A program made the translations under genes and the position numbers. DNA of 64,000 nt from Craterostigma plantagineum (lineage: Eukaryota > Streptophyta > Magnoliopsida > Lamiales > Linderniaceae), in contig JAPQWV010000126.1 in assembly GCA_027422505.1 (NCBI GenBank), positions 1,405,001 through 1,469,000 of the forward strand, given 5' to 3'. Positions within the stretch are counted from its first letter, which is position 1, and the number at the start of each line of letters is the position of its first letter. The notes under the pieces were generated by a model. That model saw nothing but the letters and a program-made list of their open reading frames with translations, ran no database searches and was not told the origin of the DNA. Of the stretch, positions 1 through 64,000 are shown piece by piece.

Positions 1-399
1 GATTAAAGTAAAAGAAAAAATAACTGCCAATAATTCATTTTGGCTTAACGGTAAATATATAATGACATACCCTCATACAAGGAAGGACACAAAAAGGTAC
101 CAAACGTTTAAATATCAGCATCATATTAAACGTCGGCCACATGCAAAGTTCATATTTCTTTCTCGTTCTAAAAAAAGAACAATGTCTTGTCAAAGATTTA
201 TCATATTTGCTTAGTATAGGTGTCGATTAGTCTTAATCCAAAAATATAATTTGAATATACATAGTCTGTCGTACAATTTAATATGAAATTACTGGTTCAC
301 ACACGACAAGCTCTTGCTTTTGGGTTGGAGTGCGAAACGTTATGCTCTTTATTATTATAATTTTTATTATTATTATTTCATGTCCAACACAACACATTC
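1..399. other. AT-rich intergenic DNA
   Basis: No gene, repeat family or RNA gene was recognised here. The short open frames in this stretch run into the SINE that follows and have no coding character. Confidence 0.5.
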
Positions 400-615
400 A
401 TATTATATGGTTATTATACCAACGGGGTTGGTCCAAGTGGTAAGCGGCTTGGTATCGCTTAAGCAATGTCTCGGGTTCGAATCCTTGTGTATGCAGCAAC
501 CCCCTTTGGGAGCCTCACCTGCCGTTACCAGGTACGCGACGCGGGGCGAACCGGATTAGTCGGGGCAACCCAGAACCGGCCGGTTATCCGAAAAAAAATA
601 TTATATGGTTATTAT
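400..615 (+). mobile_element. tRNA-derived SINE with 18-bp target-site duplications
   Basis: The body (418-597, 180 bp) has an internal RNA polymerase III promoter. An A-box-like segment, GTGGTAAGCGGCTTGG, lies near 437 and a B box, GGTTCGAATCC, near 474. It ends in a run of eight A. Perfect 18-bp direct repeats, ATATTATATGGTTATTAT, flank it at 400-417 and 598-615. These are the target-site duplications expected of LINE-mediated retroposition. The left third resembles a tRNA, but there is no complete cloverleaf, and the downstream GC-rich part is non-tRNA sequence. It encodes nothing and depends on a partner LINE for movement. Intact duplications point to a fairly recent insertion. The family name cannot be given from sequence alone. 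Confidence 0.9.
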
Positions 616-2117
616 GTTGTACAAAGAATGTGCATTAACGTTTATTTCATGATCTTTATTCCATAATTTTCTAACTCAGCCAATGAGATCTTAACCTAGT
701 GGTCAAAGTCGAGCACAAAAAGATTCTAAATAGAATTATATCTGATTGACGTGATTAACAGGCTAAAGTTATCGATAAGGGATAACCCAAAAAAAAAGGA
801 GAAAATTCTAACTCAATAAATTTCAATCTTTTACATATATGTGCCTATATTAGTGTGTACTGTTGTCAGTCATTCATGGCTTGCATCTAACCAGCAATGG
901 CATTTATTACTTGTGTGCATAGACACCTCATATTATTATAATAATACACCCCCAAAGTCTACGAAAACTATTTGCGGCGCCCCACCGGCGATGTCCTAAC
1001 TACTTACTGCTCTATATTATGTGAGAAACAGAGAAATGTACGACGAATCAAATTGTTGGTTAAGAGATGTTACTTTTCACGCAGACAACACCACATAGTG
1101 TGTGCCCATAAGTCTCATTGAGTCATCGTGTGAGGAAGAAACTCTTGATGTTTTGGTGTAATGTTGCTTTTGATTTAGACCACATCGTATAGTAATAGTA
1201 ATTAATGAAAATATCGAAGGTACTCATTATGAGTGGTCTCTAAAATTTAAAGGCATGGTTTCTGGTTGAAAAGTAACTGGGACCATAATGTTTAGACCAA
1301 TTATTATTAGTATTATTATTTTATTTTTATGTTGCCGAGCATACGATATCTTCGAGTGGAGATCATATGTTCGATTGCTGTTGAAATTCTTGATTTTTGT
1401 TGTCTCGGTAGATTTGGGACATTACACATAGATTATAAGGATTAGTCATGCTAGAATTCGATCGACTCAGTAACCGATTTTGAGGGTCAAATTAGCTTCA
1501 AACTGAATTTAAGAGGACATGGGAGCTTACCTTAGTAGCTAATGAGGACCAAATCTGTTGGAGTATAGTATTGTTTTTATGTTTATATTTATTTTGCATG
1601 GTTGAAGTAAAATGTAAACTTTATTTCTTTCTAAATCATTTGAGGATAGAAGCAGTAAAGATTAACTATAGTTTTTGGACCACATAAGAAGAATCCATTC
1701 CTCGGGCCGAAAGCCGAACCCAATCTCCACTCCTCACCATATTGTTTTAGAACTCCATAAAATTACGAGTCCATTAAAACAATATCAGAGAGAGCCATAC
1801 ACAGCCTAGCTGGGCTCAGTTAGATATATCCGATATATACACATACCCACATATATATGCATATATACAAGTTTTTTGCCCTGTCCGTTGCACGGATCAT
1901 AATTATGTATAATTATTTAAGTCGATTATACAAGTTAATTAACCATTTTTAATTAACTAATTAAAGAATCGATTTTTGATACACGGGTTGTTTAGTTTTT
2001 TTAGAAAGTGAGGTGAGGGGTGGTTTTAGCACGTCTTAAGAAATAATTAATTTAAAAAAAATTAGTGGGCATGTCGCGTGTCAACGCCACAAGAAAACTA
2101 AACTGAAATGTATACAG

Positions 2118-2161
<44 letters not shown>

Positions 2162-3136
2162 CACAAAATAATGACCTTAGTATGTCACACAACCAAAATT
2201 CATATTTGGGAGAGAGATGACTTGTAAATTCTTCTAACTAGTCTAAATTGCATACTCATATGCGTGTGTCACATAATATATAAATTATTTATGAAATATT
2301 AAATTATAATTACTCAAAATAGAAGATTAAATGTGACAATATATAAATGCAAGGTAGTGGGTGGTTTCTTGTTTTTTATTTTATGTCAATTAGTAATTTA
2401 AGAAAAATTCTGACTGACCGATTGATACACAAAATTGAGCATTTTTAACTCCTGATGAGCATTAATATAAGATTATAGATATAAGAGTAAAGATAAATTG
2501 AATCCAGAATTACGTTTGATTACTGAACTATTTGTTTTGTGAAAAATAAAAGAAAATCATTGTCCCAGATTCTATCTTAAGATTTGAACGCATGAAATTT
2601 TTAATTGATATAGTGGAGTCTATTCCATGAAAATGCAATGTAGCCATCATATTAATACTCATATAATTTTTATAGTATAACTTTGTCTTGTAATTAATAT
2701 GATATCGAACTTAATTTTTTTTTTTCTTTGTCCTCGAAGTAATTAAATATGGAGTCATGGACCACGGAAAAAGATATCAATCGTTTTAGTATCATTTAGT
2801 CGTACTACCAACACAGTTTTACTCGCAATTATGTATAAATAAAATTGACAATTAGGTATCAGTTAGCAATCAATCAATTCTACCTTATATCAAATGAAAT
2901 TTTTTATTCACTTACTTCCGTCCCATATCTATTTCCCGAATTTCATAATAAAACAATCCTTGTGTTACATGAACGGTTGGTTATGTTATTCTGTACGTTT
3001 CAAAATTAATATATATTCACCTTAATTACTATATTCAATAAATACTTCAAAGCATATATACATTGACTGAAAATACATACCCTTCATCAGCACAAAGATC
3101 ATCATCATCATACACATACTTCAAATATTCATCATA
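616..3136. other. Intergenic region upstream of the dioxygenase gene
   Basis: AT-rich DNA with no credible coding exon. It contains an (AT)19 microsatellite at 2121-2158. Near 1880-1895 is a near-palindrome, CCGTTGCACGG, of a kind often seen in degenerate plant repeats. The last few hundred bases should hold the promoter of the dioxygenase gene; no TATA box could be assigned with confidence. Confidence 0.4.
2121..2158. repeat. (AT)n microsatellite
   Basis: Nineteen uninterrupted AT units, in intergenic DNA about 1 kb upstream of the dioxygenase start codon. Probably length-variable between individuals. Confidence 0.95.
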
Positions 3137-4701
3137 ATGGCTAGCAATGACTCTCCCAAAATCCCCATAGTTGATCTCTCCACAAAAACCCTAAACCCTA
3201 ACTCATGGAACAAAGCATCGAAAGAAGTGCGAGAAGCCCTCGAAGAGTACGGTTTCTTCATCGCACTGTACGAAGATGTCTCGAGCACCGAACTAGACAG
3301 GCAAGTCTTCGATGCGTTGCAAGAACTCTTCGATCTTCCCCTCGAGACAAAGACGAAGAACACTTCCGAGTTGGTCTTTTACGGCTACGTTGGACAACTT
3401 CCTCACGCTCCTTGCCACGAGAGCATGGGAATTCCCGAGGCAACTTCGTTCGACTCTGTCGAGAACTTCACGCATCTCATGTGGCCTTCGGGGAACAATA
3501 GATTCAGGTCTTTGTATCAGATATGTGTGTGTTATTGTTGAATGATTGCTTCACCTAACAGTTTAAGTTTTTAGGGAGTTATCATTTTTGAAATTTTATA
3601 TATTATGTTTTAAACGAGTTGACCTAATAACGTATAAGTTGATCTCTTTATTTTCTAGCCTTAGACGTGTAGTTTTATTAAAGGGCGGTCGCTAGGATTC
3701 GTTGACATTACCTTATGGTCCATAAGCTCTGATACCATATAAATTGACAACCTCACCTAAATATCAAATAAGCGTGTTATTGTTGAATTACCGTTTCACC
3801 CAAAAGCGCTTAATATTACAGGGAGCATATCATTTTTTAAATTTTATATATTAAATTTACAGCACGCCCACCCACTATAGGCTGATTTCTTTCCAATTTT
3901 GCTTTAGACGTGTAATTTTCTTAAACGTGCGTAGAGAATACGCACCTCTTTAGTCCCTGAGCTCAGATACCATTTTAACTGTCCACTAACATATATCACT
4001 AAGGGCCACTTAGATTTTGTGACTATAACGTCTTATAATTACAGCGAGGCAATAAAAAGGTACGTTAAGTTAGTATCAGAACTCGAGCAAAGAGTGGACA
4101 GAATGGTCTTTTCGAGCTACGGCGCACAGAGGCACCAAGAATCTCACATCGAAACAACGACTTACCTCCTCAGAACTATAAAGTATTCGCCTCCTCGAGA
4201 CGTAGACAACAACGTTGGATCGAATGCTCATACGGACAAGAGCTTCTTGTCCATACTTCATCAGAATCAAGTCGACGCCTTAGAAATAGAACTGAAAAAT
4301 GGGGAATGGTTACAACTCAAAGTGCCACGTGGAGCTTTCGTCATCATGGCCGGCGACGCTTATGAAGTAATTAAATTAAATATTATCATTATTATTTTGA
4401 TCATGCAAAAATTGAATTGATATTTATGTTATATGACTTTTGCAAGGCTTGGAGCAATGGGAGGATATATGCAGCAAAACACCAAGTGATAATGAAGGGT
4501 GACAAGCCAAGGTATTGCCTTGCTTTCTTCTCATTTAATTACGGGTTGACCCATATACCCGAGGAATTGGTGGATACGGAGCATCCCTTGAAGTTCAAAC
4601 CTTTCGATAATTTCGGGTTGGCCCGTTTCTATCTGGACGGGTCGACCCAGATGACCGCTAGCACTGCGAGGGCCTATTGTGGGCTGCTTAATTGTGCTTG
4701 A
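3137..4701 (+). CDS. 2-oxoglutarate/Fe(II)-dependent dioxygenase, AOP-like
   Basis: Three exons (3137-3507, 4045-4366, 4447-4701) join in frame to give about 315 residues, normal for the AOP branch of plant 2OG dioxygenases (soluble, non-haem iron oxygenases of specialised metabolism). The N-terminal DIOX_N region carries a PIVDLS start and an EEYGFF motif. The double-stranded beta-helix core has the iron ligands in AHTDKS (about His186, Asp188) and the distal His in AAKHQV (about His243). The 2-oxoglutarate-anchoring Arg is in KPRYC (about Arg253). The usual RxS motif reads Arg-Tyr-Cys, so the co-substrate-contacting Ser is Cys. Intron 1 (537 bp) holds a diverged internal duplication. The natural substrate cannot be inferred. 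The AOP assignment rests on overall resemblance, including the WSNGR block, and is fairly secure at subfamily level only. Confidence 0.88.
3529..4000 (+). repeat. Diverged tandem duplication inside dioxygenase intron 1
   Basis: Two copies of a unit of roughly 230-245 bp lie head to tail, at about 3529-3773 and 3775-4000. Matching landmarks in the same order are GTGTTATTGTTGAAT, TTCACC, AAATTTTATATATTA, TTAGACGTGTA and an AGATACCAT/TGATACCAT block near the end. The copies are diverged, so this is an old duplication. It fills most of the intron and leaves the splice sites unaffected. Confidence 0.7.
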
Positions 4702-4863
4702 TATGTTGTAGTACTAAAAATTTAATTTCGTGTTCGGAAAAGATGTATGTTTATGCATTGATATTTCTGTGTGTGTGGTTGAAATACTTATATATTAGTG
4801 TTTTGTAACGTGTAAAATATTTAATAGATTTTGGTAAATTAATTGGAACGGCCCTATGTAATA

Positions 4864-4950
4864 AAGTTATAAGAATTCTAAAACTATAGCCCAATAAATA
4901 TTCAGCCCACTAACAGGTCAATTTAGGTTTCTTCTCTATTCTTCTTCTTC
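4864..4950 (+). promoter_or_regulatory. NUP62 upstream block shared with the PDRG1-like gene
   Basis: This segment just 5' of the NUP62 start codon is clearly related to 15225-15314 upstream of the PDRG1-like gene. Both contain AAGTTATAA, then AAATATTCAGCCCACTAA, then GGTCAATTTA and a TTCTTC-rich pyrimidine tract. The paired AGCCCA motifs resemble plant site II elements (TGGGCY) common in promoters of housekeeping and ribosome/mitochondrial genes. The regulatory role is inferred; the similarity is directly visible. Confidence 0.6.
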
Positions 4951-4981
4951 CTCTTGCACGAATCTCCTCAAAAGATCACCA

Positions 4982-7900
4982 ATGTCGACGCCGTCAACCG
5001 CGCCGCTGTTCGGCTCCACCAGTTCGGCGGCAACCACCCCCACTTCAACTCCACTGTTTGGGTCCACCGCCACGCCGTCTCTGTTTGGATTCGCCTCATC
5101 AGCGCCATCTTCAACCCCGTCAATATTCGGTTCGTCCACGTCAGCGCCGTCATCGACTCCATTTGGGCAGCCCTCCACACCGTGGTCTCTATTTGGGCAG
5201 CCCACCTCAGTGACGTCATCACCATCACCCTCGACATTTGGGCAGTCCACCACAGCCGCACCGTCCTCTTCACCAGGGCTATTCGGATCCGCCACGCCAG
5301 CACCGTCCTCTTCACCAGGTCTATTCGGCTCCTCCACGTCAGCACCGTCCTCTTCACCAGGGCTGTTCGGCTCCTCCACGTCAGCACCGTCCTCTTCACC
5401 AGGGCTGTTCGGCTCCTCCACGTCAGCACCGTCCTCTTCACCAGGGCTGTTCGGCTCCTCCACGCCAGCACCGTCCTCTTCACCAGGGCTGTTCGGCTCC
5501 TCCACGCCAGCACCGTCCTCTTCACCAGGGCTGTTCGGCTCCTCCACGTCAGCGCCGTCCCCAACGCCGTCTCTGTTTGGGTCCGCGACGCAGACCTCCC
5601 CTCCAATGTTCGGCACCGCCAGCTCAGCAGCGTCCTCAACACCATCCCTATTCGGCTCCGCCACGTCAGCACCGTCCCCAACGCCGTCTCTGTTTGGGTC
5701 CGCGACGCAGACCTCCCCTCCAATGTTCGGCACCGCCAGCTCAGCAGCGTCCTCATCCCCTTCCTTATTCGGCTGGGGCGCTTCAGCTCCGTCTGCTTTC
5801 AGTTCTGCCACGTCAGCACCCTCCGCCGCCGCCCCACCTCTGTTCGGGGCGACGACCACGACAGCACTTGGCTCGTCGTCAAGCTCTTCATCAGCACCCT
5901 CATTCTCATTCCAGGCCGCCACATCAGCTTCGTCGACCCCTTCATTTTCGCTCCCTACGATCGCTGCTTCTTCACCTTCGGCGGGTTTCTCGTTCCTAAA
6001 GAGCACCGCCGCCTCCGCCACGTCAGCATCGGCGCCACCAACAACATCTACAACATCGCCTTTCGGTTTCTCTTTTGGAACGACGGGATTTCAACCCTCT
6101 ACGCCGTCGTCGACCATCGCCTCAACTACGGCACCCGCTGCTCTGTTTTCTACGGCCACGACGACCACCACCACGACCACTCTGTCGACGACGACTAGCG
6201 CAACTCCGAGCGTCTCCTCCTCTGGCGCTGGTTTGATTTTCTCTGTACCAACTGGGACGTCGTCGGCCAGCACGAGCTCTCTATTTGGGTCAGCAGCGTC
6301 CTCAGCACCGTCTCTATTTGGTTCGACCCTCTCAGCACCGTCCTCCGCTAGCGCGGGCTCGTTTTCCCTGTCTCTGAAAACGCCTTCCAGTGCAGCACAG
6401 ACGACTAGCGCTTTTCCTTCGTTCGGTGAGGTTTTTGTTGAACTTGTTTTGTGCGCAGTGGATGTTTGGTACATCTTCTAACGCAGGAGTTTGTGCGTGT
6501 TTATTGGTTTTCGGAGTGGTTTGCTCGTTTACGGTCCGATCTTTTGTTATCTTTTTTGTTTGTTTTTTATGGTTTCTTATGAATGTGGTTGATGAACAAT
6601 GGTACAGTGTCAACAGCTTCATCGAGTTTGGCTGCCACTTCTACAGCTCAGACGTCATCAGCTGCGCTTGTTGCCTCGAGTGGCGGGTTGGTGTTTGTTC
6701 CCGTGGTATTCTTGTTTGATGCTTTGTCGTGAAAATAGAAAGTTGCTAAGCAGATCGAATTATTTTATTCGATGACTGATGCGCATAATATGCGTATTTT
6801 AGCTGTTCATTGTGCGTTGGAAAAACAGAGAGTAGCTAGACCTAAGTTTTTTGTTTACTTTGCCCTGTAGGACGACGTCTACAACCAGTGCAGCTGTGGC
6901 CATTGCGCCCAAATTGCCCTCTGAAATTACGGGGAAGACTGTTGAAGAGGTAAGCAGTAATGACATGATTTCTGTTCTGTGAATATTTCTACTTGAAATC
7001 TGGAAACATGAAAGTATAGTATTAATGTGACAATATTAATCCTAGCACAAAACGTGAAGGGACGACAGGCCATGGGCAAACTTATTTGCTTGTGAGTTAA
7101 TGTGAATTCTAAAAAAAAAGTAGTGCCATGCAGCCATGGTCAAAAGCACTGGCCGTATTCCGTCTGGTGCTGCATGATTGGTTGACAAAAATGTTTGCAG
7201 GGACGTCGTTGTGTAGTACTGTCTTTTGGTATATTCGTTTCTGCATATTACCATTTCCTTGGGATGATTTGTGTTCTGAAACCTCACTCCTTCGTAGATC
7301 ATCAAGGAATGGAATGCTGAACTTCAAGAGCGTACAAACAAGTTCCGTAAGCAAGCTAATGCTATAGCTGAGTGGGACCGTCGAATTCTACAAAATCGTG
7401 ACATTCTTCTCAGGCTTGAGGTATAACATTACTTTCTGCTCTATAAAAAGTGTTGACCTTCTCAGATGATGTAATTTTCCCTGGTCGCATTATCCGTTGC
7501 CTTTGTGGTGTTTATGATAACATGTACGAAATTCGATGCATAAATGGTGCTTTTTTGTTTCATCGCTTCATAGGAGAATATGTCTTTTGAGTTGCTTTGT
7601 GCATGCAATTTCACTAATCTACTTTTTATAAGCATACTGAGGTATCGATATATGATTGTGAAATGGCAAAGTCAATTCACATCGGGAAAAGTGATACTTC
7701 ATCAACAGGAGTATGCATTCATTTGCTTTCCCTGGGGTCAGCAGTCTAGGTTGATGAACTCATGTTGCCATTGTGTTTTTGGCGATTTCATGCTATTTTG
7801 CTTTTTGCATTGATGCTTCTCTGCTTGGAGCTGTATTGTACTATTAAGATCGCGTAACAGGATAAATATTTTTCCTTAATTTTTCATTAGAGCGAAGTTG

Positions 7901-8853
7901 CAAAAGTGGTTGAGACACAAGGCACCCTAGAGCGGCGGCTGGAGTTAATTGAAACCCATCAAGATGAGGTACTTCATATAATCATTTATCTGAATACGTA
8001 GCTGAATAATGTGATTGACTGCATATGGGATTTATTGTTCGATACGTAAATAACCTTTCTTTTTCTCATTTTTATATGTACGTTCATTTGGTTGCGAATA
8101 GGTTGATAAAGCCTTGCAGAGCATGGAGGCAGAAGCTGAGAAACTATACAGAGACGAGCGAGGGTTGCTTCTTGATGATGAAGCTGCATCCACTAGGGAT
8201 TCAATGTAACGCTGCTGGATAATTTTTGCGCTATTATAATTCTTGAGTTTGAACATCTACATCCTATCCTATTTCACCTTAAATCGAAGCCAACTTTGCC
8301 TTATTTTATTCCTTTTTTTCTTCGTTTTTGCACTTATAGGTACGAACAGGCAGAAATGGTAGAACGAGAGCTTGAGCACATGAGTGAACAGATCAAATCG
8401 ATCATCAATACCCTTAATGCCAATCAAGTAAGTGCTTGCTCTTTCCCCTCATGCATTGGCACTTGATTAGAATCTGATGGTTGGGCGCCTCTTTTTTTCC
8501 CCTTTTTTGATGCGTAAAGGGTGGAGAGCTTGAGCCAAGTGATGGAATGACTCCATTGGATGCTGTCGTTCGAATCTTAAACAATCAGCTCAGTTCCTTA
8601 ATGTGGATAGATCAGAAGGTTGTTGGGGCCTCAAGTCTTTCCTCCGTTTGGAGTTTCATTCGATCTTTAAAAATAGCTGTTTGAAGATATTCGTACTGCT
8701 CTTATTTTTCGATTGCAGAACTAATCGACTAAGCGTCTCATTCTGCTATTGCAGGCCGAGGAATTCTCCTCGAGGATTCAGAGAATAGCTAGTCAAGGTT
8801 CTGCGGCCGATCGTGAACTGATTTCTGGGTCGAAGAAGCTTTGGTTGAACTGA
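4982..8853 (+). CDS. NUP62: Nucleoporin NUP62 (central-channel FG nucleoporin)
   Basis: Nine exons (4982-6425, 6608-6686, 6871-6949, 7298-7420, 7891-7968, 8102-8205, 8340-8427, 8520-8618, 8755-8853) splice in frame to about 730 residues, close to the plant NUP62 length. Exon 1 encodes a Ser/Thr/Pro/Ala-rich domain with many LFGS, PLFG and GFSF repeats. Such disordered FG domains line the nuclear pore and bind transport receptors. The last third is the Nsp1/NUP62 coiled coil, beginning LPSEITGKTVEEIIKEWNAE and continuing with the conserved RKQANAIAEWDRRILQNRD, which assembles with NUP58 and NUP54. The start is the first ATG of the long frame and is followed at once by FG repeats. Exon 1 contains two sets of recent DNA-level tandem repeats. 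No frameshift or missing segment was found. Confidence 0.95.
5257..5550 (+). repeat. Coding 42-bp minisatellite in the NUP62 FG domain, 7 copies
   Basis: Seven head-to-tail 42-bp units begin at about 5257, 5299, 5341, 5383, 5425, 5467 and 5509. Each encodes a 14-residue block of the form APSSSPGLFGSSTS. The middle copies are nearly identical at DNA level, including synonymous positions, so the array was recently expanded or homogenised. Because 42 is a multiple of three, copy-number change adds or removes whole FG modules without breaking the frame. Confidence 0.92.
5551..5776 (+). repeat. Coding 117-bp tandem repeat in the NUP62 FG domain, 2 copies
   Basis: Copy 1 (5551-5667) and copy 2 (5668 to about 5776) are nearly identical at DNA level for about 90 bp and then drift. 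Each encodes a 39-residue module with three FG sites, including TPSLFGSATQTSPPMFGTAS. It lies directly after the 42-bp array and is also in multiples of three. Confidence 0.88.
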
Positions 8854-9388
8854 GATTTTGAGTTGTTACAGTAGGCACTGAATTTTGTTTATGTCGTCCA
8901 ACTTATCTAATATGTTTTGGTGGATAGATTTGTTTGTTTTGCTTATGAATCAGATCATGTAATGTTATTTCATGACGACCCAAGACAGAATTCAGAGAAT
9001 TGCGAAGTTGTAATATATATTTATTCAAATAATAATAGTATTACACTTATTTTAGTAGTAAAACAGAAATGGGAAGACAAACGAGGAATATTGCAAGTTT
9101 TGTTTTGCTAATAGTTGACATGACACTTGCCTGTTTAATGCAATGCAATCACAATTAATAGGGCATCTAATATTCTATCTAGGTGTTAACGACGTCGTTT
9201 TTATTTTTATTTTAATTTTTAGTACGTTTTTCTTATTATTCCTATTATTTGACAAGCAATAATGACGTTCGTTGGGAAAAACCCTCGTCGACACACTCAT
9301 CTTCTTCTTCGTCCATCACCAATCTCCGATCCCAGTCGGGGTTTATCCATAAACCCTCAAAACAAATCACAGAAAAGTTGAAGAAAAG
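8854..9388 (+). other. Spacer between NUP62 and the mitochondrial EF-G gene
   Basis: 535 bp that should hold the NUP62 3' UTR and the EF-G promoter and 5' UTR. A T/A-rich stretch at 9185-9245 is followed by a CTTCTTCTTC-rich leader just before the EF-G start. No other gene is seen. Confidence 0.5.
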
Positions 9389-12300
9389 ATGCCGGGCTGG
9401 TCTCGATCCTCTGCTTCGCGCTTACTGTACGCTGTTTCCGCTCGGAGCAATCTCGCCCACCGCCACAATCTCTGCCGCTACTCCGCCGGAAGCGCCGCTG
9501 CGGCTAGGCTGAGGTCGGAGAAGGAGGCGTGGTGGAAGGAGTCTCTTCAGAAGCTGCGGAACATCGGAATCTCAGCTCATATCGACTCGGGGAAAACCAC
9601 TCTGACTGAGAGGGTGTTGTACTACACGGGTCGTATCCACGAGATACACGAAGTCAGAGGGAAAGATGGCGTTGGTGCGAAGATGGATTCTATGGACTTG
9701 GAGAGGGAAAAGGGGATTACGATACAGTCAGCTGCGACCTACTGTAATTGGAAGGACTATCAGGTTCCTTTTGTGCGTGCGTGTGTGTCTTGAATGCCAG
9801 AAAATGCATCATTTTTCCGATTAGTTAGTAAATTTGTTCTCGGAACGAGCTATCGAGCATGTCGAAGAAAGCGAATGAGTTCGAATTTGGTTCAATTCAA
9901 TGTCCAGCTGAATCTGAACTATCTTTTAAGTCGTTTTGATTGACTTGAGAATATAAATGAAGTTTTTTGGTATCCTGAGATTTTGTGAGGTACGGTGATA
10001 GGATTTTTTTTATTTTTTATTTTTTGAGTTTTGACTGGTTAATTTAAGGGTCATTTTTAGATACGTTGATGGTGCTGGTGGGTTAAGAAGTTTCTGTGGT
10101 GTTCTTATGACGTGTTTGCGCGCACAAAGAAGATCTGTTCTATTTTGTGGCGAAAAGTTTATCTTGAATCGGTTGGAGATTGATCGTACTCGTAAGTCGT
10201 ATGCTGGTTTAGTGTCATTTTACTGAATGAAACTAAAGAAGATTTGCAATCGAAGATTAGTTTTCGCCACGCATAGTGTAAAACTTATTTTGTTGATGAT
10301 TATAATATATCTCTCCAGATGTAACAATCTTATCATCTGGAATCAGTGGTTGCTTATAGTCTCTGCTAAATTTTAGGCATTCACAGGGTTTAGGTGGTAA
10401 CATAGCTTACGAAGGAGATGTAAAAATCCTGGAACTTATTGTTATCTATGTTGCAGGTCAATATAATCGATACGCCAGGTCACGTTGACTTCACAATTGA
10501 GGTTGAGAGAGCTTTACGTGTGCTTGACGGAGCCATTCTTGTATTATGTAGCGTTGGTGGTGTACAGAGTCAGTCCATCACCGTGGACAGGCAAATGAGA
10601 AGATATGAGGTTCCTAGACTTGCATTTATAAACAAGCTTGATCGCATGGGGGCTGACCCGTGGAAGGTTCTGAATCAGGTTTGTTTGGGGATATTTTATT
10701 GTGTTCCGCAGATTACTAAGAATTACTCATTTCGAAATACGTTAATTGTGGAATGTAACCAAATGATTCAGTTATACGATAAAAGTCATCTGCAATTATC
10801 ATTTTAATTTTTTATACAGGCCAGGTCTAAACTTCGACACCATAGTGCAGCTGTGCAGATGCCAATTGGTTTGGAGGATGACTTCAAGGGTCTTATTGAC
10901 CTTGTCAATATGAAAGCTATTTACTTCCATGGTTCTAGTGGGTCAGTTTACTACCCTCTGTTGTAAAAGCATAGAGTGTATTTGAACTCTTGATTCTACT
11001 TGTATTTATTGTCTTTCATTGTGCAGTGAGAATGTTGTATACGAAGATGTTCCTGCTAATCTCGAAACATTAGCTCTGGAAAAACGACGCGAACTGGTTG
11101 AAGTAGTCTCTGAGGTTGATGATAAGCTTGCTGAGATATTTCTTAGTGATGAACCTATATCAGGTGCTGATCTTGAGGTAAGCTGATAATATTGTGATAG
11201 ACTTTACTACTTTCTACTGAAGATAATTAGCTTGTTTGAAATATTCTGGTTTCATCATTTTCTTCTAGAGTCCATTTTTAGACACTTAACTACCTTATTT
11301 TCGGCAATCATTTTCCTGATCTGTAGGAGGCTATCCGTAGAGCTACCATAGCTCAAAAATTCGTGCCTGTATTCATGGGTAGTGCTTTTAAGAATAAGGT
11401 GAGCTCTTCATATTTCACAGATTTTAGGATGGTTAGAGTCCTTCATGTGTTGCAAGAACCTTTTGTCATGGTTGCCCATGATTTCCCTGTTAATGTATAA
11501 TGGTGTGTGTGTGCATGTGTGTTCATTATTTCTTAAACTGACCACTGCACATTGGCCTTTTTTCACATATTATGGTATCACGTCCTTTTGTGAAGGATCT
11601 ATTCTGAAGTTTGAAAATTTCCCACTTAATTCACTTTTCTTTAATATGTTAATTATTTGAAGAGAACTCCAAGTTCTATTATGTCACCCATTGTTGGTTC
11701 AGTTGTATATATTTTTGGCAATTTGTGATTTCAGGGTGTTCAGCCACTTCTTGATGGTGTGATTAGTTATTTGCCGTCTCCACCTGAAGTTAGTAATTAT
11801 GCTCTTGATCAATCCAAAAAAGGAGGAAAAAGTATGCATCATTTGTTGAATAATTTTTTGCGAAAAATTCTTTCTGTGCCAAGGATTTTATTAGGATATA
11901 TTTTACCTATGCAGGTTGAATTATCTGGAAATCCCACCGGTCCTCTTGTTGCATTGGCTTTCAAGTTGGAAGAGGGTAGATTTGGTCAATTAACCTATTT
12001 AAGGTACTTTTACTCTTAGCATCGACTGCCTCGAGTTTCCATATCATCGTAGGTGTCACTATTAGCTGATCTCCTGACATCTATCCTAACAGAATCTATG
12101 AAGGTATAATCAAGAGGGGTGATTTTATAACTAATATAAACACGGGAAAGAGGCTGAAGGTAGTAAGCTTTGTTCTTTGTATGATATCTTCCATCTTGTA
12201 TCCCTGTTAAAAATAATCTTCGTGTCCCTGCACAATAGTAGAAGTGATTTTAGAATCTGCACGAAAATTTACGCTTCTAGCTGCTCATCTGCTTTCAACA

Positions 12301-14306
12301 TCTGACTCACTGTACTTTCTACCTGGTGTTATAGGTTCCACGGCTGGTACGAATGCACTCCAGTGAAATGGAGGTTAGTAACATTAAGCCTAGTAAACTA
12401 ATATGGGATGTACCACCTAACTGTCAGTATGTTAGATGGCGAAATTACATGTTTCTGAAAACAGGACGGATTTGTTAGCTTGTTCTAATGGTACTGTTCT
12501 TTTATGCAATTTTTTGTATCTCTTGTCCACAGGAAATCCAGCAAGCACATGCAGGAGAAATAGTTGCTGTGTTTGGCGTGGATTGTGCATCAGGTATAAA
12601 TGTCACAGCATGCAGATTTTCTTGCATTCACTCTTTTGTTTCCAGTTCTCCAGGCATAATATGTTTCGCCCCCCTTTACATGAACATATCACCTTGCATG
12701 TGATCTGTGTGTTTGATACTCGTGAGATTTTTTTACCAGGGGATACATTTACGGATGGATCGGTTAAATATACCATGACTTCAATGAATGTGCCCGAGCC
12801 TGTTATGTCATTGGCTATATCAGCTGTTTCCAAAGATTCAGGAGGAAATGTTAGTCATTAGCAAAAAAAAATTCTTTGTGTAACTTGATGCATTTTTTTA
12901 CTTGAAATATTTAGACTTCACATCTTTGATTTGCAGTTTTCAAAAGCTCTGAACCGTTTCCAGAAAGAGGATCCAACTTTCCGTGTTAGTTTGGATCCTG
13001 AAAGTAGCCAGGTATCTCATTTCTTGTATCATTGCCATACTTACCACATTCCCAGCGAATAAGCATTGAATACACCCAAGTTTGTATATTAATGTGAAAT
13101 TACTTAAAAGCCTCCACTTGATTTGTTTACCATGCAGACAATTATTTCTGGAATGGGAGAGCTTCACTTGGACATATATGTTGAGCGAATGCGGAGAGAG
13201 TACAAGGTGCTCTCTCTCTCTGTCTCTCTCTCTCTCTCCCCCTATTGTATCCCCTGACAATCCATTTGCAATCATTTTTATGATACAACTTTTGCTATGT
13301 ATTTATAACTTACTTTTATGATACAACTTTAGCTATGTCTTTATAACGTACTATCGCATTCTTCAGGTTGACGCCACTGTTGGTAAGCCACGTGTAAACT
13401 TTAGAGAAACGATAACACAGCGTGCTGAATTTGATTATCTACATAAGAAGCAGACTGGAGGTCAAGGTCAATACGGACGGGTCATCGGGTGATTTAACAT
13501 TCTTACTCGCTCTAATGTTTTACTTTTATCTCCTTTAGCTTTGGTAATTTTAAGTTTATGAGAGAGCCTCAAGTGGATAAAATAGTTGACACTTCACACA
13601 TCATGTGGCTGTACTATATACTTTTTTTTGCTCTGATTAGACATATGTGTAACCTCATTGATATCTCATAACAGATATATCGAGCCACTTCCAGCAGGCT
13701 CGGGAACTAAGTTTGAATTCGAAAACATGCTCGTAGGACAAGCAATCCCACCAAACTTTGTGCCATCAATTGAAAAGGGTTTTAAGGAAGCGGTCAATTC
13801 GTAAGTCTCAATATGTGTGATTTGTGCTGCAATAAATAGATAGTTAACATGTATGAGTACAGAAACCATAGACATGCAAATGTTAAGAACTGAAACTATC
13901 ATCACAGTCTTACTTCTTGGGAAGTATGAACCTCACGTCACATGTATCACCGCAGGGGTTCGCTTATTGGGCATCCCGTCGAAAATATCCGTGTTGTGTT
14001 GAATGATGGCAACTCCCATGCAGTGGATTCGAGCGAACTTGCTTTTAAGATGGCAGCTATATATGCCTTCAGACAGGTGCTGCCCCCTTCTTCTTCTTCT
14101 TCGATGCTTTGATACATGTATGTCTTTGCTAGTAGTTAGTAGTACCGTACAGGTGTACCCTTTTCGTTTTGGTTTTTCACTATTATACTTGTTTTTGTTG
14201 CAGTGCTATGAAAAGGCAAAACCCGTTATACTTGAGCCTGTGATGTTGGTGGAGTTGAAGTTTCCCTCTGAGTTTCAGGGCACTGTCATGGGCGATATCA
14301 ACAAGT

Positions 14307-14392
<86 letters not shown>

Positions 14393-14834
14393 AATTCGTG
14401 AGGTTTTTTTTCCTGGACGTTGACAGGAGAAAAGGCGTGATTGTTGGGAATGACCAAGACGGAGATGATTGTGTGATCAGCGCACATGTACGTATGATGA
14501 TAATAGTAAACCTCTTTTACTTGTTGTGTAATGGGGCAAATATTCATGCAAATCACTCTACTGCCTTTTTTATTCAGGTACCCTTGAATAATATGTTCGG
14601 TTATTCTACAACTCTGCGGTCGATGACACAGGTCAACTTCACCCTCTCATTAATTAGCTTGTTAATCGAATTTATATACATATGTATGCTTTTGAGACGT
14701 AAATAAAAAGGGGATATGATGAAATTGGTCAGGGAAAAGGAGAATTTACGATGGAATACTTGGAACATTCACAAGTTTCCCAGGACGTGCAGACACAATT
14801 GGTGAACACTCACAAGGCTTCGAAATCAAATTAA
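9389..14834 (+). CDS. MEFG1: Elongation factor G, mitochondrial (apparent 1-bp frameshift at exon 6)
   Basis: A translational GTPase catalysing ribosome translocation in mitochondria. Twenty exons were traced: 9389-9763, 10457-10678, 10820-10941, 11027-11177, 11327-11398, 11735-11831, 11915-12003, 12093-12159, 12335-12373, 12533-12593, 12740-12849, 12937-13011, 13138-13206, 13367-13488, 13675-13800, 13956-14076, 14204-14304, 14427-14487, 14578-14631, 14733-14834. They give about 744 residues, near the plant family length. An Arg/Ser/Ala-rich targeting peptide (about residues 1-45) precedes the G domain, with G1 AHIDSGKT at 63-70, G3 DTPGH at 130-134 and G4 NKLD at 184-187. Domains II-V follow, with [12 protein letters not shown] and a GQYGR segment. 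The join of exons 6 and 7 is out of frame by one base at an A-rich tract (11816-11831). Either the consensus has an extra A, or splicing differs there. All other joins are clean. Confidence 0.93.
14310..14388 (+). repeat. (TC)n microsatellite in EF-G intron 17
   Basis: About 40 uninterrupted CT units start five bases after the donor GT (14305-14306). They fill most of a 122-nt intron (14305-14426). A shorter CT tract lies in intron 13 near 13208-13238. Confidence 0.95.
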
Positions 14835-15437
14835 AAAGTAACGGCAGAAGCTTCGCCATTTTATGTTATTTGAGATTTGATGATATAGAAATGGTTATAT
14901 TACTATTATATATTGCGCAAAAACGTCAATGCAGTTTTGGATGGATGATCGTCTGCGAGTTAAAAATAAGACTCAATAAAATATCTTTACTCTTTCTTAA
15001 AGAGCGGTGTTTAAAAATTATTAAATTTGGTCCGTCAAATAGATTAGTGCTTTTATAATTTTATGCTTATTGTCTTTATTATTTTTAAATAACTTAATAA
15101 TATAAAATATTCAAAAACATAAAAATAATGGAAATAGAGAAGTATTAACACAACAGCGCTAAAAAAAGGCCCGAAAATAAAAATAGATTGAAATTTCGAT
15201 TATTAATAGATTTAGGAATGGGCTTAAGTTATAATATTTTTAAAATACAGCTCAAACAAATATTCAGCCCACTAAGTGGTCAATTTACGGTTCTTTTTTA
15301 ATCTTCTTCCCTCCTTCCCAAAAAAATAAAAATAAATAACAATCAATTTAGGGTTCTTAGGGTAGTTTGCGCAAAATTACTTTTCGTCTTCCTCACTTGC
15401 TTTTTGTTTTTTTGTGCATAGATTGTAAGTGCAGACG
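14835..15437 (+). other. Spacer between EF-G and the PDRG1-like gene
   Basis: About 600 bp of AT-rich DNA holding the EF-G 3' end and the upstream region of the PDRG1-like gene. It includes the 15225-15314 block shared with the NUP62 upstream region and a TTAGGGTTCTTAGGG telo-box-like stretch near 15347-15361. No coding exon is seen. Confidence 0.5.
15225..15314 (+). promoter_or_regulatory. Upstream block shared with NUP62
   Basis: Counterpart of 4864-4950. The order AAGTTATAA, AAATATTCAGCCCACTAA, GGTCAATTTA, pyrimidine tract is kept. It lies about 125 bp before the PDRG1-like start codon, whereas the NUP62 copy lies about 30 bp before its start. Confidence 0.6.
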
Positions 15438-16646
15438 ATGGATGAAGCAATGCACAGGTTCCAACAAGGTCTCATCGATGTCGAGATAGAAGCCGAGCAT
15501 CTTTTACTGGCTAGGCATGAGGTAGGTAACACTAAGGAAGGATCACAAAAAATAATTGATTGCTGTGTTTCCTTAACGATTCATTTGATTTGATGATATC
15601 GAAATTTCAGTTGGTCGAAATAGATAGGGTGAGGAATGGGAACAGAGAAGCACTGACAGCGCTAAGAAAAAGAGCTCGAACGACAAGAACAAGTGTCCCT
15701 TTGCCTTTTGAGTCGATCATGAAAGAGATCGAATCAATGCCTTTGGTTAGGGAGGTGTGTGCTACTTGCGGCGAGCACGACACGAGGGAAAAGACTATGT
15801 TAATGTTTCCCGGGACTGATATCTTCGCTACCGTCCCATTCCACGCTGCTCATACCATTTTAGACAAAGGTAATTGATCATCCAAAGTATGTGAGACAAT
15901 CTACTCCCATTGATTGCATTATCTCTAGTTTAGTTGCTGTATGTTTGGTTCTCATGTTCTTGAATAAGTTAACTTATTGAATTGGTTCAGCTTCTGTGGA
16001 ATTTCATTATGATCTTGTACTTGGAAAATCAATCTGATGGATGTGAGTTGGCTCTGTTATAGTTCAGTGGGATAAATCTTTGTGAAGCTTTCAATCTTGG
16101 TATCCTACTTGCTAGCTCGCCTCAATTTTGGATAATTTGAGAAGATATTTCACGTAGTCTCTGTGTCAACAATGCTATTACATGCCATCTAAAACTTATG
16201 ATTTATGGCTTGTTGTATGAAAGAATGATGCTTGAAAGACTATATTTGCTATGAAACCATAAACTGAAACAATGTCTTCAATTAAGATTCAGTATTATCT
16301 GACATCTTCTATATCCTACCTAGTTCAATACTTGGTGTTTCTTTTTTTTTTTTTCCTTAGTATTGCCTTTTTTTTGTTTTGTAGATCAAGAGCGCCTTGA
16401 TTTCGAGTCGAAGAAACTCCAAAGCTACGTGAAAGAGAAATCCTTTTCGATTTCAGAAAGAGGTGCACTTTCTGATAAAATCAGCCCTGGCGTCCTAAGA
16501 TCCCTCGTGGCCTTGACTGATAATAAACACAAGTAAAGCTATCTATCTTATCTCTTCACTAATATTAATATATAATCTTTTGTTTTCAGTTTGATTGTCA
16601 GCACTAATTATTCGTGTTTTAATACAGAAGAGATGATGAAGATTGA
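15438..16646 (+). CDS. PDRG1-like protein (p53 and DNA-damage-regulated, prefoldin-like)
   Basis: Exons 15438-15521, 15611-15869 and 16385-16532 are clear. A fourth, 16628-16646, follows if the donor AA|GTAAAG is used, giving about 169 residues. If the transcript is not spliced there, translation stops at 16534-16536 with about 164. The pattern matches human PDRG1: a leading EIEAEHLLLARHELVEID helix, then NREALTALRKRAR, then DQERLDFESKKLQSYVKEK. These form the two coiled-coil helices of a beta-type prefoldin fold. In animals PDRG1 belongs to the R2TP/prefoldin-like chaperone complex with RPAP3 and RUVBL1/2. A plant role in assembling RNA polymerases or PIKK kinases is inference. The middle insert VCATCGEHD has a CxxC pair that may be structural. 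Identification is from remembered family sequence. Confidence 0.8.
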
Positions 16647-17029
16647 TTGATCCACTGCATCCTCTCAAGTCACAGCGATCGCCAACGCTTGTAAACTGGG
16701 TACGAAAAATTTGCAATTTTCGTTAAATTTTGTTTTTTTTTTTTTAATTTTTCGTCGACTTCTGTGATTTCTGTGAGGTTAGGGAAACCGTGAATTACGA
16801 CTATGGGTGAAAAAAGAAGGTTAAATTCATGCATTGAATTGAAGTGTCCTCCTCGGTGTCTTAATTTATGATAATAGGCTTATCATAACCTAACTATTGT
16901 CTGAATAATAAGTATTCCATTCGTACGTACGTACCCTTCTAAACTTGTAGGAATCGAACATTATATACAAGTACTAGAGAAGAAGCTATGTTAGTAGAGG
17001 AAACCACCAACCTATCTCTATTATATATG

Positions 17030-17064
<35 letters not shown>

Positions 17065-20000
17065 ACCATCATGATTATAAAAATATAATCAGAATAAAAC
17101 AAACTATTGTAAACTTTTCAAGAATGACTCATTCTTTGAAAAATTGACACGAACTCTCATCATCATATCATAGGCCTTGAATGCAGACAACACACGAAAA
17201 GGAAAAATATTGCTTTTGAGTTGCGGCTGAATATTATCACAATCGAAAATCAATGTATTGTTGTTATTATTGTACCTTTTTTTCAAAGTCTAAATTATTC
17301 GCTTTATTGATTGTTTTTTAACGGTTGAGTTCATTCGATGTTGACAATTGAATGAGCCTTCTAAGCACGATTGCCTTATTATAATCATAAATTAAATTAA
17401 TTGCTGTCGGTAATAAGGAGTCCTGTCCCTCACTGTCCCGCAATTTCGTTCTTTGTATTGTATGGATCATTTGCGTGTAATAAAATTTCTGGTTTTTAAA
17501 TTATGGGGCTCGTTTAAAGCCGTGTTTATTACCTAAGTAGCGTCACAAACAATATACATATATCTTATATATTATATATTTGTGTTTGATCAGCACGAAT
17601 AGGACAATTCAAGGGAAGTGGCATGTGAAGATTAAATAATTAAATTCGATGTAGCATGAAAAAGTAATCCCCATATCATTAAAACTTCCCCACCATGATT
17701 GTGCTCGAAACTAACAAATTATATAGACAGAACATAATGATACTGTGTGCATGTGCTATAACGTTGCTTTCTGCTGACAATCTTTCCAGAATTCTTATGG
17801 TTTTGTTTGCATTTTCCGTCTCATCATTTTCAATAAATAGTATCCCACTTTTTGTTGATGTATGGAATCAACGTAAAACATACAAGCTTTTTCCTCTTTT
17901 CTTTTCGAACATTTATTTGATCAATTTTACCTCAAAATACTTTATATTCTCGACCTAATAGAAAAAAAAAAAAAAAAAAAAAAAAAGAATGAGAAACAAG
18001 GCTTAGAATTGGGTCCCTTTGCATATTAAATATCCATGTGAGTGAAAGGCAAACTTGTAAGAGATGTGTAGTGTCAATGTTTATTGCCCGTGCTTTCATA
18101 TCACACTTAAAAACTAAGGTCATCATGCTAATAATATTATTAAAATAAAAAACAATTAGGAAAGAAGAAAAATTTATATAAGTGAAGCAAGCAAAAGCTG
18201 TCATATTATCTACCACAAAAAGTTTTGTCCCAAGCTTTTATGTTAATTTTGCTTTACCAGCAGACAGAAACTTCCTGTCAAAGCAACTAGTCCCATCCCA
18301 CTCACGTTTTTTCATCCATTCATTTCATTTAAATAAAAAAAATAAATTAGAAGACGTTCAACTGATCCGCGTCAAGAACATAATTTTAAGATCCGTAGGG
18401 AGTTTTTTTGTAATTTGGAAGAAAGGGTGGGCAAAATAATAAATTAAAGCATGACTAGGTCGACATTCCGTACATAAATGGTCAACGTCTGTGTCAGCCT
18501 TTTCTATCTCTTCTACCACACTTTGCAGCGTAGTATCACTTCGCCAGCAAAGCAAACCCCCTAACTCAATTCAACAAAATATATCATATCTATTTTATTC
18601 AACGATTTTCTCAATCAAATCAGATATACAATTATAGTGTTTCTTTTTATATATGATAGAAATAAATATACGACCTCCTCACGACATGAGCATGTAAAAG
18701 TAGTAGTAGGATATATATCACAAGCAGACAGAATTACATCGTACGTCGGAGATCCGCTCGTATTATTACCTTCATGTCCTTACTACGTTCAATTTGGTAA
18801 CGTAGTACAACAAAAATATACATATGTGTATATATATTGTGCAAATTAACAGAAATATATTTAGATATTTTCAATTTTGTGGCCTTAAAAGTGCCCTAAA
18901 ATGGGTTAGATATAAAATGGTTATATTTAATGAAAATTATATTGTCGGTAATGAAATTAATTGCAAACTTAGGTGCCACGCGCCTGTGAAGCGCGTGGAG
19001 ATAGCAAGAATGTGGAGATCATGGAGAAGCGAAGGAAAGGACAGTTAAGATTATCCGATAATGATCGACCAATCGAGGCTACCTTATTTTAGGACACTGA
19101 CTTTCACGCGCCTAGAAATTTATTGTTATCACTTCGAGTTTTTTTGTGTTTTCCTTTTTACCTCTGCGGTGAAAATAAAAAATTAATACGTTGCCAAAAT
19201 AAAATATTTAACACCTACATCCTTAGTGAGGTGAATCTACTCATTTGTATAATCTATTTGCTAAGTCATTATCCTGTCAAAATTTTTTTTATATAACTAC
19301 TCGTTTGATTGTACATTTTTATATGTATATTATGTACACCACGTCACGCGTTTATATGGTAACCATGTACGTTTCTATATGATACCCTTAATGTGTTATA
19401 TGATGTATTATTTTCTCACTATTATGTTCCACAATACGTTTCTATACGGTACCTAAATGTGTTATATGATGCACCTTCCAGCGGATCAGATACCAATGTG
19501 CAATTCTAATAGGTACATACATATTAAAAAAACACTGACGGGGTACTGACTTGAAAGTTTTGATACAAATGTGTATTTTTTTTATAAATCCCAGTGTGAT
19601 GTGTGTGTTTATTGTCATTGGTTTTGCAAACTTATGCAAATCAGTAAAGGGAGTAAGTATTAGTTGCATAATGTATTAAGAATGTTTCCATATTTAAACA
19701 AAGTTCTCACAACATTAATATTCAATAATAAATACGACTTTTAATTGAAATTAATAACGACCAAAAAAATGTAATTGCAGCCTTTAAAAGCAGAAATGTA
19801 CTGTCCCTTGCTGCTTCCAAATATATTATATTAATTATATATATATATATATATTAGTACGACAGCCGAATTTTTCGACTTTAGAACTAATAATATATTA
19901 AATTTTATTGTTACATGATAGTGAAGTGGCACGCAACTGGCCACAAAGAGATCATGGGTGCAATTTCATTTAAATTATTTGAGATCGTTGTCTATTTGAA

Positions 20001-21495
20001 CTAGGAACGAACTCATAACTATAAGTCTTTGATTGATTTGAAATTCATACTATTTCCATAGTATTATTCAGTTTAGAGTTAGGGATCGTCCAATAGATGA
20101 CAATGAGGTTCTAAGTCAGAAGTATAAGTGTCTTTAAAAATACAAGACTATACAGAGAGAATTAGTTCATGCATAGAGAATTAGTTCATGGGGATTTTGT
20201 TTGTCTATTAACTGACAATGAGGTTCAAATTCGATTCAGACTGAACTTAATTGTATCGTGAGAATACAACGGACTTGTGTGGGGGGTGAGACACATGGCC
20301 AGAAGAATAATTCCTATTGAAGCATATGGTCGTCTCATAGTTGACAATGAGGTCGAGTTTCGACGATACTGAAAAAAAATCTTTTGGTAGAGAATATATA
20401 TTTTTTATTTTTTAAAAAAAAAAAAACTTTCCTAAATTGTAGACACAAAACAGACAAAGTCTCTCACTTAAAAGCAACTATTTATGGCCTATATGAGCCT
20501 ACACCACATTTACGAGCTAGCTAGGGTGTGTTTGACAGAAGTGGCTAAACGTAGCTTCCAATATGCACCAACTTAATTATCTATATAATTCAAGTGTTAA
20601 ATAACTTTCAATATAAAATAGCCCCAATTTCAGAGAAACAGTAATTGTTGTACCATATTTTAAATGTTAAAGACAGCTCGAAACAAAAGAACTCTTCGCC
20701 TATATCTGCTCTATCTCTGACCAAAAAGCCCCCCTCCACAGAACAAGTCTTCAGTTCAGATTATATCCTTTACTCCTACGCTTAGCATTATTATGACTTA
20801 GATTTCACTAACAACAAGACAAAAGCTAAATATATTGAAATGAATAAGCTACATGTGTCTATTTTTATTATACTAATTTTAGTCAGAAGACAAGTCAATA
20901 GGGGTTTGATTACAAAGAATCTGTCTCTCGTGCCTCTCTGTAGTTCCAAACTTTCACAAGTTGGGAGGAGTTTTACTTTTCACTGTCCAAACTATTTATT
21001 ACATGAACGTACACTCCCACATGCTAGAATTTTAAAAAAAAAATAATACTAATAAAATAAAATAAGAACTAAAAAAAGAAAGAAAACCCTCAAATACCGA
21101 CAATCTTCCTTAAACCGATCCCAATCTCTCACTACAGAGCCTTTCATCATATTATCAAATATCTCATTTCCCTAACCTACAAACACGGCACGAGACAGTG
21201 AAAGTCTTTTTATTTTTTACAGCCTTGTTTTTATTTTATTATTTTTTTAATATTTTCTAGCATTATAATATCTTCTCCCCTTTAAAGCTGACAGATTTCT
21301 TTCTCACTTCTCTCTCAATCTCTCTCTCTCCTTTTTCTTGATTCCCATAAGCTCGATAAAGAATGTCTTCCTTTCTTGCAACAACATCGTTCCCTTAGTT
21401 TAAGTATATATCGGATTCTCTCTAGGTTTTATTACATAGAAAAAAGAAAAAAAAAAGAAGAAAAACAGTACATCATCAAAAATCACTAGCTAACA
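16647..21495. other. Gene-poor intergenic region
   Basis: 4.8 kb of AT-rich DNA with no convincing exon. It contains an AT microsatellite near 17024-17058 and an A25 tract at 17962-17986. Two related segments lie at about 19368-19410 and 19435-19473. A GACAATGAGGT word recurs at 20098, 20213 and 20343, a remnant of some degenerate repeat. The last 250 bp are CT-rich (TCTCTCTCAATCTCTCTCTC near 21308) and are probably the 5' UTR of the SPL8-like gene. Confidence 0.45.
19368..19473 (+). repeat. Diverged ~67-bp tandem repeat
   Basis: TACGTTTCTATA followed by an AATGTGTTATATGATG block occurs twice, about 67 bp apart. It is non-coding, and the copies differ by small indels. Confidence 0.65.
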
Positions 21496-23299
21496 ATGTT
21501 GCAGTATGATTGGGGAAGTACTAATAGCAGCAATAATAACACAAACTCACAGTCGGCGGCGGCCGGCGGCGTAGTGCCAATCATCGACGACGACAACGGC
21601 GGCGGCTACGAACCCGACCCGTCCCTAACCATCTACAACCACCACGACCCGTTCGGCCAAACGGCTACCCACCATTTCAACCCGGAAACCCACTTCATCG
21701 ACCCGTTCAACAATCACCACCACCACCAAGCGACCACCGCCGCTCACGGCCACCACTTCGCCGCCAGCTCGGCCATGTACGACGCTTCGCAACGCGTGTA
21801 CGACACGCGCCACGACGGTTCGTACCCTCTTCCCCTGACCCTGGAGCCGAGGACGGGGTTCATCAAGCCCGAGCCCGTGGCCGGCGGGCTCGAGTGGGGC
21901 CTCGGCGGCGGAGGCGCGAGTAGCAGGTTGGGACTGAACCTCGGCGGGCGAACTTTCTACGCGGAGGACGACTTCGTGAACCGCCTTTACCGCCGGTCGA
22001 GGATGCTCGAGCCGGGCTCCGTCGCCGCCCCGAGGTGCCAGGCGGAGGGTTGCAACGCCGACTTGTCCCACGCCAAGCACTACCACCGCCGGCATAAGGT
22101 TTGCGAGTTTCATTCAAAGGCTTCCACGGTCATCGCCAATGGGTTGACTCAGAGGTTTTGCCAGCAGTGTAGCAGGTTCGGAAATTACCTGATTGCCCTT
22201 CTCCTTGAGATCCAACCATCCCTTTCTGTGGTTTGGGCTGAAGATATTAATAATATTATGAGATAAAAATCAAGTCTTTTTTTCTTCTTCCATCTCTCTA
22301 AATAAACTTGAACATGGTTTTGCGATCAATATAGTTTCTTAATATCAGTGTGCTATTTTATTACCATTTTAGTTCAGCTGCTTCTAGGCTCTACAGTTCA
22401 AGGCAAGCCCTAAAAAAAAGCTGTCTTCTTTTATGACATTGTGCTCATGCAATTATGCTCCTTATTAGTTTCAATCAAGAACCAGTTTTTACTCGGGGAT
22501 AGACTCTAATTGAGCAGCTGATCTTGGAAAGTGTGTGAAAGTACTGAACTGCCCTTTCATGTTGGAGCTTTAAGAAAGAGTACATATATGACACAAAATA
22601 AAAAAAAAAAATGCTAATGATTTTAGTTCTTCGCTTGTCGTAGTATAGTACTTTGGTTAGTTTGATCATCCCAAGGTGGGCACTTTTTAACTTCCCGAGA
22701 AAACTCAAACATACACTTCTTATATCATGTACTTATTAAACCCTTGCTTCATTTAGCAAACTTTCTGTGTTCTAACAACTCTCATCATCTTCTTAAAAAT
22801 CATTTCTTGATAGTAAACAATGGATTGTTCATTAAATTTTTTTTTTCAGATTCCATCTTCTCCCTGAATTTGATAATGGGAAGAGAAGCTGCAGAAAAAG
22901 GCTTGCCGATCACAATAGGCGAAGGAGAAAATCTCAGCAGCAACAGCCTAACAATAATCAAGAATCAGTTATTACCAATAAAAAGTCGTCTCAGCAGCTA
23001 GACAGCAGCAGTAATAATAATAATAATGCAGCTAACTCTTCGTCTGAAAATGCAACTAGTAAGTTATGATTATCACATATCATAAGTTAATTAGATCAAT
23101 TATTAGTCTTTATTTTTCGCTTACTCTTTTCGATATTTGCGCTTTAGGGTCGCCGCCAGATTCTAGGGTTCATTCATCTTCGGTCACCATAGCAATTTCG
23201 CCGCCGAGATTTTCAGTCGAATGCTTTGGATCGTATAACAACAACAACAGTGGAGCCTCAGTTTCATCTACAAGCTCTCTTTTTTATTCGAATGGTTGA
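21496..23299 (+). CDS. SPL8: Squamosa promoter-binding-like transcription factor, SPL8 type
   Basis: Three exons (21496-22175, 22850-23058, 23148-23299) join in frame to about 346 residues. The SBP DNA-binding domain starts near residue 180 with [20 protein letters not shown]. It contains the Cys/His ligands of both zinc sites and ends in the bipartite nuclear signal [17 protein letters not shown]. It binds GTAC-core sites in plant promoters. Orthology to SPL8 is supported outside the SBP domain by GLNLGGRTF with a following [12 protein letters not shown], and by the C-terminal [10 protein letters not shown] and SSLFYSNG, which match SPL8 tails. The usual miR156 target was not seen in the coding exons, as expected for the SPL8 clade. 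SPL8 acts in anther, sporangium and gibberellin responses in Arabidopsis. The exon 1 linker is rich in His, Asn and Gly. Confidence 0.93.
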
Positions 23300-25533
23300 T
23301 TTCTTGAATTTTCAATGGAGTAGTATTAAGTGGAATATTTTTTCAATATTCCATTATTATGATGAGCGAAAAGTAGTTGGAGGCACTTGATGAATGCATA
23401 GGGTGTGTGTAACTCTCGGAACTATTTATCATTATTAACAGCCTTAATTTAGATTCAACTGCATGTACATTATTGGTTGTGTGCATGCTTTCCATATATG
23501 AATATCGTACGTTCTTATGTTGTCCGGGAATTGAATTTTTTCGCTTTGCATGACTCAACTCTAGCTTTAAATAATTGACAGTTCATTTATTATTTTTTAT
23601 AAAGAATTTTATTTGTATATGAACATATCTCTTCCATTGTAATAATATGATCTGCAATGACCTGTTACCATTTAGGTGGTATTACTATTTCAGGCTACTT
23701 ATGCATTATATACTCTTCTGTCTGTCGCCCTTCGTGTTATCTTTTATTTCAAATTAAGGGATGAGTGTTTGAATTCTTTTACGAAACAAAAAAAAATTGG
23801 GAATTTATTTATTTTCCTAAGCATATATGATATGGCCACCCAGTCATTAAAAGGCTGTCTTTTCTGATGCATAGAGAGTCTGTCTTTCTTTTTTATTTTA
23901 TTTTCTTTTTCCCATTTTACAATTATTTCACGGATGGTTCATAATGTTTATTACACATACTGTTGAGTGTCATTCGTGTGAGGGGGAGATGACTGAGTGA
24001 ATATTCAACGACATTATTATTATAACATGCATGGGTCCGCATGTTTATTTAAAATATATATAGAGAGAATGTGCAGTAATTTTTTCAATATTATCTTCAT
24101 TCTGAATTTCTGAGGATCATCCGCTCAACTCACCTCATGCATTTATATTGGAAACAAATATTTAAATGAAATATCAGAAGTTCAGAAATCATAGTGTTGG
24201 CTGACTGGATTTATGATATGGTGAACTCAATGAAAATACAGTCTACAATGTCTTTTAGGACTGCATTTACGTGTGCCGTACAATTATTTGAATCTTGAAA
24301 GTATTTTATTATAAAATTTGCTTTCAGTCCACATGCATGTCGCACATATGCTATATTCGTGGCATGGGGATTTTTATAGGGCATTCTGAATATATCGATG
24401 TTTGTGGGTATGATCTGAAATCAAAATTTCTATATTACGACTAAATACGATGAAGAAGAACAAAGTATGAATTACATACATTAGAAAATATTAAATTTGG
24501 AGAATCTTGCAATATCTCATGAGGCTGCTTTTAGGTCGTATTTAAAGTTGTATGGGCCCCACTCCAAAACCCTCGCAACCGAAGACATTTAATGACTCTT
24601 GTTACAGTAGAATGTGACAGCAGTGGAATATTTTAACATATTAGTGAAACCATATATATATGTATTTATATTTAGACCAGTGATATTAAATTTCTTGCAA
24701 ACGGGTCCTTAGAGAACTGCAATGTTGAGTGGACGGTCAATAAATTATTAAATGTAGTAGTTGAATTTAACTACTGGTTGAGGCCCACTTCTTGTAATAT
24801 TTGTATGTTTCTTTTACTTGCTAGAGTAACATAATCATGTTTTTTTACTTGCTAGACTACTATACCATCACATTATGTAATATCGGGCTTTGTCTTCCAT
24901 AAATTATATAGAATTGTGTAGAAAATGAAATCCATAGTCCCACTGCGTGGCAATTTATCCTTGCCCAAACTATGTAGCCTGGCCCATTGTACTCGAAAAT
25001 GAAATTACAAAGATATTATATATCATCCCTTGAACATCTCTTTCAACTTACAAATAGCACGCCCCAAGTTAACAAAAAAGAAATGTACAATTATGTACAC
25101 AAATAAAAACGTGATGTTATAATAAAAAATAGGATGATATTACAGTACGTGCACTTCAATAAAAACATATTGGTTCTCTAACCGACTTATACATAAAGAG
25201 CGGAGTCCTTCGCACGTTAGTTCACGAGTGATCATGACAGTTAACGGCGGTTGGATCAGTTCGTTACAGTTAGCCATACAACAACTAACGTTTCTTAGCT
25301 TCAAACTCAATTTAACTCAAAAACACTCATCCTTCCTGAGAATGACCGAATGATCGATCTGTACATTTGTTGTACCTAATTACAAAAGAAACATCCAATC
25401 CTAAAATTCTATTCACTTTTCGTCCGAGACGTGTTGTAATAAGCTTGCTTCTTCATACATATATATTTCCCCTATATCGAGCTTCTTCTCTATAGCTAGC
25501 TATCGACATTTGACTTAAGCCATAAACTATAAC
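23300..25533. other. Intergenic region between SPL8-like and metalloproteinase genes
   Basis: 2.2 kb of AT-rich DNA with no credible coding exon or recognised repeat. A GCTAGCTATCGA stretch at 25495-25507 lies just before the metalloproteinase start. The promoter and 5' leader should be within the last 150 bp. Confidence 0.45.
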
Positions 25534-26620
25534 ATGCAATTCCACTTTCTTTCTCACGCCTTCACACTTCACCTCTTCTTTTTTTCACAATTCATTCAAT
25601 CTAGAAACCCTAAAAGCACATTATCTCCAAGTCAAGAAACCGAAGAACATAGACACCCTTGGAAAGATTTCGAAACGCTCCGAAGCGCAACGAAGGGGAC
25701 CCACATCAACGGTATATCCCAACTCAAAAGATACTTCCACCATTTCGGCTACCTAAAACCCTACGAAGGTTATAATTTCTCTTCCTCATCGCCCACTAAC
25801 AACGCCTTCGACTCAAACCTAGAAATCGCCGTGAAAACGTTCCAGAAAAAACGATCACTTCCCATCACGGGAAAACTCGATTCCCTCACGCTCCACCACG
25901 TAACATCGCCTCGGTGCGGCGTGCCAGACATTCCATTCTCAAACTCAAACACATCGCTGCACGAATCTCGAAAATTCGTCTACTTCACGGGCCGACCCAG
26001 GTGGGCCCGCAGGCTACCCGCGACCCTAACCTACGCCCTATCTCCCATCGATACGATCACTTCCCTAAGCTCGTTCGACCTGAAATCGACCTTCAAAAGG
26101 GCTTTCTCCACGTGGGCTTCGGTCGTCCCCTTTACGTTCGTCGAAACCGAAGACTATCCGTTCGCGGACATAAAAATAGGGTTTTTTTCGCGGGGACCAC
26201 GGCGACGGAGAGGCGTTCGACGGCGCCCTCGGGATTTTGGCCCACGCGTTCTCGCCGGAGAGCGGGCGGCTCCACCTCGACGCGGAGGAGACGTGGGCGG
26301 TGGATTTCGGGAGGGAGGAATCGGCCGCGGCGGTGGACTTGGAGTCGGTGGCGGTCCACGAGATAGGGCACTTGCTGGGGTTGGCGCACAGCGATGCGAA
26401 GGAGTCGGTTATGTTCCCGAGCCTCAGGCCGAGGGAGAAGAAGGTCGAGCTTAAGGTGGACGACGTTAGAGGAGTGAGAGCTTTGTACGGTTTGAGTACT
26501 AAGGTTGTTGGGTTTCGAGGGTTTTCGGGGATGGACGTTTCTTCGAACGACGGGGGTTTGGGGTTTAGGGTTTGTGGTTGGGAATTGTGGTGGTTATTAT
26601 TAGGGTTTTTGTTGTGGTGA
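25534..26620 (+). CDS. Matrix metalloproteinase (plant MMP, M10A) with an apparent 1-bp frameshift
   Basis: An intronless gene, as is typical for plant MMPs. A hydrophobic signal peptide (about residues 1-22) leads to a peptidoglycan-binding-like propeptide. The propeptide ends in the cysteine switch PRCGVPD, whose Cys keeps the zymogen inactive. The catalytic domain begins about YALSP and holds the zinc site HEIGHLLGLAHS (HExxHxxGxxH, near 26357-26392) with the Met-turn SVMFPSL. The hydrophobic C-terminal tail WELWWLLLGFLLW suggests a GPI-anchor signal and a cell-surface location. The frame breaks at a T7 run (26182-26188). Upstream sequence reads to DIKIGFF, and downstream sequence continues one base over with GDHGDGEAFDG. 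With six T the whole gene reads through at about 361 residues. This is either an assembly error or a recent inactivation. Confidence 0.9.
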
Positions 26621-27586
26621 TGGTGGTGGTTAATTGGAATTAGAACGTTTTGTTTTGATTTGAGTGTTGGTATATTAATTTTTTTTTCATTTTTTGTTAT
26701 AGTTGTTTTTTGACTGTTAAGAATAAGATTCGTGGATCCAATTGAATTTTGCTTCAGGTAGCACGGCAACCACAAAAACCCATGAAGATTATTGACTAGT
26801 GGGAAGGTTTAAATTGGTATAGGGTTGGTCAAATTTGTTGTCAATGAATGTTAATTAGTGGGCCAATCATAAAATTAAATAGATATTATTATAACTTATA
26901 AATAAAATGAATATTATTTTAACAATAAAATATTCGTTGATATTCTAACTTATAAATAAAATGAATATTTATAATTTTAACAATAAAATATTCGTTACAC
27001 GGAACGCGCGAAAGTTGGTATTTTCCGAATATTTGCTCTCAACTATTACACCCATAAGCTAATAACCGTCCAAGATCATTTTATTATTTTTTCCCAGGTC
27101 GTTGGAAGTAGTAAATTTTTGTTACCCTTAGTAACGAAGACAAAAGGATAGAGACATTAATACTTTAAATGAATCTGATAAAGCTTGCAGCTTTATAAGG
27201 TACTATGGATTTTTCTCTTTAGAGAAAAGCAAAGTCCAACAACGCATTCAATTCGATCCTTACTTAGGAGGCTCAACAAAGCAAATGCCTAGTCTCATTG
27301 TTCAAAACTGACAAAACCCTACTTATAAGTTAATGGTGGATATTAAATTATCTTTCGCTAGAAACTTCCCGGGTATAACTATTATATATTATGTATATAT
27401 GACTTCAGCATTACAAAAGTGAAGCATGGTTTGGCTTAGATTTTGACCATGATAATTCTTTAATAACACCACTACGTCGCACAAACAAATACACACACAG
27501 ATAATATATATATATATATAGACAATATTATACACATGGTCCGAAAATATAAGTAACTGAAAGTATGACATACGTAAGATCAATGA
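26621..27586. other. Spacer between metalloproteinase and PHD-finger genes (convergent)
   Basis: About 970 bp of AT-rich DNA that should contain the 3' ends of both genes. It includes the tandem repeat at 26893-26996 and a TA-rich tract near 27502-27520. No gene is seen. Confidence 0.45.
26893..26996 (+). repeat. Tandem duplication of about 50 bp
   Basis: AACTTATAAATAAAATGAAT followed by TTTTAACAATAAAATATTCG occurs twice, at about 26893-26939 and 26947-26996. The second copy has a short insertion. It is non-coding, and the copies are nearly identical. Confidence 0.85.
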
Positions 27587-28108
27587 TCAGCACATCATGA
27601 CATCCTTGAGAAGCTTGTACTTTCTGGTACCACCGCCGGGCCTAGGCGAGGGGGTGTTTCCGGCGGCTCTCTCGACCGAGGAGCCGCCGGCGCCGTCGTT
27701 GCAGTGGCGGCGCTGCTTCACTTTGTCGCCAGAATACGTGGAACGTCCTTTGGGCATAAAATGCCCAGCACTTGATTTAATATTATGACTACTCTTTGAA
27801 GAAACATTTCCATGTCTTGAAGATGAGCTTCGCTCCTCGCATTGGCACCAATCACATACTTCGATTTGCTCCGAGTATTCACTGTAGTAGTTGCTACAGT
27901 ATCTATGCAATGGAGAAAAAAACACAATTAATTTACAAAAAATACAGTACGCTAGACAATAAACACACAAACACACTGATACACGCACATAGAGACAGAC
28001 ACGAACTTACGAGTGTTGGTAGCGGAATTGGCACTTTGAGCAACGGAAAAGCTTGTCGGAAAATCCCACGTCACCGCACATAGAACACACGGTGTCGAGG
28101 TCTACCAT
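27587..28108 (-). CDS. Small PHD-type zinc-finger protein
   Basis: Two exons on the minus strand (28108-28011 and 27902-27587) give 137 residues. The first 52 residues form a C4HC3 PHD finger with ligands Cys8, Cys11, Cys23, Cys26, His32, Cys35, Cys49 and Cys52. The pieces are VCSMCGDVGF, LFRCSKCQFRYQHSYC and VCDWC. The intron falls between His32 and Cys35. The remainder is Ser/Arg/Gly-rich and likely disordered, ending KYKLLKDVMMC. Plant proteins of this small single-PHD type are usually nuclear and may read histone tails. No substrate-specificity residues can be assigned here, so a chromatin role is family inference. The start codon is the only Met before the first Cys pair. Confidence 0.85.
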
Positions 28109-29187
28109 TTTCTCTCCTTCTAATTTCTGTATTTTTTTCTTTTTTCAAGAATTGTTGTATTTAAATCTTATTTGGGACTAAGAAGAACTCGAGAAACAAA
28201 AAGAAAAAAGAAAAAGTAAATGGAGAATAAGAGTTGATGGAGGGTGAGGAGAGGACAGCGCGTTGTTTTTGAGATGGGAAAATTAACACGTTATTATTAC
28301 AAGTGGGGTTCAAGTCGGTTTCTGCGACTCGTTTATATACATGAGGAGTGTAATAAATTATTTAATATTGCATGTACTTTATATAATGCGTGTATATAAT
28401 ATAATATGTATATCGTTTCCGTGTGTTGTGATAGAGATACAGGAAACTGTGAGACCACAGGTTGCTTGCAGTCGTTTTCACTTGGAAAGTATTGATATTT
28501 CAAAAATCGAAAATGACGTATATGTCCCTATATTTACGACGTTTCCAGGAGTATTATTTTATTTTGATTTTGGGCGTAGTAATTGAGGAAAAAGAAAGAG
28601 TTTGACGACGTTTAAGCTACGTTCAGGGCGCGTGGGTGACAATCGCGTCGCTTCTCATATAATAGACGACATATTAAAGACAAAGTTTCGGCCTTTGTTG
28701 TGATCATCATATATCATCACAAGGTGATATTCTCGTTTCTTGTGAGGGGCTAATGAAATCCCTATGAAAAATAGTATTTTTATGCAGTGGAACATAGTTT
28801 GAGAGAAAGGAGATATATACTGAAACTATTCGAACGAGCATCGTGTCAAAGTATGTAAAGTTGAATGATTGATCTCGAAAGTCAAATTGCAAGTGCATCC
28901 CTTAGTTAAATATAAAGGTCATTGCGGTAATATTATTACAAAACAAGCAAGTATATATGAGGAATGTAGGAACTGTATTGTATGTGTATGTCACAAAGTG
29001 TTTCCTTAACAAGACCAATAATCAATCAATGCCCACTTATTATTATTCGAAGACCCTTTGCGCTATGTATTATCAATTATCATTATGCAATATTTAATAG
29101 CTAATGCTCCACTATAAACACCATATATGGAGAGATTATTTATTTTAATAGTCAAAATATAATGGTGCATATACCCCAACTCAAATA

Positions 29188-29453
29188 TACTATTTTCTCC
29201 ATCCCACTTATTTCTTCCTATCTTTTTATTTCGGGTGTTCCACATAATTCTACCGTTTCTATTTTTGGTAAAAATTCTTCAAATAATTAAACTAAATGAG
29301 GAGAGAGAGAAAGTTTAAAATTTGAATTGTATTTAAAATTATTAAATGAGGAGGAAGATGAAGTTTTGGTGGAATAATTAATGAATTAATTAGATATTTC
29401 TTAATTTGGACGTCCGCTGATTTGGAAATTAATGTGAAAGGGAGGAAGTAGTA
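29188..29453. mobile_element. Stowaway-like MITE, copy 1
   Basis: 266 bp with imperfect terminal inverted repeats: TACTATTTTCTCCATCCCA at the left and the reverse complement of TACTACTTCCTCCCTTTCA at the right. These match the CTCC(G/A)TCCC-type ends of Tc1/mariner-derived Stowaway elements. It has no coding capacity. It shares its left 90 bp with the copy at 58918-59185, including TTATTTCTTCC and ATTTTTGGTAAAAA. Confidence 0.75.
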
Positions 29454-29479
29454 GCAAGCAGTACCTAGACGAGAAAAAA

Positions 29480-29805
29480 AGGGGGAAATTTTTGTTCAGT
29501 CCCCTGTCAGGGTCTGAAATTTTTGTTCAGGTCCTGTCAGAAAAAAAATTAGTTTTAAGGACCCGATTATTCAGTAACAATTTTTTGGTCTGCAGTAACA
29601 ATTCATTGTTCCCACAATAACAGTACATTGTTATGAAAATAACAGAAAACGATCATCCGATAACAATTCATACACACTTTATAACAGTTGGTCCTTTTAA
29701 ATTTTACGAAAAGTTGGTCGTTTAAACTAAAATTTTTTCTTAAAGGTCCTGGAAACTATTTTTAATCACTTTTGGGCCTGAATGATAATTTACCAAAAAA
29801 AAAAG
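29480..29805. repeat. Degenerate dispersed-repeat-like sequence
   Basis: Short internal repeats give this AT-rich block a repetitive look. AAATTTTTGTTCAG followed by a CCTGTCAG block occurs twice (about 29486-29510 and 29517-29540), and GTAACAATT/ATAACAATT recurs. No terminal repeats or target duplications were found, so no class is assigned. Confidence 0.35.
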
Positions 29806-31165
29806 CATTAAATAAGCTTGTCGATTATTATTATTTGCAGTTCTATAGATATTTTTATTGTTCAATAAGTGGGCTCTAGATGATAAAGCCCCTAGCAAGT
29901 AGGTACCTTCCTACAGAGTCGGCAGCTAACAGCCAAAATTAAGACAGTTGAGTTTCCCTTGGATACTTCATATTATTTCGTACCCTAATATTTATTACAA
30001 CAATTTCTTCCCAAAGCCCATGCCCATTTCACGACCCAAACCAAATATTATTTCAATACCCATTTTCATTTACAAGTGTTGGCATTTTTTCAAGAAAATT
30101 GTGATTATTTTTATTTGAAAAAGCATGAACTATCTTCATCGTCCTGCTAGAAGCTGTGGCTATCTCATACCCGACAATGGTTTTTAGATTCGTTGCATGT
30201 CGAACTTAAAACCCTAAACTTAATCAGAGTGTGACCATGTGATGTGCCTAAAGAGCTTATCTTCGTCGTCCTTTTTATTTTACTTTACGGGACCGTACCA
30301 ATTTTTTTCCCTACTTGAGCATATATATGATAATGATACTGCATTTTATTTAATATATTCACACGCACATGCAATAATGCCAATTCTGAAGCCGACCCAT
30401 CCCTAGTTAATACCTGAAACTATATGCCCATACTGTCCCTTTATTACATTTATATACAAAAAAAAAAACTCTTATTATTATGCAGTATAGGACATAGGAA
30501 TTTGCAGATAAAAATCATATTATGCATGAACTTTACGACCAGCTAGCTGGTAACAGCTCCTTCACCACGTGACCATGTCCTCATGTATCATAACTCAGTA
30601 GAATACGATAAAAATCGTATTATGCATGAATTGATATATCTATCTCCGCGATTGTTTTTAATTTATTGATTAGCTTCAATAAAAATTAACTCCAGTGAAA
30701 GGCGAAGCAGAGCCATGTGATTTTACACATGCATTTAGGGGCGAATCGAAAATAGCTCTCTTCCTCAAATTGCGTGATTTTAGGACACCACGAAGAAGTG
30801 AGAAACGTAAACTGTAGTAATTCGCGCAACATTTGTCAACTCTGCACATGTGTGGTCTCGGGGTAATAAATAATCTTTTTAGTAACATATTACTTATTTT
30901 TAATTAAAAAAAAAATTCCCATAGAGACATTGACATTTCGATGTTAACGTCTAACAAGTACGACCAAAACCAAAACGGAGTAGTAAACTGTAATAAAATA
31001 ATACGGATAAATGAAGTGCATGGTCTAGTTGACTTCTTCACGTTCACTTGTCCCACTTGCCCTTGCACTTTCCCCTTAATTCTTTATATTTCCCCCCCAA
31101 AAAAAACCCTCATTTCATCACTTTTAATATAACTCACTCTACACACTTACTATTCCATCCATGCG

Positions 31166-34100
31166 ATGGATCTCTACGCTGAAGTTTCCATGGATGATCT
31201 CTTAGACTTGCCCAGCGATGACCTGTACTCATCTTCATCTTCCTCGTCTTTGTTGCAAACGACTAATTGCTTCGATCCCAATAGCTATTACTCCACCGAC
31301 CTAAACGACGACGACGTCGTTTTCTGTGCGCCGCCTGTAATGTTGGGGTGGCGAGCCGGGAAACTCGCCGGAGATCGCCGGGAGCCGCCGGAGAAAGAGC
31401 TGGGTCGAGCTGAAGTCTGAAATGGAGAAGAGCTGAAAATAGTCACGAGGTACAGCTGCCGTTGGATGGCTGGCCCGCAGATCGGACGGATCATATTCAA
31501 AGCCTGTAGATTGAATCAGGGCCGATGGATCGCGCGCGAATTGGATCAACGGCAGAGATTGGAAGATGCTGTGTGACGCGGATAATGAATCTCGGCCATT
31601 GGATGAAGATCGGACGGCTTCAGTTTAAAGTGTAATTTCACTTATAGAGTTGTCACGCAACTCTTGCTTGGTTCACGCAGGAAAGCACTGGCAACGTGGC
31701 TTTATGAGGAGCGTCCGATCAGATCAAGATCAACGGATGGTGTGATTCGACATTTAAGATCTTCAGCTATATATATCAGTTTTAGCAGTTCGACTGAGCT
31801 ATCTTTCCGAGCTTATATCTTCTTGTAGAGTGAAAACCACGGTGAGTCGTAAACACGAGAGTTGTAGAATGCTGAGAGGGCTGTAACTTTCGTGTTGGTG
31901 GTTTAATGAAAAGAAGCTCGGTTAGGTCCGTGGACGTAGGCGAATATTGCGCCGAACCACGTTAAATCTGTTTTCGTGTGTGTGAGTTTTCTTCTCTGTT
32001 TTTCGATTGTTTGAGCTGCGAAACGATCGAATCGATACACGAGTGATGCACACACTGAAAGCACGTCCAAATACGAGTCCGACGGCGGTCCTCGATCTAC
32101 AATTGGTGCGGTGAGCGTGGAGAACGGAGCTGTTTTCCCGGGAGTGACCGCAAGAGGCTCGTTTTGGGGATTCTCGTTGGTTCAAGCGTTTTTGGACCAA
32201 GGAGGCTGCGGATCAAGCTCGTTTCCGTTGGGAAGAGGCTTGAGGAGGCTCGGATGCAGGTGGAGGTGTCGCAGGCCGCCACGGGAAGCGCATCGGAGGG
32301 TGAAACCACGGCGGAAACGCGGGAAAGGCTTGCGGGAAAGCTGTCGGGTGATTCGGTTATAATCCGGAGCATTTTGCAGTTCGAGAGAGGTGTTGCGGGG
32401 ATCCTAGGTGATGCGAGGTTGGACCTAGAGGTTAGGAGGAACCTCGTGTGGACGGGAGGGCTGGAGAACGGCCGGAGCAACGCGAGAACTGCGGGAGAAC
32501 GGATCAACGCCGGTGACAGGCAAGCTGGTTTTCGGCCGGTTTCGGAGGCGCGATTTTCGTGTCTCGGTGGGTTGTCCGGTGGAGGCAACCGGTCCTACAC
32601 GAAGTAGGGAATGTGGTGGCTCGATTGGTGGTCGAGGGAAGCCACGGTGACCTCGGATCGAGGTGGAGCAAGGGCGGGCAAGACCCTTGGTTGGAGCAGT
32701 TTTCTGTCAAACTGCTCCAAGGTGCTGTGTTTGGAGCTCGATTGCGATGAGCTCAGGCTTGAGGTGGAGGCGATTCTACCTCGGATGGAGAGTATTCTCA
32801 GGCCACAAGAGCGGGTGAGCTAGGAGGTGGAAGAGATACGGAGGCCGGGGTTGAAACGGCGGGCGAAAGTTCGACAGAAATTCTGCCATAGCAGAATTTG
32901 TTGCTGCCGTTCGTACGGGGCAGCGGGTTGCGGAGGCTTCAAGCTCGATGGTGGCCAAGAGGAGATGTCAGGGGAGCTGTACATCGGCCGGGGCAGAAGT
33001 TCTTGAAGCGAGCAACGGTGAATCTTCGGGAGAAACGGAGATGGCGAGCTCGAAAGTCCGAGTCGACTTCATGAGGGAAATTTCAAGCCCGCTTGGAGTC
33101 GATGAGGCTTCGTTCGAGGCTCGGGGCTCTTGGAGGAGCTGGATGATCAACCGAGAAGGGCTGCAAATCGAGGTGGAGCTCTGGGACGGGAAAAAACGGG
33201 GCTCGGATTAATGATTTGCAGCTGAACAGAAAACTGAAGCGAGGCTGGTTTTCTGTGAAGTTTGGGCGGCTGTAGCGGGCGAGTATGGGCTGCGATGCGA
33301 ATTCCAGGAGATGAGATTGCGAGTTGCCGTCTCGAGGTGGAGTTTGTTGGGGTGGCGAGCCGGGAAACTCGCCGGAGATCGCCGGGAGCCGCCGGAGAAA
33401 GAGCTGGGTCGAGCTGAAGTCTGAAATGGAGAAGAGCTGAAAATAGTCACGAGGTACAGCTGCCGTTGGATGGCTGGCCCGCAGATCGGACGGATCATAT
33501 TCAAAGCCTGTAGATTGAATCAGGGCCGATGGATCGCGCGCGAATTGGATCAACGGCAGAGATTGGAAGATGCTGTGTGACGCGGATAATGAATCTCGGC
33601 CATTGGATGAAGATCGGACGGCTTCAGTTTAAAGTGTAATTTCACTTATAGAGTTGTCACGCAACTCTTGCTTGGTTCACGCAGGAAAGCACTGGCAACG
33701 TGGCTTTATGAGGAGCGTCCGATCAGATCAAGATCAACGGATGGTGTGATTCGACATTTAAGATCTTCAGCTATATATATCAGTTTTAGCAGTTCGACTG
33801 AGCTATCTTTCCGAGCTTATATCTTCTTGTAGAGTGAAAACCACGGTGAGTCGTAAACACGAGAGTTGTAGAATGCTGAGAGGGCTGTAACTTTCGTGTT
33901 GGTGGTTTAATGAAAAGAAGCTCGGTTAGGTCCGTGGACGTAGGCGAATATTGCGCCGAACCACGTTAAATCTGTTTTCGTGTGTGTGAGTTTTCTTCTC
34001 TGTTTTTCGATTGTTTGAGCTGCGAAACGATCGAATCGATACACGAGTGATGCACACACTGAAAGCACGTCCAAATACGAGTCCGACGGCGGTCCTCGAT

Positions 34101-34701
34101 CTACATGTAAGTATATATTCAGCAGCAATTTTCCATCTTTTTTTTTACCAGTTGATCAAGAATTGCCATAATATAATTTCTTGGTCGTCTTGGAAGGGCG
34201 GCGGCATGGATGACCTTGGATGGCTCTCCGCCGCCGTGGATCAGTACTCACATACGACGAGCCTCGCCGATAAGTGCCCACCCACCGCCGCCAATAACAA
34301 CACGCCACGCAGATGCACTCACTGTGCTTCGGAGAAAACGCCACAGTGGAGGACGGGCCCATCAGGCCCGAAGACGCTGTGCAACGCTTGTGGTGTCAGG
34401 TAATTAAATTAATAATTAATTACCAGCAATTCAAATAGTGTGTGAGTAGATATTATTTCAGATATGTATATTTGAATTTGATTTTATTCATGTTGTGTAT
34501 ATTATAAGGTATAAGTCGGGGAGGCTGGTGCCGGAATATAGGCCGGCGTCGAGCCCGACGTTTGTGCTGAGTCAGCACTCAAACTCCCACCGTAAGGTTA
34601 TGGAGCTGAGGAGACAGAAGGAGAAGAAGATGATGACGTCGATGCTTTTGACGACGGCGAATAAGCAGCAGGGGCATGAACGTCATTTCAGTGTCCGCTG
34701 A
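31166..34701 (+). CDS. GATA transcription factor (type IV zinc finger), intron 1 invaded by an LTR element
   Basis: Exons 31166-31336, 34197-34399 and 34509-34701 give about 188 residues. Residues 1-57 are acidic ([17 protein letters not shown]). Residues 97-122 hold the plant GATA finger, Cys97-x2-Cys100-x18-Cys119-x2-Cys122, with the [17 protein letters not shown] core. The basic tail [14 protein letters not shown] and [14 protein letters not shown] is typical of plant subfamily I GATA factors, which bind GATA sites in light- and nitrogen-regulated genes. Without the 2.77-kb element, intron 1 would be 90 bp with a GTAAGT donor. The insertion duplicated TGTAA, so the donor next to exon 1 now reads GTAATG (weaker), while the GTAAGT copy lies behind the element. 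A strong alternative acceptor, TTTTTTTTACCAG before 34152, would add 15 in-frame residues. Expression of this allele may be reduced or altered. Confidence 0.85.
31341..32101 (+). repeat. 5' LTR of the non-autonomous element
   Basis: 761 bp. It contains a TATA-like CTATATATATC near 31769-31779 that could be its promoter. A good splice donor, CACGGTGAGTC, near 31849 could produce chimeric transcripts with GATA exon 2. Confidence 0.92.
32102..33344 (+). other. Internal region of the non-autonomous LTR element
   Basis: 1243 bp between the LTRs. The longest open frame (32164-32607, about 147 codons) has no recognised domain, and overlapping frames on both strands are also open because the sequence is GC-rich. 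GAGGTGGAG-like words recur (about 32262, 32662, 32762, 33171, 33334). Either it is non-coding cargo or it derives from an unidentified source; no function is assigned. Confidence 0.6.
33345..34105 (+). repeat. 3' LTR of the non-autonomous element
   Basis: 761 bp, matching the 5' LTR in length and, as far as compared by eye, in sequence. Its end abuts the second TGTAA target duplication, which still carries the original GTAAGT donor. Confidence 0.92.
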
Positions 34702-35775
34702 TTGATGTTATTGTTGTTATTACTTTTATGTACTCTCCTTTTGTTTTTCAACTTACGATAGTGGATTTTAATTGCTTCTTCTTTCCTTTTATCGGTTCTA
34801 ATGTAATATAGACTTCGTATTTCGAATTCTGGACTGCGGAACAAGGGCATTGTCTTTTAATAAAAGCTGCTGACCATATTGATCATGTAATCTTGTTCGT
34901 GTGATTATTAGGTCCATATGTGAACACGTATATAGATCGGATCAATTTTCAATCAAATTTGACCATAAACGGCAACATTAAATCCCGAATTGTTACTTAT
35001 TATTATTATTATTATTATTATTATTGTTATTATTATTATTTTTATCATCATCGTCATATATCTATTCTATTCTATATATGTTATTAAGCGTCAGGGGTGT
35101 TAAAAACTGCCCGTTGGTATGTCAGTTTCACAAAAGAAAAAATTGATGGTAAATTCAAATATCATCCACTATATTTTAACTACTATATTTAGTTCATTCA
35201 TATGTTTAGTTAATTCTTATACATTTAATCTTATAATTTAGTTACTATGTTTAGTTAATTAATATAATTCATATACCTTTAATCTTATATACATAATTAA
35301 ATTATAATTATAATTCAATTAACTATTTTAAATTTCTTTAAATTTTATATTTATATATGCACATGCATCTGAGTGTGCAACGAGTACTATTTCTGTTATA
35401 TCGGTGAAGATTGAGTACAAACCGTCACATAGTATGTCAATTAAGATTTATTTGAAAAATTAAAAATTAAAATAAAGTCACCCACTACCTTTAATTAATT
35501 ACGATTTTACCGCTAAGATCAATATGAAAATTTATTATTACCGCTATTTTTAATTATTATGCTGCAAAATAGCGAGTGTGGGTTATGGCCCATTGGCCCA
35601 AGAGGAAAAGGCTCAAATTCTCTTCTTAATGTAAAAGTCGTCGATAGGAGAAACGTTTCCCAATATGTAACTTCCAAGTTCCACGGTTCAGCTTCAGTGA
35701 CTCAGTCTAGCTAGCTAGTCGATGTTCATGCTTAGTATCCCTGGTTCTCGATGAGTCCTTCATCTTCGGAAAAAA
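34702..35775. other. Spacer between GATA and NOT1-like genes
   Basis: 1.07 kb. It contains an (ATT)n microsatellite at about 34998-35040 and AT-rich DNA. A GGCCCATTGGCCCA stretch near 35587-35600 resembles site II elements of housekeeping promoters, about 180 bp before the NOT1-like start codon. Confidence 0.5.
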
Positions 35776-38700
35776 ATGTCTCGAATCGACGGAGATTTCG
35801 ATTCGGTTTTTCAAGACCTTCGTGTTAGGCGTGTTCGGATAATACGAGCAATAACAACGGCGAATAACCAACGACGAAAGCAAAAATAACACGCCAACTT
35901 TTTACGTGGAAAACCCGAAACGGGAAAAACCACGGGATCGCTCTCCCGATCCAAGGAAACGTCCACTATAACCAAGTTCGACGGGTACAATGGACAACAC
36001 CTCTCGAGAACGTCTCGAGGTAATAACAGCCCAACAACACACCGAAAAATACTACGCCGACAAGAGATCACGCTACGTCGAGTTACAAACTCGGTACACC
36101 AACAAACGTCGAGCTACAAGCTCGGATATACGAAGAAAGGGTTCAAGCCGATTACCACCAAACTGTGACGAACCGACCAATCTGACCCGGTAGATATGTA
36201 GATCACGTCGAGGTGACTCTCCTCCCGAAGTTTGGACGAAATCGGGGCAACGGATCGTCCGGATCGAATTTTTCTTCCTCTTTTCTTTTTCTCCCTTTTT
36301 TCTTTCTTTTCTCTCCTTTTCTCTTTTCCTCGCGTCTGTTCGTTCGTGTGTGTTGTGTATGTTCTATTTTTTTTTTTTTTTTTATATATAATACTATATA
36401 CATGCAAATGGGCCACCCAATATGGGCCGGACCCAATAAACTCCCCCTCCGGCTCATACGGTGGGCTCAAGCAAGCCCGCTTTCTGCCGACAGGTCTTGA
36501 GCTTCTCCTTCGGCAAAATCTTCGTCAACATATCTGATCCGTTCTCGCTCGTGTGTACCTTCGCCAAATACAACTGCTTCGACTCGAGCACATCTCGAAC
36601 CCAATGGTATCTGACGTCGATATGCTTGGATCTCGAATGGAATGACGAGTTCTTGGAGAGGTGGATAGCACTCTGACTATCGCTGTAGACGACATACTTG
36701 TCCTGTCGTAGACCAAGTTCTTCGAGAAACTTCTTCATCCACAAAGCTTCCTTGCAACCCTCCGTGATTGCAATGTACTCAGCTTCTGTGGTGGATAGCG
36801 CAACGCACTTCTGCAGCTTCGATTGCCACGACACAGCTCCCCCTGCAAAAGTCATCAAAAAACCTGAAATAGATTTTCTGGAATCAGTATCACCTGCCAT
36901 GTCTGAATCGGTATATCCAACTAGCATAGGCTCTCCGCTGCCAAAGCACAAACACGTCTTGGAAGTGCCTCTGAGATATCTCAATATCCACTTTACGGCT
37001 TCCCAGTGCTCTTTTCCCGGATTAGAGAGAAAACGGCTAACGACACCAACGGCATGAGCAATATCGGGTCGAGTACAAACCATGGCATACATCAAACTAC
37101 CGACCGCAGACTGGTAAGGAACTCTGCTCATATCGGCCTTTTCTTCCTCACTTTTCGGGCATTTCTCAGATGACAACTTGAAATGACCTGCAAGTGGAGA
37201 ACAAACCACCTTGGCTTTACTCATGTGAAATCTCTCGAGAACTTTCTCAATGTAGTCTTCTTGAGATAACCATAACTTTCGATTTTTCCTATCACGAGAA
37301 ATCTTCATGCCGAGAATTTTCTTCGCCGCTCCCAAGTCCTTCATTGCAAAAGACTTGCTCAACTCTCTCTTCTACGCCGCAATCTTGCTAGTATCATGGC
37401 CTATAATCAACATGTCGTCAACGTACAAGAGAAGAATAATAAAGTCGTCATCGGAGTACCTCTTGACGAATACACAATGATCCGAAGAGGTTCTGGTGTA
37501 CCCGTGACTGGTCATAAAGGAGTCAAACTTCTTGTACCATTGACGTGGAGCTTGTTTCAAGCCGTACAGACTTTTCTTCAACTTGCAAACAAGCTGCTCT
37601 TTTCCCTTGACTTTGAATCCCTCGGGCTGCTCCATGTAAATGTCTTCTTCAAGGTCACCATGAAGAAATGCAGTCTTCACGTCAAGTTGCTCAATCTCCA
37701 AGTTCAAGCGCGCCGCCAAACCAAGAGCAACTCGGATCGAGGACATCTTCACCACCGGTGAGAATATATCATCAAAGTCAATCCCTTTCTTCTGACCGAA
37801 ACCTTTCACGACCAACCGAGCTTTGTACCGTGGTCGAGAACTATTTTCTTCATTTTTCAGTCGATAAACCCATCGATTCTTGAGAGCTTTCTTTCCTCGA
37901 GGTAGCTCTACCAAATCGTAAGTGTTATTATCATAGAGGGATCGCATCTCTTCCACCATAGCTTTCATCCACTCATTCTTGTCGTCAACAGAAATTGCGT
38001 CTTGGTAATCCTCAGGTTCTCCCCCATCTGTTAGCATCACGTACTCATCTGAAGAATACCTCGTGGATGAACGATGCTCCCTAGCAGATCTTCTCAACTG
38101 AGGTTCAACCGAAGGCTCTTCGACAGCTTCATCAATAGGTTCCGCTGGCTCAACATCAACATCGCCTATAGGATTTTCATCGTTGTTGACACCGCTAGAT
38201 TCTGGAACGTCTCCCCCTTGATCAGGATATGCTACACGTACAGGAGGTGGATCTAAATAAGGTAGATCACCGCTGGACTTCTTAGGCGACTTCTCGGACT
38301 GAATGTCTCGTATGCACTGGTCTTCAATAAACACAGCATCGCGGCTTCTGATAAGCTTCTTCTGCACGGGGTCGTAAAATCTGTACCCAAACTCATCAAG
38401 GCCATAACCGATGAACACACATGGTCTGGTCTTCACATCAAGCTTCGATCGCTCGTCTTTCGGGATGTGAACAAAGGCCTTGCACCCAAACACGCGCAGG
38501 TGGTCATACGAGACTTCCTTTCCCGACCAAATCTTGTCTGGTACCTCAAATCTCAAAGGAACACAAGGTGTGAGATTTAAGACATGAACAACGGTATTTA
38601 ACGCCTCACCCCAGAAAGAATTCGGCAGCTGTGACTGCGATAGCAAACATCTCACTCTCTCGATCAGTGTTCTGTTCATCCTCTCAGCTAGGCCATTTAA

Positions 38701-41700
38701 CTGAGGTGTCTTTGGAGTCGTCTTTTGATGTCGAATACCGTATTTCTTGCAATACTCATCAAAAGGACCACAATATTCCCCTCCGTTGTCCGTCCGAATA
38801 CACTTGAGCTTTTTGTTGGTCTGTCTCTCCACCAAAGCGTGAAACTGCTTGAAAACATCTAGCACTTGATCCTTGGACTTCAGCGTATAAGCCCAGGTCT
38901 TCCTCGAATGGTCATCTACAAAAGTAACAAAATACACAGCACCACCAAGTGTTCTTGTTTTCATAGGACCACAAACATCGGAGTGAATTAGATCGAGTAT
39001 ACCTGATTTCGGCGAGTGAGTGATGTTCTTGAATGCGACTCGGGTCTGCTTCCCAGCCAAGCAATGATCACATCTTCGTAACGAAGGATTCTTCACGCCA
39101 GATAGAAGATTCTTCTTGGCTAGTATCATCAGTCCCTTTTCGCTCATGTGGCTGAGTCGATTATGCCAAAGCTCCGTCGCGCCACCATCGTCGATTGCAT
39201 TCACGGTAGAATCTGCAATCTTCGCTTGCGTCACATATAGCTGAGATGACGTCTTCTCACCTTTCGCTACGATCAAGGAGCCTTTAGTAAGCTTCCATTT
39301 TCCATCTCCAAAGTGGCTGTGGAAACCTTCATCGTCTAGCTTCCCTGTGGACATCAAACTCATGCGAAGCTCTGGAACATGCTTCACGGCCTTCAAAATC
39401 AATGTATTGCCGTTCTCCGTCTGCAAGCGCACGTCGCCGATACCGATGGCTCTAGCAACGCCATCGTCTCCCATAATAACTCGTCCAAAATCACCAGAGG
39501 TATATGAGGCAAAGAAATCCCGCCGCGGTGTAGCATGTATCGTAGCACCGCTATCGATCACCCAACTAGTCTCATGACTAGCTAGATTAACAGCATCGTC
39601 GTCGCGCAAAACAAAGAAATCTGCCGTGACTGCGGTTACCTTGTCAACTTTATCAGCATCTGTCGTCTGATGATCTTGACCCTTCGCATTCTTGTTCTCT
39701 CTCAGGAACTTTCGGCAAACTCTTTTAATGTGCCCCTTCTTGCCACAATAATGACACTCAATGTTGGCATACTTTCCCGACTTGCTCTTACTTCTGTTGC
39801 GATCACCTGGACCTCGACTCTTGCTCCTCCCCCTGTTCTCTGTGACTAGGACATCGGACTGTGAAGAAGAACCCTGCGACTTTCTTCTCATCTCTTCATT
39901 GAGCACGCTGCTCTTCACCAATTCCATCGAACAAATGCCATTTGGAGCCGAATTAGATAATGACATTCTGAATGTCTCCCACGAGTCTGGTAACGTACCA
40001 AGAAGCCACAAACCCTGCACTTCGTCGTCGAACTTGATTCCCATTCCAGATAGCTGATTAATAATTCCTTGGAATATATTCAAGTGATCAGATATGTTGC
40101 TCCCTTCTTGATACTTCAAACTCATCATCTGCTTTATCAGAAAAAGTTTGTTGTTCCCCGTCTTTCGAGCGTATAACTGCTCAAGCTTGCTCCATAAGGT
40201 CCTGGCATGTTTCTCGTCGCTTATGTGATTGAGAACATTATCGTCGACCCACTGTCGAATAAAGCCGCAAACTTGGCGATGAATCAATTCCCACTCCTTG
40301 TCGCTTTTATCAGTCGGCTTCTCCAAATCGAACACCGGCGAATAATAATCTTTTACGTATAAAAGATCCTCCATCTTCCCTTTCCAAATATGATAGTTCG
40401 ATCCGTTCAACATAACCATCCGACTAGTATTGCCCTCCATGACTTCGAACACAACAGCGCGATTCAACCTCGCTCTGATACCACTTTGTAAGGCGTGTTC
40501 GGATAATACGAGCAATAACAACGGCGAATAACCAACGACGAAAGCAAAAATAACACGCCAACTTTTTACGTGGAAAACCCGAAACGGGAAAAACCACGGG
40601 ATCGCTCTCCCGATCCAAGGAAACGTCCACTATAACCAAGTTCGACGGGTACAATGGACAACACTCTCGAGAACGTCTCGAGGTAATAACAGCCCAACAA
40701 CACACCGAAAAATACTACGCCGACAAGAGATCACGCTACGTCGAGTTACAAACTCGGTACACCAACAAACGTCGAGCTACAAGCTCGGATATACGAAGAA
40801 AGGGTTCAAGCCGATTACCACCAAACTGTGACGAACCGACCAATCTGACCCGGTAGATATGTAGATCACGTCGAGGTGACTCTCCTCCCGAAGTTTGGAC
40901 GAAATCGGGGCAACGGATCGTCCGGATCGAATTTTTCTTCCTCTTTTCTTTTCTCCCTTTTTTCTTTCTTTTCTCTCCTTTTCTCTTTCCTCGCGTCTGT
41001 TCGTTCGTGTGTGTTGTGTATGTTCTATTTTTTTTTTTTTTATATATAATACTATATACATGCAAATGGGCCACCCAATATGGGCCGGACCCAATACTTC
41101 GCGAGGTAGATTGCGTCGATTTTTGTCCGAAATGACGCGTATTTTGATAAATGCATGGAAACCCATGCGTTTGTTAGTTTCTTTTTCTATACTAACGGAG
41201 TCATGGTATTTTAGCATGCTGTGTGAAGAAAAAATCTACGCCTGCCGTGAGTGGTGTTGTTTTTGTGTTTTTTTGGATGTATCGTCTTGATTCAGGCTGC
41301 TGTTCTGTGCTGCATGGATTTAGTTTAGTTTCTCAATTTGATAGTTTCCGTGATTTAGAATGTTGAGTTATGGTATTGGGATTGATTCGTGGAATTTGTG
41401 ATCATTTCACGTTCAAGTACGTGGTCTGATTGGCATTGGGTAAATGATGGCAGAAAGTTTGCCGATTTAGTATTTTTCTCTAATGACTTTGGATTGTACA
41501 CTGCAATTTACCATCTCTGAAAATTATGCTTCCTGGAATGGAATCTTGTGATCAAAACTTTTTTCTTTTTTTACGTCAGTTGTGGATCTTGGAATGAGGA
41601 TTCTGTTGTCTTCTGCTTCAATTCAATTCATTGTTCTCCTTAAAAAATCATATTTTAAGAATTCTTTCTGCAGGTCCTGAAGCCTCAAGCTGTTTCTTCC

Positions 41701-44700
41701 TCCACAAGCTGCCTGCCTCAGGAAATGGAAAAACTGAATTTCACTGATACTTATTCTGATAATTATGCTGACGATGTCGAGGCTGAATTGAATTTGTACT
41801 TCCACAACATGTTTTCTGGCCAGCTGAGAATTGATACTATGGTTAAAATGCTTGCGCGCTTCAAGCAGTCTTCAGAGAAGAGGTTGAATCTATGTTCTTT
41901 TCTCAATCTTTCTTCCTTTTTGCATTTGGTGTATGGTTTTTTTATACCATCGGTTTTGGGCACATTTAGTGGTCAACCTTCACAATTCAATTTGGTTTGA
42001 GTTTTATTCTTTACCTATGGCTATTATTCATTCATCAGATTCTTTGGGTGTTTGTTTTCAAGATTAATATTCCCCCTTTAATCTGAAAATACTGCTGAGT
42101 TAAAAAGTGTTGGTTTTCATATCTACTGATGAGGTTCTTATGATAGTTCTGATTTGTTTTAGTTTGAGATCACTAGATGAAACAGAGATACTGTATCATA
42201 TCGTTGAAACAGAGATACTGTATCTAAGTATGGGGATAATCTCGTCCTCCGTGTGTATCTGTGGTTGGTTAAAATTTGTTGCCCACCAGATCCTGGTGAT
42301 TAAATTCATACCAGCAGTATCACCTATAGAAATTTATAATTTCTTTACAGGGACCAAAGTCTTTTTAAGCGCATTCTTGCTACTATGTTTGAGGAATTCA
42401 AGTTTTTCTCGAAGTACCCTGACATGCAGCTTAAAATTGCTGCCTCTGTTCTTGGTGAGATCTTATTTTTAAGATTTTGGCATCCATCATGCTTTTATTC
42501 ACCTCTATGCTGTATGATTTTTATTGTATTATTGAGATTTGATATATGTTGATGTACACTGCTGCGTCCCTGTCTTATTTGAACCTCCGACTTTGTAGCT
42601 TTTGTAGCTAAACTGAGACATTTCTGTGTAGTTTCAGGTGAAGTCATGCAATATTGTGAGACGCCAAACTTTTCGGCTTAGCTAATGACATATGTCCTTT
42701 CTTTGATATGTTCGCTAAAATTTTGCCTTTACTGCGTAAACTAATTGTTTCTACCTTCAGGATCACTGATCAAGCACCAACTGGTTAATCAGCTCATGTT
42801 AGGCATTTGTTTGCGAGGTGTTTTAGATGCTTTAGCGAAACCTGCAGATTCAAAAGTCCGTATCATCTCCGCTTCTTATTATTTTTCATGTCTTTCGAGT
42901 TTTTCTGAATGATAACCAATCTTGCTGGTGTTCAGATGTTTGGCTTTGGGATTATGGCGTTAGAGCAGTTTGTTGAGCGTATAATGGAGTGGCCACAATA
43001 CTGCAATCATATTTTGCAAATATCTCATTTACGAGCCACCCATCCAGATCTTATCAAGTCTATTGAGGGTGCATTGAAGAAAATTTCAGCGGCAGTTGCA
43101 GAAATTGATGCTGTTCATCAGAATGCTCTCGTCGAATCATCTGCCAGTGCCATGTCTACGGAGGTAATGTCTTGATTTTTCTTAAGAAGTCCTCAGCCAC
43201 AATAGTTGCATGTCACTAGTCAACTTATTTTTTATTTTCTAATGTGATTGTTTAATAGTTGTATGCCTCAACATCTATTGATATTACGGCCAGCATAATC
43301 TTGCCTAGTAGAGAAGCATCAAACCGTTGATCGGTTAGAATTTCCTTCTTCGTTAAAAGCATCGATCATGTATATAGTCTGAATTTATATTCTGGGATTT
43401 GGAAGTATGAAAATTTGCCACCAATTCCACCGTTCATAGATTTTATGTGTCCCTCCAATTTTCCCAATTTTTGCTTTCGTAACATGTTATGATGTTTCAC
43501 TTTTCAAACAGGCTCCAGAGTCAGAAATTCAGGATAGCATATCATTCATAATGAACAATCTATCTCAGAACAATATTGATGACAAGGCCAAACAGTTCAT
43601 TGGAATCATGAAAGAACATTACTATCCCTGGTTTGCTCGGTACATCGTCGTGAGAAGGTGGGAAGTTAACTTTATTTCAAGAACTTCATAAGCATTGTCT
43701 TGAAAAAAATTTCCTTACTTCAGTTACATCTCTATAATGCAATAGTGTTGGATAAGCAGTTGGAATTAAGGCAAAACAAAATTGTGCCTGATTTCAACTT
43801 CTTCTTTTGTCTCAATTTACAGGATCAGCATGGAGACAAATTTTCATGATTTGTATTTGAGTTTCCTCGATAAAGTCGATCTGAAGCCACTGAACAAGGA
43901 GATTGTTGATGCCACATACAAGAGCTGCAAAGTCTGCTTATGCGAACTACTTATCTCATTGATATGGAATCTGGTGTTTATAATTTATACCTTCTGCTGT
44001 TGCAGGCCCTTTTAAAATCTGTCTTCATAAAGTCTGGTGTGGAAGAACGTATGATGCTAAAGAGTTTGGGAAGCTGGCTTGGGAAAATTACTATCGGCAA
44101 AAATCACTTTCTAACAGCACGAGAGATCGATCCAAAATCTCTGCTTATAGAGGTTTGCTACCTATCTATATCTTCTTCCGTAAGCAGCAATCTGAATCAG
44201 CTAGGCATCATTGCATTGTTTGTTAACATTTGCAGGCCTATGAGAAAGGGCGTATGATTGTTATAATTCCTTTTATCTCAAAGGTAAGATGATGATTTTG
44301 TGATCCCCAATACACAATTTAGCTTGCGTTAGCCTGAACTCCGTGCTCTTTTCAGATTTTGCAGTCATGTTCAAACAGTATAGCATTTCGACCTCCTAAT
44401 CCTTGGACAGTTGGTATTCTGAAATTGCTGGCGGAGATTTATGACATGCCGAACTTGAAGATGGATCTTCAGTTTGAGATTAATGTAATAATTCTTTGCA
44501 TGCTATCTTGCAAATATTTCTCTACGTATGAATGTGTCGGCCTTAATATGAGATCGCTATCAGGGTCTCTTCAGGGACCTCGGATTGGACCTGAAGGAGT
44601 TTACGCCGGACTCTCTTCTCAAGGACAAAGTCCGAGAAGTCACAGGTAATACTGATTTCGTCCACGACGACTATGGATCTTCTCGGCCACAAGAGGTAAT

Positions 44701-46963
44701 ATCAACACAAAGTAAAGATAAATTATGTGTGATTTTAAAGGCGATGGCTTCTGATTTTTTTTTCCCCGTATTCTTGCTTATCATTGCTTTCATGAGATTT
44801 TGCCTGACTAATGTTTTGCCTACTTTTGAACAGGATCCAGAATCAGAAATTCGGAATGAGATGTCATCAATATTAAATAGTCTATCTCCAAAGAATATTG
44901 ATGATAAAGCTAAAGAATTCATTCGAATCGCGAAAGCGCAAAACTATCCTTGCTTTGCTCAGTTTATTGTGAAAAGGTGAGAATTTTCTTCTGTTTAAAA
45001 AAAAAAATGATGAGTTATGTAAAAAGAGAATTGCTCCTAAAGCCGACGCCGTCTCTACAATGCGAGGTGTCAGAAGTAACGAGTGGACTGATAATTAAGA
45101 TAAGGAAAAGCGACTGATTTCTTGTTGTTTTTGTGTCTTAATTTTACAGGATCAGCATCGAGACAAATCTTCATGATTTGTACTTGAAGTTCCTCGATAG
45201 AGTCAATCAGATACCACTGAATAGAGAGATTTTTAATGCCACGTATGAGAACTGCAAGGTTTGTTCACACGAACTCCGCTTCCCTACAGCCAAGGAATCT
45301 ATCGTTTATAATGTAACCTTCTTTTTAGGTCCTCTTAAAATCTGACCTTATAAGGTCTAGCGTGGTAGTACGTTGGAAGCTGAAAAATTTGGGAAGCTGG
45401 CTTGGGAAGATCGCAATTGGCAATAATCAAGTTCTGAGGATTGATTTGAAATCTCTGATTGTAGAGGTCTTTTCCTGTGCCTTGACATGTTTTGGATAAA
45501 TCTTTGCTTTTCCATCGCCTTCGTTCTTCATCAGCTGATCCGTTATCCATTGCAGGCATATGAGAAAGGGCTTATGAGTGCTATTATTCCTTTCATCTCA
45601 AAGGTTAGAATACGATTTGTGATTCACCAATACTCACTTTGCAATGTGTTGACTCTGTTTGTACTTCACTCAGATTTTAGAGTCATGTTCCAAAGGTGCA
45701 TATCAACCTCCTAATACTTGGACAGTTGGTATTCTTGGATTGTTTGCGGAAATTTATGGCATGCCAAACTTGAAGATGAATCTTAAGATTGAGATTGAGG
45801 TAATCCTTCTGCACGTTGTCCGGCCATTTCCTACGAGCTTAAAAAGCTGTAGTACGATGGCTTCATTTTTTGTTTGTTCACTCTCAGGTCTTGTTCAAGA
45901 ATCTGGGAGTCAACCTTAAGGATATTCCATTGACCTATCTTTTCAAGAATAAAGCCCCAAAAGTCGAAGGTAATCCTGATTTCTCCCGTAAGGACTGTGG
46001 ATCTCCTCAGCCGAAAGTAATGATATGCAAACTAAGTAAAGTCGAGGTACGTCGGTTATTATGCTTGCTCTTCATTGTGCCTGGTAAAATATTTCACTCG
46101 ATCTCTAACATTGATATCTGTCCAGGCGAACATCGAAAGACTAGTTGTTATCAATAAGAGTCTTTGGGCTTATGGTCTAGACTTGCCTCTTCAGTGGTCT
46201 GCACCAGATCTTGAACTTCGTTTTAACTTTCTTATTAACTTCATATAAAAAAAAAATTTCTGTTTCATCCTCTTTGTACAGGGTACTTCCTATGGCAATG
46301 AACAGAGCTGTCAATGCCATGTTGGCAAATATCGTGCCTCGAAGCGTTAACATTGCAACTCAGACGACTAAGGAACTCATTCTAAAGGTGGTCTTTCTTA
46401 CTACAGTTCATTACAAATGTTTGTTTATATTGCAACATGGTTGATGAATAATTTATCATTATATGGCAGGACTATTCGATGGAATCCGATGAAACCCTAA
46501 TGTGCGATGCTGCGTATTCGATGGTTGCAAGATTGGCAAGTTCCCACGCCAACGTAACCTCCAAGGTGGGAATGCGCTTAAATCTTAATCGTTCTGTTGC
46601 CTTCTTTCTATCCCGAGGATATTTGTTATGATCGCTTAACTTTCACGTGTTTCCAGGAGCCATTGCGCTCGTGTTTATCGAGCTTGATTGGGACTTCGCT
46701 TTCACGTCTGGGCTCAAACCCATCTGATCGCAAAATACTCGAACAAGCGGCCCAACTCGTGACAATGGAAAATCTTGATCTTGCTTCTGCATTGATCGAA
46801 CAAGCTGCTACCGAGCAGGTTTTCAGTTTTCTTCGTTGAATCTCAACATTGAATGAGTTTTTTAATTCTTTGTTTTGAAATGGTTATCTGATTTTGGTTA
46901 CAGGCAGTTCAAGCCATAGATGGAGAGATTGCTCGTACCTTATATTACCAAAACTCAAACTGA
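35776..46963 (+). CDS. NOT1-like mini-scaffold with two tandem MIF4G domains; exon 1 split by Copia
   Basis: Exon 1 is 35776-35822 plus 41102-41105, split by a Copia element. Exons 2-22 are 41674-41882, 42351-42454, 42761-42855, 42936-43163, 43512-43657, 43823-43931, 44006-44152, 44236-44283, 44356-44484, 44564-44695, 44834-44976, 45150-45258, 45329-45466, 45556-45603, 45674-45799, 45888-46016, 46126-46193, 46282-46387, 46470-46565, 46657-46818 and 46904-46963. All join in frame; without the insertion the protein is about 860 residues. In order it has the NOT1 TTP-binding region ([22 protein letters not shown]), a CAF1-binding MIF4G, a second MIF4G, and the DUF3819/CNOT9-binding region ([20 protein letters not shown]). 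The NOT1 N-terminal HEAT region and C-terminal NOT2/3-binding domain are missing. Full NOT1 scaffolds the CCR4-NOT deadenylase. This form could bind CAF1 twice and CNOT9 but not NOT2/3 (inference). The insertion after codon 15 probably disables the normal start; ATG 41725 is a possible rescue. Confidence 0.88.
35823..36438 (-). repeat. 3' LTR of the Copia element
   Basis: 616 bp. On the + strand it runs from TGTTAGGCG to CCCAATA. It differs from the other LTR at the fourth base (T versus A), by an extra C near 36001, and in T-run lengths (for example 36367-36383). Confidence 0.92.
36454..40440 (-). CDS. Copia gag-pol polyprotein with one internal stop codon
   Basis: A single frame of about 1,329 codons, starting at the Met at 40440 (MEGNTSRM). 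It is interrupted only by one TAG at 37374-37372, about codon 1023. Domains in order: gag with the CCHC knuckle [14 protein letters not shown]; aspartic protease with DSGA; integrase with its HHCC zinc region and DDE core including RTDNGGEY; reverse transcriptase with YVDDM; and RNase H with DSQSAIHL. This protease-integrase-RT order is diagnostic of Ty1/Copia. An in-frame ATG further upstream (40521) lies inside the LTR and is unlikely to be the start. The stop falls within the reverse transcriptase, shortly after YVDD, so this copy is probably not autonomous unless the stop is a sequence error or is suppressed. Otherwise the frame is intact. Confidence 0.92.
40487..41096 (-). repeat. 5' LTR of the Copia element
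   Basis: 610 bp. On the + strand it runs from TGTAAGGCG to CCCAATA. It is flanked inward by the tRNA-Met-type primer-binding site and outward by target duplication CTTCG. Confidence 0.92.
42179..42224 (+). repeat. 26-bp tandem repeat in NOT1-like intron 2
   Basis: GAAACAGAGATACTGTATC occurs at 42179-42197 and again about 26 bp later. Non-coding and minor. Confidence 0.8.
43512..44695 (+). repeat. MIF4G module A of the NOT1-like gene (exons 6-11)
   Basis: Six exons of 146, 109, 147, 48, 129 and 132 nt encode one CAF1-binding MIF4G-like domain. It starts [20 protein letters not shown] and includes [18 protein letters not shown] and [20 protein letters not shown]. Module B (44834-46016) has the same six-exon architecture and phases. 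Confidence 0.88.
44834..46016 (+). repeat. MIF4G module B of the NOT1-like gene (exons 12-17)
   Basis: Six exons of 143, 109, 138, 48, 126 and 129 nt, parallel to module A in order, phase and nearly in length. The encoded domain starts [20 protein letters not shown] and contains [18 protein letters not shown] and [19 protein letters not shown]. The first 46 aligned residues are roughly 60% identical to module A by eye. Module B has lost a few residues around the segment that reads [12 protein letters not shown] in A (VLRIDLKSL in B). Confidence 0.88.
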
Positions 46964-47181
46964 TGATGATTCTTTTTCGCTAAGGATTTTTAGTTAGAAC
47001 AAGAGAAAACCTCAGTCTGAGTTAGTTCTTTTTTCTTAATAATGTTGTCAGATGGTAAAACTGATGGTCTTTCTAGTCCGACAAAGGAAAATAGCCGTTA
47101 CAAAACTCAGGAAAAAACAGCTAATGGCCAAGTTTTGGTTTTGCGTTTATTTTTTATTCACTACTACCATGTTATTTACTA

Positions 47182-47466
47182 CTACCAACTTTTTGTTTCT
47201 TCAATCTCTGCGGGCAAAGTAGAGCTTGCCCATGACGTGAAGAGGGCGACGAAAGCTATGAAACCGATGCTCCTCATCACAAGCACGACATTAGGGGAGA
47301 TTTTCAGCCCAGATGCATCGTCCGTGTAGAACTGAAGCATTGTTCCGCCGCCGGCAGCTCCTCCTCCGGCGGCCCCACCACCGCCGTCGGCGGATCTCCG
47401 GCGACGGAGATTGGCGGCCGCCGCCGCGGCGGTCCCTCTCTGAGGAGCCCTTCCACCTGCTGCCAT
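47182..47466 (-). CDS. SEC61B: Sec61 complex subunit beta, frameshifted at its C-terminus
   Basis: Single-exon, 94 residues as read. Sec61 beta is the small tail-anchored subunit of the ER protein-conducting channel. The Ala/Arg/Gly-rich cytosolic N-terminus (APQRG, NLRRRR) and the conserved [20 protein letters not shown] block identify the family. The single transmembrane helix starts [15 protein letters not shown]. Family members normally continue LHVMGKLY. Here that sequence is present but one base out of frame from about 47238, and would stop at 47203-47201. As printed, the tail instead reads [10 protein letters not shown] and stops at 47182. An Arg after VVLVM inside the membrane helix is also unusual and comes from three extra bases. 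A missing base in the consensus is the simplest explanation for the frameshift. The gene is convergent with the NOT1-like gene, about 220 bp apart. Confidence 0.88.
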
Positions 47467-47770
47467 TCTCTGAGATTTTCAGAAACACAATATGAGAGAG
47501 AGGGTTCTTGGAAAAGGCCAAGAGATGATGATGATGGAGATAAAGAACCCACCAATGTTATTCAATTAAAAGAAGGGAGACACATTCCCAATTAACGGGG
47601 AATGAATACGTGATCACTTAAACATACGAGTGCTTCATCTCTATGTTATTAAAGATCATTCTAACATGTGCCTCAATTTCAGCTCTAAATGTCTCAATGT
47701 CAAATAGTCTAAATATTATGGCTTATATTAGCACAAACATGAAGCAAAAGACACATGCGTACTGAGCTTG

Positions 47771-47830
<60 letters not shown>

Positions 47831-48253
47831 TCACTTCACCAATGTTTGTCACCACGTAAGATCGTACGAAGAATTCCAGTCCGAGTTGGACACGATTGAC
47901 CTTTTTTTCTGGTAATTATGTAAGAAAATACTTACCCCAAAATGATATTCGATGTAAAACAGAAATCTTGCTGGTTTACCATTGATGCTAAAATCCCACA
48001 AAAAAATCGAAATAAAATTATTAAATCCATAAAGATTACACCAAAATGTGAAAATTAGAAGATAACCTACACCGTACAACAACGACCAAACTATACTACT
48101 AACTGATTTTCCAAAAACCATAGAAAAAATTGGTATCCAATCCAAGGACGTCCCTGATTGTGTATCTAATCCTTCTTACAACATATAAATTTAAGAGCGC
48201 TATACCTTAAAATTTCAGTACACATTGTTGTTATAAATCAATCATTACATCGA
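47467..48253. other. Spacer between Sec61 beta and F-box genes
   Basis: 787 bp containing the Sec61 beta promoter and leader, a (TA)n(GA)n microsatellite at 47775-47830, and the 3' region of the F-box gene. No coding exon is seen. Confidence 0.5.
47775..47830. repeat. Compound (TA)n(GA)n microsatellite
   Basis: About 15 TA units are followed directly by 13 GA units, downstream of the F-box gene. Confidence 0.95.
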
Positions 48254-49858
48254 TCACCTCCTCAAAGATCGACCGCCCTTTAGCCCGATCCCACTTCCCG
48301 CCAGGCTGGAACTCAAAATCGACTTAGAATCGGGCCCCCACTTCAACTCCTTGAGTGCGGAGAACAAAGTCGCTAATTCTGGCGTTATTTCGCTGTCTTT
48401 TATGCTCTTGCAAGACGTCACTTTAAGCCTATCGAGCTCCTTCCAATAAAGAACCACATATTCTAGTCCCCTCGTCGTTAACAGCGACAACCCTTCGAGC
48501 GAAAGAGATCTCACATTCCTACAAGGTTATCCACTTAGATGAGCAGCTTAAGGCACTCCAAGAATGATTGTGTGATGTTCCATTTACTTGAGCATGAAAA
48601 GGAAAAATAAAAGGGAGGCCAGCAAGTACCTGAAAACGTTCGCAGCGGCGAACACTCCGTCGTCCAATCCCCAGCAATCTTCGACGACCAAATTCCTAAT
48701 CGTACGGCAAACTAAAAACAAGGCCCTAGCGCCATTCTTGTCGAGCATCTTACAGTGCCTCAAATGCAAGTCCTCGAGCATAGGACAGCTTCCAAGGTGC
48801 TCATCATCTCCAGGATTATCGTCGATGCTCTTACACGACGTAATCCTCAGAGTCTTCAAGTTCTCGCAGTAAGGCAAACCTGACAACCATCCACCCTCCA
48901 TTCTGTGATCATCAACGGTCAACTCTTCCAGCATGTGACAGCACTGCCCAATCGCCTTAATCCCGTCGAAGCTTCCCTCGCACCCGACCAGCTCGAGCTT
49001 CAAAAGCCTTCTGCACCCTTGAGCTAGAAAAGTCAGCCCGATGTCTGAAACGACAGAATAGTAAACGCACCCAAGTTTCCCGACCAATCTGAGTATCTGC
49101 AGATTACGACACTTGTTAAGTCCCCTCAATGCTGCGTCGTCACAGAAGTGAAGATCCATCTCTTGCAGCATTTCGCACTCTTCTCCCAAGAATCCCAAAC
49201 CCTCATCGCTGGCGGAGATCAAAGCCACCCTCCTCAAATTCCTGCAACCCTCGGCCAGGATCCTCAGCCCACGATCGATGACATCACCGCCCAAAATGTA
49301 ACGTCTCCTCACGAAGAAATCGCCGTTGCCCGTCGCCCCAGGGCTCAAGCTAACCTCAAACAGCCTATTGCTCAGCACAATCCCACTACAATCATCAGAC
49401 CTCACACAAGCATTCACGACGTCGACATCCACCAGGTTCGGGAATCTGAAGCCCAACCTCCCCGAGTCTAAGAATCCCCAATCCATAACCCTAATCGAAT
49501 CAATCAACTTTCCGCACAAAACGCACCACCGTCTGCAAACCAACGCATTGGAAATTCTCTGGCTTCTGTCACTAACCCTACTCAATACCTTCAGCAGCAA
49601 TTCGTCGGATAACAACGCAGTGTAATCGGGACACAAATTGTCGTTCTGCGAATCGGGTTCGGATTCGGATAGCGGCGTCGTCGAGCCCGAATTGGACACC
49701 GAGCGGGTTCGAATCCTACGAACGACGTGCTTGAAATGCTCGCCGGCGTCGAACCGATTGGGCAATAGCGCGACGGAATGAGGTTCGACGATGGAGCTCG
49801 GATCTTCCGGGCCGTTTCTCGGGTCGATTAGCGGCGGTTTGTCGGGCGGGCACGGCAT
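48254..49858 (-). CDS. F-box/LRR protein (At5g07670/At5g51370-like)
   Basis: Two exons (49858-48630 and 48518-48254) join in frame to 497 residues. After a Pro/Ser-rich N-terminus comes an F-box with core [20 protein letters not shown] and ALVCRRWC, which binds SKP1. About ten leucine-rich repeats of the cysteine-containing type follow (for example [40 protein letters not shown]). F-box/LRR proteins are the substrate adaptors of SCF ubiquitin ligases. The substrate here is unknown. The LRR spacing and the [16 protein letters not shown] segment resemble a small plant group related to Arabidopsis At5g07670. This assignment is from memory and only moderately secure. The frame is intact. Confidence 0.9.
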
Positions 49859-51318
49859 TTCGTTGAGTCAAAGTCAGGGTTTGGAAGATGCGTAAACGCG
49901 AGAGAAGCATCGCTGGGTTCGCTACTGTGTGTTCTTTTGTTTATTATTTTTATTTTTTTTTATTTGCTATGTGGGGTCGGGTCGGGCTATTCGCTTCTTA
50001 TTCGGAGCGGGTCTTGTTACTAATTATTATTATGTGAATGAGATATTATATTTCAAAGCACATTTAAGTCCGAAACTTGCTTTTTTGTTCGATTTTCTTA
50101 TTATATGTTTTTTTTTTATGTGGAGAAGGTTGAGATCAGAATTGAGGGGTGTTTGTTCAATGATGTTGAATGCTAACTATTAGGAACTTAACGCCACGTC
50201 AGCTGTGATTGGTTATTGTAGCTTTTGAGGTTTGATAAAATACAAAACGAGATATTAGAAAAAAGAGAATGATGCAGGTAGTCAGTGATGTATGAATGGG
50301 AATTGATATAATTTTAATAAACATATAATTAACTAGTATTGGCTGTTTCCTTACCTTCTCTTGGATTAACATTTTTATGCAACTAAAAAATGTGACGAAT
50401 GTTAAACATCAGTGTTGGGCTTGGAAATGATTTCATGAGCAGTCCAAAATATATATTCTTTGGTAAACAAAACTGATATTGGGGAAACTTTAATTCTCCA
50501 GGCCACACAAACTTGGGCCCAAAGTTCAATATCTGATAAATATTTATTTTCTTAATGATGAGTTTAATATTAGTCACTTAGAAAACCATAAAATCTTCAT
50601 TAGATATTGTGATGTGACATACCTTAGCTTATTATATCTCAACTCGCCGTGATTCGGTCCCAAAAAATCAAAGCGTCTTTTTCAATTATATTTTGCCCTT
50701 CAGGGTAAAATCATTTTTATCACTATTAATACCTCTTCGAGTCGCCTTTGCCAATAAAGAAATTAATAAAATTGGAAATTTGTTAAACTAAAATCACGGA
50801 ATCAGTTGAAAAAATAGCATCCTCCTAAATATACGCCTCGTAACGTGGTGTGTTTCGCCTCGAAAGTGAAAGCTCACATGGGAAATCCTAACAATAAATT
50901 GGAATTCTCGTGCATGTAACCGTTAGACACATGCGAGGCATGCAACTGCCAAAACGGTCAATAACCGACACTAATTAACGGCGGTTTTCCTCAGTCAAGT
51001 TGCTTTTTCTGTTGAACTACAAGAAATTAAAAATGGAATTCGTATGCATCTATACATTTAAATAAAGAAATGCTAGCTTCTTCGATAGGCATCTAAAAGT
51101 CTTATATCTATGGCTGATATAGGGACAATTGAAAAAAAAAACACAGACTATACGATCAACTTTTCAATATATCTTTTATTTGTCTTAAATTAATACCCCC
51201 AATACACGTAAAGTGAATCAACTTCGACGTAGAGCTAGATAGAGCTTTGGCTCTCTCTATAAATACCGTGCTTGTTAAACGTATCTTCAGACAACCTCAC
51301 ACATTGCATATCTCACTT
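49859..51318. other. Divergent intergenic region between F-box and expansin genes
   Basis: 1.46 kb serving as upstream region for both the minus-strand F-box gene and the plus-strand expansin gene. The expansin TATA box lies at 51258-51265. No coding exon or mobile element was recognised. Confidence 0.5.
51258..51265 (+). promoter_or_regulatory. TATA box of the beta-expansin gene
   Basis: TATAAATA, preceded by a CTCTCTC tract, 61 bp before the chosen ATG. This spacing fits a short leader and rules out the in-frame upstream ATG at 51247 as the translation start. Confidence 0.75.
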
Positions 51319-52544
51319 ATGGCTTCTATCATCAAAATGTCCTTCCTATCAGCTCTATTCTCCATTTTAATTATTACGTTACCTAAACCCTCTCATGGAT
51401 TTAATCCTAAACTCCTAAACGTATCGAGACTTGTTAAATACTCATCATCATCATCAAACAGCGACTGGGCCACAGCACGAGCAAGTTGGTATGGAAATCC
51501 TTCTGGCGCAGGAAGTGATGGTAATTATTATAATAAAAATAAAATCACACATTTTCATATACTAATTACGTATAAATTACTACATTATAATAACGTTGTG
51601 CACTCAATGAAGGCGGCGCCTGTGGATATCAAAAAGCCGTCGAAGAGCCACCGTTTTCATCTCTCATAACGGCCGCCGCTTCTTCTCTCTATGATTCGGG
51701 CAGTGCTTGTGGAACTTGTTACCAGGTAAGAAAACCCTAATAGTTTTGATAAACCCTAAAGCAAACATACATATATGTATGTAATGCTCATATATATATA
51801 TATGTATGTATACTGCAATGCAGGTGAAATGTACGACGACCGAAGCATGCTCGGGAAATCCCGTGACCGTCGTGATAACAGACGAGTGCCCGGGCTGTGA
51901 CTCACAGTCTCTTCTATTCGACCTCAGCGGGACTTCTTTTGGCACCATGGCTACCTCGGGAGAAGCCGATCAGCTAAGGAATACTGGGATCGAACAAATT
52001 CAATATAGAAGGTATTATATATATGTAATAACAATTCCATCAAAATATGACTATGTTGAATGACCCCCTCACGTCTAGGCTGATTTTAACTCTGGACACA
52101 GACCCAGATATTATGTTGAATGTACATGGATCTTTAAGTCAAATGCAGCATTAATTAAATTGATCGACATAAACTAATTTCATATGTTTTTTTTTTTCAT
52201 TACCGTGCGCGTGCAGAGTGGACTGCAACTACCCGGGAGTATCCGTGACGTTCCGGGTCGACCTAGGCTCGAACAGCAACTACTTCGCGACGGCAATTGA
52301 ATACGTGGACGGAGACGGAATAGCGGGCGTTGAGCTCATGGACGAAGGTGGGACGAAGGCGTGGATTACCATGAAGCAGTCGTGGGGCGCTGTGTGGAGG
52401 CTTGACTCTCCTTCGACCCTAAAAGGGCCGTTCTCGATTCGAATAACCGCTGGGAATAATTCCGGGAAGGTTCTCGTGGCGAGAGACGTCATCCCCGCTA
52501 ATTATAGTCCCGGCCAGACTTACCGGTCGGTCGTCAACTTCTGA
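51319..52544 (+). CDS. Beta-expansin
   Basis: Four exons (51319-51520, 51613-51725, 51824-52011, 52217-52544) give 276 residues, the normal expansin size. Expansins loosen plant cell walls non-enzymatically during growth. A secretion signal (about residues 1-26, ending PKPSHG) leads to the GH45-like domain. That domain has [20 protein letters not shown], conserved Cys pairs ([18 protein letters not shown]) and an [12 protein letters not shown] block. The CBM63-like C-terminal domain includes [19 protein letters not shown] and a [10 protein letters not shown] end typical of EXPB. The usual His-Phe-Asp (HFD) motif reads Leu-Phe-Asp; the Asp is kept. The start at 51319 was chosen because the longer in-frame ATG at 51247 lies upstream of the TATA box. 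Confidence 0.93.
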
Positions 52545-53524
52545 TGAGAATACATCTATATATATTTATCTATATATATGCATTTGCTATTATGAGTCAC
52601 AAGTTGTGAGGAAGGATGCTAACTAGCTTTCATGTCTTCCCCTTCTTGCTAAGATTTACTAGGAATGATGTGTGCTAATAATATATGGAAGAAGTTAGTT
52701 ATTTGCGGTTGTTGGTTGCTATCTATGCTAATGAAAACTCTTGCCTTTTTCATTATGTTTAAGTTTAAAAAAGAAATTGAAGAAAGAACAAAAGAAAAAT
52801 GGGCCGGCCGGGCTGGAAATATATCTTTCCACACTTTTTATAATGGACAAAAAATGAATTATTATTATTATTATTAGTATCGCATATGAAATATATATAA
52901 GCTACATCTCCGAGCGGAGGCCCATACGTTAGAAGATTCTTAATATTATTTCTAGATGATAACAAGGGAGTGCTATCGGACAAAAGCTTTGTCTAAATCC
53001 CATAATTAGTTAGCTTTATCCATTATGGCAATATAGAAAGACGAGTGCTGCATGTAATATTATACATTATTTTTTTATTTAATAGCTAAACACTATCAGT
53101 TGGAGGCGATCCGACATGCAAGGGATAGCCAACAATATTTAGTCTAATTAAGTTGCTAACTCACTCGTACGGACACGAGGAAAGTACGTATATTTCACAA
53201 CTGCTCATCTCTACTCGTTCATGAGCATATTACCTATATACATAAACAGCTCTCTAACACAAGCGAAAATGAACCAAACAAAGCAAAATAGTCTCTCATT
53301 CTGCAATCCCATTTACTTGTATTACACATAATAATCCTATTTTCTTTCCCTTCTCCTCCACCAAATAATCGTATCTCTGTTCATCACTCCCCAACTAAAA
53401 AACAGGACTAACACCAACTTCCACCACTAATACAAAGTATACGACGACTTTCTTCACTTGCGCGTTTTAATAAAATCATTTCCATTTCAATTACTAATTT
53501 ACCATTATTACCATCATTCAATTG
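52545..53524. other. Spacer between expansin and C2H2 zinc-finger genes
   Basis: 980 bp, AT-rich, with a short ATT tract near 52860-52877. It holds the expansin 3' end and the promoter of the zinc-finger gene. Nothing else was recognised. Confidence 0.5.
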
Positions 53525-55109
53525 ATGGCTTGCCCAGACGCTAACGGCCAGCAACCCAATAATTTCAAACACTATTGCAGAGTTTGCAAGCGAGGCTTCA
53601 TGTGCGGGAGAGCTCTGGGCGGCCACATGCGGGCCCACGGCATCGACGACGAGAACCTCATGAACCTCGGCGACGACGAAGACGAAGAAGAGGAAGATGA
53701 CGAAGCAGAGGAAGAAGAAGAAGAAAGAAGACCATATGACCCTCGACTCGGACGCCGGAGACGGCGGCTCCGGCGAAGTCGCCGGCGCCGCCGCCGGTGG
53801 CGGTGAGGAGAGACGGACGGCGTACGAACTGAGGACGAACCCCAGCAGGAGGATCAAGAACTGCGAGAACTGTGGCGAAGGATTCGCGTCGTGGAAGTCG
53901 CTCTTCGAACACGGGAAGTGCGGAGGCTACGGGGAGGAAGACGACGAAGTCGGCGGCACGGGCGGCGGCGGCGGCCCATCGGAGTCGCTCGTTTTCGTGC
54001 AGGAGTCGGAGGGAGGGGATTCCGGCGAGCGACGCCGCCGGAGGGAGGACGGACGGCCGCCGTCTGCCGGAGGAGGAGGCGGCGACGGTGGGGGAGGGTG
54101 GTCGAAGAGGAAGAGGTCGGTGAGGTCGGAGGTTGGGGTCGGCGGCTGCACCAGCTCGGGTGAAAATGATGATTTTCTTCTGGCCGCATGCCTCGTGCAG
54201 CTGGCCAACACGGTGGTCGACCTACCGTCCGAGCTGGAGGAGTCGTGCGCCTCCGCCGGGAGAGAGGAGGAGATGACGATGATGAGAAGGATGCATGCGC
54301 CGCCGACTACTGCGCCCGACAAAGGGAAGGGCATCGCAGTCGCCGCAGGCAGAACCATCAACAACAATAGCAGCAAGGGCCTGTTCGAGTGCAAGGCGTG
54401 CAAGAAAGTCTTCAACTCCCACCAGGCGTTGGGCGGGCACCGAGCGAGCCACAAGAAGGTCAAGGGTTGCTATGCTGCCAGGCAGGACGCTAACAATCCC
54501 GTGGACAACAACGGTGGTCCGCATGCATTGCCGTCGAACCACGTCGAGCCCGTCATCCCGACGGCCGTCGTCAGGAAGAAGTCGAAGGTGCACGAATGCA
54601 CCATATGCCATAGGGTTTTCGCGTCGGGGCAAGCCCTGGGAGGCCACAAGAGGTGCCACTGGATAACCTCGAATAACTCGCCGGGCCCCACGTCCCCGGT
54701 GGAGAAGGCGAAGGCCGACGACTACGGTGCGGAGGCGACGTTCAACCTGAACGTCCCGGCTTGGGCCAACATGTCGGGCCTCGGGAGGGACCCGATCAAC
54801 CCTCTGAGCTTCGACGTGCCGACGGGCCTAATAGCCGGGTTAAGGCCCGTCGACGACAAGGGCTCGAATCTACGCCCGCGAAGGGTTCAGTCGAAGAATG
54901 AAGTTATCGAAAAGATCGAGAAAGTGGAGGATGAAGCAGACAGTATCAGCATGAAGTCGGCGACGTCTAAAGTTACGGATTTGAACGATCTGAAGGACAT
55001 GAAGACTAGTGATGACGAATCGTCGAAGTGGCTGCAGGTCGGGATTTGTTCTGCGCCCACCGAGGACGGCGGTTCAACGATCGACAAGGAGGTCAAAGTC
55101 AATGTTTGA
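53525..55109 (+). CDS. ZAT-type four-finger C2H2 transcription factor, apparent 1-bp frameshift
   Basis: Intronless. With one base removed near 53724-53726 it reads through at about 527 residues. Finger 1 is [23 protein letters not shown] second, degenerate finger is [20 protein letters not shown]. Fingers 3 and 4 carry the plant-specific [26 protein letters not shown] and [20 protein letters not shown]. This layout matches the ZAT1/ZAT4/ZAT9 group of nuclear regulators. A stretch reading FNLNVPA resembles a weakened EAR repression motif. A long acidic run ([15 protein letters not shown]) follows finger 1, and the frame breaks right there: finger 1 is in one frame, everything from [11 protein letters not shown] onward in another. 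An extra A in GAAAGAAG explains it. Either the consensus is wrong or the gene is broken. Confidence 0.87.
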
Positions 55110-55623
55110 CTTTGACAATCCCAATTTGACAACACCAATTACCTCTCCAACTGTGTTAATAGATTATTATAAAGACCATCATCTTATAGTATATAATAGA
55201 TATAGTGTCGTGTAACTTTGTAAATGAAAATACTGTACTTCTTCGAATGATGTAATTTTATTACACATGTTTAGCTGATGTACGTCGAATTCTTTTTAAA
55301 TTGTTTATAGACGTAGCTTATGTAATAGTTAATTACCTTGTATTTATTTTCATCATCGGATTATTTATTGGACGGAAAATTTTTTATCACTGGTTTGCTG
55401 ATATACTAGAATAAAGATATGTATAAAACGTAATTACAAACGACAGATTTGTTTGTTTTCAATTCGACCCATAAATTAGCGTATACATCCATATCTCATC
55501 CCACTTCCTTCATCCATTGACAATCTCGAGGCAACTGTTAATCACCATTATATCGCCTCCAATTTCACCGCCACGGCGCCACCGTGATGCATCTCAACGC
55601 CGTCTAGAGCCCTATTTACCGAC
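55110..55623. other. Spacer between C2H2 and CDP-DAG synthase genes
   Basis: 514 bp. It contains the zinc-finger 3' region and the upstream region of the next gene. A short upstream ATG at 55585 opens a frame that stops within a few codons, so it could act as an upstream ORF. No other feature was seen. Confidence 0.45.
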
Positions 55624-58018
55624 ATGGTTCCTCAGATTGTTGAATTCGATAGAATTGCCCTTATACCCAGCTCGCGGACCCACGCTGTTCAATGTTCCTC
55701 CCATCATCGGCGTGGGGCGAGGTTATTGAGGTTAACTACTTCGGAAAATGCGCGGACAGTTAGGTTTAGGTTAGAGGTATATTTTGATGGCTCGCGAGAT
55801 AAATGTAGGGGTATGTTGCGGAAACGAATGATCAAGGCTGTGGCTAGAGCTGAACAACCTGAGCAAATAAGCGATGCTGAAACAGCTGATGAGGTATAAT
55901 TCTTTTGGTTACCCCCTGTTATCGTTGTTGTTCATGAGTAATTTGGTTTGCGCTCGTATTAGAAATTCTTATCTATGCCTAATGGGTATAATTTGGCCCG
56001 TGGTTGCTTATGGTTGTCGTTCGTAATTAATTTGGTCGTGGGTTCCGATTGTAGTCAATATGTGCTACTTACGCGGAATTTCAGATCCCATATGATAAAT
56101 AACAGTTAGATTCAATGCGAAAACTTGCATGTGGTATATTCAGATAATCCATTAGCTATCTGGATTATTTTTCTGATTCCCTTTCCCTCCTCAATGTTGT
56201 AAAGAACCTTTTGACCTATCTGAAGCAAACTCGTTGGCGATAATTGAGAGTAACAAGATCAATGTATAACAGATGTGATCAAAACTATGACTGCCTCGTC
56301 ATGAGAAAGAATCTATTGAATGATATTCAGATGTTTCTTTAAAAAAATGTGATCACTGAGATTGATATATTGTAGGAAGTTAACCAAAGCACTGAATTAT
56401 CAGTGGACAGTGACTTAGGAACAGAACAACAACGTAAGACGAGCCAGTTGAAGAAAAGGATAATTTTTGGACTGGGCATTGGATTTTCTGTTGGTGGAGC
56501 TGTTCTAGCTGGGGGATGGGTTTTAACTCTGGCTCTTGCTTCAGCAGTATTTATCGGTTCCAGAGAGTACTTTGAGCTTGTAAGAAGTCGTGGGATTGCG
56601 TCTGGGATGACTCCTCCACCACGATATCTATCACGCTCTTGCACTGTTGTCTGCACTGTAATGCCAATTCTCACACTGTAAGAATTACGTTGTTACAAAT
56701 GTGCTCTAACATGAGTTTCGCTGCAAATGAGAATTTGGTAGTTTGACTGATCTGAGAATTCAATCTAGGAGATTTTATTTCTATTTTTCCTTTTCAGATA
56801 CTTCGGGAATATTGATGTTTCTGTTACATCTGCGGCCTTTGCTGTTGCTATGGCTCTCCTCCTGCAGAGAGGAAATCCTAGGTTTTCTCAACTCAGTAGC
56901 ACCATGTTCGGACTATTTTATTGCGGATACCTTCCTTGTTTTTGGATTAAACTACGTTGTACAGCAGTTCCGGCATTAAATACCAGTAAGATTCATTTTT
57001 CCCTCATCTGCTGATTGAAAAAGTTTCTTTCCTTTTATATCTTTTAACGTGTTGCATTTAGTTTTATGTATGTGAAAATCTTGTAATCTGTTCATATTTG
57101 GACTTTTTTTTTTAATGTAGGATTCGTAGCTTCTTGGCCTCTTCTTCTGGGCGGTCATACCCTCTGGACTGTGGGTCTCGTGTCTACGTTAATCTCCATT
57201 AGCAGCATCATTGCAGCAGATACATTTGCCTTTGTTGGAGGAAGGGTATACAATGCGTTTGCCAATAACATTTTTCAGAAAACTCGAAGATGATCCCACA
57301 GTTAAAATCCATCAGATTTTAATTTGTTTTCTTCGGGAAATTTTAGCATCGCATTCCATGATGCTTTTAGCCTCCGTTTGTAAAATATCTAATTTTATAA
57401 AAACATGACCCCTTAGGCTTTCGGTAGAACGCCGCTTACTGCCATAAGTCCGAAGAAGACATGGGAGGGAGTGCTCGCCGGACTAGGCGGGTGCATAGCA
57501 ACGTCTGTCTTTTTGATGAAGTGCTTCTGCTGGCCTAATTCTGTGCTAAGGTTCGTTCACCTTCTTTCCTTCTACACGCGCTCCAATCAACACTTTTCAT
57601 TTCCTTTTTTTCTTCACGCTGTATTCAAAATTCTGCAGCGCCGTGGCATTTGGAATCTTGAACTTCTTCGGGTCTCTCTTTGGCGACCTAACCGAGTCCA
57701 TGATCAAGCGTGACGCAGGCGTCAAGGATTCAGGGTCCCTCATTCCTGGACACGGTAAATATTACCATTTCCTTATTTCCCAGAAGCAATTGTGTATAAA
57801 AACATCAGACGTGAAGATGAGAAATGATTCTCATTCATTGGATTGAAGTTCTTTTTTTTTTTTGTGGAATTGGGTTTGAACTCATCATCTCTTCTCAAGT
57901 GATTGCTATTCTATTTGCTGGCGCAGGTGGTGTACTAGACAGGGCTGATAGCTACATATTCACTGGCGCATTGGCTTACTCTTTTGTCAAGATTGGCCTA
58001 CGACTATATGGAATATGA
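55624..58018 (+). CDS. Phosphatidate cytidylyltransferase (CDP-diacylglycerol synthase), plastid type
   Basis: Seven exons (55624-55893, 56376-56677, 56798-56985, 57121-57245, 57417-57550, 57639-57754, 57927-58018) give about 408 residues. The enzyme makes CDP-diacylglycerol from phosphatidate and CTP, the precursor of phosphatidylglycerol. The N-terminal 90 residues are Arg/Ser-rich and may be a chloroplast transit peptide. A multi-spanning membrane region follows ([31 protein letters not shown] and others). The family signature is complete near the C-terminus: [20 protein letters not shown] followed by GVLDRADSY, with the catalytic Asp residues. Resemblance is closest to the bacterial-like plastid isoforms (Arabidopsis CDS4/CDS5). 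The ATG chosen is the first in this frame after an upstream stop. The frame is intact. Confidence 0.92.
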
Positions 58019-60807
58019 TCGGAGTAAATTCATCAGGTGTGTTAATAATTGTCTTTTTGAAGTTTGAAGGGGAAAATAATTGCCTCGTTCCTTCTTGTAG
58101 TTGTGCTGAGGAAATGAATGTTTCATGGCTTTGGACAAGTTTGGTAACTTATATATTAGTTCCTGCTTTTTTGTTTTTCTACAATGGATTTGAATTTTGG
58201 GGTGTATGAGTTTTGGGATGACGAATCATTCATTCATGAGCCATGACTCTAATTTGAAAGGTTGAGTTGAGAATAAGATGGGATGAGTTTTGTACCATAA
58301 GTAAGAGGAATTCAGTTTGTTTTATATGCTTGGTAATATTAATGTCATGTTAATTTTCACCAATAATTATTTCTGAAAATTGGTCAGAGACAAGACAGAT
58401 AGATAGATCATCAGGGCGGGGCCTCTGTTATGTCTTACATTCACGTGGATTTTGTCTCACACTCGAAGCACATGCAATGCAACTTGAAAATTCTCTATTT
58501 TCTTTAGTTATATTTCTATTTCAAATTTCATGCATACTATATAATAATGCAATGCCCTCTCATTTTTGCACATTGAACCATTGCCATTTTTGGGCATGTC
58601 ATTACATAATCTTTTGTATGGTTTCCATCCGACCCCAACCTAACAAGTAACATGAAAGGCCGAGTCAATCAATGTTTTTTTTTTTTTTTCTTTTTTCCCC
58701 TATTGGCTTTTTGAATGATTGAGAGAAATAATTATATAAATCAAACGACGCCATTTTCAAAGTAATCCAAGTCTATCTATCTAAGAATGTTAGGACACAA
58801 TAAATGAAGAAAATATTACAGACCACAATGCTCGAGATTGAAAATAGTAATCATTGGCCTTTTAAAACGTATGAAAACAACATTTTAAGAAATAAGTCCG
58901 ACTTGTATAAAAGTATATACTTACTCCGTACCACTTATTTCTTCCCATCTTTCTATTTCGGGCGTCCCACATAATTCTTTCCATTTCCATTTTTGGTAAA
59001 AAATTATCCCACTAATTAAACTAATTACACCATTAATATAAAAAAAGTCTTCTCGGTTTGCGTGTCTACTAATAACTTTTCTCTCTACATACCTCAAAAG
59101 GTGTACTATAATATTAAAATAATGTGATTTTTTAATCTCCGTGCCCACTAATCTTCGGGAAGAATTAAATGGGACGGAGGTAGTATATCATAACATTAAA
59201 AAGGATTGAATACTTTATACAGTGCCCCAATAGTCCTATTATGTTGACTACCCCTAAAAAAAGTGGCTTTTCGACAAAGAATGAGTGAGAGGGACACAAT
59301 GCGTTGTTTCCAAGCGGACTTGCGCAAGTTATAAAATAGAATAAATGATAAAACTATAATTGATTATTATTGCATTTTTCATATTCTCGTGATACCTAAA
59401 AACTACTTATTTGGAATCTTAAAACCAACGTTTTGGCCTTTTCAGGCCGTCGTCATCAAAACAGTTGAAGCTTATGAATGATAAATCATTTGGTAGTGGT
59501 AACTGAAAATAACGGAAGATCATATATTTATCAATATAAAATTTCATACATGCGTCACCATGGAATATAATCTTCCTATTCTCTAACATCAAGATCTTAT
59601 TATGTCATGATTTCCGAGAATATAGGCTCCTATATTTACGTATTCAATGAATGTAAACTCACTTATAAGAGTAGATATCAATGGCCATTCTTTAATAATC
59701 AAACATTTTTTTTTTAAAGTAAAAGACTTATTAGTTCAAACGAAGAAGAAGACACCTTAGAGGTCATTGTCAGTCTGTCACGTTATGTTTTCTAAACAAG
59801 CCATAATTAATTATTATATTAAAATCAATTCTTTGATAAAGATGTGCCATTAATTTATTTAACGAGTAACCTTAACCAACATCGATGGCTTAAATTAATT
59901 CTGGCGATGGGGTCCAAAAGTACAACCTCCATGTGATTTGGTTAGGAGAATTTTTTTTAAAAAAATTAAAACTAAATAAATGACTGTCAGAAGCAGCAAC
60001 TTCAATGGATCAATTATCATATACTTTGGCATGCAAAGTATTAGGAAACAAAAGCGAGGATGATTAACTAACACCTTATAAATAATTAGCGAAAGCCATA
60101 TAATAATCCCCTCATAATAACGTCTTGTAAATTAATTATTACAAGACTTCGATAGTTAATTAGGCAAATAAACTAGTTGGGACATGTAGGTACCAAGGTG
60201 CATTGTACTAAAAAGAATTTAGGCCCTACGTTACATACAAAACCCGAAAACCACGGCAAATTGTTTGCAAACACTGACAAGATTAGACCTTCTGAGATAT
60301 ACATGTTAAAATTCTCAGATTTCAAGAACGAACACGAAGCTAAGAATTACAATTCTTAACAAGAACATATCAAGAATACGTTGAACATCTATTACAGTGG
60401 TATTATCACTCACTTATCAGAGCCATAAGATTCTTGATTTGTTGAAAGAAAGCAAAACATTCCCATTAATGCATCATTCATAGAGTTCAAAAGATGCAAT
60501 AATACTAGAATGTCAGTGAAACAAAAGACATGCAAAGCTCAAATCTTTACCCAAGAAACAACAGATTCAACAAACTCCATGTCCCAAAACATAAACAAGG
60601 CTGTCAATATCAAACAAGAAAAAGCTACATTAGATAGATAAAAACATCCATAATCCAAGAACTAAAATGATCCCAGAATTTCTTTATATCAAAGAAATCC
60701 ATCCAAAGCCAGACCGCCCGAGAATCATCGTAAACTAGAACAAACCGATCAATATAGGGCACGGAAATACCTCGTCGAGAATTTCGAATCTTTTAATTAT
60801 TACATCA
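58019..60807. other. Intergenic region with a MITE
   Basis: 2.8 kb, AT-rich, holding the CDP-DAG synthase 3' end and, in about the last 450 bp, the likely 3' UTR of the minus-strand HAM gene. A Stowaway-like MITE is at 58918-59185. A CGTTTTGGCCTTTTCAGGCC hairpin-like stretch lies near 59430-59449. No coding exon is seen. Confidence 0.45.
58918..59185. mobile_element. Stowaway-like MITE, copy 2
   Basis: 268 bp with good terminal inverted repeats: TACTTACTCCGTACCA at the left and the reverse complement of TACTACCTCCGTCCCA at the right, next to TA dinucleotides. These are typical Stowaway ends (Tc1/mariner-derived, TA target). It shares its left end and the ATTTTTGGTAAAAA block with the copy at 29188-29453, so both belong to one local family. 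It has no coding capacity. Confidence 0.85.
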
Positions 60808-62967
60808 TCAGCACCTCCAGGCCGAGGCTGAGATCAACTCCTTCCTTTGCCAGCACAAGACGAGCGAAGATTGCCTCTTCTCCACAGCAAACCCTCGAAC
60901 GCCCATCCTCTTGACAATACACTCGGCCTGCGATTCAGCGAAACTGCTGAAATTTACGGGCGAAAATCCATATGAAAGCAGCAAAGCCCTCCAATGGTGG
61001 GCCTTTTCTTGACCATTACCACGAAGGAACCTCTTCGCCACGATTCTTTCAATCTCGGGCTGTAATAGAAACTTCTCGATCCTCTGCAGTTCGTCGCCGT
61101 CTGCCCCCTTAACCGATTCCAAAGATTCTAGAAGGTTCGAATAGGACTGAAGGGCGTGAATCATATGATTCGCAAAGGGCAAATCGGTCCTATCGCAACC
61201 CCTGTCCAAAGACACGACGATTCTTGGAGACAACTGCTTCACAAACCTAAGCACCGAAGAAGCTTCAGACAGCTCCTTACTGCTGTCCGAAACAACGCCC
61301 GCCGGCAGATTGACCACGACAGCTTCCGAGGATCGAAAGGGCGGTGGATTTAGAGAGTCGAAGCCCAGCAAATTGAATTCGAAGGAGAGATTGATTTCTC
61401 CGGCAAATTGAATCAAATTCTCGCGTGCTAGCCCGATTTCAAACTGTTCTTGGCTCGAGGGAGACGAAACAAAGGCTGTAATTTTCAGAGATTTTGAGCC
61501 TCCACTTACCAAGGAGAGTTCTTGCATAAGAGAAGCCCACTGCCCGCCATACCCTACATCGAAATCGACGACGTGGATCCTATCGAACCCTTCGACACCC
61601 TCTAAAATGGCCTGATTGCAGGTAAAGTTCGCGAATTGAAGGACGGGCGATATCTCAGAGAAGGTTTTGTAGGCTCCAATCTTGAATATAAGACTGAAAG
61701 GCGACGAATTGCCTGCCAAACTGTTGTTAGAAGAAAGAAGAAGCGATTGCAACGCTTCTTGGAAGTAAAAAGCAGCCCTTTGAAGAGGCTTCTTCGTCCC
61801 ACTGCTACTACTAATGGGAGAGAGATGGTGATTGAGCCGCGCCAATATCCCCTGCGCGAGTACTGTGTTTCCCGTCTGGACAAGCTCGGCGGCCTTAAAC
61901 AGCTGATCGACGATCGATTGCTGCTCATTTCGCTGTCCTAAATCTTCCCCGTTATTCGGTTTTTGTCCTAATTTGATGGCCGCCGAGCTGTAGTGGGGAA
62001 GAAACTGAAGGTTGTGACGATTATTGGGTTGTTGTTCGAATGGAATGTAAGAGCCTTTCGACGAATCCATTACGCCTATCCCAGGATTGTGCCTCTTGGA
62101 CTGAGGTGGAAAGATTGGATTTTGATCGTATGGGAGAGGAAACACTAGCGAGGAAGAAGGTGCTGGGGATTGCTGAGTAGTTTGCTGGTGAAATAGGAGC
62201 TGTGAGTTGAACAATGGAAGCTTCGTGTCAAGGGAATAATGAGGAGAATCGAATGAGAGATTACTGGGCATCAGATTCGAAGAGATGGGGTTGGATAATC
62301 CGTCGATGATTGGGACGTTAGGCATCAGATTAACGCCGCCGCCGGCGAGGCTGAAGCTTTCTTGATCCCAAACCCCAAAACCACCGTTGAAGTCAAACTC
62401 TAGGCCGTTGCTTCCGCCGCCGCCGAGGTGGAGGGCCTTCGACGCCGAGGTGGGATCTTCGGAGGCTACGTCGCCCATGATCCATCTGAGAACGGATTGG
62501 TCTTGGCCGGCGGGTGCCACGTCGGACAGCACGCTTTCCCAGTCTTCCATAGCCACAGCCAACCTCTCGCCGCCGGCACCGCTCGTGCCTACCGCCGACG
62601 CAATTAGGGAGTCACGCGCCGCCGCGAGGTTCGAGCAGCTCGTAGCTGTAGCTGAGTCTTGCTGATGATGGTGCCATTTGGGAGACGGGTTCGTCGTGTC
62701 GGTTGAACCGCCTCCACCGAAGGCGGAGGAGCCGCCGCCGCCGCAGTGGGAGGAAGACAGCGTTGAGGAGGACGTGGGCCTGCCGGAAAATCTTGCAGAA
62801 TCCAGGACAGATTTGGGCTCACCAAAGCTGTTCTCCGAGATGCAATTCTTTACAAGGAAAGAACTGCTGTTGTTGGTTGTGAGTAAAGATTGGTTTTTTT
62901 GAAGAATTAGGTCTAAATCTAACAACCCTTTCCCCTCAAAATCAAAGGGCAAGGGCATTCCCTTCAT
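60808..62967 (-). CDS. GRAS transcription factor, HAIRY MERISTEM (HAM/SCL6) type
   Basis: A single uninterrupted exon of 719 residues, with start MKGMPLPFDFEGKG, the typical HAM N-terminus. The variable N-terminal half is Ser/Gly/Asn-rich and includes WESVLSD and LRWIMGDV, motifs shared by this subfamily. The GRAS domain occupies about the last 370 residues. It runs from VDQLFKAAELVQTGNTVLAQ through the VHIID-equivalent IHVVDFDVGYGGQWASLMQE and PFYRE/SAW regions to LVLCWQRKELISASAWRC. HAM proteins are nuclear cofactors of WUSCHEL that keep meristem cells undifferentiated. The transcript carries a perfect miR171 site (61829-61849), the main known control of this clade. The frame is intact. Confidence 0.95.
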   Translation of the reverse strand: MKGMPLPFDFEGKGLLDLDLILQKNQSLLTTNNSSSFLVKNCISENSFGEPKSVLDSARFSGRPTSSSTLSSSHCGGGGSSAFGGGGSTDTTNPSPKWHHHQQDSATATSCSNLAAARDSLIASAVGTSGAGGERLAVAMEDWESVLSDVAPAGQDQSVLRWIMGDVASEDPTSASKALHLGGGGSNGLEFDFNGGFGVWDQESFSLAGGGVNLMPNVPIIDGLSNPISSNLMPSNLSFDSPHYSLDTKLPLFNSQLLFHQQTTQQSPAPSSSLVFPLPYDQNPIFPPQSKRHNPGIGVMDSSKGSYIPFEQQPNNRHNLQFLPHYSSAAIKLGQKPNNGEDLGQRNEQQSIVDQLFKAAELVQTGNTVLAQGILARLNHHLSPISSSSGTKKPLQRAAFYFQEALQSLLLSSNNSLAGNSSPFSLIFKIGAYKTFSEISPVLQFANFTCNQAILEGVEGFDRIHVVDFDVGYGGQWASLMQELSLVSGGSKSLKITAFVSSPSSQEQFEIGLARENLIQFAGEINLSFEFNLLGFDSLNPPPFRSSEAVVVNLPAGVVSDSSKELSEASSVLRFVKQLSPRIVVSLDRGCDRTDLPFANHMIHALQSYSNLLESLESVKGADGDELQRIEKFLLQPEIERIVAKRFLRGNGQEKAHHWRALLLSYGFSPVNFSSFAESQAECIVKRMGVRGFAVEKRQSSLVLCWQRKELISASAWRC
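61829..61849 (-). promoter_or_regulatory. miR171 target site in the HAM/SCL6-type transcript
   Basis: The + strand from TGATTGAGCC to GCCAATATC over these 21 bases matches the mature miR171 sequence as remembered. The minus-strand mRNA, starting GATATTGGCG, is therefore fully complementary, and it encodes ILARLNH in the early GRAS domain. Perfect pairing at this conserved spot predicts AGO1-mediated cleavage. Confidence 0.95.
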
Positions 62968-64000
62968 CTAAGTACCAAATTTCTCCAGTTTTTCTTTCTC
63001 CGTCCAAGAATGAACAAAAAAGGGGGCAAAAAATCAGAAGATATCAAAGTCTGAGGAACTCAAAAACATTTTGTACTTACTACACATGCATGCATATATG
63101 TATGTATGATTCTCACAAGAACAAAGCTTCTAACTTTTTCTTCTTCGAAAGCATTTATGGTAGTAGAAGCTCAGCAAAAGTAATGGTGGGTTTTTAATAC
63201 TATTCCCTCTCTCTCTCTCTCTCCATGCCTATGGTTTGATATCTATTTTATTTTATTTTCTTTTGTTTTTTTAACCCTTTTATTCGTTAAAATTTTTCTG
63301 TGGCTCGTCTATAGACGTACCCATCTTTCTTGCTAGGGTTGCGCCTCTCTTGCCCACTCGCACGCAAGCCACGTGTTTCCTACGCGCGGTAAATAGGTAA
63401 AAGTACTCAAGAGGTTGTACTCCACGCGCTTAAAGAGCCCGTGTAAGGAGAGAAAGTAAGTGGCTCGCTCGTTGTGTAGTTAATTTTTAACAGGGGACCA
63501 TAGCATGGTGTTAGTGGAGCGATGAACTGGCAATAATTGTTCATTGACGAAATTGTCCTTGGAAGACGAACCAATTTCAGGGGTATTTTCGTACTTTAAC
63601 CTACTCTGCTGCGGTCCTGGTTTTCGAAGCCAAATCTGAGTGCCAGAGATACGTAAAAGGGAGCTTACTGTGTTTTTTGAAAGTATCGAGGTTTCTAAAA
63701 TCGACGGCTCAGATCAGATCATCGTACGGTTGAGATTTGCTTACCTTGAAACTGTTGTGTAAAGCTTGCTTGGGACCGAAATGTAATTGTATGTGTTTCT
63801 TTTTGTATACTTATTACCTTTTAGGTAATAGAAATGAAGAAAATTGAGCTTCTTTATTATTAAATAACGGTTAAAAGAGAGGTCAAGGGGAGATTGTTGA
63901 TCAACTGTCACTTTCTGTTCTGCTGAGAGAAAAAAATGGATATAATAACAAAAATGGTGCGACATGAAAAATGTTGAATTGAAAATAGGTGGGACTGAAT
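62968..64000 (-). other. Upstream region of the HAM/SCL6-type gene
   Basis: About 1 kb of 5' leader and promoter for the minus-strand gene. It contains a CT repeat at 63207-63223 and a GCATGCATATATG stretch near 63087-63100. No coding exon or mobile element was recognised to the window end. Confidence 0.45.

Follow-up and report, generated by a model that had tools for sequence, protein, structure and literature searches.

A shortened NOT1 paralog with a doubled CAF1-binding MIF4G domain in Craterostigma plantagineum

NOT1 is the central scaffold of CCR4-NOT, the main mRNA tail-trimming complex, and decides where the deadenylases act. In a 64-kb stretch of the Craterostigma plantagineum assembly (C126:1405001-1469000, called the window in the following; the assembly comprises 1.71 Gb in 6262 contigs) a short NOT1-like gene had been noticed from the letters alone. 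This sequence-only reading took it for a NOT1 paralog that is shortened and has its MIF4G domain twice, and proposed that it could carry two deadenylases. It was asked whether the short gene is real and whether this interpretation holds.

Gene structure and domains of the window locus

Exons 2-22 of the short gene were located at 41674-46963 on the plus strand, where all 20 introns have GT-AG borders and the phases are consistent. The exons form one open frame of 853 codons without inner stop, which ends with TGA at 46961-46963. The 21 exons after exon 1 and the stop codon, as originally proposed, could thus be confirmed. A processed retrocopy was ruled out, since the introns are retained.

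The Pfam search with the window protein showed the predicted domain order of TTP-binding, MIF4G, MIF4G and DUF3819. CNOT1_TTP_bind (PF16417) was matched at residues 23-186 with 195 bits and is encoded by exons 2-5 (41674-41882, 42351-42454, 42761-42855 and 42936-43163; plus strand, as all exons). CNOT1_CAF1_bind (PF16415) was matched in two stretches with 482 bits together. The first of these MIF4G domains, MIF-A, is encoded by exons 6-11 (43512-43657, 43823-43931, 44006-44152, 44236-44283, 44356-44484 and 44564-44695), the second, MIF-B, by exons 12-17 (44834-44976, 45150-45258, 45329-45466, 45556-45603, 45674-45799 and 45888-46046). The NOT9-binding segment with DUF3819 (PF12842; residues 713-846, 114 bits) follows on exons 18-22 (46126-46193, 46282-46387, 46470-46565, 46657-46818 and 46904-46963 including the stop). 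No further Pfam family was detected in the window protein at E 0.001; neither the connector domain nor an MA3 domain after DUF3819 was among the matches. The protein ends with DUF3819, and in the last exon of this segment the similarity to NOT1 runs out at the same point. Human CNOT1 chains of the PDB matched the window protein with E values of 5e-60 (MIF4G), 3e-33 (TTP-binding) and 2e-15 (DUF3819), and the database matches of the gene were NOT1 proteins. From gene structure, domains and descent from NOT1, the classification as a shortened NOT1 paralog with duplicated MIF4G was borne out.

Neither the 64-kb window nor the 9.9-kb stretches of six sister loci described below gave a tblastn match (E 1e-6) to the HEAT or the C-terminal region of NOT1. 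As positive control, the HEAT region was matched in the full NOT1 loci C1, C8, C79 and C185; for the C-terminal half, matches were obtained in all seven loci of the full type, of which C308, C452 and C3509 entered the search as partial sequence only. The claimed absence of a HEAT region and of a C-terminal NOT2/3-binding domain therefore stands, and no missing NOT1 exons were found elsewhere within the window and the sister stretches.

Exon 1 was the part in which the sequence-only reading had to be corrected. It had placed the ATG at 35776 and overlooked that exon 1 of this copy is interrupted by an LTR retrotransposon. The 5' part of exon 1 (35751-35822, plus strand) is followed by the retrotransposon (35823-41096, minus strand; LTRs at 35823-36438 and 40487-41096) and by the 3' end of the exon (41097-41105, plus strand). 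This 3' end consists of the duplicated target CTTCG and the letters CGAG, which together with the donor GT (beginning at 41106) occupy 41102-41107 beyond the element. The uninterrupted exon 1 of C36a and C7 ends with CTTCGCGAG, followed by GTAGAT; the empty insertion site was found in C36a at C36:446-449 kb. Within the element, two long open reading frames of 1085 and 305 amino acids were detected on the minus strand, and from its protein motifs we take it to be Copia-like. The LTRs differ by one mismatch in 610 aligned bases and by 6 gap columns, and the target duplication comprises 5 bp. The retrotransposon is very young, presumably about 0.1 million years old if assumed substitution rates are applied to the LTR divergence.

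The ATG at 35776 does exist, and the corresponding ATG of C36a reads in frame into the remaining gene. However, the start common to the sister loci corresponds to ATG 35751 (protein MSPSSSE...), and in the window reading from 35776 enters the retrotransposon and stops after 37 residues. In addition, the A-run behind ATG 35751 has 2 nt fewer in the window than in C36a, and the frame from this ATG stops early. Because the young element splits exon 1 and the frame is broken in the A-run, the normal start of the window copy is very probably lost. A downstream promoter could nevertheless keep all domains by way of an ATG in exon 2, at its codon 18.

The 5' part of exon 1 has its homologue in the first exon of full NOT1. 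Exon 1 of C7 matched this NOT1 exon over 34 residues with 53% identity (E 3.6e-5) in each of the loci C1, C8, C79 and C185, where all its other matches had E values above 1. In the short gene and in full NOT1 alike, the exon ends in a glutamate codon, followed by the splice donor. Therefore, the short gene corresponds to a NOT1 from which everything between exon 1 and the exons of the TTP domain has been removed. When its intron 1 was compared with NOT1 intron 1 and with the intron before the TTP exons, and when shared upstream DNA was sought, no clear margin over shuffled sequence or two control stretches was observed.

Seven short loci and the tandem doubling

A genome search with the CAF1-binding model revealed seven loci of the doubled type, namely the window locus in C126 and its sisters C36a, C36b, C12a, C12b, C7 and C3615. 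Seven further loci outside the doubled type were matched by the same model. The doubled structure was seen exon by exon in all six sisters, in which GT-AG is kept at the intron borders of all recovered exons 2-22. Thus, the domain order of the window gene recurs at six other places in the genome (in C12b without exons 1-3), and the concern that no other copy with a doubled domain exists does not apply.

Separate full NOT1 genes are present as well. The C-terminal Not1 domain (PF04054) was detected at C1, C8, C79, C185, C308, C452 and C3509 and at none of the seven short loci. The full loci form two groups, C1/C8/C79 with 96-99% and C185/C308/C452/C3509 with 97-99% identity within the group and 93-95% between the groups. 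This distance of about 6% between two groups suggests a polyploid or multi-haplotype assembly.

For five sisters (C36a, C36b, C7, C12a and C12b) eight flank stretches of 9.9 kb were compared with the window. All eight match it in order, and the longest shared pieces show 82-99% identity. Because of these matching flanks, we take these loci to be for the most part alleles or homoeologues that go back to a single ancestral locus. The nearest copy to that of the window is C36a with 98% identity in the gene. C12b, which is 72 kb away from C12a and lacks exons 1-3, looks like a local truncated duplicate.

The doubling itself comprises exons 6-11 with their introns. By blastn against the sisters and by self-alignment of C7, the first unit was placed at 43499-44717 and the second at 44822-46041 (both plus strand). 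Each unit of the window aligned to the other unit of C36a with 69-70% identity over 1257 columns, in single gapped alignments through the introns. The five internal introns of one C7 unit scored against those of the other with z values of 2.7 to 8.9 over shuffles; against full NOT1, too, some of these introns reach z values (1.3 to 6.3). In length, five of the six MIF4G exons agree with their counterparts in the genome's full NOT1.

The protein tree places all MIF-A rows in one clade and all MIF-B rows in another, each with support of 100/100. MIF-A and MIF-B are sisters with 94/84, just under the strict mark of the tool; together they join the genome's full NOT1 (98/97), next to Lamiales rows of Handroanthus, Sesamum and Salvia (93/86). 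Five of the 39 rows were dropped from this tree, those of Ipomoea, Vitis, Oxalis and Salvia P0058 with incomplete domain and MIF-A of C36b with its deletion. The joint place of MIF-A and MIF-B is less sure than the support values indicate because their branches are long (0.30 and 0.32). Between the two domains dS is 0.41, and from either to full NOT1 it is 0.67-0.80. Tree and dS agree, and the order of events would therefore be the split from NOT1, the doubling of exons 6-11 and the spread into seven loci. We conclude from alignments and tree that exons 6-11 were copied in tandem, together with their introns, before the seven loci spread.

CAF1-contact residues and predicted function

The passages of Petit et al. 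(2012, PMC3510486) on the interface of human NOT1 with CAF1 describe two contact loops. In the loop between helices 6 and 7, K1208, P1209 and H1212 contact CAF1, and K1218 follows behind this loop; in the loop between helices 8 and 9, the contacts are V1250, V1251, F1252 and P1257 and W1258 of the motif PPNPW. Both loops are linked by a hydrogen bond between N1207 and S1249.

In the alignment, MIF-A has both loops at full length and keeps N1207, K1218, S1249, F1252 and PPNPW; motif and loop lengths are preserved in all seven loci. At K1208, P1209, H1212, V1250 and V1251, MIF-A has H, F, A, I and A. The full NOT1 of the genome departs from human at the same five positions (Q, V, A, I and A). 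In MIF-B of all seven loci, three residues are lost in the helix 6-7 loop and one in the helix 8-9 loop. Glycine replaces S1249, N1207 and K1218 are kept, and PPNPW is found at no locus, the motif being PPNTW in six and PPNDW in C7. Among 25 other alignment rows 22 have PPNPW, Camellia has LPNPW, and in two gene models the stretch is missing wholly or in part. A PPNxW motif was present in 103 of 138 database proteins and reads PPNPW in every one of them. Because both MIF-B loops are shortened and the motif is altered in all copies, and MIF-A keeps motif and loop lengths, one deadenylase site is likely and not two. The suggestion that the protein could carry two deadenylases was accordingly not borne out.

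MIF4G docks CAF1, DUF3819 docks CAF40/NOT9 and the C-terminus of NOT1 binds the NOT module, as stated in PMC4032980. By homology, MIF-A of the short protein would dock CAF1 and, through CAF1, CCR4, and the DUF3819 segment would dock NOT9. MIF-B, with its CAF1 contact surface lost, may be a spacer or may bind something else. Since the docks for CAF1 and NOT9 are kept and the HEAT region and the NOT2/NOT3-binding C-terminus are lost, competition with NOT1 is expected. The intact copies would act as a small competing scaffold which draws CAF1 and NOT9 off full NOT1. In Arabidopsis, according to PMC8009681, NOT9B is bound by a NOT1 fragment that comprises MIF4G and DUF3819, and the interaction of phyA with NOT9B is lowered when this fragment is co-expressed. 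We assign a probability of about 0.5 to the reading as a competing scaffold. It takes the seven loci to represent one lineage-specific NOT1 paralog, in the form of alleles, homoeologues and one or more local duplicates, that competes with full NOT1 for CAF1 and NOT9. A more far-reaching form is less probable: the protein might be a stand-alone NOT1 core that evolved in one plant lineage into a natural CCR4-NOT antagonist, which has one working CAF1 dock and a NOT9 dock, with MIF-B, devoid of CAF1 contacts, recruited for another ligand or for dimer formation, and which sequesters deadenylase and NOT9 and tunes mRNA decay.

A conserved paralog with docks for CAF1 and NOT9 and without the ends of NOT1 would be a natural test of competition between free NOT1 cores and the full complex, a question addressed with constructs in the cited papers. 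Furthermore, paired MIF4G domains with and without a CAF1 surface offer a ready comparison of which loop residues matter.

The main rival to the competing scaffold is decay into pseudogenes, and it is possible, though below even odds, that a once-expressed NOT1 fragment without present function is being lost. Five of the seven copies have lesions. Besides the window copy, these are C36b, which lacks 13 nt of exon 8, C12a with a 1-nt insertion in exon 18, C12b, in which exons 2-3 are missing and no convincing exon 1 was found, and C3615 with length changes in 9 of 21 exons, located on a 39-kb contig where uneven sequence quality is possible. In contrast, C36a (879 amino acids) and C7 (887 amino acids) are open from the shared ATG to the stop through all 22 exons, and the splice borders recovered in the sisters are kept. 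Between these two copies dN is 0.020 and dS 0.078 (dN/dS 0.26), with 40 changes that alter an amino acid and 41 that are silent (binomial P 1.2e-6 at a transition bias of 2 and 7.9e-6 at 3). Such values, well below one for the whole gene, indicate purifying selection on the short gene between its intact copies and speak against simple decay. For six copies 100 distinct amino-acid-changing and 74 silent changes were counted in a star-like approximation (P 4e-9, 9e-7 and 1.2e-5 at a bias of 1, 2 and 3); C3615 was left out owing to its many length changes, and the amino-acid changes are inflated because damaged copies are included.

The constraint is not evenly distributed. It is strongest in DUF3819 and MIF-A (six-copy P 0.0002 and 0.005 at a bias of 2) and weak in MIF-B. 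For MIF-B neutrality was rejected at a bias of 1 (P 0.035) and not at 2 or 3 (P 0.094 and 0.15), and in the intact pair 7 amino-acid changes stand against 5 silent ones (P 0.16); dN/dS of MIF-B against MIF-A is 0.56. For the TTP domain the corresponding values were 0.018, 0.056 and 0.098, neutrality again not being rejected at a bias of 2 or 3. The weak constraint of these two domains fits a decaying duplicate; for MIF-B it is also what is expected if this domain no longer docks CAF1, as assumed for the competing scaffold.

Two other explanations concern MIF-B. It might have gained a new role with another partner, as a helical platform or in dimerisation, comparable to MIF4G2 of CDAN1, which dimerises in a protein with two MIF4G domains and DUF3819 according to PMC11911400. 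The domain still matches the Pfam model, and its dN/dS against full NOT1 is 0.24. The present constraint on MIF-B is weak, however, and we regard such a new function as rather improbable. Docking of CAF1 by both MIF4G domains, which was rejected as first choice in view of the altered loops of MIF-B, is unlikely. Both domains match the Pfam CAF1-binding model, and a single contact change, P1257Y, is tolerated in human NOT1 according to the mutant descriptions in PMC3510486; P1209Y and P1257Y together abolish CAF1 binding there. MIF-B, on the other hand, combines the loop deletions of three and one residues, the loss of S1249 and the change of P1257 to T or D in every copy.

An assembly or gene-model artefact, with NOT1 exons elsewhere or an erroneous doubling, might be imagined from the 6262 contigs and from C3615, whose many length changes hint at uneven quality, but it is highly improbable and was rejected, as the same doubling is present in seven loci, each of the five sisters whose flanks were compared is syntenic with the window on one or both sides, the divergence between the two units is about 31%, and tblastn gave no HEAT or C-terminal match in the window.

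Relatives, known scaffolds and neighbouring genes

Two CAF1-binding domains were detected in none of 138 database relatives (P0001-P0138), of which 135 had at least one match to the domain; C7, used as control, was recognized as doubled. The relatives combine 116 matches among 7997 scored candidates sharing most words with the query and 82 matches among 2599. Candidates were limited to 0.55-1.75 times the query length and to shared words, and absence from all plants does not follow. In a count with a single query, 11 of the 116 relatives gave more than one stretch, but these were rejected as doubled domains, since in the gene models a single domain was split into complementary parts. In the open-licence literature no description of a doubled CAF1-binding domain and nothing on a truncated NOT1-like protein in the context of CCR4-NOT was found, and only the paper on CDAN1 connected two MIF4G domains with NOT1.

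The short protein shares with NOT1/CNOT1 the order of TTP-binding domain, CAF1-binding MIF4G and DUF3819 as well as the first exon. It differs by its length of less than 900 residues, by the lack of HEAT region and C-terminal NOT2/3-binding domain, by a connector domain missing from its Pfam matches, and by the additional derived MIF4G. The M fragment of Arabidopsis NOT1 is likewise a middle segment of NOT1 that binds and competes for NOT9B, but it is an artificial construct, described in the relevant passages of PMC8009681 as DUF3819 and MIF4G only. CDAN1 (codanin-1) also resembles the centre of NOT1 as a stand-alone scaffold with two MIF4G domains and DUF3819, and differs by an MA3-type domain and ASF1-binding elements, as described in the domain comparison of PMC11911400. 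There, the four domains of CDAN1 all find their counterparts, in unchanged order, within one internal segment of CNOT1; therefore, we read the MIF4G pair of CDAN1 as the TTP-binding and CAF1-binding MIF4Gs of NOT1, not as a doubled CAF1-binding domain.

Short NOT1-like models of Camelina (847 amino acids), Ananas (810) and Ambrosia (922) have TTP-binding, CAF1-binding and DUF3819 domains and neither HEAT nor Not1 C-terminal domain. In contrast to the gene described here they are not doubled; that of Ambrosia is marked as partial, and any of them may be incomplete. Two proteins of Salvia splendens, P0064 and P0066 (SASPL_109123 and SASPL_109124), have consecutive numbers, are short and NOT1-like and contain identical MIF4G segments. 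They are perhaps another tandem NOT1 fragment in Lamiales.

Directly upstream of the short NOT1 gene lies a gene at 33990-34701 (plus strand), presumably a GATA-type zinc finger from its motif. From about 34.1 kb onward, the DNA of the window is common to five of the six sister loci, C12b being the exception. One stretch of 29 protein letters occurs twice about 2 kb apart, at 32015-32359 and 34019-34171; these repeats are perhaps the ends or the target of an insertion. Near the 3' end of the short gene a small reading frame on the opposite strand (47182-47478, minus strand), which we assume to be Sec61-beta-like, comes to its end. Neither tRNAs nor Rfam matches at gathering threshold were detected in the 64-kb window. 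Finally, an intact single-exon GRAS gene of the scarecrow-like 6 type was found at 60811-62967 (minus strand, 719 amino acids). Its best database match is 55% identical over the full length, and the best named full-length relatives belong to Lamiales (Sesamum, Phlomoides, Paulownia and Handroanthus; 52-55% identity), a level pointing to a Lamiales lineage thinly covered by the database.
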